DNA from: Mycolicibacterium chubuense
GTDB taxonomy: Bacteria > Actinomycetota > Actinomycetes > Mycobacteriales > Mycobacteriaceae
NCBI RefSeq assembly: GCF_001044255.1
Contig: NZ_JYNX01000015.1
Location: forward strand, 1 to 62,338
Length of the DNA stretch: 62,338 bases
Reading direction: 5' to 3'
Position numbers and translations under genes: made by a program. The notes under the pieces were generated by a model. The model saw only the letters and a program-made list of their open reading frames with translations, did not search any database and was not told where the DNA came from. Positions 1 through 62,338 of this stretch are shown here, in pieces. How positions within the stretch are numbered: the stretch's first letter is position 1; each line of letters begins with the position of its first letter.

Positions 1-151
1 TGGCGTCGAGCACCGATTGCGTGCATCCGAGCGGGCGCCAGATCGGGCCGCGGTCTTACTCGCCATAGGGTCAAGCCTAGTCGCACTAGCCTCAGATGCA
101 CCATCTGCCACACAGGTCACAGATCGATATCGACCGGTGAACCCGTCGTCC

Positions 152-157
152 TACTGT
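152..157 (+). promoter_or_regulatory. Candidate -10 box, leaderless DUF2834 gene
   Basis: TACTGT matches TANNNT and ends 6 bases before the ATG at 164, the spacing expected when transcription starts at the start codon. No mapped start supports it. Confidence 0.4.
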
Positions 158-163
158 GCGGGG

Positions 164-616
164 ATGAACAGCACCGAGGGCGTCGCCGCCACACCGCTAC
201 CGGTATCGACCCGAGTCCTGTGCGGTTGCTACGCCGCGATCGCGCTCGCCGCACTGATCGCCACCTGGAGCCAGAACGTCGCCTATCTGGGCGATCCGGT
301 GCACTTCCTGAACGATTTCGTCGCCGACGTGTCGGCGACGCCCGGAGGTCGGTCGTTCTCCGCCGACCTCGCTCTTGTCTTTCTGTCCGCCGCGATCTTC
401 ATGGTCTCAGAGGCCCGTCGGCGCGGGATCAGGTTCGTCTGGGCATACATCGTGCTGGGCGCGCTGATCGCCATCAGCGTGACGTTCCCGCTGTTCCTCA
501 TCGCCCGCGAGTTGCGCATCGACCGGACAGCGTCGCAGCTGAGCGCGGTCGACGTCGCGGGTCTGGTGGCCGCGGCCGCGGCCATCGCCGGCCTGACGGT
601 GTGGATACTGGCCTGA
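164..616 (+). CDS. DUF2834-type integral membrane protein
   Basis: A 150-residue hydrophobic protein with four predicted membrane segments, at about residues 20-36, 63-82, 92-112 and 130-150. The pattern, with a short loop carrying NVAYLGDP after the first helix, resembles DUF2834 proteins, whose function is unknown. The frame stays open upstream to base 17 without a convincing start. The ATG at 164 is preferred because a TANNNT hexamer ends six bases before it and the hydrophobic core begins just after it. It is co-directional with the ABM gene at 691, with a gap of about 75 bases. The family call is from pattern recognition. Confidence 0.65.
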   Translation: MNSTEGVAATPLPVSTRVLCGCYAAIALAALIATWSQNVAYLGDPVHFLNDFVADVSATPGGRSFSADLALVFLSAAIFMVSEARRRGIRFVWAYIVLGALIAISVTFPLFLIARELRIDRTASQLSAVDVAGLVAAAAAIAGLTVWILA

Positions 617-690
617 CTCCCTCTGCTGGGTCCGCCGTAATAGGGTGGACACCTGTCCAGCTCACCGCCGAGACCGAGGAGCACGTCTAC

Positions 691-1005
691 ATGCCTGTCA
701 CCGTCGTCGCCACCATGACCGCCAAGCCCGAGTCTGTCGACACCGTCCGCGAGGCGTGTAAGCAGGCGATCGAGGCCGTGCACTCGGAGCCCGGTTGCGA
801 CCTCTACTCCCTGCACGAGGCCGACGGCACGTTCGTCTTCGTCGAGCAGTGGGCCGACGCCGGTGCGCTCAAGACCCACAGCAGTGCGCCGGCGGTGGCC
901 ACGCTGTTCGGCACGATCGGCGAGCACCTCGCCGGGGCGCCCGACATCAAGATGCTGAGCCCCGTGGTGGCGGGAGATCCGGCCAAAGGTGCGCTGCGGC
1001 CGTAA
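691..1005 (+). CDS. Antibiotic biosynthesis monooxygenase (ABM) domain protein
   Basis: A 104-residue single-domain protein. The start [14 protein letters not shown], a middle [11 protein letters not shown] and the later [16 protein letters not shown] are typical of the ABM/YgiN dimeric alpha-beta barrel. These small cytoplasmic proteins include quinol monooxygenases and heme-degrading enzymes, but this sequence does not reveal the substrate. A GAGGAG ribosome site lies about 10 bases before the ATG. It ends two bases before the SDR start, so the two are almost certainly co-transcribed. The M. tuberculosis neighbourhood (Rv2749-Rv2751) carries the same trio. Confidence 0.75.
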
Positions 1006-1007
1006 GC

Positions 1008-1826
1008 ATGGGTGAACTCACCGGCAAGGTCGCCTTCATCACCGGCGCGGCGCGCGGGCAGGGACGCGCGCACGCGGTGAAACTCGCCTCGGAGGGCGCG
1101 GACATCATCGCGCTCGACCTTTGCGCGCAGATCGAGTCGGTGCCCTATCCCCTGGCGACCCCCGACGACCTCGCGGAGACCGTGAAGCTCGTCGAGGAGA
1201 CGGGCGCGCGGATCCTGACGTACCAGGCCGACGTCCGCGACCGCGACGCGGTGAAGGCCGCCGTACGCGACGGCACCGAGAGGCTCGGCGAACGCCTCGA
1301 CATCGTGATCGCCAACGCGGGGATCGCCCCGATGGCGGCCGCCGAGGCCTGGCAGGACGTCATCGACGTGAACCTCACGGGCGTCTATCACACGATCGAC
1401 GTGGCGATGAAGCCCATGATCAAGTTCGGCAACGGCGGGGCGATCGTGCTGACCAGCTCCGTGGCGGGACTCGTCGGTATCGGCGCCCCGATGGCCGGTT
1501 CGGTCGGCTACGCCGCGGCCAAACACGGCATCGTCGGGCTGATGCGCGCCTATGCGAATTTCCTTGCCGCATACAGTATCCGGGTCAATTCCGTGCACCC
1601 GGCCGGCGTCAACACGCCGATGATCGACAACGACTTCACCCGATCCTGGCTCGACGGTCTGGCCCAGGCGAGCACGGGCGGCCCCGACATGGGCAATGCG
1701 CTCCCGGTGCAGGCTCTCGAGCCCGAAGACATCGCCAACGCGGTGTTCTGGCTGGTGTCCGATGCCGCGCGCTACGTCACCGGTGTCGCGCTGCCCGTCG
1801 ACGCGGGCTACGTCAACAAACGATGA
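1008..1826 (+). CDS. Mycofactocin-type short-chain dehydrogenase/reductase
   Basis: A 272-residue SDR. The nucleotide-binding motif TGAARGQG is at residues 12-19, NAG at 103-105, the catalytic Ser at 150-151, and Tyr168 and Lys172 in GYAAAKHG. Residues 37-65 hold the long insertion after beta-2 that marks the mycofactocin-associated SDR subfamily, whose members keep tightly bound NAD and oxidise alcohols with mycofactocin as electron acceptor. The substrate is unknown and no mycofactocin biosynthesis genes lie in this window. The stop overlaps the ATG of the next gene by four bases (ATGA), suggesting coupled translation. Confidence 0.85.
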
Positions 1827-2695
1827 CGCGCCGCAGCGCGGCCGCGCAGACCGCCGTCGGCCCGATGCTGATCGCGGCGGTCGAGCACCAGGAGCCACCG
1901 GAGCGTCGGCTGGTCGACGACGACCTGGCCGCGTCGTTCCTGCCGGCGCACCTGCGGGCGCTGGCCGCGCTGGCCCGGACCGAGGCGGTTCGCCGTGCCC
2001 TGATGGCCGGATCGGAGCGCCAGGGACCCGGCCTGTGGCCGAGCATCGCCTGCCGCAAACGGCTGATCGACGAGCGGCTGTCGGACCCGTTGAACGAGAC
2101 CGACGCCGTCGTGGTGCTCGGCGCCGGCCTGGACAGCCGCGGATGCCGGATCGCCCGGCACAGCGATCTGCCGGTCTTCGAGGTGGATCTGCCGAGCAAC
2201 GTGGCGCGCAAAGCCGACGCCCTGCGGCGCGCACTCGGCGGCACCCCGGCGTCGGTGCACCTGGTGCCGGCAGATTTCGAACGCGATGACCTGATGGGGG
2301 CGCTGCGCTCGGCGGGATACGACGACACGGCGCGCACGTTCTTCATCGCCGAGGGACTCCTGCAGTACCTGACGCCCGACGCGGTGACCGCCACACTGTC
2401 CCAGCTCGGCGGCGCCGCGACGGGCAGCCGGCTGGTGTTCACCTACATCCGGCAGGACTTCGTGGACGGCACCGACACCTACGGCGCCGACGCGGTGTAC
2501 CGGCGGTTCCGCGGGCGCCGCCCGGTGTGGCTGTCGGGTCTGGTCCCCGAGCGGCTGGGGGAATGGCTGGCCGAGCTCGGCTGGCGACTGGACGAACAGG
2601 CCGGACCCAGCTATTTCCGCGACCTCTACATCCGGCCCACGGGGCGTGCCCTGACGGCGTCGCCCATCGAGTGGACGGCGCTCGCCCACCGCTGA
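1823..2695 (+). CDS. Class I SAM-dependent methyltransferase (LCMT-like)
   Basis: A 290-residue protein with the SAM-binding motif [11 protein letters not shown] at residues 96-106, followed by an acidic loop (FEVDLP) and [11 protein letters not shown] near residue 175. These are hallmarks of the large actinobacterial methyltransferase family related to leucine carboxyl methyltransferases, most of which have unknown substrates. It is the last gene of the short rightward operon and starts inside the SDR stop codon. The neighbour beyond the stop converges on it from the other strand. Confidence 0.8.
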
Positions 2696-2830
2696 CAACT
2701 GGTGTCGCCCACCCCATGCAGGTCCAAAAGTATTGACGGACAAGCACATTAATGACGGAGGATTTCTTCCCGGAGCCACTGTCGGCGCACCGCATAGTGT
2801 GCATTAATGAGGTACGGGCAACGCGCCGGC

Positions 2831-2854
2831 CATGGCTCGCGAGGGGTAGCCATG
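2831..2854. terminator. Hairpin between convergent genes, possible terminator
   Basis: A perfect 7-base inverted repeat, CATGGCT and AGCCATG, with a 10-base loop starts 23 bases beyond the rnj stop. There is no U-tract, which is usual for mycobacteria. It could end rnj transcription or the facing methyltransferase transcript. Confidence 0.35.
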
Positions 2855-2876
2855 ACCGGGCGGGCGCGCCGATCGG

Positions 2877-4553
2877 CTAGATCTCGATGACGGTGGGCAC
2901 GATCATCGGCTGACGACGGTAGGTCTCCCCCACCCATTTGCCGACCGTGCGCCGGACCGCCTGGGCGATGCGGCCGGGATCGGTGATGTTCTGCGAGGCC
3001 AGGCTGTCCAGCTCCGCCTCGACGCGGCGGGCGACCGGTTCGAGCGCCTTGGGGTCTTCGGAGAAGCCGCGTGACTGCAGGTGCGGCGGCGCTGCGGGCC
3101 GTCCGGTGCCACGGCGCAGCACCACGGTCACCGACACGAAACCAGACGTCAAGATGAGTCGCTCACCGAGCGTGGCGTCCCCGACATCCCCGGTGACCAG
3201 TCCGTCGACGAACATCTTGCCGACCGGCACCGCCCCGGCGATGCCGACCCGGCCCGCCGTCAGGTCGACACTGACCCCGTTCTCGGCGATGACGATGTTC
3301 TCCTCGGGCACACCCGTGCTCGCCGCCAGCGCGGCGTTGGCCCGCAGCATCCGCCAGGTGCCGTGCACCGGCATGACGTTGCGCGGCCGCACCCCGTTGT
3401 AGAGGAACAGCAGCTCTCCCGCGTACGCGTGTCCGGAAACATGCACGCGCGCTTGACGATTGGTGACCACTCGGGCGCCGATCTTGGCCAGCGCGTCGAT
3501 CACGCCGTAGACCGCCTCCTCGTTGCCGGGGATCAGCGACGAGGACAGGATGATCAGGTCCCCGGCGGTCAGCGTGATGCTGCGGTGCTCGCCGCGCGAC
3601 ATGCGCGACAGTGCGGCCATCGGTTCGCCCTGGGTGCCGGTGGTGATGAGCACCACGCGGTCGGCCGGCATCATCTCCGCGGCGCCGATGTCGAGGATGT
3701 CGTCGTCGGCGACGGTGAGGTACCCGAGTTCGCGCGCGATGCCCATGTTGCGCACCATCGAGCGGCCGACGAACGACACTTTTCGACCCAGGGCCACCGC
3801 GGCGTCGATGATCTGCTGCACGCGGTCGACGTTGGAGGCGAAACAGGCCACGATGACCCGGCCCTGCGCACCGCGGATCAGGCGGTGCAGTGCGGGCCCG
3901 ATCTCGCTCTCCGAGGGGCCCACCCCGGGGATCTCGGCGTTGGTGGAGTCGCAGAGGAACAGGTCCACCCCGCTGTCACCGAGCCGCGACATCCCCGGCA
4001 GGTCGGTGGGCCGGCCGTCGAGCGGCAACTGATCGAGCTTGATGTCGCCGGTGTGCAGCACGGTGCCGGCGCCGGTGTGGATGCCGATGGCCAGGCAGCC
4101 GGGCACCGAGTGGTTCACCGCGAAGTACTCGCACTCGAACACGCCGTGTCGGGAGCTCTGCCCCTCGGCGACCTCGACGAGTGTCGGGGAGAGGCGGTGC
4201 TCGCGGCACTTCTCCTTGATCAGGGCGAGCGTGAACTTCGAGCCGACCACCGGGATGTCGGCGCGCAGCTTGAGCAGGAACGGGATCGCCCCGATGTGGT
4301 CTTCGTGGCCGTGGGTGACGACGAGCGCCTCCACGTCGTCGAGGCGACCCTCGAGGTGGCGCAGATCCGGGAGGATGAGATCGACACCCGGCTCGTCATG
4401 GGTGGGGAACAACACCCCGCAGTCGACGATCAGCAGCCGGCCGAGATGCTCGAAAACGGTCATGTTGCGGCCGATTTCGTTGATGCCGCCCAGCGCGGTC
4501 ACCCGCAGTGCGCCCGCGGCCAGCGGCCCCGGGGCGACGAGTTCTGTTTCCAC
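2877..4553 (-). CDS. rnj: Ribonuclease J
   Basis: A 558-residue metallo-beta-lactamase/beta-CASP RNase acting in cytoplasmic RNA decay and rRNA maturation, with both 5' exonuclease and endonuclease activity known for the family. The zinc motif HGHEDH is at residues 81-86. The N-terminal LGGINEIGRNM, the CDSTNAE segment, and the C-terminal RNase J domain with RRTVGKWVG near the end all fit. Length matches bacterial RNase J. The start is GTG. It follows dapA after 11 bases in the thyX-dapA-rnj operon, as in M. tuberculosis (Rv2754c-Rv2752c). Confidence 0.95.
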   Translation of the reverse strand: METELVAPGPLAAGALRVTALGGINEIGRNMTVFEHLGRLLIVDCGVLFPTHDEPGVDLILPDLRHLEGRLDDVEALVVTHGHEDHIGAIPFLLKLRADIPVVGSKFTLALIKEKCREHRLSPTLVEVAEGQSSRHGVFECEYFAVNHSVPGCLAIGIHTGAGTVLHTGDIKLDQLPLDGRPTDLPGMSRLGDSGVDLFLCDSTNAEIPGVGPSESEIGPALHRLIRGAQGRVIVACFASNVDRVQQIIDAAVALGRKVSFVGRSMVRNMGIARELGYLTVADDDILDIGAAEMMPADRVVLITTGTQGEPMAALSRMSRGEHRSITLTAGDLIILSSSLIPGNEEAVYGVIDALAKIGARVVTNRQARVHVSGHAYAGELLFLYNGVRPRNVMPVHGTWRMLRANAALAASTGVPEENIVIAENGVSVDLTAGRVGIAGAVPVGKMFVDGLVTGDVGDATLGERLILTSGFVSVTVVLRRGTGRPAAPPHLQSRGFSEDPKALEPVARRVEAELDSLASQNITDPGRIAQAVRRTVGKWVGETYRRQPMIVPTVIEI

Positions 4554-4564
4554 GGACGGTCCCG

Positions 4565-6245
<1,681 letters not shown>

Positions 6246-6251
6246 CGGCGA

Positions 6252-6257
6252 AGCCTA
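6252..6257 (-). promoter_or_regulatory. Candidate -10 box, leaderless thyX operon
   Basis: On the minus strand TAGGCT ends six bases before the thyX GTG. It is probably the promoter of thyX-dapA-rnj. Confidence 0.45.
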
Positions 6258-6264
6258 ACCGAGC

Positions 6265-7029
6265 TCAGTCGGTGAGCACCCCGGCCCGGCGCAGGGCCGC
6301 GGAGATGAGCTCGAAGTCGATCGCGACGTGGGCCCGGGCGATCTCGTCGGCGTCGTCGGGCCGTCGGTGTTCGATCGCGTCCACCAGCAGCTCGTGGTCG
6401 CGCAGCGCACGCAACTCCATCGCGCGCATCGTCGAGGGCTCCCCCCAGGGATGCACCGGGGCGCCGACGCTGACGGACGCCTCCAGATCGACGAGCACCT
6501 GCTTGAGCACCGCGTTGTGGGCGGCTTCCATGATCGCCACGTGCAGGCGGCTGTCGGCCTGCTGAGCCGACTCGCCCGATGCGGCGCGGCGGTAGTCCTC
6601 CAGGCAGCCCCGCAGTATCGCCACGTCGGCCTCGGTGCGGGCCTCGGCCGCCGCGCGGCACACCGCCCCGTGCAGCCGGCAGATCGCGTCGCACCGGTCA
6701 CGCAGCTCTTCGAGGCGGATGCTCAACGTGCGCCCGAGGGCGCCGGCGACCGAGTCGGGCCACTGCTCGCGCACGTAGGACCCGCCGCCGCGGCCCCGGC
6801 GGGTCTCCAGCACGCCGCGTTCCACCAGGCGTGCGAGCGCGGCTCGGACCGTCATCCGGCCCACGCCGAGCGCCTCGGCGAGTTCGCGTTCGACGGGCAG
6901 CCGCGCACCGGGCAGGTACTCGCCGACCGCGATCGCCGTGATCAGCCGATCGGTGATCTCGTCGACGCGCGTCGGGGAGTCCAGCTGCCGGGACAGCACT
7001 CCCGGCTTCGCCGGCGATCCACTGGCCAT
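6265..7029 (-). CDS. GntR-family (FadR/FCD) transcriptional regulator
   Basis: A 254-residue regulator. The N-terminal winged helix-turn-helix spans about residues 20-88, with LPVERELAEALGVGRMTVRAALARL as recognition core (positions 44-68) and the wing RRGRGGGSYVR. The C-terminal half is a helical FCD ligand domain carrying the metal-ligand-type histidines DSRLHVAIMEAAHN and HELLVDAI. FCD domains usually sense small carboxylic acids. It is divergent from the hydrolase-permease pair with 95 bases between, which contain a palindromic site, so it most likely controls those genes and itself. Confidence 0.88.
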   Translation of the reverse strand: MASGSPAKPGVLSRQLDSPTRVDEITDRLITAIAVGEYLPGARLPVERELAEALGVGRMTVRAALARLVERGVLETRRGRGGGSYVREQWPDSVAGALGRTLSIRLEELRDRCDAICRLHGAVCRAAAEARTEADVAILRGCLEDYRRAASGESAQQADSRLHVAIMEAAHNAVLKQVLVDLEASVSVGAPVHPWGEPSTMRAMELRALRDHELLVDAIEHRRPDDADEIARAHVAIDFELISAALRRAGVLTD

Positions 7030-7088
7030 GAGCGCTATCCAATCCTTCCGGTGTCAACGTCAGGTTAATTCGGCTCGATGGTGCCTAA

Positions 7089-7101
7089 ATGGTATTGCCA
7101 T
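7089..7101. promoter_or_regulatory. Candidate GntR operator
   Basis: ATGGTATTGCCAT is an imperfect palindrome (five of six base pairs around the central T, counting outer ATGG/CCAT) in the divergent GntR/hydrolase region. It resembles the TNGTNNNACNA type used by FadR-subfamily regulators. Inferred only from position and symmetry. Confidence 0.4.
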
Positions 7102-7124
7102 GAGACCTTTCCGGGGCGAAGCTG

Positions 7125-8048
7125 GTGAGCGTGCCTGTCGAGACGCTGTCCGTGCCGTTCCGTGACTACGCCACCTGGGTCAAGATCACCTCTCCCGAGC
7201 GTCCCGCGCCCGCTGCGCTGCCGCTGATCGTGCTGCACGGCGGTCCGGGTATGGCCCACAACTACGTCGCCAACATCGCCGGCCTGGCCGACGAGACCGG
7301 ACGTACGGTGATCCATTACGACCAGGTCGGGTGCGGGCAGAGTACGCACCTGCCGGACGCGCCCGCGGACTTCTGGACCCCGGACCTGTTCGTCGACGAA
7401 TTCCACACGGTCCGAACCACTCTCGGTATCGAGCACTACCACCTGCTCGGGCAGTCGTGGGGCGGGATGCTCGGCGCAGAGATCGCGGTGCGCCGGCCTG
7501 CCGGCGTGGCGTCGCTGGCCATCTGCAACTCTCCCGCATCGATGGAGCTGTGGGTGGCCGGAGCCGCCGAACTGCGGGCTCAGCTCCCTTCGAAGACACG
7601 CGACGCGCTGGACCGCCACGAAGCCTCGGGCACCGTCACCGACCCCGAGTATCTCGAGGCGACCGGGGAGTTCTATCGCCGCCACGTCTGCCGGGTGCAG
7701 CCCACCCCGCAGGACTTCCTCGACAGCGAGGCCCAGATGGAGGCCGAACCGACGGTGTACCACACCATGAACGGCCCCAACGAGTTCCACGTGATCGGCA
7801 CGCTACGGGACTGGACGATCATCGACCGGTTGGACGCCGTCGAGGTCCCGACCCTGGTGGTCGCGGGTGAGTTCGACGAAGCCACGCCCGCCACCTGGCA
7901 GCCCTATGCGGAGCACATCCCCGGGGCCCGTAGCCACGTCTTCGCCGACACCAGCCACTGCACGCATCTCGAGAAGCCCGAGGAGTTCCGCGCCGTCATC
8001 GGGGCATTCCTCTCCGCACACGATCCGGCCGACGCCGCCCGGAACTGA
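7125..8048 (+). CDS. Proline iminopeptidase-like alpha/beta hydrolase (S33)
   Basis: A 307-residue alpha/beta hydrolase. The oxyanion motif HGGPG lies near residue 39, the nucleophile elbow GQSWGG near 105, an acid in VAGEFDEATP near 250 and a C-terminal His in SHCTHLEKPE. The HGGPG plus GQSWGG pair identifies proline iminopeptidases and L-amino acid amidases, which release N-terminal residues or hydrolyse amino acid amides in the cytoplasm. An amino acid permease starts 22 bases downstream, supporting a peptide/amino acid uptake and use module. The start is GTG; a second in-frame GTG lies two codons on. Confidence 0.82.
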   Translation: MSVPVETLSVPFRDYATWVKITSPERPAPAALPLIVLHGGPGMAHNYVANIAGLADETGRTVIHYDQVGCGQSTHLPDAPADFWTPDLFVDEFHTVRTTLGIEHYHLLGQSWGGMLGAEIAVRRPAGVASLAICNSPASMELWVAGAAELRAQLPSKTRDALDRHEASGTVTDPEYLEATGEFYRRHVCRVQPTPQDFLDSEAQMEAEPTVYHTMNGPNEFHVIGTLRDWTIIDRLDAVEVPTLVVAGEFDEATPATWQPYAEHIPGARSHVFADTSHCTHLEKPEEFRAVIGAFLSAHDPADAARN

Positions 8049-8070
8049 CCCGCCGTCACGAGGACAGACC

Positions 8071-9480
8071 ATGACCGACCCAGACCGCTCCGCCAGCGCT
8101 ACGCACACGCTCGAATCCTTCGGCTACAAACAGGAACTGCACCGCTCGGTGTCGACGTTCGACCTGCTGGTCTACGGGCTGGTGTTCATGGTGCCCATCG
8201 CGCCGTGGGCGATCTTCGGCACCGTGTACAACAGCTCGGCCGGCATGGTGCCGCTGGTCTATGTGATCGGCCTGATCGCGATGATCTTCACCGCGCTCGC
8301 CTACTCGCAGATGGCCAAGTCGTTCCCGCTGGCGGGGTCGGTCTTCGCCTACGTCGGTCGCGGAATCCATCCGGGTGCAGGGTTTTTCGCCGGGTGGGCG
8401 ATGCTGCTGGACTACCTGCTGGTGCCGACGCTGCTGTACGTGTTCGCCGCCGAATCGATGATCGGCCTGTTCCCGGACACCCCGCGGTGGATGTGGGCGG
8501 TGCTGTTCGTGCTCGTCAACACCGCGATCAACCTTCTCGGCGTCGACTCGCTGAAGATGGCCAATCGGGTGTTCCTGGCGATCGAGCTGGTGTTCGTGGT
8601 GGTCTTCGTCGTCATCGCGGTCCGTGCGATCAGCGGGGCGAGCCTGCCCGACGTCGGCTGGAGCACCAGCCCGATCTGGAATCCCGAGACGGTCAGCGCG
8701 CCCCTGCTCGCCGCCGCCCTGTCGATCGCGGTGCTCAGCTTCCTGGGTTTCGACGGCATCTCCACGCTGGCCGAGGAGTCGACCGGCACCCGCAACCCGG
8801 CGGGCAAGGCCATGGTGGGCGCGCTGTTCATCGTCGCGTTCCTGTTCATCGTGCAGACCTGGCTGGCGAGCCTGCTGGCCGGCGGCCGTGAGGCGTTCCC
8901 CGACGACGAGGTGGGCAACGCGTTCTTCGAGTTGGTACGCGCCGCGTCGTCGACGGGCTGGATGAACGCGTTCTTCGTGGTCAATGTCCTCGCCGTCGGG
9001 TTCGCCAACGCGATGGCCGCCCAGGCGGCGACCAGCCGACTGCTGTTCTCGATGAGTCGCGACCGCCAGCTGCCCCATTTCCTGTCGAAGATCAGCTCCC
9101 GGCAGGTCCCGATCGCGGCCATCCTGACGGTCAGCGCGCTGTCGATCGTGCTGGTGTTGTTCTTCGTCGGCCAGATCGGCCTGATCTCGTCGCTGGTGAA
9201 CTTCGGGGCGCTGTTCGCGTTCTGCCTGCTGCACATCTCGGTGGCGTGGTACTACCTGGGGCGCAAGAAGTCCAAGAACTACCTGCTCCATTTGGTGGTG
9301 CCGGCGCTGGGATTCGTGATCATCGCCTACGTGCTGATCAACGCCGACTCGCTGGCCAAGATCGGCGGCATCGTGTGGCTGGCGATCGGCACGGTCGTCT
9401 ACATCGTCAACCGGGTGCGCGGCGTCACCGCAGGGCCGTCGCCAGATCACGCGGCAGCTGTCCCCGCGAGCCGACCGTGA
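8071..9480 (+). CDS. APC-family amino acid permease
   Basis: A 469-residue membrane transporter with about 12 hydrophobic segments. The first one (FDLLVYGLVFMVPIAPWAIF, residues 29-48) and the stretch SFLGFDGISTLAEESTGTRN belong to the amino acid-polyamine-organocation superfamily. The specificity cannot be read from sequence. It forms an operon with the S33 hydrolase and lies opposite the GntR gene. Its 3' end overlaps the end of the convergent YcaQ-like gene by 56 bases. Confidence 0.88.
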   Translation: MTDPDRSASATHTLESFGYKQELHRSVSTFDLLVYGLVFMVPIAPWAIFGTVYNSSAGMVPLVYVIGLIAMIFTALAYSQMAKSFPLAGSVFAYVGRGIHPGAGFFAGWAMLLDYLLVPTLLYVFAAESMIGLFPDTPRWMWAVLFVLVNTAINLLGVDSLKMANRVFLAIELVFVVVFVVIAVRAISGASLPDVGWSTSPIWNPETVSAPLLAAALSIAVLSFLGFDGISTLAEESTGTRNPAGKAMVGALFIVAFLFIVQTWLASLLAGGREAFPDDEVGNAFFELVRAASSTGWMNAFFVVNVLAVGFANAMAAQAATSRLLFSMSRDRQLPHFLSKISSRQVPIAAILTVSALSIVLVLFFVGQIGLISSLVNFGALFAFCLLHISVAWYYLGRKKSKNYLLHLVVPALGFVIIAYVLINADSLAKIGGIVWLAIGTVVYIVNRVRGVTAGPSPDHAAAVPASRP

Positions 9481-10633
9481 CGTCACCCAACCCGAGCCAG
9501 CCCGCCATCGACGTCAGTTCCGCGGCAAGCGGTTCGGCGATCCGGGCGGGCTCCTCGCCGGGTTCGCAGAATGCGCCGGCCACATGGAGGGCACCGGCGG
9601 CCCGGTCAGCCTTGAGGTCCACCCGCCCGACCAGCCGGCCGTCCACCAGGAACGGCCACACGTAGTAGCCGAACCGCCGCTTGGGCGCCGGCGTGTAGAT
9701 CTCGATGCGGTAGTGGAAGCCGAAGAGCCGTTCGACCCGGGGCCGGAAGAAGATCAGCGGGTCGAACGGGCACAGCAGCGCGGTGCCCCGGTCGCGGCGC
9801 GGCACGGTCTGCCCGGCGCGCAGGTAGCCCGGCGCGGTCCAGCCGTCCACCTGGACCGGCTCGATCTCGCCGGCAGCCACCAGGTCGGCGATCGCCGGTT
9901 TGACCTGCCGGGCACCGAGCCGGAAGTAGTCGCGCAGATCGGCCTCGGTGGCCACCCCCAGCGCGGTGGCGGCCCGCAGCGTGAGCTCGCGGACGGCCTG
10001 CTGCTCGTCGACGTGTCGCGCCACGACCTCCGGGGGTAGCACCCGTTCGGTGAGGTCGTAGTGCCGCGCGAACCCGATGCGGGTCGCGGTGGTCAGCACG
10101 CCCGCCGACCACAGCGCCTCGGCCACCCATTTGGTGTCGCTGCGGTCCCACCACGGACCTTTGCGCCCGCGCGGTTCGGATTCCAGATGGGCCTCGATCT
10201 GCCCCGCGGTGGCCGGGCCGAGTTCGGCGACCGCGGCGACGATGTCCTCGGCGAGCTTGGCGTTGCGCTTGACGATCTCGGTCCCCCACCGGCCGTGCGA
10301 GTACTCGCGCATCCGCCACCGCATCAGCGGCCAGTCGTCGACGGCCATCAGGGCCGCCTCGTGCGCCCAGTACTCGACGAGCAGCCGGGGCGAGCGCGCC
10401 GAGTGACTCCAGGCCGCCCGATCCAGAAGGTCGCGGTCGTAGGGGCCGAGCCGGCTGAACACCGGCGCGTAGTGGGCGCGCACCGACACCGACACCGAAT
10501 CGAGCTGCAGCACCTGGATCCGGGCGATCAGTCTCTTCAGGTGCGCGCGGGTGACCGGTCCTGCCGGCTTGGCGTCCGCGAAACCCTGGGCCGCCACCGC
10601 CACCCGCCGCGCCTGCGCAGCGGTGAGCCTCAT
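9425..10633 (-). CDS. YcaQ-like winged-helix protein (DNA glycosylase family)
   Basis: A 402-residue protein starting [18 protein letters not shown] and containing [22 protein letters not shown] and [17 protein letters not shown]. These are features of the winged helix DNA-binding/YcaQ-AlkX family, members of which unhook DNA interstrand crosslinks as DNA glycosylases. Catalysis by this actinobacterial branch is inferred. The ATG overlaps the dfrA stop by four bases, making it the third gene of thyA-dfrA-ycaQ-like. Its last 56 bases overlap the permease on the other strand. Confidence 0.75.
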
Positions 10634-11115
10634 GCCCGTCGGTAGCTGTAAAACCGGTAGCGCAGCCCCGAGGAGCTGTCCTGCCAATCCCCTTCGGTCC
10701 CGATCCAGTCCCCGTCGAGGACCGGCGCCAGCGCATCGTCGTCTTCCCGGCGCAAGTCGATGTCGACCTCGGTCACCTCGCACCGTGTCGCGAGCGGCAG
10801 CGTCAGCCCGTAGATCTCCGACCCGCCGATCACCCAGGCGCCGTCGAGCGTCACGTCCTCGAGGCGCGTCACCGTCCGTGCTCCCTCAGCCATGTAGTCA
10901 GCATGACGGGTGAGTACGACATTCTCCCGGCCCGGCAGCGGCCGGAACTTCGCCGGGAGCGACTCCCAGGTCCGGCGCCCCATGATGACGGTGTGGCCCA
11001 TGGTGAGGTCCTTGAACCGCGCCATGTCCTCGGGCAGCCGCCAGGGAATGCCGTTGCCGCGGCCGATGACGCCGGAGGAGGACTGCGCCCAGATCAGGTT
11101 CAGGCTCTGGCTCAC
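10630..11115 (-). CDS. dfrA: Dihydrofolate reductase
   Basis: A 161-residue DHFR that regenerates tetrahydrofolate with NADPH after ThyA uses methylenetetrahydrofolate as reductant. Family motifs are [24 protein letters not shown] at residues 8-31 with the active-site acidic residue, the NADPH site [10 protein letters not shown] and [12 protein letters not shown] start overlapping the thyA stop by four bases. It is the target of antifolates in mycobacteria. Confidence 0.96.
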
Positions 11116-11912
11116 ACCGCCACCGGGGCTTTGATCGCCGGGTGCGGGTCGTAGTTCTTGACGATGACATCCTCGTAGGTGTAGTCGAAGATCGAATCAC
11201 GCTGCGCCAGAACGAGTTCCGGATAGGGGCGGGGTTCGCGGGAGAGCTGTTGGGTGACCTGCTCGACGTGATTGTCGTAGATGTGGCAGTCCCCGCCGGT
11301 CCAGATGAACTCCCCCACGTCCAGTCCGGCCTGGGCGGCCATCATGTGCGTCAGCAGCGCGTAGCTGGCGATGTTGAACGGCACGCCGAGGAACAGGTCG
11401 GCGCTGCGCTGGTAGAGCTGGCAGCTCAGCCGGCCGTCGGCGACGTAGAACTGGAAGAACGCGTGGCACGGCGGCAGCGCCATCTGCGGGATCTCGCCGA
11501 CGTTCCACGCCGACACGATGTTGCGGCGGCTGTCGGGGTCGCTGCGCAGCAGGTCGAGCGCGGCGCTGATCTGGTCGATGTGCTCGCCGGACGGCGTCGG
11601 CCACGACCTCCACTGCACGCCGTAGACGGGGCCGAGATCGCCTGTCGGGGAAGCCCATTCGTCCCAGATCGTGACGCCGTGCCGCTGCAGCCAGCCGACG
11701 TTGGAGTCGCCGCGCAGGAACCACAGCAGCTCGTAGACGATCGACTTGGTGTGCACCTTCTTGGTGGTGATCAACGGGAACCCGGCGTTCAGGTCGTAGC
11801 GCATCTGGTGGCCGAACAGGCTGCGGGTGCCGGTGCCGGTGCGGTCGGACTTGGCGGTTCCGTGCTCGAGCACCAGGCGCAGAAGGTCCTCGTAGGGGGT
11901 GGGGATCGGCAC
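11112..11912 (-). CDS. thyA: Thymidylate synthase ThyA
   Basis: A 266-residue classical thymidylate synthase. The nucleophile is Cys149 in [13 protein letters not shown], and folate/dUMP residues are visible in [24 protein letters not shown] and the C-terminal IKAPVAV. The product dihydrofolate is recycled by dfrA, whose start codon overlaps this stop. A TAAGCT hexamer ends six bases before the GTG start, so the operon mRNA is probably leaderless. The order matches Rv2764c-Rv2763c. Confidence 0.96.
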
Positions 11913-11918
11913 GCGCTC

Positions 11919-11924
11919 AGCTTA
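11919..11924 (-). promoter_or_regulatory. Candidate -10 box, leaderless thyA operon
   Basis: TAAGCT on the minus strand, six bases before the thyA GTG. Confidence 0.45.
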
Positions 11925-11954
11925 CGTGCAACGGCCCGGAGTAGAACGGAACCC

Positions 11955-12692
11955 ATGCCGAGGATCACCGACACTGTCACCACCGCCGACGGCTCCTGCC
12001 CCGTCAGCCTGCACACCCCCGACGGCGACGGGCCGTGGCCCGGCGTCGTCATGTATCCCGACGCCGGCGGGGCCCGGCCGACGTTCCGCGCGATGGCCGA
12101 CAAACTGGCCGAGTACGGGTACGCGGTGCTGGTGCCCGACGTCTACTACCGCGACGGCGACTGGGCGCCGTTCTCGATGGCCACGGTGTTCGAGGACGAG
12201 GCCGAGCGCACCCGGCTGTTCGACATGATGGCGAAGGTGACCCCGGAGGTCATGGCCACCGATGCGCAAGCGTTCTTCGACTACCTGGCGGACCGCCCGG
12301 AGGTCAGCGGGTCCTCGTTCGGGACGACGGGTTACTGCATGGGTGGGCGGACGTCGCTGGTGGTCGCGGGCCGGCTGCCGGACCGGGTGGCGGCGGCGAT
12401 GTCGTTTCACGGCGGCGGCCTGGTCACCGACGATCCGTCGAGCCCTCACCTGAGGGCCGATCAGATCAGCGCGGCCGTCTACGTCGGTGCGGCCAAGAAC
12501 GACCGCTCGTTCACCGTCGCCGACGGCGAGACGTTGGACAAGGCGCTCACCGCTGCCGGCGTCGAGCACACCGTCGAGTTCTACGACGCCTTCCACGGCT
12601 TCGCGGTGCCGGACAACGGGCCCTACGACGAGCCCGCGGCACGGCGGCACTGGGAGGCGATGCGCTCGTTTTTCGGCGCTCACCTAGGGTGA
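11955..12692 (+). CDS. Dienelactone hydrolase family protein
   Basis: A 245-residue alpha/beta hydrolase of the dienelactone hydrolase family. The nucleophile is Cys128 in GYCMGG, which distinguishes DLHs from serine hydrolases; the His is in YDAFHGFAVPD near residue 210 and an acid in AAKNDRSF. Classic members open dienelactones in chlorocatechol breakdown, but many paralogues have unknown ester substrates. It is divergent from thyA (the position of Rv2765) and overlaps the next gene's GTG by four bases. Confidence 0.85.
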   Translation: MPRITDTVTTADGSCPVSLHTPDGDGPWPGVVMYPDAGGARPTFRAMADKLAEYGYAVLVPDVYYRDGDWAPFSMATVFEDEAERTRLFDMMAKVTPEVMATDAQAFFDYLADRPEVSGSSFGTTGYCMGGRTSLVVAGRLPDRVAAAMSFHGGGLVTDDPSSPHLRADQISAAVYVGAAKNDRSFTVADGETLDKALTAAGVEHTVEFYDAFHGFAVPDNGPYDEPAARRHWEAMRSFFGAHLG

Positions 12693-13618
12693 GCGGCGTG
12701 TATGACCAGACTTTCAGCGACTCAGCCGCCAGCGAGCACGGCACGCGGATAGACCCGGTACTCGCGCGCAGCTGGCTGCTCGTCAACGGCGCCTCCTACG
12801 AACGGTTCGCACCTGCCGCGGAGTCCCGGGCCGACATCGTCGTCCTCGACATCGAGGATGCGGTCGCCCCGAAGGACAAGGCCGCGGCGCGGGAGAACGT
12901 CACACGCTGGCTCGCCGCGGGACATGACGACTGGGTGCGGGTCAACGGGTTCGGCACGGAATGGTGGGCCGGCGATCTCGAGATGCTGGCCGGCACGTCG
13001 GTCGGCGGCGTGATGCTGGCGATGGTGGAGTCGGTCGATCACGTCACCGAGACCGCCAAGCGGCTCCCGAACGTGCCGATCGTCGCGCTGGTGGAGACCG
13101 CCCGCGGGCTGGAGCGCATCACCGAGATCGCTTCGGCGAAAGGCACTTTCCGGCTGGCGTTCGGTATCGGCGACTTCCGCCGCGACACCGGCTTCGGCGA
13201 CAATCCGACGACGCTGGCCTACGCGCGCTCACGGTTCACCATCGCGGCGAAGGCCGCGCACCTGCCGGGCGCGATCGACGGTCCGACCGTCGGGTCGAGC
13301 GCGCTGCGGCTCAGCGAGGCCACCGCGGTGTCCGCCGAGTTCGGCATGACCGGCAAGATCTGCCTGACACCGGATCAGTGCCCGACGGTCAACGAAGGCC
13401 TGTCCCCGTCGGTGGAGGAGATCAGCTGGGCCAAGGAGTTCCTGGTCGAGTTCGAACGCGACGGCGGCGAGATCCGCAACGGCTCGGATCTGCCCCGGAT
13501 CGCGCGGGCCAACAAGATCCTCGATCTCGCCCGCTCGTATGGCATCGAACCCTCGCACTTCGAGGACGTCGACGACCCGGTGCACATCCCCGCGCCATCG
13601 GACACCTATCACTACTGA
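12689..13618 (+). CDS. HpcH/HpaI aldolase, CitE-like CoA ester lyase
   Basis: A 309-residue TIM-barrel protein. Metal/CoA-site motifs are ADIVVLDIEDAVAPKDK (residues 49-65), VRVNGFGTEWW, ALVETARGL and the FGIGDFRRD acidic motif. The family includes citrate lyase beta-like enzymes, (S)-citramalyl-CoA lyases and malyl-CoA thioesterases. The exact acyl-CoA substrate is not evident. The GTG start lies within the dienelactone hydrolase stop, so the two are coupled. The end overlaps the convergent small membrane gene by seven bases. Confidence 0.82.
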   Translation: MSGVYDQTFSDSAASEHGTRIDPVLARSWLLVNGASYERFAPAAESRADIVVLDIEDAVAPKDKAAARENVTRWLAAGHDDWVRVNGFGTEWWAGDLEMLAGTSVGGVMLAMVESVDHVTETAKRLPNVPIVALVETARGLERITEIASAKGTFRLAFGIGDFRRDTGFGDNPTTLAYARSRFTIAAKAAHLPGAIDGPTVGSSALRLSEATAVSAEFGMTGKICLTPDQCPTVNEGLSPSVEEISWAKEFLVEFERDGGEIRNGSDLPRIARANKILDLARSYGIEPSHFEDVDDPVHIPAPSDTYHY

Positions 13619-14079
13619 CCGTGCGCGGCGCGGTGGCGAGCGCGCAGGAGCCTGCGCACGCCCCGGACGATGCCCCGGACCGCGTAGACGAAGGCCACGA
13701 CCGACAACACGATCAGCACGATGAACATCACCAGCCAGTTCGTCCTGCCGTGGTCGACGTTCCACCACACGATGGTGAAGAGGACCGCGCACACGAACAC
13801 CACGATGTCGCGCCAGTTGCCCTCGTAGGACGCGGCCAGCTGGCGCAGTTCGCGGTTCTTGTGCACGGCGGCGATCAGGTCGTCGATGCGCAGATTGATG
13901 ATGCGCTGCAGTTCGGCGCGCCGTTCGACCTGATCCTCCGGAATGCGGGCCAGCAGGTCCATGTCCTTGACGATCAGACCCTGGATGTCGGGTCCCTTGA
14001 GGTTGCCCGCAGCCATTCCCAGCAGTGCGCCGCCGGCGATAGGAGCCCCGGCGAGGGCGATTTCGGCGATACCGGGCAT
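13612..14079 (-). CDS. Small membrane protein of unknown function
   Basis: A 155-residue protein. Residues 1-25 are small and hydrophobic (PGIAEIALAGAPIAGGALLG), residues 38-88 look helical and charged with possible coiled coil, two membrane helices follow at about 91-108 and 115-135, and the tail is strongly basic (RGVRRLLRARHR). I do not recognise the family. It has no operon partner close by; the next leftward gene starts about 75 bases upstream of it. Confidence 0.6.
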   Translation of the reverse strand: MPGIAEIALAGAPIAGGALLGMAAGNLKGPDIQGLIVKDMDLLARIPEDQVERRAELQRIINLRIDDLIAAVHKNRELRQLAASYEGNWRDIVVFVCAVLFTIVWWNVDHGRTNWLVMFIVLIVLSVVAFVYAVRGIVRGVRRLLRARHRAAHGQ

Positions 14080-14154
14080 GTCACTCCTTGTCAGTACGTC
14101 AGCGTCGGAGCAAGTGTGCCGTCCCACGGTGGGGCGCGCTGACGAACGGCTGCA

Positions 14155-14604
14155 TCACATGAGTGCAGCGGCGACGGTCGCGCCCAGGTTCCAGCACGCT
14201 TCCAGGTCGGCCTTGGTCGGCTTGCCGGACACCACGACCGTCTCCGCAGCGCGCTCCCATCCGAGGCCGCCGGTGATCCCGTCGATGGCCCGCTCGGCTC
14301 CCTCGGTGCCCTCGTTGCCGTGCAGCCACACCCCGAACGGCCGGCCCCGGGTGGCGTCGAGCAGCTGGTAGTAGTTCTGATCGAACGCGTGCTTGAGGGC
14401 ACCGGAGATGTAGCCCAGGTTGGCCGGGGTTCCGAGCAGGTAGCCGTCGGCCTCGAGCATCTCCACCGACGACACGGTCAGCGCCGGCCGTCGCACCACC
14501 TCCACACCCTCGATCTCGGGGTCGGTCGCGCCCGAGACGACGGCGTCGAGCATCTCGTGGCAGTGCGGCGACGGCGTGTGATGCACGATCAGCAGGCGGG
14601 GCAC
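14155..14604 (-). CDS. Flavodoxin/NADPH-dependent FMN reductase-like protein
   Basis: A protein of about 149 residues with flavodoxin fold signs: RLLIVHHTPSPHCHEMLDAV as phosphate-loop region (residues 3-22), DGYLLGTPANLGYISGALK around the flavin and a WLHGNEGTEGA segment. It closely resembles M. tuberculosis Rv2771c as remembered. It likely binds FMN; the redox partner is unknown. The GTG at 14604 fits the start of the conserved core; GTGs at 14619 and 14628 are possible and none has a clear ribosome site. It follows the FUSC gene by some 26 bases. Confidence 0.75.
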   Translation of the reverse strand: MPRLLIVHHTPSPHCHEMLDAVVSGATDPEIEGVEVVRRPALTVSSVEMLEADGYLLGTPANLGYISGALKHAFDQNYYQLLDATRGRPFGVWLHGNEGTEGAERAIDGITGGLGWERAAETVVVSGKPTKADLEACWNLGATVAAALM

Positions 14605-14630
14605 CGACCGATTGTCCACGGAAATCACCG

Positions 14631-16544
14631 TCAGATCCGGTGACCGGTCGTCGTGGTGTCGGCACCGCCGAGCGGCGTCGTCGCCTCTGGGTCGTCGGAC
14701 AGGCTGTCGAGTATGCGGGCGATACGGTGCAGTTCGCGTCCGATCGGCCCGTCGATCTGTGCTGCTCGAACCGGAACCTGCTGCGCGGCATCGGATTCCG
14801 AACGTAACGCTGCCAGCCGACACGATAGCGCCTCGAGGTCCTCGCGGACTGCAGCCTCGCGCAGAGATCCCGGATCGGCGGAGACCTCCCGCGCGAGCTG
14901 ACGCGCCGAGCGGCCCAGAGCCGTCAGCATGACCACCCGTCGGCGGCGCCGGCCCGAGCCGATCCCCGGAAAGGGTTGCGTCAGAGGCGCGGCCACCAGA
15001 CGCAGATCGTGTGCTTTCTGCTCGACGGCGCGGGCGGCGTCGCGCAGGTCGCGCGGTCGACGGGTTGCGTCGGGGTCGGCCAGGGTGTCGATGAAGCTCT
15101 GCAGTTCCTCGAGGAGGTCGCTCTCGGATTCCCGGATCTTGTTCCGCGAGCTGGTCGGGAACACGAGCATCGCGGCCACGCCGCCGAGCGCGACACCGAT
15201 GGCCGTTTCGGCCACCCGCAGTTCCAGCACCTGGCCGCTGAACTGACCCATCAGGTCGTAGACGATCGCCAGGATCGTGGTGATGCCCGCCATCGCCAGG
15301 ATGTAGGAGACTCCGAACAGGTACAGCGAGACGAAGACACCGACCCCGAGAAGCACGAGCTGAACGTCGGGATGACCGCTGCCGGCGGTGCCCAGCGCCA
15401 TGCCGGCCGCCGCGCCGATCGTCGTTCCCAACAGTCGCTCGGAGCCGCGCACCACGCTCTCGGCCGCGGTCGCCGGACGGGTGAAGACCACGAACGCGCC
15501 GATCGCCGCCCAGTACCACCGCTGGGTGGAGACGAGCAGACCGATCGGCACGGCCAGCCCGGTGGCGACCGTGGCCTGCAGCGCCTTGCGGAGGTCGGGC
15601 GAGAGCCGGCTGGACGGTTCGTCATCCTCGGCGGAATCCTCGTCGTCGCTGTCCGTCTCGTCGCGTTGGCCCTCCTCTTCCGGTCGGACCGTGCGTCCAG
15701 CCTCGCGAAGCTCCGCGACGATCTGGTCGAGTTCGTCTTCGGTGAGGTCGGGAACGCTGGCACCGTGCACGGCGCGCTCACCGAGAGCCTCGGCAGCCAA
15801 CGTCGCGTGCAGAACCAGATCGTGCAAACGCAGCGACGTTTCATCGTCGGAGTCGCCGAGTTGACCGTCGATCGCCAGTTCCGTCTCGCGCAGCCCGAGG
15901 ATCTTCCGCCGGAGCCGACTGCGCCGCCTGCCGTCGATGCCGTCGTCACCGTCGCGGACCACCTGGTCGGCCGCGCGTCGAACCTGCCCGACCCGGGTGA
16001 CGAAGGCGTCGACGGTGCGACGTAGATCGCCGACCGGCCGGTCGGGCACGAGCACGTCCTTGACCACACCGGCGACGACGGCGCCGGCGCAGACGGCCAG
16101 CGCGGTCCACCACAGCCCGCTGGCGGGGATGCGCAGGAAGATCGCCATGAAGTAGGACATGAAGCCCAACATCCCCAGGGCCATTCCCCGCGGCCCGTAG
16201 CGCTGGACGTAGGTGGCCGCGCCCGCCGCGGCGACGAAGGCGACATGACTGGCGATGCTCGCGTCGAACAGCAGACTGCCTACCGCGACGCCACCGAACG
16301 CGGTGAGCACACCGAGACCGAGAGTGATCATCCGGGCACGTCGCGACTCGTCGTTGACGGCCATGGTGCCGATCATCGCGACGACCACTCCCGGCGCGGC
16401 GGGAAGGATGGACTGACCGAGTGCCCGGGCGAGCAGGGCGACCACGACAACCGCTCCGCCGACGGCGAGCGTCCCCCGCGCGGCCATCCGCAGCCGCTGA
16501 TGCGACGGGTCGGAGGCGACGATGCGGGCGACCGCCCGCTCCAT
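14631..16544 (-). CDS. FUSC-domain inner membrane protein
   Basis: A protein of about 637 residues with two halves of six or so membrane helices each (roughly residues 25-150 and 330-480). They are separated by a cytoplasmic stretch with an acidic run near residues 290-310 (TDSDDEDSAEDDE). TLAVGGAVVVVALL and RWYWAAIGAFVVFTRP are typical of FUSC/aromatic acid exporter-like (YccS/AaeB) proteins. Such proteins are implicated in export, but the substrate here is unknown. The ATG at 16544 is preceded directly by an in-frame GTG, so the start is uncertain by a few codons. The divergent TetR gene and operator suggest an inducible exporter. Confidence 0.8.
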   Translation of the reverse strand: MERAVARIVASDPSHQRLRMAARGTLAVGGAVVVVALLARALGQSILPAAPGVVVAMIGTMAVNDESRRARMITLGLGVLTAFGGVAVGSLLFDASIASHVAFVAAAGAATYVQRYGPRGMALGMLGFMSYFMAIFLRIPASGLWWTALAVCAGAVVAGVVKDVLVPDRPVGDLRRTVDAFVTRVGQVRRAADQVVRDGDDGIDGRRRSRLRRKILGLRETELAIDGQLGDSDDETSLRLHDLVLHATLAAEALGERAVHGASVPDLTEDELDQIVAELREAGRTVRPEEEGQRDETDSDDEDSAEDDEPSSRLSPDLRKALQATVATGLAVPIGLLVSTQRWYWAAIGAFVVFTRPATAAESVVRGSERLLGTTIGAAAGMALGTAGSGHPDVQLVLLGVGVFVSLYLFGVSYILAMAGITTILAIVYDLMGQFSGQVLELRVAETAIGVALGGVAAMLVFPTSSRNKIRESESDLLEELQSFIDTLADPDATRRPRDLRDAARAVEQKAHDLRLVAAPLTQPFPGIGSGRRRRRVVMLTALGRSARQLAREVSADPGSLREAAVREDLEALSCRLAALRSESDAAQQVPVRAAQIDGPIGRELHRIARILDSLSDDPEATTPLGGADTTTTGHRI

Positions 16545-16594
16545 CACTCGACGCACGCCTGCCACGGTCGGGAGGTACCCCCACCACCGAGAGA

Positions 16595-16611
16595 TGAAAC
16601 AGTTTGTTTCA
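16595..16611. promoter_or_regulatory. Palindromic TetR operator candidate
   Basis: TGAAACAGTTTGTTTCA is a perfect 7-base inverted repeat with a 3-base centre, in the 96-base gap between the divergent FUSC and TetR genes. Its AT-rich character stands out. Position and symmetry fit a TetR dimer site repressing both genes. Confidence 0.7.
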
Positions 16612-16640
16612 CGGCGTTCTGCGGTGGTAATGACACGACC

Positions 16641-17183
16641 ATGGGCCAGTCCAGTCGCGACCTGCTCGAGTCCGCCGCGCAGGCGCTCGCCGAGGATCCC
16701 GCAGCCTCCATGGCAGACATCGCGGTCGCCGCCGGAGTGGGCCGGGCGACGGCGTGGCGGCACCTCGGGTCACGGGAGCAACTGTTGGCCGATCTCTACC
16801 GCCGATCTCTGGCGGAGACGCGCGAGGCTCTGGAGCGCACCTTGGGTACCGAGCCGGAGGTCACCCCGGAGATCGCTGCCGACGTCGTCGAAGCGTTCGG
16901 CGCCATCGGCGATCGGTATCGCGCGGTGCGTCAGTTGAGGCCGGTCGACGACCGGACACGGCAGGAGGTCACCGCCGTGCTGCGGCCGCTGCGCGAGGGC
17001 ATCGTGCGGGGGCAGCGGGCGGGACGCCTGCGCGATGACATCACCCCCGACTTGGCTGTCAGCCTGCTCACCGGAACGGTCGCGGCGGCGCTGGACCCGC
17101 GGGCGGGCACATCCGACGCGTCCGAGGCGCTGCGCGCCGCCGGCCGCGTGCTGGCCGACGGCTTGCGGCCGCGACCGAATTAG
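16641..17183 (+). CDS. TetR-family transcriptional regulator
   Basis: A 180-residue regulator. Residues 1-50 form the TetR helix-turn-helix: MADIAVAAGVGRATAWRHLG followed by SREQLLADLYRR. The remaining helical part would bind a ligand. It is divergent from the FUSC membrane protein, and a perfect 17-base palindrome lies 30 bases upstream of its start. It probably represses itself and the exporter-like gene until an unknown ligand appears. Confidence 0.9.
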   Translation: MGQSSRDLLESAAQALAEDPAASMADIAVAAGVGRATAWRHLGSREQLLADLYRRSLAETREALERTLGTEPEVTPEIAADVVEAFGAIGDRYRAVRQLRPVDDRTRQEVTAVLRPLREGIVRGQRAGRLRDDITPDLAVSLLTGTVAAALDPRAGTSDASEALRAAGRVLADGLRPRPN

Positions 17184-17199
17184 GGTGTGGCCGAGTCGT

Positions 17200-18413
<1,214 letters not shown>

Positions 18414-18452
18414 GACGAGGGGTGCGTCGACGAGCGGGACCGCTATCACACA

Positions 18453-18632
18453 ATGACGCTGCGTATGGGTGGTTCCGGTGGTGGCTCACCGGAAATCCTG
18501 GTCACTGTCGGCTGTCTGGCGCTCATGGCGCTGTTTGTCGTCGCCGCGCTCTGGTACTTCCGGCGCATCCGCGAGGGTCGAGTGGACCCGCTCGTCAACC
18601 CCAGCTGGACGTCCGACATGCGGCTCAACTGA
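18453..18632 (+). CDS. Small single-span membrane protein
   Basis: A 59-residue frame starting MTLRMGGSGGGSPEIL with one membrane helix at about residues 14-35 (VTVGCLALMALFVVAALWYF) followed by RRIREGRVDPLVNPSW. The sharp hydrophobic-then-basic pattern argues for a real membrane microprotein. Function is unknown. A second ATG four codons in is possible. It is divergent from dapB and 37 bases before the DUF222/HNH gene. Confidence 0.55.
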   Translation: MTLRMGGSGGGSPEILVTVGCLALMALFVVAALWYFRRIREGRVDPLVNPSWTSDMRLN

Positions 18633-18656
18633 TCGACAGTTGTCGGTGGGCGGTTG

Positions 18657-18662
18657 TACCGT
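18657..18662 (+). promoter_or_regulatory. Candidate -10 box, leaderless DUF222/HNH gene
   Basis: TACCGT ends seven bases before the ATG at 18670. Confidence 0.4.
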
Positions 18663-18669
18663 GGGATCC

Positions 18670-19953
18670 ATGATCGAACGCATGTTCGAAATAGACCAGG
18701 GCGCGTCGGAGAAGGCGCTGTGCGATGCCGTCGCACACTACGAGCGGGTCAAAGCCCGAGCCGCTGCGGCCCAGGCCCGCGCGACGGCGTTGTGGGCCGC
18801 CAAGCGGCATGCTGCCGAGCAGGCCGCGGGGGTGCCTGCCGCGAAACGAGGTCGCGGGCTGGGTTCTGAGGTCGCGTTGGCGCGCCGCGACGCCCCCTGC
18901 ACCGGTGGCCGGCACCTCGGGTTCGCCCACGCCCTGGTCCACGAGATGCCCCACACTCTGGCCGCGCTGGAGAGCGGGGTGCTCACCGAGTATCGGGCAA
19001 CCCTAATCGTCAAGCAGTCCGCTTGCCTCAGCGTCGAGCTTCGCCGCCAGCTGGATGCCGAATTGTGCGCCGACCCCGCGACGTTGCAGGGGTGGGGCAA
19101 TGCGCAGGTCGAAGCCGAAGCCAAGAAGATCACCGCCCGCCTCGATGCCGCGGCGGTGGTGGAACGCAACGCCAAAGCTGTCGGGGACCGGTGCGTCTGG
19201 ACCCGTCCCGCCCCCGAAGGCATGGTGTATGTCACCGCACTCCTGCCGCTGACGCAGGGAATCGGGATCTACGCCGCGCTGAAGCGGCACGCCGATGCGA
19301 CCTCTGACGGCCGTGGCCGCGGCCAGGTCATGGCCGACACCCTCTATGTGCGCGTGACCGGGCGCCCCTGCACCTCGCCGGCACCGGTGGCGGTGAACCT
19401 GGTGCTGGCCGACACCACCCTCTACGGCGACGACGACTGCCCCGGCTGGATCCAGAACTACGGGCCGGTACCCGCCGCGGTGGTGCGGGCAATCGTCAGG
19501 GACGCCGTCGTCGACGACAACACCAAGGCCACCCTGCGCCGGCTCTATCGCCACCCCACCAGTGGACAACTGGTCGCGATGGAATCCAGAGCTCGCCTGT
19601 TCCCGAAGGGTCTGGCGGCGTTCATCGGGCTGCGCGATCAGACCTGCCGCACCCCGTACTGCAACGCCCCCATCCGCCACCACGACCACGCCACCCCCCA
19701 CCGCCTGGGCGGACCCACCAGCGCCCGCAACGGTTTAGGGGCGTGCCAAGGCTGCAACATCGCCAAAGAAGCCCCGGGCTGGACCGTCACCACCAGCGAA
19801 CACGGCGGCCAACACATCGCCGAGTTCCACACCCCCACCGGGGCGGTGTACCGCTCAGCCGCGCTACGACTACCGGGACCACCCATCCGACAACGCATCA
19901 GCTTGCTCGAAGGCCGACTCAGCATCGACCTGGTCACGTTCGACGCCGCGTGA
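18670..19953 (+). CDS. DUF222 / HNH endonuclease domain protein (13E12-like)
   Basis: A 427-residue protein. The N-terminal two thirds (residues 1-300) match the actinobacterial DUF222 layout. Near residues 320-365 an HNH nuclease domain shows paired cysteines and histidines: CRTPYCNAPIRHHDH, then HRLGGPTSARNGLGACQGCN. The family includes the M. tuberculosis 13E12 repeat proteins, which are multicopy and often near genome rearrangements. Function is unproven; a DNA nuclease role is inferred. It lies at the border between the conserved dapB block and the hydrogenase island. Confidence 0.8.
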   Translation: MIERMFEIDQGASEKALCDAVAHYERVKARAAAAQARATALWAAKRHAAEQAAGVPAAKRGRGLGSEVALARRDAPCTGGRHLGFAHALVHEMPHTLAALESGVLTEYRATLIVKQSACLSVELRRQLDAELCADPATLQGWGNAQVEAEAKKITARLDAAAVVERNAKAVGDRCVWTRPAPEGMVYVTALLPLTQGIGIYAALKRHADATSDGRGRGQVMADTLYVRVTGRPCTSPAPVAVNLVLADTTLYGDDDCPGWIQNYGPVPAAVVRAIVRDAVVDDNTKATLRRLYRHPTSGQLVAMESRARLFPKGLAAFIGLRDQTCRTPYCNAPIRHHDHATPHRLGGPTSARNGLGACQGCNIAKEAPGWTVTTSEHGGQHIAEFHTPTGAVYRSAALRLPGPPIRQRISLLEGRLSIDLVTFDAA

Positions 19954-19967
19954 GCCGACAGCCCGGT

Positions 19968-19973
19968 TACGCT
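19968..19973 (+). promoter_or_regulatory. Candidate -10 box, leaderless secreted-protein gene
   Basis: TACGCT ends seven bases before the ATG at 19981. Confidence 0.4.
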
Positions 19974-19980
19974 CGGCGGC

Positions 19981-20352
19981 ATGAACGTCGACGTTGCCGC
20001 CCTCGTCGCGGCCGGTGCCGTGGCATCCGCGTGTGTGCTGGCAGCTCCGGCAGGGGCCGCGCCGAGCTACGGCAGCAACGGCGTCTTCGGGGTGACCACC
20101 CAACCACGCGACGGCTGGGCCACGACATTCATCCCGCCGGGGCGCTACCGGGTGGACCAGTCACCCAGCATGCAGCCATACCAGAGTCCGCCCGGCTTCT
20201 GGCTGCGGTGCCGCGACTTCCCCTGTGCCGGAACATCTCCGGGGAACATCATCGGCAACGGCGACGCCTTGCGCGATACGCCGACGTTCGTCGACATCCT
20301 GCCGACCGACGTCGCGATCGCGCTGCACAACGTCACGCTCACCCCCGCCTGA
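19981..20352 (+). CDS. Small secreted protein of unknown function
   Basis: A 123-residue protein with a Sec signal peptide: hydrophobic stretch at about residues 6-22 and a likely cut after AGAA near residue 27. The mature part has two cysteines close together (WLRCRDFPCAGT) that could form a disulfide, and proline/glycine-rich loops. It resembles short mycobacterial exported proteins, with no known role. Its last 14 bases overlap the end of the convergent hydrogenase operon. Confidence 0.65.
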   Translation: MNVDVAALVAAGAVASACVLAAPAGAAPSYGSNGVFGVTTQPRDGWATTFIPPGRYRVDQSPSMQPYQSPPGFWLRCRDFPCAGTSPGNIIGNGDALRDTPTFVDILPTDVAIALHNVTLTPA

Positions 20353-21172
20353 CGGCCAGCGCCGGATCGAACGTCGCCCGCGCCGCCACCGACGCGGCCG
20401 CGGCCGCCACCACGACACCGGCGTCGCCGTCCCGCCCTTTCGCGAAGACGATCTCCGCACTGTCGGGTCCGTCGCGGTGCGCCATCAGGTAGTCGTAGAG
20501 CAACCAGTCCAGCGCGCACGCCACGCCGTAGGGATCCGCATCGGGGTGCGCCGCGGCAGAGGTCACCGCCCGCAACGCCTCGATGTGTTCCGTACGCGCC
20601 GCATCCCGGTTGGTGCCTGAGCTGTCGAACAGCAGCATCGACAGGGTCAACGGCAGCCGCGCGCCCGACTCGGTGCGCACCACCCAGCGGCTGCCCTTCC
20701 AGGGCCGGGCCGCGTCGACGTACACCATCTCGCCGTAGCCGCCGACGACACCGAGCGTCGGCTCCTGCAACTCACCGTCCAACGGCGCCGGCCCCAGCAT
20801 GTCCAAGGGCTGCCGCGCCAGGATCGACATCAGCACCGCCGTGCCGATGATGCGGCCGGCCCGGGAGTCGGGCCTCATGTCGAGTACATCGACGGCCCGC
20901 GCGTAGTCCAGGCAGGCATCGTCCAGGCTCCGGTACAGCTCCGCGAGATCCTCGCGGTCCTGCTGCGTGGGCCGCCGTCCCCCGCCCAGCAGTTCGCCGA
21001 ACCGGCGCGCCGCATCGATCATCGCGTCGTCGAGCGCCGAGAGGTGCGTCGCCGCCAAGCGGTCGGGTTCGTCGTCGTCACCTACGAGATCGACCAAGGT
21101 GGTTGGCAGGCCGCCAGCGGTCGCCCAGTGGAACCCGATCTGGTTGTCCTGCTGGATGATCCGCGGCCTCAC
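20339..21172 (-). CDS. Unknown protein, last gene of the hydrogenase operon
   Basis: A 277-residue protein I do not recognise. It has no membrane segment or signal peptide and no cysteine pattern for an iron-sulfur cluster. It has helical acidic parts (residues 30-100) and a conserved-looking middle, LGVVGGYGEMVYVDAARPWKGSRW. The C-terminus is alanine-rich. The GTG start overlaps the NHL gene's stop by four bases, so it is translated with the hydrogenase accessory proteins and probably serves in assembly or electron transfer. It could be a scaffold or a chaperone; nothing here decides. Confidence 0.7.
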   Translation of the reverse strand: MRPRIIQQDNQIGFHWATAGGLPTTLVDLVGDDDEPDRLAATHLSALDDAMIDAARRFGELLGGGRRPTQQDREDLAELYRSLDDACLDYARAVDVLDMRPDSRAGRIIGTAVLMSILARQPLDMLGPAPLDGELQEPTLGVVGGYGEMVYVDAARPWKGSRWVVRTESGARLPLTLSMLLFDSSGTNRDAARTEHIEALRAVTSAAAHPDADPYGVACALDWLLYDYLMAHRDGPDSAEIVFAKGRDGDAGVVVAAAAASVAARATFDPALAVRRG

Positions 21173-22362
21173 GATCGCCGCCACAGCATCACGCGGTTGT
21201 TCCCCGAATCCGCGACCGCGAGCAGGTCACCATGCAGGCTCAACCCGTAGGGCCAGCACAGCGTGTCGCGGCCGACCAGCGCCCACCGGTTCTCGCCGTT
21301 CGACGCGAAGTCGGGTTGCGCCAGCACATGGTCGGCGGGCCGGCCACCGAGCGGCTCCTCCGGCAGCCCGTCCCACATCAGGATGCGGTTGTTGGCGGTA
21401 TCGGCGACCACCAGGAGCTCGCCGTCGTAATCCACCGCGTACGGGAATCGGAACCGGTCACCGGTGTGCGGGCCGTAGGGCCACTCCTGCGCGGTGACGA
21501 AGTCCGGCTGTCCCAGAACGGAATTCGCCGGCGTATCGACGACCGGGTGCGGCGACCAGCCCAGTACCCGGTGATCGCCCGCGTCGGCCACCAGCAGCAG
21601 GTCCGGCGTGCCGGTGATCGCGTGCGGCCACCGGAAACTCGACGGGCCCGCCGCCGCACCTCGATTCTCCTCGCGGCCACTCGGTGACGGTTGCCCGAGC
21701 ACGATGTCGGCGGCCTGTCCCGGCTCCGGCACACCGCCGCTGAATCCCAGCACCCGCCGATTGCCGGTATCGGCCACCCAGAACCGCCCACCGAGCACCG
21801 CGAAACCGAACGGCCAATAAAGCGTTCCCGCCGAGCACTCGCCGCCCGCATTCGGGTCCACCGAAGCGCTGTCGGGCTGACCGATCACCACATCCGGCGC
21901 GACGTCGTCGGACTGCGGCACCACGTTCCAGATCAGGATCCGATGATGCCAGGCGTCGGCGACGATCAGCCGCCCGTCGACGATCGCGACGCCGGTCGGC
22001 AGGTTCATGCCGCGCTCGGGTCCGCGACCGCCCGCCGCGCGGCCCTCGGTACCGCCGTCGGGCTGACCGAGCACCACGTCGGCCGGCTGCTCGTCGGCCT
22101 GCGGGACACCGTGCCAGATCAGGACCCGATGGTTGCCGGAGTCGGCGACCACGACGTGATCGTCGTCGACGAAAACCCCACGGGGCGAATACATCCACGA
22201 CATGCTCGGCATCGCCTGCGGCAGCGCGAGACCACCCGGGGCGGGTGCACCCAGCCAGGTCTGCGGTCGCCAACCGCCGCCGCGGTCATCAGCCAGTACC
22301 GCGGTCGGCATCTGCCCGGCGGGACGGCCCGCCACGGTGTGCCGCACCGTGTAGCGACTCAT
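21169..22362 (-). CDS. NHL-repeat beta-propeller protein
   Basis: A 397-residue protein made of about six NHL-type blades, each ending like [70 protein letters not shown] and [14 protein letters not shown]. That number gives a closed six-bladed propeller. There is no signal peptide, so it should be cytoplasmic. NHL proteins occur beside high-affinity actinobacterial hydrogenases, but their job is not established. Start and stop overlap the neighbours by four bases each. Confidence 0.85.
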
Positions 22363-23210
22363 CGGCCGGTCCGAACCCAGACATCTCCGTTGTCGATCCG
22401 CAGCGGCAGTTGTTCGAGTTGCACGCCGGGCGCCGACAGGCACTCCCCCGACGTCGCGTCATAGCAGAAGCCGTGCCACGGGCAGGTCAGCGTTCCCGCG
22501 GACGCGTCGAGGATCGCCTCGTCGAGCGGTAGCGCCTCGTGCGCGCATTCGTTGCGGTACGCCGCCAGCCGCTGCCCGATGTTGATCACGATGACGCCGT
22601 CGGCGGGCACCGTGATCCCGTCGACCGGGACCGATTCCGCGCGGATCACCTTGACCCAGCCGTCGTCGGCCGGGCGCGGCGGCATCCGCAGCGCCTCGAC
22701 CGGGATCACCGCCGGTGACGGCTCGGCGGGCACCACCTCGACCGCGCGCAGCGACGGAACACCCTGCCGCAAAGCAGTTTCCACGAGCTCGCGCAGCGTC
22801 ACCGAGGACATCGAGCATCCGTTGCAGGCACCCTCGAGACGCACGAAGGCGACGCCGTCCTCGATGCGGACGAGCGCGACGTCGCCCCCGTGGCTGTGGA
22901 GCTGCGGACGCACCGCGGCCAGCGCGCGCTCGGCCAGCGTGACCGGGTCGGGCCGGATGATGCCGTGCAGCGTCAGCAGCATCCGCACCACTGGGTCGTC
23001 GACCAGGTCGAACAGCAACGGGCGTGCGCCGTCGTCGGCCCGCATCCGCGACACGATCGTCGTCAACCCGGCGCGGTGGATGGCCTCCAGCGCGGCTTTG
23101 AGTTCCTCGGCCGCAGCCCGCGCGGCGGGGTCCAGATCGGCCAGCGCCGCGACCGCGGCGTCGACCCGCCCGGCGAGCGTGTCGAGATCCGTGGTGTCGG
23201 TGAGCGTCAT
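22359..23210 (-). CDS. hucE: NifU-Rieske fusion iron-sulfur protein
   Basis: A 283-residue protein with two metal modules. Residues 90-160 form a NifU C-terminal-like domain with Cys129 and Cys132 in [11 protein letters not shown]. Residues 185-280 form a Rieske [2Fe-2S] domain with Cys222/His224 in [10 protein letters not shown] and Cys243/His246 in TCPWHGF. The helical N-terminus is unassigned. In M. smegmatis a similar protein (HucE) is needed for Huc function and is thought to pass electrons onwards or help cluster supply. That match comes from memory of the family. Four-base overlaps on both sides. Confidence 0.85.
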
Positions 23211-24442
23211 CGCGCCCCCTCCCGGGAGATCTCGTCGAGCACACCGCGCACCGAGCGCACCGCATCGGTGTCCCCGAGTTCCTCGAACAGGAACCGCGCC
23301 TCGTAGAGTTTCGCCTTCGCCTGGTCGAACACGCCGAGGTGGGCGAGCACGTTGCCCTGGTTGGCCAGCACCCGGGCGCGCCCGCTCGGGTCGGTCTCGC
23401 GGTCGCGGGCTTCGAGAACGGCCTCGTAGATCTCGACCGCCTCCACCAGATTCTCCTCACGATGCCGAGAAGGGGTGTACACCAATGAGTTCGCGAGATT
23501 GAGCTGGACGCTCGCCCACCGCTGCGGATGCTCGTCGCGGGTGAACACGGTCAGCGCCTGACGCAGCGACTGTGCGGCTATGCCCAACCGCAACTGGCTG
23601 GAGGCTTCCACCATCGGCATCGTCAGGTAGGCCGTCGCCAGGTCGGCGTGACCGGACGCCCACAGCAGCGGCGCATCCTCGCGCCGGATCAGCTGCAGCG
23701 CCGAGTGATAGTGCGGGATCGCGGAAGGCATCAGCTCTGGCCGCTGCGCGGCCTGCTCGTGCAGCACACCCGCCGCGGCCAGGTGCAGTTCGGCACGGGC
23801 GACCTTGAGTCCGTCGGCGCCGCCCAGCAGCGTCAGCGCGCGCTCGAACCGGCCCACCGCGGACGGGTCGCCCGCGTCGCGGCACAGCCCCGCCGCCGCA
23901 CCCGCCAGCACGCCGGCCAAGGCGCGGCTCACCGGCGTCGCCGCCTGCGCGGCGGTATCGAGGATCGCCACGGCTTCGGTCGGTGCGTGCGCGTCGACGG
24001 CGGCCGACGCCGCGACCGCCAGAACGGTGGCTGCCAGTTCGCCGTCGAGGCCCTCGGCGTCGGGCACGGTGTCGCTGCGTCCGAGCACGAACAGCACCAC
24101 GTCGACGAGCACCCCGAGCTCGCCGAGACCGGCGCGCACGACGTCGGGCGAGACGCCATCCGGGTCGAGGACGAAGCGGTTGTAGCGCGACACCGGATCG
24201 TCACCGGTCAGCGCGGCCAGCGCGGCGTCGCGGTCACCGTCGTGGACGTACCGGTGGGCGGCCATGCGCTCGGGCCAGACATCGGGCAGGCATCCCGAGA
24301 CCAGGGCGACGCGCGCCGCGTCGGTGTCCTGTCCGGCGGGGATCAGCAGGTATCCCAGGGGAAGCCCGAACACGCCCAGCGGTTGCGGGCGCGCCACCAG
24401 CCCGGCGCCCGCCTCGGTCGGTTCGACGGCGATATCGGTCAC
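23207..24442 (-). CDS. TPR-like helical protein of the hydrogenase operon
   Basis: A 411-residue, strongly helical protein. Repeats of tetratricopeptide type are visible between about residues 215 and 400, for example [31 protein letters not shown] and [20 protein letters not shown]. The N-terminal 100 residues are not recognised. It likely acts as a protein-protein adaptor for hydrogenase assembly. The GTG start lies 16 bases after the 83-residue gene and the stop overlaps hucE. No membrane segments. Confidence 0.72.
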
Positions 24443-24458
24443 GGCCCTCCCCTGCGTT

Positions 24459-24710
24459 TCACGACAGATCGCGCTCCGCGGCGCGCTTGATGAGGTCGGC
24501 GGCCAGGTCGGCGCGCCGGCGCGTGCGGTGGGTGTTGATCCGTTTGCGGACCACGCCGTCGTCGAACACCACGACGATCTCCACGGCCCACTGTCCGCGG
24601 TCGGGCACGACCACGGTGTCGACCGCGCGGGCCTCCGCGGCCGAGCTGTCGGGGCGTACCACGGTCCGCGGCCTGTCCAGGGGGTGTTCTTGATCAACCA
24701 TGGCGATCAC
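24459..24710 (-). CDS. Small unknown protein of the hydrogenase operon
   Basis: An 83-residue, charged, soluble protein. The centre is beta-like (DTVVVPDRGQWAVEIVVVFD) and the C-terminal helix is basic (TRRRADLAADLIKRAAERD). No family is recognised. The GTG at 24710 overlaps the protease stop by four bases and would couple translation; an ATG three codons later is the alternative. Its conserved place between protease and TPR genes suggests an assembly role. Confidence 0.6.
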   Translation of the reverse strand: MIAMVDQEHPLDRPRTVVRPDSSAAEARAVDTVVVPDRGQWAVEIVVVFDDGVVRKRINTHRTRRRADLAADLIKRAAERDLS

Positions 24711-25540
24711 GTGTCCCGCTCCTCGCGGGCCGGCACCTCGATGCGCATCGCGGATTGCTCATCGTCCCAGCATGCGCGATGAACGCCGCGCAGGGGAGTC
24801 TCCCTCAACAACTCGCTGACCAGGACGGACCTGTCCCCGGCGGGGGTGCGCTGCTTGAGCAGCAGGCCGCCGCTGCGCGGACCGCGCAGCGGGATCAGCC
24901 ACAGGGCGCCGTCGCGCAGCACGGCGGCCACCGCGTCGGACGGGAACCGGGCGGCGGCGGTCGCGGCGTCGAGCCGCAGATACCCGTCGACGGTGAACTC
25001 GACGGTCACCTCGCGGGGGGCCTCGGGCCGCAGCGGCCCGAGATAGTCGCGCTCGATCAGCGCGATGACCTGTTCCATCGCCGCGGACACCGGCTCGGAC
25101 AGGTCGGCGCCCATCTCGACGCCCGCGACCTCGATCAGGAACACCGTGATGTCGGTCGGGCAGTCCTCCCCCAGTGCCCAGCGGGCGAACGCGATCGCGT
25201 GGTCCCACCGGAACGAATGGGTGTGCAAGCCCTGCAGCGGCGGAAGCTCGGCGAGCTCTTCGCCGGGCACCCGGAACGTCGTGCCCGGCGCCGAACCGGT
25301 GGCAGCGGCGTCGACGATCACCACCTGCCGCGCGCCGCGCATCTGGAACGCGACGTCCATGCCGGCGGTACCACCGTCGACCAGCTTGGCGCCCTCGGGC
25401 ACACCGCGCTCCCACAGGTGACGGACCAGCACCGGGCCCACGCCGTCGTCGCCGCGCAGCAGGTTGCCGCAGCCGATCACCAGCACGTGACAACCCGGCG
25501 GCTGGAGGGGCGCCGCCGGGTTGTCCGCGCCTGCGTTCAC
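24707..25540 (-). CDS. Hydrogenase maturation protease with C-terminal extension
   Basis: A 277-residue protein. The first 165 residues are a HupD/HyaD-type endopeptidase: LVIGCGNLLRGDDGVGP (residues 20-36), VDAAATGSAPG and LHTHSFRWDH carry the acidic and His residues expected to sense nickel. Such proteases clip the large subunit C-terminus after NiFe insertion. HucL has a 19-residue tail after its last ligand, the probable substrate. The extra 100 residues (from about 175) form an unknown beta-rich domain. GTG start, 16 bases after hucL. Confidence 0.85.
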   Translation of the reverse strand: MNAGADNPAAPLQPPGCHVLVIGCGNLLRGDDGVGPVLVRHLWERGVPEGAKLVDGGTAGMDVAFQMRGARQVVIVDAAATGSAPGTTFRVPGEELAELPPLQGLHTHSFRWDHAIAFARWALGEDCPTDITVFLIEVAGVEMGADLSEPVSAAMEQVIALIERDYLGPLRPEAPREVTVEFTVDGYLRLDAATAAARFPSDAVAAVLRDGALWLIPLRGPRSGGLLLKQRTPAGDRSVLVSELLRETPLRGVHRACWDDEQSAMRIEVPAREERDT

Positions 25541-25556
25541 CTCTGCAGAGGGCAGC

Positions 25557-27167
25557 TCACACCATCCCGTTGATGACGAACTTGTTCAGTTCCCGGCCGG
25601 TCTTGCCGTCGTAGGCGTGCACCGTGCACACCAGGCACGAGTCGAAGCTGCGGGCGACGTGGCCGAGCTCCACAGGGTCTTCGGCGTCGACGATCGGGGA
25701 CCCGACGAGCGCCCGTTCGATCGGGCCGAGGACCTCCGAGCCGTCGCGCGGACCGATGTTCCACGCCGTCGGGGTCACCACCTGATAGTTCTTGATCTTG
25801 TTGTCCTCGAGGACGATCCAGTCCGACAGCGAACCGCGGGCCGCCTCGGTGGACCCGAAGCCCTTGCCCTCGGCGTACTCGGTCGGCTTGGTGTAGAAGC
25901 TCTCCTTGAGCTCCAGCGCATCGAGCCACTGCCGGGCCCACTTGTAGTACTTCGGCGCCTCGTGCATCCGCGCGAGCTGGCGCACCATCACCGACGGACC
26001 GATGGTGTTGAAGATGTCGCCGAACAGCGGGTCGTCGTCCTGGTGCGCCGCCGCGTTGGGACCGGCCGCGGCCATCCGGCGGGCCAGCGGGCCCGCCTCG
26101 AGCGGGATGTTGCCCAGGTCGCCGACGGCGTAGCGCGGCGACTTGGCCCAGCTGTACTTGCCCTGCTTGCGCCCCTGCTCCGGGTCGAGCGGGATGGTCT
26201 CGCCGTCGAACGGATGTAGCGGGCGGTCGCCCTGATAGAAGGAGTGGGTGACGTCCTCGCGGACGTTGGCCTGGTCGAACTCGTAGTACTGCCCGCCGGC
26301 GAACACCCCGGAGCGCCCGATCAGCGCCGCGTTGCGGCCGTCGATGGTGGGGTTCTCGTAGAGCGACGGCTCGAAATACGTTCCGGTGGCGAGGTAATTG
26401 CCGACGCCCTGGCCGTACTTGTCGAGTCCGACGTCGAGGCAGTAGCGGATGAAGAAGCCGCAGTCGCTGTTGTACTGCGCCTCGTTCTCGTCGACCCAGG
26501 CGAGCACGTCGTTCCAGGTCTTGTTCTCCAGCCAGCGGTCCACCGAGCAGCCCAGCCACTGACCTTCCAGCCACGCGTCGTTCCAGTGCTCGAGAATCGC
26601 GATCGAGCGAGTCACGTCCGACAGCGTCGGCGCGCACATCACCCCGCCGGGCACCATGAAACTCGAATGCGGCCACTGCCCGCCGTAGATCGCGTACACC
26701 TCGACGGGCTTGGCGCTCAACACCACACCGGGCTGGTAGCTGGTGCCGACATAGGGCGCGAACCGGCGCACCGCCTCCTCGTACAGCGAGGACTTCGCGT
26801 AGTTCTTGTTCGTCAGGTCGATCGCGAACAGCGCATAGAAGTAGCGCGGAATCGACTGCAGCGTCTCGCAGGCCTGACAGATGTTGCGGATCAGCGTGGC
26901 GTTGTGCGGCATGTGGGTTCGCCACGCCGTGTCGAGCGCGTAGGCCGACTTGTACAGGTGGCTGCCTCCGCAGATGCCGCAGATGCGCGGGCACACCACC
27001 AGCCCGGACTGAGGATCCTTGCCGCGCAGGATGATCTCGAAGCCGCGGAACATCGCGGCCTCGGTCCAGGCCGAGGTGACGACCCCGTCCTCGATCGTGA
27101 CGCGCACATCGAGGTCGCCCTCGACGCGGCCCAGCGGGCTGACGAACAGATCCAATTGTGACGTCAT
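25557..27167 (-). CDS. hucL: [NiFe] hydrogenase large subunit (Huc/group 2a type)
   Basis: A 536-residue catalytic subunit oxidising H2. The N-terminal nickel ligand motif is RICGICGGSH with Cys63 and Cys66. The C-terminal motif is DSCLVCTVH with Cys511 and Cys514. A Ser replaces the usual Pro of DPCxxC. The last 19 residues after His517 would be removed by the maturation protease encoded next. The sequence agrees with what I remember of M. smegmatis HucL (high-affinity atmospheric H2 uptake); the oxygen-tolerant behaviour is inferred from that. AAGGA ribosome site before the ATG, 32 bases after hucS. Confidence 0.95.
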   Translation of the reverse strand: MTSQLDLFVSPLGRVEGDLDVRVTIEDGVVTSAWTEAAMFRGFEIILRGKDPQSGLVVCPRICGICGGSHLYKSAYALDTAWRTHMPHNATLIRNICQACETLQSIPRYFYALFAIDLTNKNYAKSSLYEEAVRRFAPYVGTSYQPGVVLSAKPVEVYAIYGGQWPHSSFMVPGGVMCAPTLSDVTRSIAILEHWNDAWLEGQWLGCSVDRWLENKTWNDVLAWVDENEAQYNSDCGFFIRYCLDVGLDKYGQGVGNYLATGTYFEPSLYENPTIDGRNAALIGRSGVFAGGQYYEFDQANVREDVTHSFYQGDRPLHPFDGETIPLDPEQGRKQGKYSWAKSPRYAVGDLGNIPLEAGPLARRMAAAGPNAAAHQDDDPLFGDIFNTIGPSVMVRQLARMHEAPKYYKWARQWLDALELKESFYTKPTEYAEGKGFGSTEAARGSLSDWIVLEDNKIKNYQVVTPTAWNIGPRDGSEVLGPIERALVGSPIVDAEDPVELGHVARSFDSCLVCTVHAYDGKTGRELNKFVINGMV

Positions 27168-27199
27168 GAAGGGTCCTTCCCAATCATCGAGATGTGGTC

Positions 27200-28165
27200 T
27201 CAGACCACGAACATGTCTTCTTTGGACCACTGCGGCGCCGCGATACGCGCGGCCGCCGCCAGCCCCATGTAGGTGAGGTGGTCGGTTCCCTCGGGCACTT
27301 CCTTGGGGATCATGCCGCTGACCTTCTGGGTCTTGAACAGCGTTCCCGGAGCGAGGTCGAAGTGCGGGAACTCGGGCTCGGTGCAGCCGAGGCAGGGCAT
27401 ACCGGCCCGCGTCTTCGACGACTGCCGGTTCCACAGGATGCGGTTGCACGGCGAATGCGTCATCGGCCCGCGACAGCCGAATTCGTAGAAGAGGCAGCCA
27501 GTTCGGGTGCCCTCGCCGAACGACAGCGTCGACTGCTTGTACTCGAAGAACTGCACGCGGGTGCAGCCGGTCTGGGTGAAGGTCTTGAAGAACGTCTCGG
27601 GACGATGCAGATCGTCGAGGGTGATGTCGCCGGCGCGGCCGGTGGCCAGCGCGACCAGGATCTGGGTGATCCAGTCCGGATGGGCCGGGCAGCCGGGCAC
27701 GTTGATGACGGGCAGGCCCATCTTCGACCGGAAGTCGGGCCCGAGGAATCCGCCCTTCTCGCGCTTGTGGAACTGCAGCCCCGTCGAGCCGGACGGGTTG
27801 GGTTCCATCGCCGGAATGCCGCCCCAGCAGGCACAGTCACCGATGGCGACGACGATCTGGGCGGCACCGGCCAGATCGGTGACCCAGTCCTTCATCGGAC
27901 GGTCGGCGAACATGTCGGCGCGTCCGCCGTAGGCCTCCATCACGGTGCCCTCGAACACGAAGATGTCCAGTGGCCGTTCGCCTCTGGCGCAGTCGTAGAA
28001 GACCTTCTGGGCGTTCTGGCCGAGTTCGAGCCCCAGCGACGGATGCCACAGCAGATCCAGCCCGAAGTCGACGATCAGGTCGACGACGTTCGGTTCCTCC
28101 GCGTTGAGGAACGACATGGTGTTGCCGCTACAGGCACCACCCTGGAACCACAGCACCGATGCCAT
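27200..28165 (-). CDS. hucS: [NiFe] hydrogenase small subunit (Huc/group 2a type)
   Basis: A 321-residue iron-sulfur subunit that relays electrons from the NiFe site. There is no twin-arginine signal or membrane tail, so it stays in the cytoplasm. The N-terminal motif is CSGN (Cys12...Asn15) where standard small subunits have CxGC, so one proximal-cluster cysteine is missing. Further cysteines occur in GDCACWGG, VPGCPAHPDW, RTGCLFYEFGC, SPCNRI and MPCLGC. This fits the unusual clusters reported for Huc. Ribosome site GGAGAGGAG. Confidence 0.95.
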   Translation of the reverse strand: MASVLWFQGGACSGNTMSFLNAEEPNVVDLIVDFGLDLLWHPSLGLELGQNAQKVFYDCARGERPLDIFVFEGTVMEAYGGRADMFADRPMKDWVTDLAGAAQIVVAIGDCACWGGIPAMEPNPSGSTGLQFHKREKGGFLGPDFRSKMGLPVINVPGCPAHPDWITQILVALATGRAGDITLDDLHRPETFFKTFTQTGCTRVQFFEYKQSTLSFGEGTRTGCLFYEFGCRGPMTHSPCNRILWNRQSSKTRAGMPCLGCTEPEFPHFDLAPGTLFKTQKVSGMIPKEVPEGTDHLTYMGLAAAARIAAPQWSKEDMFVV

Positions 28166-28239
28166 GAGGACTCCTCTCCATCACCGGAGGCGTCGGCGAC
28201 GCGGACCTCCGGAGCGAATTCTGTTGTGCGTGAGTGTTG

Positions 28240-28767
28240 TCAGACTCGTCGTCCGAAGACGCGAGCCACCTCGAGCAGGTACGCCACACCACGTGCCACA
28301 TCGGGGTCTTTGGCCGCGCCGCGCAACGTCTTCCACAGGCCGCGCACCCCGCGGGGCGCCGGCGGGACGGACGTGCGCGCCGACACCATGGCGTCGCCCA
28401 GCGCGGCGATCACCTCGGCGCCCTGCGGGTCGGTCAGCGGCGAGTTCAGCAGCGTGGTGATGGCCGGCGCCGCGTGCACCAGCCCGCCCGACAACTGCGC
28501 CAGGCTCGACGACAACTGGCCCAGCTCAACGGATTGCCCCTTGAGCTCGCCCAGCGCCGACGTCAGGTTCGCGGTGATGTCGTCGCCGCGGCGCACGAAA
28601 CCGTCCAGGCCGGTGACGAGCACCGCGAGGAGATCGGCATGCTCGAGCAACGTGTTGAGGGCGTCGGCGACGCGGGGGTCGTCGAGTCGTTCCCGCAGGG
28701 TGGCCGAAGGCCCGGCGAGAGGGGCCGGTTCCAGGACGGGAGCGCTCGCTTCACCGTTGGTGCCCAT
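28240..28767 (-). CDS. DUF1641 protein, probable HucM-like scaffold
   Basis: A 175-residue protein starting the operon. After a short disordered head, residues 22-100 are helical with heptad-like spacing (LLAVLVTGLDGFVRRGDD, then LGELKGQSVELGQLSSSL). A DUF1641-like segment follows (RGVRGLWKTLRGAAKDPDVA near residue 150). In M. smegmatis the gene just upstream of hucS encodes HucM, the scaffold that holds the Huc oligomer and links it to the membrane. By position and helical character this is its likely counterpart. Ribosome site AGGGAGG six bases from the ATG. Confidence 0.7.
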   Translation of the reverse strand: MGTNGEASAPVLEPAPLAGPSATLRERLDDPRVADALNTLLEHADLLAVLVTGLDGFVRRGDDITANLTSALGELKGQSVELGQLSSSLAQLSGGLVHAAPAITTLLNSPLTDPQGAEVIAALGDAMVSARTSVPPAPRGVRGLWKTLRGAAKDPDVARGVAYLLEVARVFGRRV

Positions 28768-28811
28768 GCTCGACCTCCCTGGCGGACTCCCCTGATCGGG
28801 GGAACAGCCCC

Positions 28812-28817
28812 AACGTA
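28812..28817 (-). promoter_or_regulatory. Candidate -10 box of the huc operon
   Basis: TACGTT on the minus strand, 44 bases before the first huc ATG. No -35 consensus is visible; instead the tandem AraC-type boxes begin 20 bases upstream, as expected for an activator-dependent promoter. Confidence 0.5.
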
Positions 28818-28837
28818 CCCAGCGGTGCTCGCCCTGC

Positions 28838-28873
28838 CTATCGCTTTCGCGCAACTCCTATCAGGATTGCGCA
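28838..28873. promoter_or_regulatory. Tandem AraC-type operator between huc and araC
   Basis: Two direct copies of CTATC-N6-GCGCA at 28838-28853 and 28858-28873, exactly 20 bases apart (two helical turns). Paired half-boxes at this period are the classic layout of AraC-family operators. They lie between the two divergent -10 elements, covering the -35 zone on either side. Confidence 0.65.
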
Positions 28874-28881
28874 CAGATGGT

Positions 28882-28887
28882 TACGCT
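28882..28887 (+). promoter_or_regulatory. Candidate -10 box of the araC gene
   Basis: TACGCT, nine bases after the tandem boxes, giving a leader of about 95 bases before the ATG at 28989. Confidence 0.4.
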
Positions 28888-28988
28888 GAAGCGAGACCGA
28901 TGTTTAGGAGTCTTGCCTTGCGGACGCGAATTACCATAGCCGACTGCGAAGTTAGCCTTTCCTTCCTCAATCCTCCGCACCAGTTCTG

Positions 28989-30050
28989 ATGTCGCGTCTG
29001 ACCCGTCTCGGCTTCATCGACATCCGCCGCACCAGCGACCCGGTGCGTCGCAAGGTGCGATCGCGCGGCGTCCCGCCCGCACTGACCGACCACGAGATCT
29101 TCTACACCGAGGACATCGCCAAGGCGACACGGCTGATGGGTCGCGCGCTGTCCCCGCTGGCCCTCACCGTGGATCCCGCCGAGGCCGATCGGTTCGCGGC
29201 CACGATGCACGGCGTGCGGCTGCGCAACGTCAGCATGCTCTACGTCGACCTGCACGTCCCCGCGACGATCGACATCCCCGAATCCGGCCGCTACTACGCG
29301 GTGCACATGCCGATGAACGGGGTCGCCACCGTCGTCCACCCGTCTTCGACATTCCAGGCCAACACCATGCGGTCACTGGTCTCGAGCCCTGGAGTGCCGC
29401 TGCGTCTGGAGCTCGGCGTCGACACCCCGCAGCTGCTGATCCGGATCGAGGCGCAGGCGATGTCCGCCCACGTGACCCGGCTCATCGGACGAAACCTGGT
29501 GCGCCCCTTGGTGTTCGAGCCCGAGTTCGATCTGGCGACCGAGGCGGCGATGCGCTGGCACGCCGCGGTGCAACTGGTGCACACGGAGGTCTACCACGCC
29601 GGTTCGCTGATCCAGAAGGGGCGGGCCATCGGCCCGGTCGAGGAACTGGTGATGAGCAGCCTGCTCTATCTGCAGCCGTCGAACTACCACGCCGACATCA
29701 CCCAGCCGTCGTCGCCCGATCCGCGCCGCACGGTCATCCAGCAGGCCATGGACTTCATCGACGACCACCTCGCCGAGCGGATCACGATGGAGTCGCTGGC
29801 CAACGCGGTGCACATGAGTGTGCGGTCGATCCAGCAGGGTTTCCGCTCGGAGCTGGGCATGTCGCCGATGGCGTTCGTGCGCGAGCGCCGCCTCGAGCGG
29901 GTGCACGAGGAACTCACCGATGCGATCCCGTCCGACGGGGTGACGGTGACAGCCGTGGCGGAACGTTGGGGCTTCCACCACCTCGGCAGCTTCTCCGTCG
30001 AATACCGTAAACGCTGGGGTGAGGCGCCGTCGGAGACGCTGCGCCGCTGA
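28989..30050 (+). CDS. AraC-family regulator, probable hydrogenase activator
   Basis: A 353-residue regulator. Residues 40-200 are a beta-rich sensing domain of the AraC_binding_2 kind (YYAVHMPMNGVATVVH). The C-terminal 100 residues hold two helix-turn-helix motifs: ITMESLANAVHMSVRSIQQG followed by FRSELGMSPMAFVRERRLERV, then VTAVAERWGFHHLGSFSVEY. It is divergent from the huc operon and adjacent to hyp genes. The tandem 20-bp boxes between it and huc, and a like box before hypF, make it the prime candidate regulator of both. The signal is unknown. Its stop is 3 bases from the convergent hypE stop. Confidence 0.88.
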   Translation: MSRLTRLGFIDIRRTSDPVRRKVRSRGVPPALTDHEIFYTEDIAKATRLMGRALSPLALTVDPAEADRFAATMHGVRLRNVSMLYVDLHVPATIDIPESGRYYAVHMPMNGVATVVHPSSTFQANTMRSLVSSPGVPLRLELGVDTPQLLIRIEAQAMSAHVTRLIGRNLVRPLVFEPEFDLATEAAMRWHAAVQLVHTEVYHAGSLIQKGRAIGPVEELVMSSLLYLQPSNYHADITQPSSPDPRRTVIQQAMDFIDDHLAERITMESLANAVHMSVRSIQQGFRSELGMSPMAFVRERRLERVHEELTDAIPSDGVTVTAVAERWGFHHLGSFSVEYRKRWGEAPSETLRR

Positions 30051-30053
30051 GCG

Positions 30054-31124
30054 TCAGCAGATCCGCGGAAGCTGTTCGCCGAGTTCGCGTTCCACCACCC
30101 GCGTGGTACCGAACGGGGTCCGGGCCACCGCCATCCCGGGGTGCTCGTCGACGACCTTGCCGATCACCGCGGATGCGGCGCCGTCGGGGTGCGCGCGCAT
30201 CGCGGCCAGCACCGCCTCGGCGTGCTCGGGCGCCACGAATGCGACCAGCTTGCCCTCGTTTGCGACCTGCAACGGATCGAGGCCCAGAAAGGAGCAGGCC
30301 GAAGCCACGGTCTCGGGCACCGGGATCGCGGCCTCGTCGAGCTGGACCCCCACCGAGGCGGCCCGGGCGATCTCGACGACCGATGCCACCAGACCGCCGC
30401 GGGTCGGGTCGCGCAACGTGTGCACCGCCGCCGGGCCGGCGGCGGCGAGCATGGCGGCCACCAGCCGGTGCAGCGGGGCGCTGTCGGTACGCACCACGGT
30501 GCCGAAGTCGATGCCCTCGCGCACGCTCATGATCGCCACGCCGTGCTCGCCGATGTCGCCGGACACGATCACCACGTCGCCCGGCCGCGCGCGTTCCGGC
30601 CCGATGTCGACGCCGTCCGGCACGACGCCGACACCGGCGGTGTTGACGAAAAGCTGGTCGGCGCCGCCCTTTCCGACGACCTTGGTGTCACCGGTGACGA
30701 TCGGCACCCCGGCTGCGGCAGCCGCCTTGCCCATCGTCGCGGCGACGGCGCCCAGCACGTCGAGTTCCAGCCCCTCCTCGATGATGAAGCCGGCGGTGAG
30801 CCCGATCGGTTGGGCGCCGCTGCAGGCGAGGTCGTTGATAGTGCCGTTGACCGCGAGGTCGCCGATGTTGCCGCCGGGGAAGAACAGCGGCTGCACGACG
30901 TAGGAGTCGGTGGTCAGCGCGATGCGGCCGGTTCCGGTGTGCAGCACCGCCGAATCCCGCGACGGACCCGCGGCGCCGCCGAATGCCGGCAGGAACAGGT
31001 TCTCGATCAGCTCCTCGGACAGCACACCTCCCCCGCCATGGCCGAGCACCACCCGCCGGGTCTCCCGCAGCGGGAGCGGGCACACCCAGTCGGCGGGGTC
31101 GACCGACACCGGGGTCTCAGACAT
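30054..31124 (-). CDS. hypE: Hydrogenase maturation factor HypE
   Basis: A 356-residue PurM-like protein. HypE dehydrates a carbamoyl group, carried as a thiocarbamate on its C-terminal cysteine, to the cyanide ligand of the NiFe site. The required C-terminus PRIC is intact. ATP-site motifs are LGHGGGG and [20 protein letters not shown], then VTGDTKVV. It starts inside the hypD end (8-base overlap) and closes the hypF-C-D-E operon. Confidence 0.95.
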
Positions 31125-32223
31125 GGGTGGCCGCGGCTTCGAGCCTGCGGAACTGGTAGTACGCCGCGCACGCCCCCTCACTGGACACCATCGTCGCGCC
31201 GAGCGGCGTGCGCGGGGTGCAGGTGCGGCCGAACGCCGGACACTCGTTGGGCTTCAGCAGCCCCTGCAGCACTTCCCCGCTGTGGCATTCGGCGGATTCG
31301 GCGACCTGCAGATGGGCGACCCCGAAGCGGCGCTCGGCGTCGAAATCGGCGTAGCGGGGCGACAGCGTCCATCCCGATCGGGGGATCATCCCGATGCCGC
31401 GCCACTGCCGGTCGGTGACGGCGAAGACGTCGGCGAGGGTCTGCTGCGCCACCTCGTTGCCCTCGGCGCTGACCGCGCGCGGATAGGCGTTGCGCAGCGC
31501 GGGCGTGCCCTCCTCCAGCAGTTCGACCACCTGACGGACGCCCTCGAGCAGGTCGAGCGGCTCGAAGCCAGTCACGACGATCGGCACCCCGTACTCCTTG
31601 ACCAGAGGCTGGTATTCGGCCGTGCCCATCACCGAGCACACGTGGCCGGCGGCGAGGAAGCCCTGCACGCGGTTGGTCGGCGAGGACAGGATCGCGGTCA
31701 TCGCCGGCGGCACCAGCACGTGCGAGACCAGCATCGAGAAGTTCGTCAGCCCCAGCCGCTGCGCGTGCACCACCGCCATGGCGTTGGCCGGCGCGGTGGT
31801 CTCGAAGCCGACGCCGAAGAACACCACCTGTTTGTCGGGGTTGTCGGCGGCCACCCGGGTGGCGTCCAACGGTGAATAGACGATCCGGACGTCGCCGCCG
31901 CGGGCCCGCACCGCGAACAGGTCCCGGCTGCTGCCCGGCACCCGCAGCATGTCCCCGAACGAGCAGAAGATCACGTCGTCGCGCGAAGCGATCTCCAATG
32001 CCCGGTCGATCATCTCCAGCGGGGTGACGCACACCGGGCAGCCCGGTCCGTGGATGAACTCCACCGCGCCGTCGAGAAGCTGGTCGATACCGTTGCGGAT
32101 GATCGAATGCGTCTGACCGCCACACACTTCCATCACGGTCCACGGCCGGGTGGCGCGGCGGCGGATCGCGTCGACCAACGTCCGGGCCGCCACCGGATCG
32201 CGGAACTCGTCGAGGTACTTCAC
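31117..32223 (-). CDS. hypD: Hydrogenase maturation factor HypD
   Basis: A 368-residue iron-sulfur protein that, with HypC, holds the Fe(CN)2CO unit. Conserved motifs are VCGGQTHS (residues 33-40), [33 protein letters not shown] and the C-terminal cysteines in ALRNAYPR...[20 protein letters not shown] and [18 protein letters not shown]. The GTG start overlaps the hypC stop by four bases. Confidence 0.95.
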
Positions 32224-32495
32224 GCCGGATCCCTCCTCGCGAGCGGCTGCTCACCGGCGAGTTCCTCGTCGAGCACCCCCAGTTCGGCGAACATGCGCAA
32301 GGTCTCGTGCGCCGACGCCTCGTCGAGCCGCGTGATCGCGAAACCCGCATGCACGATGGTGTATTCGCCGACCTGCATGTCGGGCAGATACGCCAGGCAC
32401 ACCGTTTTGGTGGTGCCCCCGAATTCGACCGTGGACATCCGCGTCCCGGCCTCCTCCCAGATGTCGATCACCTTCCCGGGGATACCGAGGCACAT
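32220..32495 (-). CDS. hypC: Hydrogenase maturation chaperone HypC
   Basis: A 91-residue HypC/HupF protein. It begins with the essential MCLGIPG, whose Cys2 binds the iron unit and the large subunit precursor. The body [17 protein letters not shown] and [10 protein letters not shown] fits the family. It overlaps the hypF end by 28 bases and the hypD start by four, so translation of the three is likely coupled. Confidence 0.95.
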
Positions 32496-34786
32496 GGCTC
32501 ACTCCTTTCCCGCAGCGCACCCGGCGACACGGACAGCGCGGCCACTGCCGCCTGCCCGAGCGCGAGCCCGCCGTCGTTGCACGGCACCACCCGGTGGGTG
32601 AGCACCTCCAGTCCTCGCGCCCGCAGTCCGGCCGCGATCCCGGCCAGCAGCAGGCGATTGGCGAACACGCCGCCGGTCAGGCCCACGGTGGGGATCCCCA
32701 CCCCGGTTGCCGCGTCGCCGGCGGCGCGCACCGTCGCGCGGATGACGGCGTCATGGAACAGCCGCGCCAGGTCGGCGCGTGCCGCCCCGGCGCGCACACC
32801 GTCGACCAGGCACCGCATCAGCGGCGCCGGGTCGAGCACACCGGCCGACACGTCGAAGTCCGCCGCCATGCTGTCCCGCCCCGCCCGGGCCAGGTGCTCG
32901 AGTTCGACAGCCGCCTGACCCTCGTAGGTCACGAGCTGGCACACCCCGAGCAGGCTGGACACTGCGTCGAAGAGCCGGCCCATGCTGGTGGTCGCCACGC
33001 ATCCCACCTCGCGGTCCAGCTGCTGGGTCAGGATGTGCATGCCCCGCGCTCCGAGCGCGGCCACCGGTGGCAGGTCGCCCGCCGGATCGATGCCGGCGCG
33101 CCGGAGCAGGTCGACTGCGATCCGGGCCGGGGACCGGACGGCGCCGTCGCCGCCGGGCAGCCGGAACGGCGCCAGGTGGCCGACCCGGGTGAACTCGGCG
33201 GGGCCGGTGACGGCGAGCAGCTCGCCGCCCCAGATCGTGCCGTCGGTACCGAACCCGGTGCCGTCGAAGGCCACAGCGAGCATCGGGTCGCCGAGGCGCC
33301 GGTGTTCGGCCAGCAGCGACATGGCGTGGGCGTGGTGGTGTTGCACCGCGATCAGCCGACCGCCGTGGCGCTGCGCCCACCGCGTCGTCGCGTACCCCGG
33401 ATGCGCATCGTGGACGACGACCTCCGGCACGCTCCCGGTCAGGAACGAAAGATGGTGCACCGTCGCGGCGAAGCAGCCCTGCGTGCGCGGGTCGGCCATG
33501 TCCCCCAGATGCGACGACAGATGCGCCCGGCCCTGGCCGCCGGTCAGCGCGAACGTGGTCTTCAGGTCGCCGCCGGTGGCCAGGATGCACGGCGCTCCGC
33601 CGGCGCCGAGCGGGACGGGCAGCGGCGCGAAGCCGCGAGATCGCCTCAGCGGCAACTCGTTTCCGTCCGCGTCGATGCTCACGACCGAGTCCTCGCAGGG
33701 CACGTGGATGGGGCGGTCGTGGTCGAGCACCGCGTCGGCCAGTCCGTCGATCCATCCCAGATCCTCGGTGCGGTAGACGATCGGCGAGCCGCCCTGGTTG
33801 GCCGAGGTCATCACCAGTGCCGGCACGTCGAGGTCGGCGAAGAGCAGGTGGTGGACGGGCGAATACGCGAGCATCACCCCGAGGTCGCGGAGGTGCGGCG
33901 CCACCTCGTCGCTCACCGTGCCCGGGTGCGCCGCGAGCAGCACGATGGGTGCGGCAGGCGAGGTCAGTGACCGCGCCGCCGAGTCGTCGACGACGCAGAT
34001 CCGCCGCGCGTGGTCGAGGTCGGCCACCATCACTGCGAACGGCTTGGCGGGCCGATTCTTGCGCTGCCGCAACCGGGCGACGGCGGCGTCGTCGTCCGCG
34101 CGGCACGCCAGGTGGTAGCCGCCGATGCCCTTGATCGCGACGATCAGTCCGTCCCGCAGCGCGGCCGCGGCCGAATCCAGGGCGGAGCCGCCACCGTGCG
34201 AACCGTGCCAGGTCAGCCGCGGCCCGCACTCGGGGCAGGCGATGGTCTGGGCGTGATAGCGCCGGTCGGCAGGGTCGCGGTACTCCGCGGCGCACGTCGG
34301 ACACATCGGAAAGTCCGCCATCGTGGTGGCCGGGCGGTCGTAGGGCAGGTCGGTGATCACCGTGTAGCGCGGCCCGCAGTTCGTGCACGTGATGAAGGGG
34401 TGGCGGTGCCGCCGGTCGGCCGGGTCGAACAACTCCCGCAGGCAGTCCGGGCACGTCGCGATGTCGGGCGAGACGAGGGTCCGCCTGCCGTCGTCACCGC
34501 CCGGGGCGCTGTCGAGGATGCGGAACACCCGTTCCCCGAGGAGCGGGCGGGTGGTCACCACGAACGTGTCGACGTGCGCCAGCGGCGGCGGGGCGTCGCG
34601 CAGATCCTGGAGCGCCGCCTCAACACGCACGCCGGGCCCCTCGAGTTCACACTGCACCGATCCCGCGTCGTTGAGCACGAACCCGCCCAGCCGGTGCGCA
34701 GCGGCGATCCGCGCGACCGTGGGGCGGAACCCCACTCCCTGGACCACGCCGGTGATGCTCAGCCGTACGCGCGTGTGTGCGCTCAT
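32468..34786 (-). CDS. hypF: Carbamoyltransferase HypF
   Basis: A 772-residue enzyme making the carbamoyl-AMP used for cyanide ligand synthesis. Domains in order: acylphosphatase (residues 1-90, VQGVGFRPTV); two zinc fingers (CPDCLREL...CTNCGPRYT and CPTCAAEY...CPECGPRL, about 105-180); a YrdC domain (about 195-380); and a carbamoyltransferase domain with VQHHHAHAMS near 475 and VTYEGQAAVELE. First gene of the leftward hyp operon. The AraC-type box and a TAGCCT hexamer precede it. Confidence 0.95.
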   Translation of the reverse strand: MSAHTRVRLSITGVVQGVGFRPTVARIAAAHRLGGFVLNDAGSVQCELEGPGVRVEAALQDLRDAPPPLAHVDTFVVTTRPLLGERVFRILDSAPGGDDGRRTLVSPDIATCPDCLRELFDPADRRHRHPFITCTNCGPRYTVITDLPYDRPATTMADFPMCPTCAAEYRDPADRRYHAQTIACPECGPRLTWHGSHGGGSALDSAAAALRDGLIVAIKGIGGYHLACRADDDAAVARLRQRKNRPAKPFAVMVADLDHARRICVVDDSAARSLTSPAAPIVLLAAHPGTVSDEVAPHLRDLGVMLAYSPVHHLLFADLDVPALVMTSANQGGSPIVYRTEDLGWIDGLADAVLDHDRPIHVPCEDSVVSIDADGNELPLRRSRGFAPLPVPLGAGGAPCILATGGDLKTTFALTGGQGRAHLSSHLGDMADPRTQGCFAATVHHLSFLTGSVPEVVVHDAHPGYATTRWAQRHGGRLIAVQHHHAHAMSLLAEHRRLGDPMLAVAFDGTGFGTDGTIWGGELLAVTGPAEFTRVGHLAPFRLPGGDGAVRSPARIAVDLLRRAGIDPAGDLPPVAALGARGMHILTQQLDREVGCVATTSMGRLFDAVSSLLGVCQLVTYEGQAAVELEHLARAGRDSMAADFDVSAGVLDPAPLMRCLVDGVRAGAARADLARLFHDAVIRATVRAAGDAATGVGIPTVGLTGGVFANRLLLAGIAAGLRARGLEVLTHRVVPCNDGGLALGQAAVAALSVSPGALRERSEPCASVSPGR

Positions 34787-34816
34787 GGCGCGGACTCCTC
34801 GAACCTCAGTGCCCTC

Positions 34817-34822
34817 AGGCTA
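34817..34822 (-). promoter_or_regulatory. Candidate -10 box of the hypFCDE operon
   Basis: TAGCCT on the minus strand, 30 bases before the hypF ATG. Its distance to the upstream CTATC box (20 bases between) is the same as at the huc promoter. Confidence 0.5.
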
Positions 34823-34842
34823 TCTCCGCGCACCGAACCCAA

Positions 34843-34858
34843 CTATCGAAATCTCGCA
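34843..34858. promoter_or_regulatory. AraC-type box upstream of hypF
   Basis: CTATC-N6-TCGCA, one base off the huc/araC unit. Extended by four bases (to CGCACAGA) it matches 15 of 20 positions of the second huc/araC unit. A perfect second copy at the 20-base period is absent, although GCGCA recurs at 34868. Confidence 0.5.
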
Positions 34859-34893
34859 CAGACTTCTGCGCATTTCCGACGCCCCGTCGGGAT

Positions 34894-34899
34894 TACGCT
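34894..34899 (+). promoter_or_regulatory. Candidate -10 box, leaderless hypA
   Basis: TACGCT ends seven bases before the hypA GTG. The same hexamer serves as the putative araC -10 element. Confidence 0.45.
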
Positions 34900-34906
34900 G
34901 GCGCCC

Positions 34907-35272
34907 GTGCACGAACTGTCGCTGTGTCACGCCATCGCCGGCGTGGTGCGTACCCACGCCGACGGCCGCCCGGTCGAGGTGGTGCGGGTGCGCGTCGGAG
35001 CGCTGCGGCAGGTGGTTGCCGAATCGCTGCTGTTCTGCTGGACGATCGCGGCCGAACACGAGGGTCTGGGTGACGCCGTCCTGGAGTTGGAGCAGGTGCC
35101 CGCCGCGGTGAGCTGCCGAGCGTGCGGCCGGGAATCGGAGATCACGTCCCGGTGGTCGGTGCGCTGCCCGGCCTGCGGGAGCGGCGACGTCGCGGTGGTG
35201 CGCGGCGAGGAGTTCCTGGTGACCTCGATCGACATCCGGTCCCACGAAGCAACCGAGGCCCACCATGGGTAG
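34907..35272 (+). CDS. hypA: Nickel chaperone HypA
   Basis: A 121-residue HypA that, with HypB, inserts nickel into the large subunit. The N-terminal MHELSL (with GTG start) supplies the nickel ligands His2 and Glu3. The structural zinc site is formed by CRACGRES and CPACGSGD near residues 70-95. It begins right at a candidate transcription start (leaderless). Its end overlaps hypB by eight bases. Confidence 0.94.
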   Translation: MHELSLCHAIAGVVRTHADGRPVEVVRVRVGALRQVVAESLLFCWTIAAEHEGLGDAVLELEQVPAAVSCRACGRESEITSRWSVRCPACGSGDVAVVRGEEFLVTSIDIRSHEATEAHHG

Positions 35273-36041
35273 GTTCCACCGCCACGACGACGGCACCGTG
35301 CACAGCCACGACCACGACCACGACGGCGACCACGACGGGGCGCACGGGCACGGCGACCACAGCGGCTACCAGACCGCCACCCAGCGGGTCGACGTCCTCG
35401 AGGCGATTTTCTCCGAGAACGACGTGCGCGCGGCGGGCAACCGGGAAGCCTTCGCCCGCAACGGGATCAGATCGCTGAACATGATGAGTTCCCCCGGCTC
35501 GGGCAAGACCGCCGTGCTCGCCGCCACGCTCGACGAACTCGCCGGCGACGTGGCCGTCGGCATCATCGAGGGCGACATCGCCACCGACCTGGACGCCGCC
35601 CGGCTGTCCGGGCGCGGCGCGCAGATCTCACTTCTCAACACCGACAACGGTTTCGGCGGGGAGTGCCACCTCGACGCGCCGATGGTGAGCCGCGCACTGG
35701 CCGGGTTGGACCTGCCCGGGCTGGACCTGGTGATCATCGAGAACGTCGGAAACCTGGTGTGCCCGGCCGAATTCGACGTGGGTGAGAACGCCAAGGTGAT
35801 GGTCTACTCGCTCACCGAGGGCGAGGACAAGCCGCTGAAGTACCCGGTGATGTTCCGCGCCGTGGACGTGGTGCTGCTCAACAAGATCGACCTGGCCCCC
35901 TACCTCGACGCCGACGTCGCGACCTACACCGAGCGCATCCGGCAGGTGAACCCGGGTGCGGTCATCCTGCCGGTCAGCGCCAAGACCGGCGAGGGCATGG
36001 ACGCATGGTTCGCCTGGCTGCGCACTTTCGTCGTGGGCTGA
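35265..36041 (+). CDS. hypB: Hydrogenase nickel incorporation GTPase HypB
   Basis: A 258-residue GTPase. Residues 4-35 are a His/Asp-rich metal-storage run (about 12 histidines; SHDHDHDGDHDGAHGHGDH). The P-loop is SSPGSGKTA near residue 75; further motifs are EGDIATDLDA, GECHLDAPMV, ENVGNLVCPAEFD and LNKIDLAPY. Cys and His between switch regions bind the transferred nickel. Its stop is three bases from the convergent aldR stop, marking the right end of the hydrogenase island. Confidence 0.95.
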   Translation: MGRFHRHDDGTVHSHDHDHDGDHDGAHGHGDHSGYQTATQRVDVLEAIFSENDVRAAGNREAFARNGIRSLNMMSSPGSGKTAVLAATLDELAGDVAVGIIEGDIATDLDAARLSGRGAQISLLNTDNGFGGECHLDAPMVSRALAGLDLPGLDLVIIENVGNLVCPAEFDVGENAKVMVYSLTEGEDKPLKYPVMFRAVDVVLLNKIDLAPYLDADVATYTERIRQVNPGAVILPVSAKTGEGMDAWFAWLRTFVVG

Positions 36042-36044
36042 CGC

Positions 36045-36557
36045 TCACAGCGGGGACGCGCCGCGCAGATGCTCGAAGATCAGCGACGTCTGTGTGCCGG
36101 CGACGTCGGCGTCGGCGTTGAGGTTCTCCACGACGAACGACCGCAGGTCGTCGGTGTCGCGCGCGGCGACGTGCAACAGGAAGTCGTCGGCACCGGCGAG
36201 GAAGTACACGTCCATCACCTGCGGCTTGCGCCGGATCTGGCCGATGAAGTTGCGTATCTTGCCGCGCGCGTTGGCCTGCAGGCTAACCGAGATCATCGCC
36301 TGCAGGGTGAGCCCGATCGCCGAGGGATCGATGTCGGCGTAGAACCCGCGGATCACGCCCAGCTCCTGCAGCCGGCGCACCCGGCCGTGGCAGGTCGATG
36401 CGGCGATACCCACCAGGTCGGCCAGCGCGCTGTTGGGTATCCGCGCGTCGTCGTGCAGGGCGGTCAGGATGCGCCGGTCGACATCGTCGATGGCGGCTCG
36501 AACATCCTTCGGAGCCGGGTTTCGCGGAACGGATCGCTCCGATGATTCCTCTGCCAT
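36045..36557 (-). CDS. aldR: Lrp/AsnC-family regulator AldR
   Basis: A 170-residue regulator. Helix-turn-helix around residues 24-72 (IDDVDRRILTALHDDARIPN, then LADLVGIAASTCHGRVRRLQ) and a C-terminal RAM ligand domain (VMDVYFLAGADDFLLHV). It is divergent from ald with 95 bases between, as with AldR (Rv2779c) in M. tuberculosis, which controls alanine dehydrogenase in response to alanine. The extended N-terminus (about 20 residues) is normal for this group. Confidence 0.9.
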   Translation of the reverse strand: MAEESSERSVPRNPAPKDVRAAIDDVDRRILTALHDDARIPNSALADLVGIAASTCHGRVRRLQELGVIRGFYADIDPSAIGLTLQAMISVSLQANARGKIRNFIGQIRRKPQVMDVYFLAGADDFLLHVAARDTDDLRSFVVENLNADADVAGTQTSLIFEHLRGASPL

Positions 36558-36588
36558 AGCGGGATCGTAGCGAATTATCGTCAGTATT

Positions 36589-36618
36589 ATTGTGTTGCTA
36601 CCGATAGTTCTTCACAAT
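36589..36618. promoter_or_regulatory. Inverted repeat in the aldR-ald control region
   Basis: ATTGTG and CACAAT form a perfect 6-base inverted repeat with an 18-base spacer in the AT-rich divergent gap. Lrp-type regulators often bind spaced half sites; its role as an AldR site is inferred from position. Confidence 0.4.
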
Positions 36619-36652
36619 CGACGTAACCCTTTCGACGATTCGAGGAGTAACA

Positions 36653-37768
36653 ATGCGTGTCGGTGTGCCGACCGAGATCAAGAACAACGAGTACCGGGTC
36701 GCGATCACGCCCGCGGGTGTGGCCGAGTTGGTGCACCGCGGCCACGAGGTGCTGATCCAGGCCGGCGCCGGCGCCGGTTCGGCGATCACCGACACCGACT
36801 TCAAAGGCGCCGGCGCGCAGATCGTCGACACCGCCGACGAGGTGTGGGCCGAGGCCGATCTGCTGCTCAAGGTCAAGGAGCCGATCGAGCCGGAGTACGC
36901 CAAGATGCGCTCGGGCCAGACGCTGTTCACCTACCTGCACCTCGCCGCTTCCAAGCCGTGCACCGATGCGCTGCTGGCCTCCGGCACCACCTCCATCGCC
37001 TACGAGACCGTCCAGACCGCAGACGGCGCGCTGCCTCTGCTCGCCCCGATGAGCGAGGTCGCCGGCCGGCTCTCGGCGCAGGTCGGCGCCTACCACCTGA
37101 TGCGCACGCAGGGCGGTCGCGGCGTCCTGATGGGCGGCGTGCCCGGTGTGGCTCCGGCCAAGGTCGTGGTGATCGGCGGCGGGATGGCCGGTGACAACGC
37201 CGCCGCCGTCGCCTGGGGCATGGGCGCACACGTCACCGTGTTCGACCTCAACATCAACATCCTGCGCAAGATCGACGCCGAGTACGGCGGGGCCATCGAG
37301 ACCCGGTACTCCTCGCGGCTCGACCTGGAGACCGCGGTCAAGGAGGCCGACCTGGTGATCGGCGCCGTGCTGATCCCCGGCGCGAAGGCACCCAAGCTGG
37401 TCACCAATTCGACAGTCGCGGCGATGAAGTCGGGCGCGGTGCTGGTCGACATCGCGATCGATCAGGGCGGCTGCTTCGAGGATTCGCGCCCGACCACGCA
37501 CGACGATCCCACGTTCCCCGTGCACGACACGGTGTTCTACTGCGTGGCCAATATGCCCGGCGCCGTGCCGCGCACCTCCACCTACGCACTCACCAACGCC
37601 ACCATGCCGTACGTTCTCAAGCTCGCCGACAAGGGCTGGCAGGAGGCGTGCCGCGGCGACGGCGCCCTGGCCAAGGGCCTGTCGACGCACGAGGGCGGAC
37701 TGCTATCCGAGCAGGTGGCCACCGATCTGGGCCTGCCCTACACCGATCCGGCCGGCCTCATCGGCTGA
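36653..37768 (+). CDS. ald: Alanine dehydrogenase
   Basis: A 371-residue NAD-dependent enzyme interconverting L-alanine with pyruvate and ammonium, and also reducing glyoxylate in mycobacteria. [20 protein letters not shown] opens the protein. The substrate residues in LLKVKEP and FTYLHLAAS (His95 region), the Rossmann motif [13 protein letters not shown] near residue 175 and the [17 protein letters not shown] stretch are all present. GAGGAG ribosome site before ATG. It is induced under hypoxia and nutrient shift in relatives, a theme shared with hydrogenases. Confidence 0.96.
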
Positions 37769-37771
37769 CGG

Positions 37772-38167
37772 TCACTCGAACACATCCCCGTCGACGTAGA
37801 ACCAGCGACGGGCTCTCACAGCGAACCGGGACCGCTCATGCAGCGTCCCGGTTCGTTGGCTGTCCGCATAAGACGCCCGGAACTCCACCTCGTCGGGCGC
37901 GGCCTCGATGATCTCCAGGCCCGTCCACACCACCCCGGGGTCGATCGTCACCTGCTCGGGGCGCGTCCGCGGATGCCAGGTACGCCAGAGGTGGTCGGCG
38001 TCGCCGAGCGCGAAGGCGGTATAGCGCGAGCGCATCAGTTCCTCGGCCGTGCCCGCCTGCCGCTCACCCCGCACCAGGGGCAGGCAGCACTGCGCCGCGG
38101 CCGCGGCACTGCCGCACGGGCAGGGTTCGTCGGGACTCGCACCGGGGCGATCGGCGCTGTGAACCAT
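37772..38167 (-). CDS. YchJ-like SEC-C metal-binding protein
   Basis: A 131-residue UPF0225/YchJ protein. A zinc-binding cysteine cluster [17 protein letters not shown] lies at residues 15-31; the conserved [22 protein letters not shown] follows in a cystatin-like NTF2 fold, and [10 protein letters not shown] ends it. Function is unknown in the family. Its stop faces the ald stop 3 bases away. No operon partner is obvious. Confidence 0.85.
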
Positions 38168-38197
38168 CGGGATACGTTCTCACGCCACCCGTCACCC

Positions 38198-39559
38198 TCA
38201 CAGACCGACAGCACACTCCAGGTCTTTGAGCGAGGTCTCCAGGTGGCCGAGTAGCCGCTGCAGGTGCGGAACGGCCCGGCGGCAGCCGACCAGCCCGAAA
38301 TCGAGGCTGTCGGCACTGGTGGCCAGCGTGATGTTGAGTGCCTGTCCGTCCACCACCATCGACAGTGGGTAGTTGCCGTCGAGTCGGGCGCCGTTGCGGT
38401 ACAACGGATGCTGAACACCCGGTACGTTGCTGATGCACAGGTTGAACGACGGCGGGGTGGCGGCACCGATCCCGGGAATCAGACTCAACAGCGCAGGGGC
38501 CAGCGTGGTGGTCAGCCCCATCGCGATCGCTTGGGAACGCGGAAGCTGCGAGAGCACGGTCTTGTTGTCGCGCATCGAGGCCGCGATGGTGGCCAGGCGC
38601 TGGGCGGGGTCCTCGAGGTCGGTGGCGAGAGTGCACAGCACAGCCGAGGCGACGTTGCCGCCGTCGGTGTCGCGGGCGGTCCGTAGGTTCACCGGGACCA
38701 TGGCAACCAGCGGGGCGTCGGGCAGGGCGTCATTCTCGATGAGGTAGCTCTTCAGCGCGCCGGCGCACATGGCGAGGACGACGTCGTTGACGGTCACCCC
38801 GGCGGCGTTCTTGACGGCCTTGATCCGGTCCAGCGACCAGGACTGGGCTGCGCACCGGCGCGCGCCGCCGATGGGGACGTTCAGCATGGTGCGCGGCGCC
38901 CGGAACGGCAGGGTCATCTGCTGTTCCCACAGCGCGGCCCGCGCCAGAACACCCGCCGAGAGGGCGTGCCGGACCGTCGATTGCACTGCACCGCTGAGCT
39001 TCTGCAACCGGCTCCCGTCAGCCTCGGCGTGCGCAGTCGCCCGCGACGGCATCGACCACGGCGCCTGGACGTCGGCGTCCGCGGCATCGAGGCTCAGCGA
39101 GCCCTGCAGCAGGTTCAGCGCGGACACCCCGTCGACGACACCATGGTGCATCTTGGTGTAGATCGCGAAGCGCCCGTCGTCGAGCCCCTCGATCACGTGC
39201 ATCTCCCACAGCGGTCGGTGCCGGTCGAGCAGCGTGCCGTGCAGCCGCGAGGTGAGCTCGAGCAGTTCGCGCACTCGCCCCGGGGCCGGCAGCGCGGAGC
39301 GCCGCACGTGGTAGTCGAGGTCGACGGCATCGTCGAATGCCCACGCCAGGTTGGTGATTCCGCCCAGGGCGACAGCGGGGCGCTGACGAAAGGTGGGGGT
39401 CAGTTCCTCGCTGCCGCGCATGGCCTCGTAGGTCTCGCGTACGAACTCCGGTCCTGCGTCGGCCGGCGGCGTGAACAGTTGAAGCCCGGCCACGTGCAGC
39501 GGGTGCTCCCGGGACTCGGCGTGCAGGAAGGTCGAGTCGAGGGGGGACATGAGATGCAT
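38198..39559 (-). CDS. WS/DGAT-family acyltransferase
   Basis: A 453-residue wax ester synthase/diacylglycerol acyltransferase. The catalytic motif HHGVVDG lies near residue 138, with PLDSTFLHAES at the N-terminus, NDVVLAMCAGALKSYL near 253 and a C-terminal NVPGVQHPLYRNGARL. These enzymes join fatty acyl-CoA to diacylglycerol or alcohols for storage lipid, typically at the inner membrane/lipid body. The genome should hold several paralogues, so no gene symbol is assigned. Start ATG with a second ATG three codons later. Divergent from the PucR-type regulator. Confidence 0.9.
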   Translation of the reverse strand: MHLMSPLDSTFLHAESREHPLHVAGLQLFTPPADAGPEFVRETYEAMRGSEELTPTFRQRPAVALGGITNLAWAFDDAVDLDYHVRRSALPAPGRVRELLELTSRLHGTLLDRHRPLWEMHVIEGLDDGRFAIYTKMHHGVVDGVSALNLLQGSLSLDAADADVQAPWSMPSRATAHAEADGSRLQKLSGAVQSTVRHALSAGVLARAALWEQQMTLPFRAPRTMLNVPIGGARRCAAQSWSLDRIKAVKNAAGVTVNDVVLAMCAGALKSYLIENDALPDAPLVAMVPVNLRTARDTDGGNVASAVLCTLATDLEDPAQRLATIAASMRDNKTVLSQLPRSQAIAMGLTTTLAPALLSLIPGIGAATPPSFNLCISNVPGVQHPLYRNGARLDGNYPLSMVVDGQALNITLATSADSLDFGLVGCRRAVPHLQRLLGHLETSLKDLECAVGL

Positions 39560-39661
39560 CGGGATTCCTTGAGGTCGGGTGACGTTCGTCTTGTCGGCAA
39601 ACTACGGCGGGACCGCCGCCGCAGTCTCGTGGACGAAAACCAACGTCGGCGCCGGCCATTG

Positions 39662-39678
39662 TGACGAGGTGACAATCG
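39662..39678. promoter_or_regulatory. Shared 17-base element before the PucR-type gene
   Basis: TGACGAGGTGACAATCG, with 14 of 17 bases identical to the element at 40978. Together with the preceding bases it forms ATTGT-N9-ACAAT. It ends three bases before the -10 hexamer, where a repressor would block transcription. Confidence 0.5.
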
Positions 39679-39681
39679 GAC

Positions 39682-39687
39682 TAGATT
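39682..39687 (+). promoter_or_regulatory. Candidate -10 box, leaderless PucR-type gene
   Basis: TAGATT ends six bases before the ATG at 39694. Confidence 0.45.
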
Positions 39688-39693
39688 CCGCCC

Positions 39694-40980
39694 ATGGCCT
39701 TGCGGTGGCCGGATCCCGACGATGCGCGCGCGCATCGCGTGTGGCAGCGGGTGCTGGTGCCGATTGCCGCCGAGATGCGTGCGGGTGCCGACGAGATGTC
39801 CGCGCGAGCCGTCGCCCGGGTGCGCGCCGAGCTGCCCCAGTTGTTGCCCGATGAACAGATGGCGGTCGAGCACCTGGTCAGCACCGAGGCCAGTCTGCGC
39901 CAGTTGGCGCAGGTGATCGAGGCCGGCGCCGACCCGCGTCGGATAGAACTGCCGCCCTCCACGACCGCGATCGCCCGGGCGGCGGCACACTCACAGGTGG
40001 CGCTGACCGATCTGATGCGGATCTACCGGCTGGTCCAAGAGCTGGTGTGGCAGTGGATGTATGCGCGGATCGCCGCCGCCGAGCCCGAACCGGCGGATCT
40101 GGCGAAGGCGATCGAATTGGCCACCGGCTGGATCTTCGGCTATGTCGACGGGGCACTCGTGCGGGCCGAGGAGGCTTACGCGTCCGAACGAGAGGCATGG
40201 TTGCGGGGAGCGGCGGCGACCAGGTCGGCGGCCGTCGACGACATCGTCGCCGAGCGCGAGCGCGACGCGCATCGCGCGTCGATCCGGCTGCGCTACGACA
40301 TCAACCGGGCGCACCTCGGGCTGCTCGCCTGGGTCGATGACATGCCCGCGGAGGGTGACGCGCAGACGCTGCTCGGCGGCGTCGTCGCTGATGTGGCGTC
40401 CGCCGCTGGTGCGGACAGCAACGTTCTGCACCCGGTGAGCTCCTTGGCCGTGGCCGGATGGGTGAGCCGTCGCGAGCCGTTCACCACCGACGCGGTGGCG
40501 TCTGCCGGGACCGGCGTGCGGCCCGACGTGCGGTTGGCGTTCGGGGAACCGGGCACAGGGCTGACCGGATTCCGGCGGACCCATCACCAGGCCGGGCACG
40601 CCCGGCGGGTGGCAGCGCTGACCGGGCCGACCGGCGCTCGGGTCACGCACTACCGCGACGTGGCGGTAGCCGCACTGGCCAGCGCCGATACCGAGCACGC
40701 GGCGTCGTACGTCACCCGGGTGCTGGGACCGCTGGCCGCCTCGGACGAGGACACCGTCCGGGTGGCGAGCACGCTGGCGGTCTATCTGCAGGAGAACCGG
40801 AGCCGCACCCGGGCCGCGCGCCGGCTCATCGTGCACCCCAACACCGTGAGCTACCGGGTCAACCAAGCCGAGACGATCCTGGGACGCAGCATCGACATCG
40901 ACACCCTCGAGCTCTCCGTGGCACTGACGCTACTGCCCATGCTGCCGCGACTTGGACAGCCGCCCAGCAGCCGACTGTGA
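39694..40980 (+). CDS. PucR/CdaR-type transcriptional regulator
   Basis: A 428-residue regulator. The C-terminal 60 residues are the PucR helix-turn-helix: ASTLAVYLQENRSRTRAARR, LIVHPNTVSYRVNQAETILG and a final ELSVALTLLPML. The central part is the degenerate GGDEF-like domain usual in this family, and the N-terminal 150 residues are helical with unknown ligand. The cupin gene begins 118 bases downstream, and a 17-base element is shared by both promoters, so it likely controls itself and the cupin gene. Confidence 0.85.
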   Translation: MALRWPDPDDARAHRVWQRVLVPIAAEMRAGADEMSARAVARVRAELPQLLPDEQMAVEHLVSTEASLRQLAQVIEAGADPRRIELPPSTTAIARAAAHSQVALTDLMRIYRLVQELVWQWMYARIAAAEPEPADLAKAIELATGWIFGYVDGALVRAEEAYASEREAWLRGAAATRSAAVDDIVAERERDAHRASIRLRYDINRAHLGLLAWVDDMPAEGDAQTLLGGVVADVASAAGADSNVLHPVSSLAVAGWVSRREPFTTDAVASAGTGVRPDVRLAFGEPGTGLTGFRRTHHQAGHARRVAALTGPTGARVTHYRDVAVAALASADTEHAASYVTRVLGPLAASDEDTVRVASTLAVYLQENRSRTRAARRLIVHPNTVSYRVNQAETILGRSIDIDTLELSVALTLLPMLPRLGQPPSSRL

Positions 40981-40994
40981 CGAACTCACAATCG
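40978..40994. promoter_or_regulatory. Shared 17-base element before the cupin gene
   Basis: TGACGAACTCACAATCG overlaps the PucR stop codon. With flanking bases it contains a perfect TGTGA-N5-TCACA palindrome (40976-40990). It lies about 50 bases upstream of the cupin -10 candidate, an activator-like position. Confidence 0.5.
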
Positions 40995-41045
40995 CGGGCG
41001 GTGACGTTGTCGTTGCGGTCCGAGCGCCACGGTGGGCGGCTCTCC

Positions 41046-41051
41046 TAGCTT
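41046..41051 (+). promoter_or_regulatory. Candidate -10 box of the cupin gene
   Basis: TAGCTT about 48 bases before the ATG; an AAGGAG ribosome site follows before the start. Confidence 0.35.
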
Positions 41052-41098
41052 GAGACGTACGCCGCAGGTGCGGCAGCACATTCGATCAAGGAGAAGTC

Positions 41099-41566
41099 AT
41101 GCAGACTGCGCAGGAACTCGACGTCAACTTCATGGGCGGTGCCGACAACCCGTGGATTCCGTTCACGCCGCTCAGCGATCAGGTGTTCTTGAAGTACTGG
41201 AAGGTCGACCCGGTGCGCGGCGAGATCGTCGTCTCGATGCGTTTCGAGGACGGTCTGGTGCTGCCCGCGCACTATCACACCGGCATGGTCATCGGTCACA
41301 CCGTCAAGGGGGCCTGGCGCTACCAGGAGAACAACTGGGTCTCCCGCGCCGGCGACACCGTATACGAGGTGGCCGGATCGTCGCACACACCCGAGAGCCT
41401 CGACGACACCGAGGTGTTCTTCGTCCTCGTCGGCGAGCTGCTGTTCCTCGACGAGGACAAGAAGATCCTGTGGGCCGAGAACCACAAGACCTCCATCGAG
41501 CGCTACACCACCTTCTGCGAAGCCAACGGCATCGAGCCCCGAGACTTGTCCAGCTGGGACGCCTGA
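41099..41566 (+). CDS. Cupin, 2,4'-dihydroxyacetophenone dioxygenase-like
   Basis: A 155-residue single-domain cupin. Metal-ligand motif 1 reads LPAHYHTGMVIGHTVKGAW (about residues 56-74) and motif 2 AGDTVYEVAGSSHTPES. The layout follows the 2,4'-dihydroxyacetophenone dioxygenase family, which cleaves a C-C bond in an aromatic ketone side chain using iron. Most homologues are uncharacterised, so the reaction is tentative. It has its own ribosome site and follows the PucR-type regulator, its presumed controller. Confidence 0.75.
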   Translation: MQTAQELDVNFMGGADNPWIPFTPLSDQVFLKYWKVDPVRGEIVVSMRFEDGLVLPAHYHTGMVIGHTVKGAWRYQENNWVSRAGDTVYEVAGSSHTPESLDDTEVFFVLVGELLFLDEDKKILWAENHKTSIERYTTFCEANGIEPRDLSSWDA

Positions 41567-41596
41567 CGCGGTCTGCCTGATTTGACGGGTGTCAAG

Positions 41597-41602
41597 TAGA
41601 CT
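41597..41602 (+). promoter_or_regulatory. Candidate -10 box, leaderless DUF4334 gene
   Basis: TAGACT ends seven bases before the ATG at 41610. Confidence 0.4.
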
Positions 41603-41609
41603 TGCCGCC

Positions 41610-42167
41610 ATGTCCGTGCTGACCGATGTCCTGCCGACCGCCCCGACCACCACGGCCGACGCGCTGGCGTTGTTCGACTCGCTGCCCGCCGTCGAGACCG
41701 AGTTCATGCTCGGCACCTGGCACGGCGCCGAGCTGCCCACCGGCCACCCCCTCGACGGCATGCTCGAGGCGAGCGGCTGGTGGGGCAAGCAGTACACCGA
41801 CAGTGAGACCGTGCATCCGCTGCTGTTCCCGACCCGCGACGGCGCCGGACTCTGGCCACTCAACCCGCTGCCGGCGTTCGCCGGCCTCGGCATCGCGACG
41901 AAGATCCCGGCGCTCAAGCACCGCAACCTCTCCGGCGTCATCACCGCCCTGCGGCCCGTGCTGGCGGCGCGGGGGCCCAAGGCGCGGCTGCGCACGACGC
42001 GCTACCGCGGCGTGGACACCGCGACGATGATCTACGACCAGTTGCCCATCAACGACGTCTTCCGCCGTCTCGACGACGAATCGGTCCTGGGTGCGATGGA
42101 TCTGCGCGGCATCAGGGCGCCGTACTTCTTCGTGCTGCACCGCGATTCGTCACTGCGGCTGGTGTAG
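41610..42167 (+). CDS. GXWXG/DUF4334 domain protein
   Basis: A 185-residue protein. An N-terminal GXWXG domain ([19 protein letters not shown], residues 33-51, then SGWWGKQY) and a C-terminal DUF4334 domain ([20 protein letters not shown], then [16 protein letters not shown]) are recognisable. The fold may bind a hydrophobic ligand; no function is known. The start is favoured by the TANNNT element. The final 18 bases overlap the end of the convergent beta-lactamase remnant. Confidence 0.8.
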
Positions 42168-43059
42168 CTCGGCGACCACCACCGAGGCGACCTCGCCGAT
42201 CAGCTCGCGCATGTTCGGCGCCTCCGGATCATCGCCCACCGCGCGGGTCATGATCGACAGCAGCCACCGCTGCCCCTGCGGACCGTAGGCGATGCCGACG
42301 TCGTTGGTGGTGCCGTATCCCCCGCTGCCGGTCTTGTCGGCGGTGCTCCATCCGGCGGGGAGGCCGGCGCGCATGCTCGACGTCTCGTTGGCTCGCATCC
42401 ACGTGTCGAGTTGGCGCCGGTGCGCCCCATCGAGTGCGTCGCCGGCGAGCATGGGCCCGGAAGCCGGTGCCCAGCGCTCGCGGCGTGCTGGTGTCGCGGG
42501 GATCGCCGGGCACCGCCGAGTTCAGCGCGGTCTCCCACCGGTCCAGGCGAGACCGGTCATCGCCCACGCTGCGGGCGAACTCGGTGATCGCGGGCGGCCC
42601 ACCCAGCGTGCGCAGCAACAGATTCCCCGCGGCGTTGTCGCTCTGCTGCAGGGCCGCCCGGCACAGTTCGGCCAGCGTCATCGTGGTGCCCACCCGCGGT
42701 TCGGTCACCGGCGAGTGCGGCTGAATGTCGGTGCGCTCCACCGGCACCGTGTCGGTCAGGCTCAGCCGTCCCTGCTGCGCGCGCTGCAGGATCGCCGCCG
42801 ACGCGTACGCCTTGAACGTCGAGCACAGGGCGTAGGTGCCACCGTCGCCGACGGCGACCTCCCGGCCCGAATCGAGATCGACTGCGTAGAGCCCGATCTC
42901 AGCGTTGTGCCGGCGACGCAGCGCGTCGATGCGATCCGAGACCGGAGGCAATGGTTCGGCCGGATCCGACGACGACGTCGGGGTCTGCGGAGTTCCCGCA
43001 CACCCCGCGAGCGCCGCCAGCGAGAGCCCACCGAGCAGCAGAGTGCGCCGCGAGATCAT
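42150..43059 (-). pseudogene. Class A beta-lactamase lipoprotein, one-base frameshift
   Basis: The 5' part encodes [11 protein letters not shown]...LAGC, a Tat-like lipoprotein signal with lipobox, then the active-site CSTFK (Ser-x-x-Lys), QQSDNAAGN and the RWETALN motif with the general base Glu. After FRA the frame shifts at a GGG/CCC tract (42453-42458): one extra base moves the rest ([15 protein letters not shown]..., with [10 protein letters not shown], the Lys-Thr-Gly motif) into another frame, ending at 42150. All catalytic motifs survive across the break, so the decay is recent, or the base is a sequencing error. The ATG overlaps the pepR stop, so it is the last gene of pnp-pepR-bla. 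Confidence 0.8.
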
Positions 43060-44411
43060 CCGGCGATGGTCTGCAGGGGTCGCGGTAGTGACCGCCGGCC
43101 CCGCACCGGACCCAGTACGGCTGCCCCAAATGGGCGCGCAAGCAGTTGGCGCGCAACGGCATTGACATCGTCGAGGGTGACCTCGTCGATGCGGGCCAGG
43201 GTCTCGGCGATGGTGCGGTGCTGTCCGTAGTTCAGCTCACTGCGGCCCAGCCGATTCATCCGGGACGCGGAGTCCTCCAGGCCCAGTACCAGACCGCCAC
43301 GCAGCGAGCCCTTGGCGATCCGGCATTCCTCGTCGGTGATGCCGTCGCGCGCCACCTCGGCCAGCACGTCGGTGGTCACGCGGACCACCTCGTCGAAACG
43401 CTCCGGCAGGCACCCCGCATAGATCGACAGCGCACCGCTGTCGGCGAAGGTGTCCACCGTCGAGTACACCGAGTACGCCAGACCGCGCGTCTCCCGGATC
43501 TGTTGGAACAGACGCGAACTCAGCCCACCGCCGAGTGCGGTGTTGAGCACCGACAGCGCCCAGCGCTCCTCCCAGTGCCGACCCGGGGTCCGCACCCCCA
43601 GCGACAAGTGGGTCTGCTCGGCGTCCCGTTTCACCAGCTGCAGCGTCGGACGTCCCGGCACCCGGCCGGCACCCTTGCGCGGTGGCACCGGCGAGCGGCC
43701 ACGCACCAGGCGGGGGCCGAAGTGCTCGCGCACCAGCGCGACGACCTCGCGATGGTCGATGTTGCCCGCCACCGCCACCACCATCCGATCGGGGGTGTAG
43801 CGACGCAGGTGGAACGAGTGCAGCTGGGTGCGCGTCATCGCCGAGATGGAGTCGACGCTGCCGATCACCGGCCGGCCCACCGGATGGTCGCCGAACATCG
43901 CCGAGAGGAACACGTCGCCCAGAGTGTCCTCAGGGTCGTCGTCGCGCATCGCGATCTCCTCGAGCACGACGTCGCGCTCGATCTCGACGTCGTCGGCGAA
44001 GCACTGGCCCCGCAGCACCACGTCGGCCACCAGATCCACGGCGAGCGCCAGATCCGAGTCCAGCACGTGCGCGTAGTAGCACGTGTGTTCCCGCGAGGTG
44101 AACGCGTTCAGCTCGCCGCCGACGGCGTCGACCGCCTGGGCGATCTGCACCGCCGTGCGGGTCGGCGTCGCCTTGAACAGCAGGTGCTCGAGGAAGTGCG
44201 CGGCGCCGGCCACGCTGCGGCCCTCGTCGCGGGACCCGACGTTGACCCACACCCCGACCGACGCCGAGTGCACGTGCGGGATGTGCTCGGTGACCACGCG
44301 CAGGCCACCGGGCAGATCCGTACGGCGGATCGCCGTGGACTTGTCGACCGTCCCGCCGCCACCGCGCACCCGGCGCAGCGCCGCCGCGTCAGCTGCTGGC
44401 GGTCGCGGCAT
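43056..44411 (-). CDS. pepR: M16-family zinc protease PepR
   Basis: A 451-residue peptidase. The inverted zinc motif HFLEH (HxxEH) sits in [15 protein letters not shown] near residue 80, with the downstream Glu in [15 protein letters not shown]. The second M16 domain carries [17 protein letters not shown]. The start MPRPPAAD overlaps the pnp end by 23 bases and matches the M. tuberculosis PepR start (MPRRSPAD, from memory). It probably degrades peptides in the cytoplasm. It is translated with pnp and followed by the beta-lactamase remnant. Confidence 0.94.
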
Positions 44412-46680
44412 CAGCGGGTGCGGGTGCCTCTGTACCGGCTGCTTCGGTGGTCTTGTCCTCGCTGTCCTCAGCGACCAGGACCAGCGAGATCTTGCCGCGG
44501 TTGTCGATGTCGGCGATCTCCACGCGGAGCTTGTCACCGACCTTGACCACGTCCTCGACCTTGTTGATCCGCTTGCCGCGGCCCAGCTTGCTGATGTGCA
44601 CCAGACCGTCACGACCCGGCAGCAGCGACACGAAGGCGCCGAAATCCGTGGTCTTGACCACGGTTCCGAGGAACCGCTCGCCGATCTTGGGCAGCTGCGG
44701 GTTGGCGATCGCGTTGATCTTGTCGATCGCCGCCTGGGCCGCCTCGCCGTTGGACGCGCCGACGAACACCGTGCCGTCGTCCTCGATCGAGATCGAGGCA
44801 CCGGTCTCCTCGGTGATCGAGTTGATCATCTTGCCCTTGGGCCCGATGACCTCACCGATCTTGTCGACCGGAACCTTGATCGTGGTGATCCGCGGCGCGT
44901 ACGGGCTCATCTCGTCGGGCTCGTCGATGGCCTCGGCCATCACCTCGAGAATGGTGATCCGGGCGTCCTTGGCCTGCGCCAGCGCACCGGCCAGGACCTG
45001 GGACGGAATGCCGTCGAGCTTGGTGTCGAGCTGCAGTGCGGTGACGAAGTCCTTGGTGCCCGCGCACTTGAAGTCCATGTCGCCGAACGCGTCCTCGGCA
45101 CCGAGGATGTCGGTCAGCGTCACGAAGCGGCGCTCCAGGGTTTTGGTGCCATCCACCGCTTCAACTTCAATGTCGTCGGACACCAGGCCCATCGCGATGC
45201 CCGCGACCGGAGCCTTCAGCGGCACACCGGCGTTGAGCAGCGACAGCGTCGAGGCACACACCGAGCCCATCGACGTCGAGCCGTTGGAGCCCAGCGCCTC
45301 GGACACCTGGCGGATCGCGTAGGGGAACTCCTCCACGCTGGGCAGCACCGGCACCAGCGCCCGCTCGGCGAGCGCGCCGTGGCCGATCTCGCGACGCTTG
45401 GGCGAACCGACGCGACCGGTCTCACCGGTCGAGTACGGCGGGAAGTTGTAGTGGTGCATGTAGCGCTTGGAGGTCTCCGGCCCGAGCGAGTCGATCTGCT
45501 GGGCCATCTTGACCATGTCGAGTGTGGTGACACCCATGATCTGGGTCTCGCCACGCTCGAACAGCGCGCTGCCGTGCGCCCGCGGGATCACGGCCACCTC
45601 AGCGGACAGCGCCCGGATGTCGGTGACGCCGCGGCCGTCGATGCGGAAGTGATCGGTCAGGATGCGTTGGCGCACAAGCTTCTTGGTCAGCGACCGGAAC
45701 GCGGCGCCGATCTCCTTCTCCCGGCCGGCGTACTGCTCGGCGAGCCGGCCCAGCACCTCGACCTTGATTTCGTCGGTGCGGTCGTTGCGCTCGTTCTTGC
45801 CGGCGATCGTCAGCGCCTCGCTCAGCGCGTCGGTGGCCACCGACGCCACGGAGTAGTAGACGTCCTCGCCGTACTCGGGGAACAGCGGGTAGTCGGCGGT
45901 CTCCTTGCCGGCCGCACCGGCCAGCTCGGCCTGCGCGTCGCACAGCACCGCGATGAACGGCTTGGCGGCTTCCAGGCCCTCGGCGACCACGGTTTCGGTC
46001 GGTGCACCCGCACCGCCGGCGACCAGCTCGATGACGTTCTCGGTGGCCTCGGCCTCGACCATCATGATCGCGACATCATTGGGGTCATCCCCGACCTTGC
46101 GGCCCGCGACGACCATGTCGAAGACGGCCTTCTCGAGCTGCTCGACGGTCGGGAACGCCACCCACTGGCCCTCGATCAGCGCGACGCGCACGCCGCCGAC
46201 CGGACCCGAGAACGGCAGCCCGGAGATCTGCGTCGACGCCGAGGCGGCGTTGATCGCGAGCACGTCGTACAGGTCCTTGGGATCCAGGCTGAGCACGGTC
46301 ACGACGACCTGGATCTCGTTGCGCAGGCCGCTGACGAACGACGGCCGCAGCGGCCGGTCGATCAGCCGGCAGGTCAGGATCGCGTCGGTGGACGGACGGC
46401 CCTCACGGCGGAAGAACGAGCCGGGGATCCGGCCCGCGGCGTACATCCGCTCCTCGACGTCGATGGTCAACGGGAAGAAGTCGAAGTGTTCCTTGGGCGC
46501 CTTGCTGGCGGTGGTGGCGCTCAGCAGCATGGTCTCGTCGTCGAGATAGGCGACGACGGCGCCGGCGGCCTGCTGGGCCAGCCGGCCGGTCTCGAAGCGG
46601 ATGGTGCGGGTGCCGAAGCTCCCGTTGTCGATCACGGCGGTGGATTCGAACACGCCGTCTTCAATTTCAACTACAGACAT
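44389..46680 (-). CDS. pnp: Polynucleotide phosphorylase / guanosine pentaphosphate synthase
   Basis: A 763-residue 3'-5' phosphorolytic exoribonuclease (also called GpsI). Two RNase PH domains (residues 1-220 and 340-560), the catalytic signatures [15 protein letters not shown] and [23 protein letters not shown], a KH domain ([15 protein letters not shown] region) and an S1 domain ([23 protein letters not shown]) ending in an acidic/Ala tail. Partner of RNase J in RNA turnover. A strong hairpin lies about 95-118 bases upstream in its probable leader. Confidence 0.97.
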
Positions 46681-46774
46681 AGACGTCCGTACGGCCTCTC
46701 TGGCTCAATCAGCTGTTTCGCGTCGTCACAGCGTGCAAACCCCGGGCCTGATGCGGCGACGGCCATCAGTCGAA

Positions 46775-46798
46775 GCTGCCGGCTTTCGTTCCGGCAGC
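46775..46798. other. Perfect 8-bp hairpin in the pnp leader
   Basis: GCTGCCGG and CCGGCAGC pair perfectly around an 8-base loop, 95 bases upstream of pnp. No gene lies in the surrounding 279 bases (46681-46959). It may be a terminator for the upstream methyltransferase or a leader stem-loop of pnp. Confidence 0.55.
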
Positions 46799-46959
46799 CA
46801 CTACCGAAGACCGCGCGATCAAGCGGGTCGGCGATATGACGCGCGGGAACGGCTCTCGCGGGTCTGCGATGACCGCACCCAAGTGCCCGGCGGACCGAAA
46901 CGGCAGCCGAACCAGGCCATCGTACTCTGCGGCCGCTCCCCGACGGAAAACGCCCGGGC

Positions 46960-47775
46960 TCAGCTCCGCCGGCCCCAGCCTCCCACGATCGTCGGCGTGG
47001 TCCAGACAGCGCCGGCTGCGCTGACCGCCTCGCCGAGGCGTTGTTCGAGGGTGTCGAGGTCCAGCTCGCGCTCGGTGGCGACACCGGAGGCCACGATGGC
47101 GTCGCGGAGCGCACGGACCACCCCGACGACGTAGCCCGCCGCCTGCCGGTCCCTCGGCGGCCAGTACATCTGCAACCCCAGGGTGCCGACGTCGGCGAAG
47201 CCGGCCTCGTCGAAGAGGACGGGGAACCGCATCCCGACGCTCGGATCCGCCTGCGCGTGCCGGAATCCGGCCTCCAGCCATGCGCCGACGCGGGTGAACA
47301 GCTCCACCTCCGGACGGGCCCGCACGCCGCTCATGTCGTAGTCGACGGCGACGAAGACGCCGCCGGGTCGCAGATTGCGCCGATGATGGGCCAGCACGTC
47401 GACCGCATCCGGCAGGTGCATCAGCAGCAGCCGGCAGACCACCACGTCGAACGGCTCGTCGGCGACGAAGGTTCTGGCGTCACCCTCACTGAACGCGACG
47501 TTCGACAGCCCCAGGGCGTCGCGGCGTCGCTCGGCGACCTCGAGCTGGGCGGGATCGCGCTCGAGACCGACGACATGGCCGTCGGGCCCGACGATGTCGG
47601 CAACCAGGAACGACACGTCACCGGGACCGCTGCCGAGGTCGAGCACACGCATGCCCGGTGCGATACCGCCGCGCCGGAACAGCACCGCGGTCGGTTCGGC
47701 GATGATCGCGGCCTGCGCCTGCAGTCGTTGAATCTCGTCGTCGTCGCTACCCAGCGCGTACTCGGGTGTCGTCAT
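46960..47775 (-). CDS. SAM-dependent methyltransferase
   Basis: A 271-residue class I methyltransferase. The SAM site is VLDLGSGPGDVSFLVADIVG near residues 44-63, followed by VVGLERDPAQL, GDARTF and VVCRLLLMHLPD. LRPGGVFVAVDYDM marks the later strand. The substrate is unknown. It lies 30 bases after rpsO on the same strand, but a TACCGT hexamer six bases before its ATG suggests its own leaderless start. Confidence 0.85.
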   Translation of the reverse strand: MTTPEYALGSDDDEIQRLQAQAAIIAEPTAVLFRRGGIAPGMRVLDLGSGPGDVSFLVADIVGPDGHVVGLERDPAQLEVAERRRDALGLSNVAFSEGDARTFVADEPFDVVVCRLLLMHLPDAVDVLAHHRRNLRPGGVFVAVDYDMSGVRARPEVELFTRVGAWLEAGFRHAQADPSVGMRFPVLFDEAGFADVGTLGLQMYWPPRDRQAAGYVVGVVRALRDAIVASGVATERELDLDTLEQRLGEAVSAAGAVWTTPTIVGGWGRRS

Positions 47776-47781
47776 GCTGCG

Positions 47782-47787
47782 ACGGTA
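47782..47787 (-). promoter_or_regulatory. Candidate -10 box, leaderless methyltransferase
   Basis: TACCGT on the minus strand, six bases before the ATG. Confidence 0.4.
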
Positions 47788-47805
47788 GCCCCGCGCCGGG
47801 GAACG

Positions 47806-48075
47806 TCAGCGGCGCAGGCCGAGGCGCTCGATCAGCGAGCGGTAGCGCGCGACGTCGACCTGGGCGACGTACTTGAGCAGCCGGCGGCGACGGCCGACCA
47901 GCAGCAGCAGACCACGACGCGAGTGGTGGTCGTGCTTGTGCACCTTGAGGTGCTCGGTGAGATCGGAGATCCGCTTGGTGAGCAGCGCGACCTGAGCCTC
48001 CGGGGAGCCGGTGTCGGTGTCGTGCAGGCCGTACTGGCCCAGGATTTCCTTCTTCTGTTCGGCAGTGAGCGCCAC
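47806..48075 (-). CDS. rpsO: 30S ribosomal protein S15
   Basis: An 89-residue S15, binding the central three-way junction of 16S rRNA early in 30S assembly. Signature parts are [22 protein letters not shown], the [20 protein letters not shown] segment and [16 protein letters not shown] ribosome site six bases before the ATG. Its 122-base leader has a long-range inverted repeat whose arm abuts that site, suggesting S15 feedback control. Confidence 0.97.
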
Positions 48076-48088
48076 GAAACAACTCCAT

Positions 48089-48193
48089 CGATTCGGTCCG
48101 CGAGGGGAACGTCAGAGGCGCAGCCACCGCGAACTGCAGCACACGCCCGGTCGAGGTGGGAGTTTAGCAGCGGCGACCGGCAGGACCGAATCG
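48089..48193 (-). promoter_or_regulatory. Structured rpsO leader, candidate S15 autoregulatory element
   Basis: Arms CGATTCGGTCC (48089-48099) and GGACCGAATCG (48183-48193) pair perfectly over 11 bases, closing an 83-base loop. Inside, CCGGTCG (48147-48153) pairs with CGACCGG (48174-48180). A weaker GCAG/CTGC pair (48120-48137) could complete a three-way junction. In the mRNA the 3' arm ends two bases before the GGAG ribosome site. Confidence 0.55.
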
Positions 48194-48197
48194 CGAG

Positions 48198-49172
48198 CTA
48201 GCGGGCCGAGAGGATGGTGCGGGCCCGTTCGGTGTCGGCGCTCATCGCCGTCACCAGCTCGTCCACCGACCCGAACTTCTCCTGGCCCCGCAGCCGGGCG
48301 ACGAAGTCGACGGCGACGTGCTGGCCGTACAGATCGGCAGTGGTGTCCAGGACGAACGCCTCCACGGTCCGGGTGCGGCCGGAGAACGTCGGGTTGGTCC
48401 CGACGGACACCGCCGCCTGGTAGCGCTCCCCCGGCGTGACGGTGCCGACCACCGGACCGTGTCCGAGCACAGTGAACCAGGCGGCGTAGACGCCGTCGGC
48501 GGGGATGGCCGAGTACATCGGCGGGGCGACGTTGGCGGTCGGGAAGCCGAGCACCCGGCCCCGGCCGTCACCGCGGACCACGACGCCTTCCACCCGGTGC
48601 GGGCGGCCCAGCGCCTCGGCGGCGGCCACCATGTCACCGGCGTCCACGCACGACCGGATGTAGGTCGACGAGAACGTCACGGTCTCGTCGCGATGATGTT
48701 CGGCGACCAGGTTCACCGAGTCGACAGCGAACCCGAAGCGCTCCCCGGCCTTGCGCAGCAACTCGACGTTGCCCGCCGCCTTCTTGCCGAACGTGAAGTT
48801 CTCGCCGACCACCACCTCGACCACGTGGAGGCGCTCGACCAGCAGTTCATGGATGTAGCGCTCGGGCGTGAGCTTCATGAAGTCAGCGGTGAACGGCACG
48901 ACCAGGAAGACGTCGACGCCCATCTCCTCGACCAGCTCGGCGCGCCGCGTCAGCGTCGTGAGCTGGGCGGGATGGCTGCCCGGGAAGACCACCTCCATCG
49001 GATGAGGATCGAAGGTCATCAGCACCGTCGGCACGCCACGGGAACGGCCGGCCTTCACGGCACGGCCGATCAACTCCTGGTGTCCGCGGTGCACCCCGTC
49101 GAACACACCGATGGTGACGACGCATCGGCCCCAGTCGGTGGGGATGTCGTCCTGACCCCGCCAGCGCTGCAC
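48198..49172 (-). CDS. ribF: Bifunctional riboflavin kinase / FAD synthetase
   Basis: A 324-residue enzyme converting riboflavin to FMN and then FAD. The N-terminal FAD synthetase half has VTIGVFDGVHRGHQELIGRA near residue 20 and SSTYIRSCVDAGD. The C-terminal riboflavin kinase has GRVLGFPTANV near 205 and VEAFVLDT. FAD and FMN serve ThyX and the flavodoxin-like protein. GTG start; a TAGGCT element ends six bases before it. Confidence 0.96.
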   Translation of the reverse strand: MQRWRGQDDIPTDWGRCVVTIGVFDGVHRGHQELIGRAVKAGRSRGVPTVLMTFDPHPMEVVFPGSHPAQLTTLTRRAELVEEMGVDVFLVVPFTADFMKLTPERYIHELLVERLHVVEVVVGENFTFGKKAAGNVELLRKAGERFGFAVDSVNLVAEHHRDETVTFSSTYIRSCVDAGDMVAAAEALGRPHRVEGVVVRGDGRGRVLGFPTANVAPPMYSAIPADGVYAAWFTVLGHGPVVGTVTPGERYQAAVSVGTNPTFSGRTRTVEAFVLDTTADLYGQHVAVDFVARLRGQEKFGSVDELVTAMSADTERARTILSAR

Positions 49173-49178
49173 GCCGTC

Positions 49179-49184
49179 AGCCTA
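49179..49184 (-). promoter_or_regulatory. Candidate -10 box, leaderless ribF
   Basis: TAGGCT on the minus strand, six bases before the ribF GTG. Confidence 0.45.
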
Positions 49185-49244
49185 CGGCGTGCGGGCAACC
49201 CTGGCCTACAGCAGCGGCGAAGCGACATCCACGGATCAGGTGAT

Positions 49245-49256
49245 GTTTGCCTAAAC
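49245..49256. promoter_or_regulatory. Candidate metal-regulator operator before sirR
   Basis: GTTTGCCTAAAC has matching GTTT/AAAC ends and overlaps the TAAACT -10 element of sirR. It is a possible autoregulatory DtxR/MntR-type half-site pair; inferred only. Confidence 0.4.
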
Positions 49257-49257
49257 T
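49252..49257 (+). promoter_or_regulatory. Candidate -10 box, leaderless sirR
   Basis: TAAACT ends eight bases before the GTG start. Confidence 0.4.
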
Positions 49258-49265
49258 CTTCTGCT

Positions 49266-49967
49266 GTGAGTCCTGACCAGAAGCCCGCCGAACTGACGAC
49301 GGTGGCCCAGGACTACCTCAAGGTCATCTGGACCGCCCAGGAGTGGTCCCACGAGAAGGTCAGCACCAAGCTGCTCGCCGAACGGATCGGCGTCTCGGCC
49401 AGCACCGCGTCGGAATCCATCCGCAAGCTCGCCGACCAGGGGCTGGTCGACCACGAGAAGTACGGCGCGGTGACCCTGACCGAGGCCGGCCGCCGGGCCG
49501 CGCTGGCGATGGTGCGCCGCCACCGGCTGATGGAGACGTTCCTGGTGCGCGAGCTCGGCTACGGCTGGGACGAGGTGCACGACGAGGCCGAGGTGCTCGA
49601 GCACGCGGTGTCGGACCGGATGCTCGACCGCATCGACGCCAAGCTCGGCTTTCCGACCCGTGACCCGCACGGCGATCCGATCCCGGCCGCCGACGGCCGG
49701 GTGCCCACTCCTCCGGCGCGTCAGCTCTCGGCATGCCAGAACGGGGAGGCCGGCACCGTCGCGCGGATCTCCGACGCCGACCCGGAGATGCTGCGATACT
49801 TCGACACCGTCGGCATCAGCCTGGACTCGCACGTGCGCGTCGTGGCCCGCCGCGACTTCGCCGGCATGATCTCCGTCGCCGTGCAGAGTCCAGGCACCGA
49901 TGCAGCCGCGGAGATCACCGTAGACCTGGGAAGCCCTGCCGCAGAAGCGATTTGGGTCGTTGCATAG
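49266..49967 (+). CDS. sirR: DtxR/MntR-family metal-dependent regulator SirR
   Basis: A 233-residue regulator. The N-terminal winged helix (residues 10-70, with VAQDYLKVIWTAQEW and LAERIGVSASTASESIRKLA), the dimerisation/metal domain with HRLMETFLVRELGYGWDEVH, EAEVLEHAVSD, then a C-terminal FeoA-like SH3 domain (ARISDADPEMLRYFDTVGIS). The spacing of His and Glu residues is of the manganese-type (MntR) group; M. tuberculosis Rv2788 is the counterpart. GTG start chosen by the conserved N-terminus. SRPBCC gene 12 bases downstream. Confidence 0.92.
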   Translation: MSPDQKPAELTTVAQDYLKVIWTAQEWSHEKVSTKLLAERIGVSASTASESIRKLADQGLVDHEKYGAVTLTEAGRRAALAMVRRHRLMETFLVRELGYGWDEVHDEAEVLEHAVSDRMLDRIDAKLGFPTRDPHGDPIPAADGRVPTPPARQLSACQNGEAGTVARISDADPEMLRYFDTVGISLDSHVRVVARRDFAGMISVAVQSPGTDAAAEITVDLGSPAAEAIWVVA

Positions 49968-49979
49968 GAGTACGCACTG

Positions 49980-50411
49980 ATGGCGAAGCTGGAACTGTCC
50001 CGATCCCTGCCGATGCCGGCCGGGGAAGCCTGGCAGCACGTGGCCGACCTGTCCTCACTCGGGGACTGGATGACGATGCATCAGGGCTGGCGTTCGGAGC
50101 TGCCCGACGAGCTCACCGTCGGCACGACGATCGTCGGGGTGGCCGGCGCCAAGGGCATGCGCAACCGCGTCACGTGGACGATCCGGGAGTTCGACCCGCC
50201 GAGCGCGCTGGCGATCACCGGAGAGGGCGTCGGCGGCACCCGGTACAAGCTGGCGATGTCCGTGGCCGACACCGCGCAGGGGTGCACGTTCACGGTGCGG
50301 ATGGATCTGGGCGGCGCCCCGCTGTTCGGCCCGATCGGCGCCGCGGCCGTGCGCGCGGTGAAGGGCGACATCGACAAGTCGATCAAGCAGTTCGAGACGC
50401 TCTACGCCTGA
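49980..50411 (+). CDS. SRPBCC-family (START-like) protein
   Basis: A 143-residue helix-grip protein. The N-terminal KLELSRSLPMPAGEAWQHVAD and VTWTIREFDPPSALAITGEG are typical of polyketide cyclase/dehydrase-like SRPBCC proteins, which bind hydrophobic ligands. Function is unknown. AGGAG ribosome site; only 12 bases after sirR, so co-transcribed and perhaps controlled by it. Its stop is one base from the facing truB stop. Confidence 0.8.
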   Translation: MAKLELSRSLPMPAGEAWQHVADLSSLGDWMTMHQGWRSELPDELTVGTTIVGVAGAKGMRNRVTWTIREFDPPSALAITGEGVGGTRYKLAMSVADTAQGCTFTVRMDLGGAPLFGPIGAAAVRAVKGDIDKSIKQFETLYA

Positions 50412-50412
50412 G

Positions 50413-51294
50413 TCACAGCGTCGCCGGCCGGATCACGACCACTGACCGCGTCCGCGGTCCGGCATCCTCGAGCAGCGCCATCACGCGGCCGTCCGGCGCG
50501 ACCGCGGCATACAGGCCGTCTATCCCCGCCGGTGCCAACGGCCTGCCGTGGCCGGCATCGACCGCCTCGCTGTCGGTCAGGTCGCGGCGCGGAAACGCCT
50601 GCAGGCACGCCTCGTCCAGCGTGTAGGACAGCGTCGGCGCGTCCGCGAGTTGCTCGAGCGTGCGCGCCTGATCGAGACCGAAGCGGCCGACCCGGTTGCG
50701 CCGCAACGCGATCAGGTGCCCGCCCACGCCCAGCGCGTCGCCGACATCGCGGGCCAGCGCGCGGATGTAGGTTCCGCTCGAGCAGTCCACGGCCACATCG
50801 ACATCCACCGTCTCGGGACCCCGGCGCACCGCCAGTACGTCGAACCGGTCGATCCGCACCGGACGGGCGGCCAGTTCGACGTCGTGGCCCTCCCGCACCA
50901 ATGCGTAGGCGCGCTTCCCGTCGACCTTGATGGCGCTGACCGACGACGGAATCTGTGCAATGTCCCCGCGAAGCGCCGCGACCGCGTCCTCGATCGCGCC
51001 GTCGGTCACCTGTGACGCCGAAACAGACTGCAGCAGTTCACCTTCGGCGTCCTCGGTGGAGGTGGTCTGACCCAGACGGATGGTGGCGGTGTACCCCTTG
51101 TCGGCCGCGGTCAGCAGCCCGAGGATCTTGGTGGCTCGCTCGATGCCGACCACCAGCACACCGGTGGCCATCGGATCCAGAGTCCCGGCGTGCCCGACCT
51201 TGCGGGTGCCGAAGAGCCGTCGGCACCGGCCCACCACGTCGTGACTCGTCAGGCCCGCCGGCTTGTCGACGACGACCAGACCCGGGGCACTCAC
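50413..51294 (-). CDS. truB: tRNA pseudouridine(55) synthase TruB
   Basis: A 293-residue enzyme that isomerises U55 in the T-loop of tRNAs. The catalytic Asp is in [16 protein letters not shown] near residue 40. The start [17 protein letters not shown], the [20 protein letters not shown] block and [14 protein letters not shown] are diagnostic. GTG start inside the pptT stop (4-base overlap). Last gene of pptH-pptT-truB. Confidence 0.96.
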
Positions 51295-51968
51295 AACACG
51301 ATCCCGGTCAACGCGATCCCGTTGCGGACGGCCCACCTCCCGGTCAGCGACGTCAGCGGCGGCCCCGACAGGGCTTCCGGGTCGATCAGGATCGTCGAGG
51401 TGAACGTGCCCGCCTGCCCGGAGGAGTCCGCATCGAAGGTGATGTGGGCGTCCTCGAACCCCAGCCACCGCCGCGTCAGCGGGAACCACGCCTTGTACGT
51501 CGCCTCCTTGGCGCAGAACAGCACCCGATCCCAGTGCACGCCGTCACCCAACGCCTGCAGTTCGCCGCGCTCGGCGGGCAGGCTGATGGCGTCGAGCACC
51601 CCCTGCGGAAGGACGTCGTGCGGCTCGGCGTCGATGCCCACCGAGCGGACCTCGCCGCGGCGCCCGACCACGGCCCCGCGGAAACCCTCGCAGTGGGTGA
51701 GGCTGCCGACGAAACCGTCGGGCCAGCACGGCTCGCCCTTCTCCCCCTTGAGGATCGGCACCGGGTCCGCTCCCAGCTCCACGAGCGCCTGGCGCGCGCA
51801 GTACCGCACCGTGACGAACTCGTTGCGCCGCTTGGGCACCGACTTCGCGATCAGTGGCTCCTCTTCGGGCAGCGGCGCCAATTCCCGCGGATCCGAATAC
51901 AATTCGGCCGCGGCCAGCGCATCGAGCTCGCCGGGCAGCACCCCGGCGAGCAGCGTCGCGGCGATCAC
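51291..51968 (-). CDS. pptT: 4'-phosphopantetheinyl transferase PptT
   Basis: A 225-residue Sfp-type transferase that activates acyl carrier proteins of mycolate, siderophore and lipid synthases. Motifs are [44 protein letters not shown], the Mg-binding VGIDAEPHD and the [19 protein letters not shown] helix. The GTG at 51968 gives the family N-terminus (short segment before AELYSDP). Its gene overlaps those of PptH and TruB by four bases on either side. Confidence 0.95.
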
Positions 51969-52912
51969 GTCCGGTCCCTGATCCGCTGCTGCATCTTCTC
52001 GGCGTGATCGCGCATCTCCTGGGTGATCTGGAAATGCCCGCCGAACTCGTTGAGGTAGCCCGGGCTGTACTGCGGATCGGGCAGGATCTGGCGCAGCCAC
52101 CGGTAGGGCCGCCGGCGGCGCCACTCCCGCGGGTAGCCGACCGACACCTCCTCGAAGCGGACCCCGTCATACCAGGTGGTGCGCGGGATGTGCAGGTGCC
52201 CGTACACCGAGCAGAGGGCGTTGTAGCGGGTGTGCCAGTCCGCGGTGGCGGTGGTGCCGCACCACATGGCGAACTCGGGATAGAACAGCGCGTCGCAGGG
52301 TTCACGCACCATCGGGAAGTGGTTGACCTGGACGGTCGGCATCATCCAGTCGAGGTCTTCGAGCCGCTTGCGGGTGTAGGCCACCCGGTCCCGGCACCAG
52401 GCGTCGCGTGTGGCGTACGGCTCGGCGGACAGCAGGTACTCGTCGGTGCCGACGATGTTGCGGTCCTTGGCGATCGCCAGGCCCTCGGCCTTCGTTCCCG
52501 CGCCCTGGGGCAGGAACGAGTAGTCGTAGAGCAGGAACATCGGCACGATGGTCGCCGGCCCGCCCTCCTCGGTCCACACCGGGAACGGATGCTCGGGCGT
52601 GACGATGCCCATCTCGTCGCACATGTTGACCAGGTAGTCGTAGCGCGCCTTACCGAAGATCTGCATCGGGTCGCGGTTGGTGGTCCACAGCTCGTGGTTG
52701 CCCGGCACCCAGATCACCTTCGCGAAGCGCTTCCTCAGCACGTCGAGCGCCCAGCGGATCTCATCGGTGCGCTCAGCGACATCGCCGGCCACGATCAGCC
52801 AGTCGTCGGGAGAGGCGGGGTGCAGCGACTCGGTGACCGGTTTGTTGCCGGTGTGCCCGGTGTGAAGATCACTGACCGCCCACAGGGTGGGGCGTCGGTC
52901 CTCGGAACTCAC
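51965..52912 (-). CDS. pptH: Metallophosphoesterase, phosphopantetheinyl hydrolase PptH
   Basis: A 315-residue calcineurin-like phosphoesterase. Metal-site motifs in order: VSDLHTGH (residues 13-20), VAGDVAE, PGNHELW, VNHFP and YGHLH. M. tuberculosis Rv2795c (PptH) removes the 4'-phosphopantetheine that PptT adds. The same 4-base overlap with pptT is present here, so the opposing enzymes are made together. GTG start eight bases after a TAGGCT hexamer. Confidence 0.92.
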   Translation of the reverse strand: MSSEDRRPTLWAVSDLHTGHTGNKPVTESLHPASPDDWLIVAGDVAERTDEIRWALDVLRKRFAKVIWVPGNHELWTTNRDPMQIFGKARYDYLVNMCDEMGIVTPEHPFPVWTEEGGPATIVPMFLLYDYSFLPQGAGTKAEGLAIAKDRNIVGTDEYLLSAEPYATRDAWCRDRVAYTRKRLEDLDWMMPTVQVNHFPMVREPCDALFYPEFAMWCGTTATADWHTRYNALCSVYGHLHIPRTTWYDGVRFEEVSVGYPREWRRRRPYRWLRQILPDPQYSPGYLNEFGGHFQITQEMRDHAEKMQQRIRDRT

Positions 52913-52920
52913 AACCCGTC

Positions 52921-52926
52921 AGCCTA
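52921..52926 (-). promoter_or_regulatory. Candidate -10 box of pptH-pptT-truB
   Basis: TAGGCT on the minus strand, eight bases before the pptH GTG. Confidence 0.4.
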
Positions 52927-53052
52927 CTGGTGGCGCCGACAGCGAGGCCGTCCGGCAACTAGAACAGGTTCTAAGTTCTCGCCGTGCGGCGCGTCACCGC
53001 CCGTTACACTCCGGGCAGGGACGCGACGGACGAACCGGGACAAAGGGGTGCG

Positions 53053-53625
53053 ATGTTCGCCAAGGTGCGACTGCTCTCGGCACTGTGTGCGCTGGTCGCG
53101 GCGGTGATCGTGGTGTGGCAGGCCCAGCCGGACGCGCGCCTGGGCACCGGCGCCGTCGAGCTCCGGTCGACCGACGCGCCGATGACCACGATCAAGTCCC
53201 CCGTGCTCGATCTCACCGATCCGGACCCCTTCGATCCGTGCCGCGACATCCCGCTGGACGTGGTGCAGCGCATCGGCCTGGCCTTCACGCCGCCGGACCC
53301 GGAGGACAGCCTCCGGTGCCACTACGACGCCGGCAACTACCAGATGGCCGTCGAGGCGTTCGTGTGGCGCACCTATGAGCAGACGCTGCCGCCCGACGCC
53401 GTGGAGCTCGACATCGACGGCCATCGCGCGGCGCAGTACTGGATCATGAAGCCGACGGACTGGAACAACCGTTGGTGGATCACCTGCATGATCGCGTTCA
53501 AGACCAGCTACGGCCTCATCCAGCAGTCGCTGTTCTATTCGCCGATCTACTCCGAGCCCGACCCGGACTGCATGCAGACCAACCTGCAGCGCGCCCATGA
53601 GCTCGCCCCGTTCTACAAGTACTGA
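53053..53625 (+). CDS. Secreted or membrane-anchored DUF3558-like protein
   Basis: A 190-residue protein with an N-terminal hydrophobic helix (residues 6-22, LLSALCALVAAVIVVWQ) acting as signal or anchor. The mature part has four cysteines, DPFDPCRDIPLD, LRCHYD, WITCMIAF and DPDCMQ. This PCxxxP and later C pattern resembles the mycobacterial DUF3558 lipoprotein-like group, although no lipobox is visible. Function is unknown. ATG with an AGGGG ribosome site; an in-frame upstream start at 52984 looks less likely. Confidence 0.7.
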   Translation: MFAKVRLLSALCALVAAVIVVWQAQPDARLGTGAVELRSTDAPMTTIKSPVLDLTDPDPFDPCRDIPLDVVQRIGLAFTPPDPEDSLRCHYDAGNYQMAVEAFVWRTYEQTLPPDAVELDIDGHRAAQYWIMKPTDWNNRWWITCMIAFKTSYGLIQQSLFYSPIYSEPDPDCMQTNLQRAHELAPFYKY

Positions 53626-53629
53626 GGGC

Positions 53630-53635
53630 TAACCT
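53630..53635 (+). promoter_or_regulatory. Candidate -10 box, leaderless CocE/NonD gene
   Basis: TAACCT ends seven bases before the GTG at 53643. Confidence 0.4.
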
Positions 53636-53642
53636 CGCAGGC

Positions 53643-55271
53643 GTGACCGTCCAGCATTTCCTGATGCAGCGGCTCTCGGGCCTCCTGCACACTCCTCCGC
53701 CCACCACCGAGGTCGACGTCCATCGCGGCCTGCGCGTGCCGATGCGCGACGGGGTCGACCTGATCGCCGACCACTACGCGCCCCGCACCGGTACCCCGGC
53801 GGGCACGCTGCTGGTCCGCGGGCCCTACGGCCGACGCTTTCCGTTCGCGGCGGTGTTCGGCGAGGTGTATGCCGCCCGCGGCTATCACGTGGTGCTGCAG
53901 AGCGTGCGCGGCACCTTCGGCTCGGGTGGAGACTTCGACCCGATGGTCAACGAGATCGACGACGGGGCCGACACCGTGGCGTGGTTGCGCGAGCAGCCCT
54001 GGTTCACCGGCTCGTTCGGCACCGTGGGGCTGTCCTATTTGGGATTCACCCAGTGGGCGCTGCTCACCGATCCCCCGCCGGAGCTCAAGGCCGCGGTGAT
54101 CACTGTCGGCCCGCACGATGTCCGGGGGCCGCGCTGGGGCCGAGGGTCGTTCGGGCTCAACGACTTCCTCGGATGGAGCGACCTGGTCGCCAATCAGGAA
54201 GACCCGCGCCGGTTCCGGGTGCTGCTGCGCCAACTGCGGGCGCAGCGCATGGTGACCGAGGCGTCGCACGGTCTGCCGCTGGGCGAGGCCAGCCGCGCGC
54301 TGCTCGGCGACGGGGCACCGTGGTTCGAATCGTGGCTCGACCACCCGCACGGCGACGATCCGTTCTGGGAGCGCATGCATCTGCGTGACGCGCTCGAGCG
54401 CACCGAGATCCCGGTGCTGCTGCTCAGCGGCTGGCAGGACCTGTTCCTCGAGCAGACCCTCGAGCAGTACGAGCGGCTGCGGTCGCGCGGCGTGGACGTC
54501 GCGATGACCATCGGGCCCTGGACGCACTCGCACATGATGACCAAGGCCGCACCCACGGCCATCCGCGAATCCCTGGACTGGCTCGGCTCCCACCTCGGCG
54601 GTACGCCCTCGGCGCGGACGGCGCCGGTGCGCGTCCACCTCGACGGCGACGGCTGGCACGATCTGCCGAGCTGGCCGCCCGCGATGCCCGAACGGGTGCT
54701 CCATCTCAACCCCGGCGGGCGGCTCGCCGACACCGCGGACGAAGACGGCACCGCCACGTTCGTCTACAACCCCGGCGATCCGACACCCACCATCGGCGGC
54801 CGGCTCCTCTCCCCGGTCGGCGGCTACCGTGACGACACCGCGCTGGCCCGGCGCGCCGACGTGCTCACGTTCACCGGGGATCCGCTGCCCGCCGACCTGT
54901 ACGTCGTCGGGACGCCGACCGTGGAGATGACCCACACCTGCGCCAACCCGCACAACGACCTGTTCGTGCGGATCAGCCAGGTCGACGCGCACGGCACGTC
55001 CCGCAACGTCAGCGACGGCTACCTCGCGGCGGCCCCCGACTCGGGGAAGGTGCGCGTGGAGCTGGACGCCGTCGCCCACACGTTCCCCGCCGGCTCCCGC
55101 ATCCGGGTGCTCGTCGCGGGCGGGTCGCATCCGCGGTTCGTGCGCAACCTCGGCACCGGTGAATCCCTCACCAGCGCAAGGACATTCGCGACGCAGCGGC
55201 ACACGATCACGCTCGGCGAGGAGTCGCGGCTGATCCTGCCCGCGGGGCCACAGCCGCCATCAGCCGACTAA
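53643..55271 (+). CDS. CocE/NonD-family serine hydrolase
   Basis: A 542-residue hydrolase of the X-Pro dipeptidyl-peptidase/cocaine esterase fold. The nucleophile Ser131 is in GTVGLSYLGFTQW; the N-terminal RVPMRDGVDLIADHYAP and RGTFGSGGDFDP, and a C-terminal jelly-roll (residues 340-540, PARVHL to RHTITL) complete it. His is probably in PWTHSH near 296. Substrate is unknown; relatives cleave acyl or prolyl esters and amides. It corresponds in position to Rv2800. Its end overlaps the convergent DUF1802 gene by 12 bases. Confidence 0.88.
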   Translation: MTVQHFLMQRLSGLLHTPPPTTEVDVHRGLRVPMRDGVDLIADHYAPRTGTPAGTLLVRGPYGRRFPFAAVFGEVYAARGYHVVLQSVRGTFGSGGDFDPMVNEIDDGADTVAWLREQPWFTGSFGTVGLSYLGFTQWALLTDPPPELKAAVITVGPHDVRGPRWGRGSFGLNDFLGWSDLVANQEDPRRFRVLLRQLRAQRMVTEASHGLPLGEASRALLGDGAPWFESWLDHPHGDDPFWERMHLRDALERTEIPVLLLSGWQDLFLEQTLEQYERLRSRGVDVAMTIGPWTHSHMMTKAAPTAIRESLDWLGSHLGGTPSARTAPVRVHLDGDGWHDLPSWPPAMPERVLHLNPGGRLADTADEDGTATFVYNPGDPTPTIGGRLLSPVGGYRDDTALARRADVLTFTGDPLPADLYVVGTPTVEMTHTCANPHNDLFVRISQVDAHGTSRNVSDGYLAAAPDSGKVRVELDAVAHTFPAGSRIRVLVAGGSHPRFVRNLGTGESLTSARTFATQRHTITLGEESRLILPAGPQPPSAD

Positions 55272-55820
55272 GCCGCGCACCCGGGCGGCGAGGTCGGCCA
55301 GCGCCGCGTCGTCGTGCACCGGTGTCCCCCACGCCGGTGCGATCGGCAGGTCCACCCAACTCGTGCAGCCCCGGTACTCCGGGGTGCGCGTGAGCCGGAC
55401 CGGTTCGAGCAGCGGAGCGGCCGAGACGACGAGCACGGTCAGCCGGTGGCGCGGGCGGAAGTCCAGCCGGTCTTCGCGCACCGATTCGGCGGTCCAGATA
55501 TGTTGGTGCGCAATCAGTTCCAAGTTCTCCGGCCGGGTCACCTCGACGGCATCGACCACCTGAGCACCGGCACGCACGACGACCTCGGCATCGGTGCTGT
55601 CGGCGGCAGCGGGCTCGATGAGGGTGCGATGCTCGGGCCGGACCCGCTCGAGGTGGCTGTGCGCCACCGTCGGAAACAGCAGGAAGCGCGAGGCTGTCAC
55701 CTCGAAGCGTTTCTCGCGGATGCCGCCTTTGCGCAGCAGAACGGTCTGCCTACCGTCGAGCAACGCGTGCACCACCGCGCTCCACTCCTTGAGCGCCGGC
55801 GTGGTCAGCGTCGCGGTCAC
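55260..55820 (-). CDS. DUF1802 family protein
   Basis: A 186-residue protein. Conserved features are LKEWSAVVHALLDGRQTVLL, RKGGIRE and FLLFPTVAHSHLERVRPE, matching DUF1802, a family without a known function but with nucleic acid-like context in some genomes. The GTG start overlaps the DUF2277 stop by four bases. No signal peptide, probably cytoplasmic. Confidence 0.8.
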   Translation of the reverse strand: MTATLTTPALKEWSAVVHALLDGRQTVLLRKGGIREKRFEVTASRFLLFPTVAHSHLERVRPEHRTLIEPAAADSTDAEVVVRAGAQVVDAVEVTRPENLELIAHQHIWTAESVREDRLDFRPRHRLTVLVVSAAPLLEPVRLTRTPEYRGCTSWVDLPIAPAWGTPVHDDAALADLAARVRGLVG

Positions 55821-56083
55821 GTCCGGCTCAGCCGCGCCCGCACCTCGGGGCGACGCAGCGGCGGAACGGTTTTCGGCGGCTGCCTGCGCGGCTGCAGATC
55901 GGTGAGCAGCCGCTGGGTGGTGGCGGTCACCTCGGCGACAGCGGTCTCGAACGCGTCGACGTTGGCCCCGGAGGGACGGGTGATGCCGCTGACCTTGCGC
56001 ACGTACTGGCGGGCCGCGGCCTCGATCTCCTCGTCGGTGGCTGCCGGCTCCAGACCGCGCAACTCGGTGATGTTTCGGCACAT
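55817..56083 (-). CDS. DUF2277 family protein
   Basis: An 88-residue protein starting MCRNITELRGLEP, the hallmark of DUF2277, followed by ATDEEIEAAARQYVRKVSGI, a helical domain and a basic tail (RRQPPKTVPPLRRPEVRARL). Function is unknown. GGAGG ribosome site before the ATG. It leads a two-gene operon with DUF1802. Confidence 0.85.
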   Translation of the reverse strand: MCRNITELRGLEPAATDEEIEAAARQYVRKVSGITRPSGANVDAFETAVAEVTATTQRLLTDLQPRRQPPKTVPPLRRPEVRARLSRT

Positions 56084-56116
56084 GACCTCCACGATAGGCG
56101 TACTCCGATGGGCCAC

Positions 56117-56122
56117 TACGGT
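56117..56122 (+). promoter_or_regulatory. Candidate -10 box, leaderless enoyl-CoA hydratase gene
   Basis: TACGGT ends six bases before the ATG at 56129. Confidence 0.45.
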
Positions 56123-56128
56123 GAGCGC

Positions 56129-56890
56129 ATGACCAACGCCTCGGACGTTCTGCTGATCGACACCCGCGACCGCATCCGGACGCTGACGCTGAACCGACCC
56201 GCCGCACGCAACGCGCTCTCCGCGGAATTGCGCAGCCGGTTCTACGGCGCGCTGCGTGAGGCGGAGGCCGACGACGCGGTCGACGTCGTGATCGTCACGG
56301 GTGCCGACCCGGTGTTCTGCGCCGGTCTGGACCTCAAGGAGCTCGGCAACACCACCGAGCTGCCGGACATCTCGCCGAAGTGGCCGCCCATGTCCAAGCC
56401 GGTGATCGGCGCCATCAACGGCGCTGCCGTGACGGGCGGCCTGGAGATCGCGCTGTACTGCGACATCCTGATCGCCTCGGAGAACGCCAGATTCGCCGAC
56501 ACCCACGCCCGGGTGGGGCTGCTGCCGACGTGGGGTCTGTCGGTGCGGCTCCCCCAGAAGGTCGGGGTCGGTATGGCGCGGCGGATGAGCATGACCGGGG
56601 ATTACCTGTCGGCCGACGAGGCGCTGCGCACCGGCCTGGTGACCCAGGTGGTGGCGCACGATCAGCTGCTCGACACCGCCCGCCAGATCGCCATGTCGAT
56701 CGTCGGCAACAACCAGAAGGCGGTGCGGGCGCTGATGAGGTCGTATCACCTGATCGACGATGCGCAGAACAGTGCCGGGCTGTGGCAGGAGGCGGCCTCG
56801 GCGCGGGAGTGGATGAAGGCCACGTCCGGCGAGGACATCGCGGCCAGCCGCGCCGGGGTCATCGAACGCGGCCGCACCCAGGTGCGCTGA
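56129..56890 (+). CDS. Enoyl-CoA hydratase/isomerase (EchA16-like)
   Basis: A 253-residue crotonase-fold protein. Oxyanion-hole segments are VFCAGLDLKEL near residue 65 and INGAAVTGGLEIAL near residue 100; the second catalytic region ADTHARVGLLPTWGLSVRLP carries no clear glutamate pair, so hydratase activity is not certain. By position it matches M. tuberculosis EchA16 (Rv2831). It likely acts on an acyl-CoA in lipid breakdown. Confidence 0.85.
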   Translation: MTNASDVLLIDTRDRIRTLTLNRPAARNALSAELRSRFYGALREAEADDAVDVVIVTGADPVFCAGLDLKELGNTTELPDISPKWPPMSKPVIGAINGAAVTGGLEIALYCDILIASENARFADTHARVGLLPTWGLSVRLPQKVGVGMARRMSMTGDYLSADEALRTGLVTQVVAHDQLLDTARQIAMSIVGNNQKAVRALMRSYHLIDDAQNSAGLWQEAASAREWMKATSGEDIAASRAGVIERGRTQVR

Positions 56891-57524
56891 CTTCTTGACA
56901 TCTCGGGCTCCCGGGGCAGGGTCGATGGGGTGAGTGAGCAACCGCTTCCGGTCAACCATCACGCCGACCATCCCGGGTTCTCGGGCCTGACGGGCAGCCT
57001 CTTCGCGTGGCTGTTCCTGCTCATGGGTCGTGACACTGCGCGGCTCGCGACCGAGCTGTCCGGCGTCGGGCCGGCGGACACCGTCGTCGACGTCGGCTGC
57101 GGAGCCGGCAACGCCGTGCGCGCTGCCGCCCGGGCCGGTGCACACGCCACCGGTATCGATCCGTCGGAGTCCATGTTGCGGGTCGCCCGCACCGCCACGC
57201 GCGCGTCGGCCACCGTCACGTGGGCGCAGGGCGGTGCCGAGTCGATCCCACTGCCCGACGGCGCCGCCACGGTCGTGTGGGCGCTGGCGACCGTGCACCA
57301 CTGGCCCGACGTCGACAGGGGCCTGGCGGAGATCCGGCGGGTGCTGGCCCCGGGCGGCCGACTGCTGGTGCTCGAACGTCATGTGCAACCGGGTGCCACC
57401 GGTTTCGCCAGCCACGGCTGGACGACGCAGCAGGCGGAATCGTTTGCCGCGCTGTGCCGTTCGGCAGGCCTGACGGACGTGCGCACCACGGAACATCGAG
57501 CCGGGCGCCGCGACCTGTGGGCGG

Positions 57525-60337
<2,813 letters not shown>

Positions 60338-60340
60338 TAC

Positions 60341-62338
60341 CTACACCCGTTCCTTCTCGACCAGCTCGTAGGTCTCGATGACGTCGCCCTCTTTGATGTC
60401 GGAGTACGTCAGCGTCAGACCACACTCGTAGCCTTCGCGGACCTCGGTGGCGTCGTCCTTCTCCCGCTTGAGCGACGAGATGGTGAGGTTCTCGGCCACC
60501 ACCACGTTGTCGCGCAGAAGACGGGCCTTGGCGTTGCGCCGCATGATGCCCGACTGCACGAGGCAACCGGCGATGTTGCCGACCTTGCTCGATCGGAAGA
60601 TCGCCCGGATCTCGGCGCGGCCGAGTTCCTTCTCCTCGTAGATCGGCTTGAGCATGCCCTTGAGCGCGCTCTCGATCTCGTCGATGGCCTGGTAGATCAC
60701 CGAGTAGTAGCGGATCTCCACACCTTCGCGGTTGGCCAGCTCGGTCGCCTTGCCCTCGGCGCGGACGTTGAAGCCGATGATGATCGCATCGGAGGCCGAC
60801 GCCAGGTTGACGTTGGTCTCGGTGACGCCACCGACGCCGCGGTCGATGACACGCAGCTCGACCTCGTCGTCGACCTGGATGCCCAGCAGGGCCTCCTCGA
60901 GCGCCTCGACCGTACCGGCGTTGTCGCCCTTGAGGATCAGGTTCAGCTGGCTGGTTTCCTTCAGCGCCGAATCCAGGTCCTCCAGGCTAATCCGCTTGCG
61001 GCTGCGGGCGGCCATCGCGTTGCGCTTGCGCGCGCTGCGGCGGTCGGCGATCTGGCGGGCGATGCGGTCCTCGTCGACGACGAGGAAGTTGTCGCCGGCG
61101 CCGGGGACCGACGTGAAGCCGATCACCTGAACCGGACGCGACGGCAGCGCCTCGGTCACGTCCTCACCGTGCTCGTCGACCATGCGGCGCACACGACCGT
61201 AGGCGTCGCCGGCCACCACCGAGTCGCCGACCCGCAGCGTGCCGCGCTGGATCAGCACGGTCGCGACAGGGCCGCGGCCGCGGTCCAGGTGCGCCTCGAT
61301 CGCCACACCCTGGGCCTCCATGTCGGGGTTGGCCCGCAGGTCCAGCGACGCGTCGGCGGTCAGGATGACCGCCTCGAGCAGCGCGTCGATGTTGGTGCCC
61401 GCCTTGGCGGAGATGTCGACGAACATCGTGTCGCCGCCGTACTCCTCGGGCACCAGGCCGTACTCGGTGAGCTGACCGCGGATCTTGGCCGGGTCGGCGC
61501 CCTCCTTGTCGATCTTGTTGACTGCCACCACGATCGGCACGTCAGCGGCCTGCGCGTGGTTCACGGCTTCGACCGTCTGCGGCATGACACCGTCGTCGGC
61601 GGCCACCACCAGGATCGCGATGTCGGTGGCCTTGGCGCCACGGGCACGCATGGCGGTGAACGCCTCGTGGCCCGGGGTGTCGATGAAGGTGATGGGCCGC
61701 TCGTTGCCGTCGAGGTCGACCGTGACCTGGTAGGCGCCGATGTGCTGAGTGATGCCGCCGGCCTCGCCCTCGCGGACGGTGGCGTTACGGATCGTGTCCA
61801 GCAGTCGCGTCTTGCCGTGGTCGACGTGACCCATGACGGTGACGACCGGCGGCCGGAACTCGAGGTCCTCCTCGCCGCCCTCGTCCTCGCCGTAGGACAG
61901 ATCGAAGGACTGCAGCAGCTCGCGGTCCTCGTCCTCAGGGGACACGACCTGCACGACGTAGTTCATCTCGCTGCCCAGCAGCTCGAGGGTCTCGTCACCG
62001 ACGGACTGCGTGGCCGTCACCATCTCGCCGAGGTTGAACAGCGCCTGCACCAGCGAAGCCGGGTTGGCATTGATCTTGTCGGCGAAGTCGGACAGCGACG
62101 CGCCGCGGGCCAGCCGGATGGTCTCGCCGTTGCCGTGCGGCAACCGCACGCCACCGACGACCGGGGCCTGCATGTTCTCGTATTCGGCCCTCTTCGCGCG
62201 CTTCGACTTCCGGCCGCGCTTCGGGGCGCCTCCGGGACGACCGAACGCACCGGCCGCGCCACCGCGCTGGCCGGGACGGCCACCGCCGCCGCCGGGACGG
62301 CCACGGAAGCCACCTGCTGCAGCGCCGCCACCGCCTGC
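60341..62338 (-). CDS. infB: Translation initiation factor IF-2 (5' end beyond window)
   Basis: The frame stays open to the right edge, so the N-terminus is missing; 665 residues are visible. The first visible part is Gly/Arg-rich ([14 protein letters not shown]), the usual low-complexity N domain, then [17 protein letters not shown]. The GTPase domain has [10 protein letters not shown] (G1), DTPGHEAF (G3) and [12 protein letters not shown] (G4). Domains 2-4 with the C-terminal initiator tRNA site follow, ending [16 protein letters not shown]. It heads the infB-rbfA-nrnA-dinF operon. Confidence 0.97.

What the first reader, a model, noticed from the sequence alone, without database searches (positions are those of the whole stretch)
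28838..34862. A shared AraC-type box links huc and hyp operons
Two direct copies of CTATC-N6-GCGCA, exactly 20 bases apart, sit between the huc -10 (TACGTT) and the araC -10 (TACGCT). A related unit (CTATC-N6-TCGCA; 15 of 20 bases alike over the extended box) lies before hypF. At both leftward promoters the CTATC box begins 21 bases from the -10 edge, and neither promoter has a visible -35 consensus. This is what a dedicated AraC activator of structural and maturation operons would look like. I know of no described operator for a mycobacterial Huc regulator.
Basis: partly seen in the sequence, partly recalled or inferred. Interest (0 to 1): 0.75.

Follow-up and report, generated by a model that had tools for sequence, protein, structure and literature searches.

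The report
Conserved AraC operator controlling air-hydrogen enzyme genes
Mycobacteria that can live on traces of hydrogen from the air carry a very well-preserved DNA element, next to the gene for its probable AraC-type switch protein, in front of the hydrogenase genes and, usually, the genes that assemble the enzyme; it is a strong candidate for a regulator that researchers report as unidentified.

Summary
Confirmed. Two direct 16-base units (28838-28853, 28858-28873; period 20) lie between hucM and araC; a related unit (34843-34858) lies before hypF. Each leftward -10 sits exactly 20 bases from its box.

All 68 fetched araC loci have the pair with a 4-base gap; 66 are clearly above the null. 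Of 396 mycobacterial genomes 102 have HucL and 87 this AraC, all 87 within the 102. Of the 15 with HucL but no AraC, 13 give enough sequence, and none has the pair.

The pattern -10/N20/box hits the window's genome twice, at huc and hypF; 16 AraC+ genomes 26 times (25 at these promoters); 35 AraC- genomes once.

The hypF box keeps its spacing in 35 of 41 gaps, but is more degenerate and lost in five.

Best reading: the AraC protein binds these units as a dedicated regulator, probably an activator, of Huc and its Hyp maturases. Binding, sign and signal are untested. M. smegmatis, where the direct huc regulator is reported unknown, was not found in the collections.

The parts
28812..28817 (-). 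-10 of the hucM-S-L promoter (TACGTT on the - strand), 20 bases from box 1
   Evidence: ANNNTA at exactly this offset in 62 of 69 loci
28838..28853 (+). AraC box 1, CTATC-N6-GCGCA; read toward huc it is TGCGC-N6-GATAG with GATAG next to the -35 region
28858..28873 (+). AraC box 2, direct repeat of box 1 (4-base gap, period 20)
28882..28887 (+). possible araC -10 (TACGCT); weak, TANNNT here in 11 of 69 loci
28918..28989 (+). possible leader ORF (TTG start after GGAG) whose TGA overlaps the araC ATG (TGATG)
   Evidence: inference
28989..30050 (+). araC-family regulator, 353 aa: AraC_binding_2 plus HTH_18 / HTH_AraC
28240..28767 (-). hucM (DUF1641), first gene of the huc operon
   Evidence: name by position, by analogy with MSMEG_2261
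27200..28165 (-). hucS, [NiFe] hydrogenase small subunit
25557..27167 (-). hucL, [NiFe] hydrogenase large subunit (RICGIC and DSCLVCTVH in the translation)
24707..25540 (-). hydrogenase maturation protease (HycI family)
30054..31124 (-). hypE
31117..32223 (-). hypD
32220..32495 (-). hypC
32468..34786 (-). hypF
34817..34822 (-). -10 of the hypF promoter (TAGCCT on the - strand), 20 bases from its box
34843..34858 (+). AraC box of hypF, CTATCGAAATCTCGCA
34865..34882 (-). inverted, weaker box-like element facing hypA (GCGTCGGAAATGCGCAGA on the - strand)
   Evidence: a GGAAA..CGCA-type core in 27 of 35 gaps; role inferred
34894..34899 (+). possible hypA -10 (TACGCT), 11 bases from the inverted element
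   Evidence: conservation not tested
34907..35272 (+). hypA
   Evidence: below NCBIfam's cut-off for TIGR00100, above Pfam's
35265..36041 (+). hypB

Best explanation
The boxes are half-sites of an operator for the AraC-family protein encoded at 28989-30050, a dedicated local regulator of Huc biogenesis. At huc two half-sites in direct repeat (period 20, about two helical turns) end 20 bases upstream of the -10. This places the inner half-site at the -35 region, so the bound protein can contact RNA polymerase at a promoter without a -35 consensus (class II activation, as recalled for E. coli araBAD). At hypF one half-site has the same distance and orientation; a weaker inverted element faces hypA. 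Shown here: the sequence, its conservation, its fixed spacing, its near-confinement to these promoters genome-wide, and its presence or absence together with this AraC. Inferred: that this AraC binds it, that binding activates rather than represses, that a small ligand or redox signal linked to carbon starvation acts on the N-terminal domain, and that araC itself is controlled from the same site.
For: All 68 fetched araC loci have the pair upstream of araC with exactly a 4-base gap. In 51 sequence clusters the box columns carry up to 2.6 bits, the columns further left (-90 to -42) at most 0.24. 87 of 396 genus genomes have this AraC and all 87 are among the 102 with HucL (compared by eye). Of the 15 HucL+ AraC- genomes 13 give at least 0.8 kb beyond hucS (the box lies a median 0.71 kb beyond it in 65 loci): best pair match 17-20 of 31, against 24-31 for 66 of 68 araC loci. 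In 8 further genomes that are not training assemblies, 6 with araC have the pair (25-30 of 31; in one, G497, the araC frame changes) and 2 without a full araC do not. ANNNTA lies exactly 20 bases from box 1 in 62 of 69 loci. hypF: 35 of 41 gaps have C[TA]ATC exactly 20 bases from ANNNTA, 11 of 8200 shuffles do; the huc-trained matrix gives p<=0.05 in 30 of 41. The strict pattern gives 26 hits in 16 AraC+ genomes, 15 at huc/araC, 10 at hypF/hypA, 1 elsewhere, and 1 hit in 35 AraC- genomes. The pair model has one strong match in the whole genome (E 2.4e-11, next 0.26). No sigma-70-type promoter is found at either gap. In two near-identical Pseudonocardia loci where hucM and araC lie apart, each keeps a pair. 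The protein is AraC-family by Pfam. In M. smegmatis HypC-E rise together with Huc in a gylR mutant (PMC13098282, section 16 read); in slow growth hyp genes MSMEG_2271-2276 rise 1.5-2.0-fold with MSMEG_2262-2264 (2.3-5.4-fold) (PMC2799521, Table 2 seen as a passage).
Against: No binding or expression data. The hypF box is more degenerate (usually CAATC) and is missing in 5 gaps that keep araC (L071, L075, L078, L081, L103); its matrix score is not significant (p>0.05) in six more (L079, L144, L158, L160, L161, L162). A model of -10 plus box (R2) found huc/araC in 8 of 8 genomes but hypF in only 2 of 8, one of them weakly (E 0.239). The strict pattern finds hypF in 10 of 16 and misses huc in one (G117). 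Three genomes (of L047, L053, L070) have only a distant hypF type with no box. L097 and L098 score 20 and 19 of 31, inside the null range. The boxes point the same way for huc and hypF but the opposite way for araC, and the araC -10 is not conserved. In M. smegmatis a huc-promoter pull-down gave no specific binder (PMC13098282, passage), and this species was not found among my genomes. M. agri (L082) shows araC and boxes but no hucS/L in the 21 kb held.
Confidence: 0.82

Rival explanations
1. The same sites are bound by AraC but it represses: it sits over the -35 region of huc and hypF and leaves when carbon runs out.
For: The inner box overlaps where a -35 would be; the sign cannot be read from sequence.
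Against: No sigma-70-type promoter is found at either gap, so both look activator-dependent; AraC proteins with a ligand domain are mostly activators (recalled). The conserved 20-base spacing to the -10 fits contact with polymerase; a repressor would need it less.
Confidence: 0.12
2. The boxes belong to another DNA-binding protein (for instance a global starvation or CRP-type factor), and araC is only a neighbour.
For: No binding test exists. A separate CRP-like palindrome lies beside the boxes in many relatives, so other factors may act here.
Against: A global factor would be expected to have many sites; the strict pattern is nearly confined to these two promoters, and it is missing where araC is.
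Confidence: 0.06
3. The conserved block is part of an extended promoter for an alternative sigma factor, not an operator.
For: It lies at a fixed distance from the -10 at huc and hypF.
Against: Conservation spans nearly 40 bases in two repeated units, too long for a -35 element; the outer unit lies a further 20 bases out.
Confidence: 0.03
4. The huc/araC pair is the true operator, but the hypF box is a relic or a site for something else, so structural and maturation operons are not linked by AraC.
For: The hypF box is single, degenerate, missing in 5 of 41 gaps and not significant by matrix in 11 of 41; model R2 finds it in 2 of 8 genomes.
Against: Exact 20-base spacing in 35 of 41 gaps versus 11 of 8200 shuffles; matrix match without training on hypF sites in 30 of 41; the only other hit of the strict pattern in the window's genome.
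Confidence: 0.1

Closest known systems
E. coli AraC / araI1-araI2 at araBAD (recalled; no call fetched the operator)
   Same: Family of the protein (the AraC DNA-binding domain 2k9s is matched); two about 17-base half-sites in direct repeat about two helical turns apart; inner half-site at the -35 region.
   Different: Different half-site sequence (TGCGC-N6-GATAG read toward huc); period 20 here, about 21 recalled for araI; no looping site looked for; ligand unknown; targets are hydrogenase genes.
GylR-dependent catabolite repression of huc in M. smegmatis (PMC13098282: abstract, passages and section 16 read)
   Same: Concerns the promoter of the same kind of operon and the joint rise of Huc and Hyp proteins.
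   Different: GylR, Crp1 and Crp2 did not bind the huc promoter there and the direct regulator is unidentified; the AraC operator described here is a candidate for that missing step if M. smegmatis has the gene, which I could not check.
H2-responsive two-component hydrogenase activators (HoxA/HupR, names recalled; the C. necator system is described in PMC13289019, part 1 of 2 read)
   Same: A dedicated activator of hydrogenase operons.
   Different: Another kind of protein, a response regulator fed by a regulatory hydrogenase.
MSMEG_0307, AraC protein of the nat operon in M. smegmatis (PMC4266540, start of the abstract in a search listing only)
   Same: A mycobacterial AraC protein with proposed DNA motifs.
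   Different: Another locus; its motifs are described as palindromic; no link to hydrogenase seen in what I read.

Membership tests
AraC/XylS family regulator | C-terminal domain with two helix-turn-helix motifs | tested here: met
   PF12833 at 270-353 (E 1.6e-21) and PF00165 at 257-297 (E 2.1e-11); the profile matches solved AraC, MarA and SoxS chains
AraC/XylS family regulator | N-terminal ligand/dimerisation domain | tested here: met
AraC/XylS family regulator | Operator of about 17-base half-sites about two turns apart next to or over the -35 region (definition recalled) | tested here: met
   Period 20, 4-base gap in 68 of 68 loci; 20 bases from the -10 in 62 of 69; at hypF only one clear half-site in this orientation
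AraC/XylS family regulator | Specific binding of the protein to the operator, ligand response | not testable with these tools
   Needs gel shift or footprint
Group 2a [NiFe] hydrogenase (Huc) | Large subunit with two CxxC motifs binding NiFe; small-subunit partner | tested here: met
   PF00374, PF01058, PF14720; RICGIC and DSCLVCTVH in the translation
Group 2a [NiFe] hydrogenase (Huc) | HucM scaffold gene directly upstream of hucS | tested here: inconclusive
   A DUF1641 protein stands at 28240-28767, the place of MSMEG_2261 in M. smegmatis (PMC10017518 passage); the two sequences were not compared
Group 2a [NiFe] hydrogenase (Huc) | Phylogenetic placement in group 2a | not tested
   Group inferred from domain content, the HucM-like gene and gene order
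CRP-controlled promoter | TGTG-N8-CACA palindrome at the huc promoter | tested here: not met
   In the window the best match has 3 mismatches; 46 of 69 loci have a perfect copy within 60 bases of box 1

The most novel reading that the evidence does not exclude
This AraC protein is the unidentified direct regulator of the high-affinity hydrogenase Huc: a two-promoter switch kept across mycobacteria and other actinobacteria that fires hydrogenase and maturation genes together. In most of the loci studied it is overlaid by a CRP-like palindrome at the huc -10, so that carbon status and a specific ligand are read at one 60-base control region.
Probability: 0.4. Interest if true: 0.8.

Novelty: new member of a known kind. 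Interest (0 to 1): 0.64.

Why it matters
Soil microbes that consume atmospheric hydrogen control a large part of its global budget, and a 2026 study of Huc states that the direct transcription factors controlling it are unidentified (PMC13098282). A named protein with a defined operator, nearly unique in the genome, makes the question testable with one deletion and one gel shift. The element also gives a sequence rule for joint control of hydrogenase and Hyp genes, and could help in producing Huc for enzyme fuel cells.

Tried and rejected
Bare motif enrichment in the window: rejected as evidence by itself (6 matches at one mismatch, 6.7 expected). A larger regulon: model R2 over 8 genomes (8 of the 16 used for the pattern search) gave the 8 huc/araC sites and hypF of the window's own genome (E 1.7e-4; that site was in the model's training set); every other match had E above 0.06, among them hypF of G054 (0.239); hypF of the other six genomes was not listed. 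Of the weaker matches two recur in a second genome (L204/L211 and L214/L219), but both lie inside long ORFs; the rest were not inspected. One strict-pattern hit in AraC+ genomes lies at a locus with an MFS-like and a TetR-like ORF (L172, by eye), judged unrelated; the one in AraC- genomes (L194) was not inspected. CRP-like site as the main explanation: absent from the window. Finding M. smegmatis: no HucL+ genome of about 7.0 Mb in one contig in three overlapping searches of 396, 296 and 383 genus genomes, and no such title among the 68 loci, so its AraC status is open. Structure prediction of the AraC protein was not available. A coupled leader ORF before araC stays a side observation.

Rows dropped or set apart: one of 42 hypF/hypA gaps (L043, the same gap as L158) before the count of 41. 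hypF was sought in 29 of the 33 loci that have neither the window's gene order nor araC-hypAB (L048, L055, L068, L077 not given). The four distant-type hypF matches (L163, L164, L165, L167) were kept as controls: three come from genomes with only that type, L167 is the second hypF of a genome that also has the huc type. Of the 15 HucL+ AraC- stretches L116 ends inside hucS and L126 about 0.5 kb beyond it; both were left out of the 13. The null was sought over up to 4.5 kb on both strands, the 68 loci over 330 bases on one strand.
Full report
WHAT IS THERE. The window holds a leftward hydrogenase operon (hucM DUF1641, hucS, hucL, maturation protease), a rightward araC-family gene (28989-30050), a leftward hypF-hypC-hypD-hypE operon and a rightward hypA-hypB pair. 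HucL has RICGIC and DSCLVCTVH. Between hucM and araC are CTATCGCTTTCGCGCA (28838-28853) and CTATCAGGATTGCGCA (28858-28873), period 20. Between hypF and hypA is CTATCGAAATCTCGCA (34843-34858). Both leftward -10 hexamers, TACGTT and TAGCCT, lie exactly 20 bases from their box; no sigma-70-type promoter with both hexamers is found in either gap.

CHANCE. With one mismatch allowed the motif is not enriched in the window (6 against 6.7 expected). Exact matches number 5 in the 5.9-Mb genome, 3 of them here; the backward control has 15. A sequence model of the pair, built from 51 other loci, has one strong match in the whole genome (E 2.4e-11, the next 0.26). A half-site matrix trained on the same 51 loci, without any hypF site, ranks the three sites first to third in the window: 27.1, 24.2 and 15.8, the next 10.0. 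One of the 51 loci, L036 of M. chlorophenolicum, is nearly identical to the window.

CONSERVATION AT HUC/ARAC. A search of genome contigs with an alignment of 21 orthologues gave 68 distinct loci: mycobacteria, Pseudonocardia, and MAGs titled Frankia, Streptosporangiales and others. All 68 have both units with exactly a 4-base gap upstream of araC. Sixty-six match the 31-letter consensus at 24-31 places; the two most distant (L097, L098) at 20 and 19, inside the range of regions without araC. In 51 clusters (window included) the box columns reach 2.6 bits; the columns from -90 to -42 stay at or below 0.24, while some columns to the right of the boxes are also conserved. ANNNTA stands exactly 20 bases from box 1 in 62 of 69 loci including the window. 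In L093 and L094 (Pseudonocardia, 99% identical there) hucM and araC lie apart, apparently by a duplication, and each side has a pair.

LINKAGE TO THE PROTEIN. In 396 genus genomes 102 have HucL (E at most 1e-150) and 87 have this AraC (E at most 1e-80). Reading the two tables together, all 87 are among the 102, and 86 of 87 have both genes on one contig (G041 is the exception). Among the first 100 relatives plus the window's genome 21 have the gene at 65-100% identity; the next long match is at 35%, with shorter matches of the DNA-binding end up to 46%. For the 15 HucL+ AraC- genomes I took the stretch upstream of hucS. Thirteen reach at least 0.8 kb beyond hucS, where the box lies a median 0.71 kb beyond it in 65 loci; their best pair match is 17-20 of 31. 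A further HucL search brought 13 genomes outside the 396. Of the other 8, five have an araC matched in one piece and the pair (25-30 of 31); G497 has the pair (28) and an araC whose frame changes; G498 has a truncated hucL next to a partial araC and no pair; G509 has no araC and no pair.

THE HYPF BOX. Gene order differs: araC next to hypEDCF with divergent hypAB, as here; hypF/hypA beyond the other end of huc or elsewhere; or araC-hypA-hypB in one run, where no separate box would be needed. Searching 29 of the 33 loci of the second kind for hypF gave 26 genomes with the huc type (64-70%) and 3 with only a distant type. In 41 hypF/hypA gaps (42 less one duplicate), 35 have C[TA]ATC exactly 20 bases from ANNNTA, against 11 of 8200 shuffled gaps; the huc-trained matrix gives p at most 0.05 in 30 of 41. 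The usual form is CAATCACAATTTCGCA. Six gaps lack it at that distance: L071, L075, L078, L081 and L103 have no such box (all have the window's gene order and keep araC; whether they form one clade was not tested); L153 has it one base off. In L079, L144, L158, L160, L161 and L162 the spacing is kept but the score is not significant. An inverted element facing hypA has a GGAAA..CGCA-type core in 27 of 35 gaps. The four distant-type hypF genes have no box.

GENOME-WIDE SPECIFICITY. In 35 AraC- genomes (the 15 HucL+ ones and 20 others) it gave 1 match. The window's genome has exactly two, at huc and hypF. A broader model (R2) gave no third target below E 0.06 in 8 genomes, but it also found hypF in only 2 of 8. 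Two of its weak matches recur in a second genome, and both lie inside long ORFs.

MECHANISM. Shown: sequence, spacing, conservation, near-confinement, joint presence and absence with araC. Inferred: the AraC protein (ligand domain PF14525 plus two helix-turn-helix motifs) binds two half-sites in direct repeat at huc, the inner one at the -35 region, and helps RNA polymerase at a promoter without a -35 consensus; at hypF one half-site does the same. Read toward huc the half-site is TGCGC-N6-GATAG. This is how AraC works at araBAD (recalled).

WHAT IS KNOWN. Kropp et al. 2026 (PMC13098282; abstract, passages and section 16 read) state that the regulators of huc are unresolved, that GylR, Crp1 and Crp2 do not bind the huc promoter, that a promoter pull-down gave no specific binder, and that HypC-E rise with Huc in a gylR mutant. 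[quoted passage not shown] Berney and Cook 2010 (PMC2799521, passages) list MSMEG_2262-2264 (2.3-5.4-fold) and hyp genes MSMEG_2271-2276 (1.5-2.0-fold) as higher in slow than in fast growth. I found no paper that names an AraC regulator or an operator for Huc in the listings; subscription papers are mostly not held, and most listed papers were not opened. M. smegmatis did not appear among the loci, nor as a HucL+ genome of its size, so its status is untested.

VERDICT. A real, strongly conserved operator, most likely of the adjacent AraC protein; a new member of a known kind of regulator, interesting because it gives a concrete answer to test for an open question.

Noticed in passing
relatives, mostly starting 41-44 bases left of box 1, e.g. 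L054, L060, L067: A CRP-like palindrome TGTG-N8-CACA touches the huc -10: perfect in 46 of 69 loci within 60 bases of the box, absent in the window (3 mismatches) and its near relatives.
   Followed up: partly
window 28918-28989; L044, L054, L060 and others: A short leader ORF with a GGAG signal precedes araC and often ends over its start (TGATG in the window); peptides begin MIATDTL-like in many species. A crude rule gave a candidate in 50 of 69 loci, 21 with the stop within -1 to 6 bases of the araC start; several candidates are in-frame extensions of araC.
   Followed up: partly
L093 and L094, 7600-10100: Near-identical Pseudonocardia loci with what looks by eye like a duplicated hucM start and a PadR-like ORF between hucM and araC; both operator copies are present.
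   Followed up: partly
L151 and L152, upstream of hypA: A further strong box facing hypA in M. gordonae and a related MAG (TTATCGGTGTCGCGAAGA, score 18.4), not seen in the window.
   Followed up: no
L082 (M. agri): araC with its boxes, a DUF1641-like ORF (by eye) and hyp genes but no hucS or hucL in the 21 kb held.
   Followed up: no
L235 (G498) and L234 (G497): L235: a truncated hucL stands directly beside a partial araC; hucS, hucM and the operator are missing. L234: the araC match changes frame at about residue 210 while the pair is kept.
   Followed up: no
downstream of box 2 in many relatives, about 28884-28894 in the window: A conserved CG-N5-GCGC-like block, possibly a third weak half-site or a hairpin at the araC promoter.
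   Followed up: no
window 36045-37768: An Lrp/AsnC-type regulator gene divergent from alanine dehydrogenase, next to hypB.
   Followed up: no
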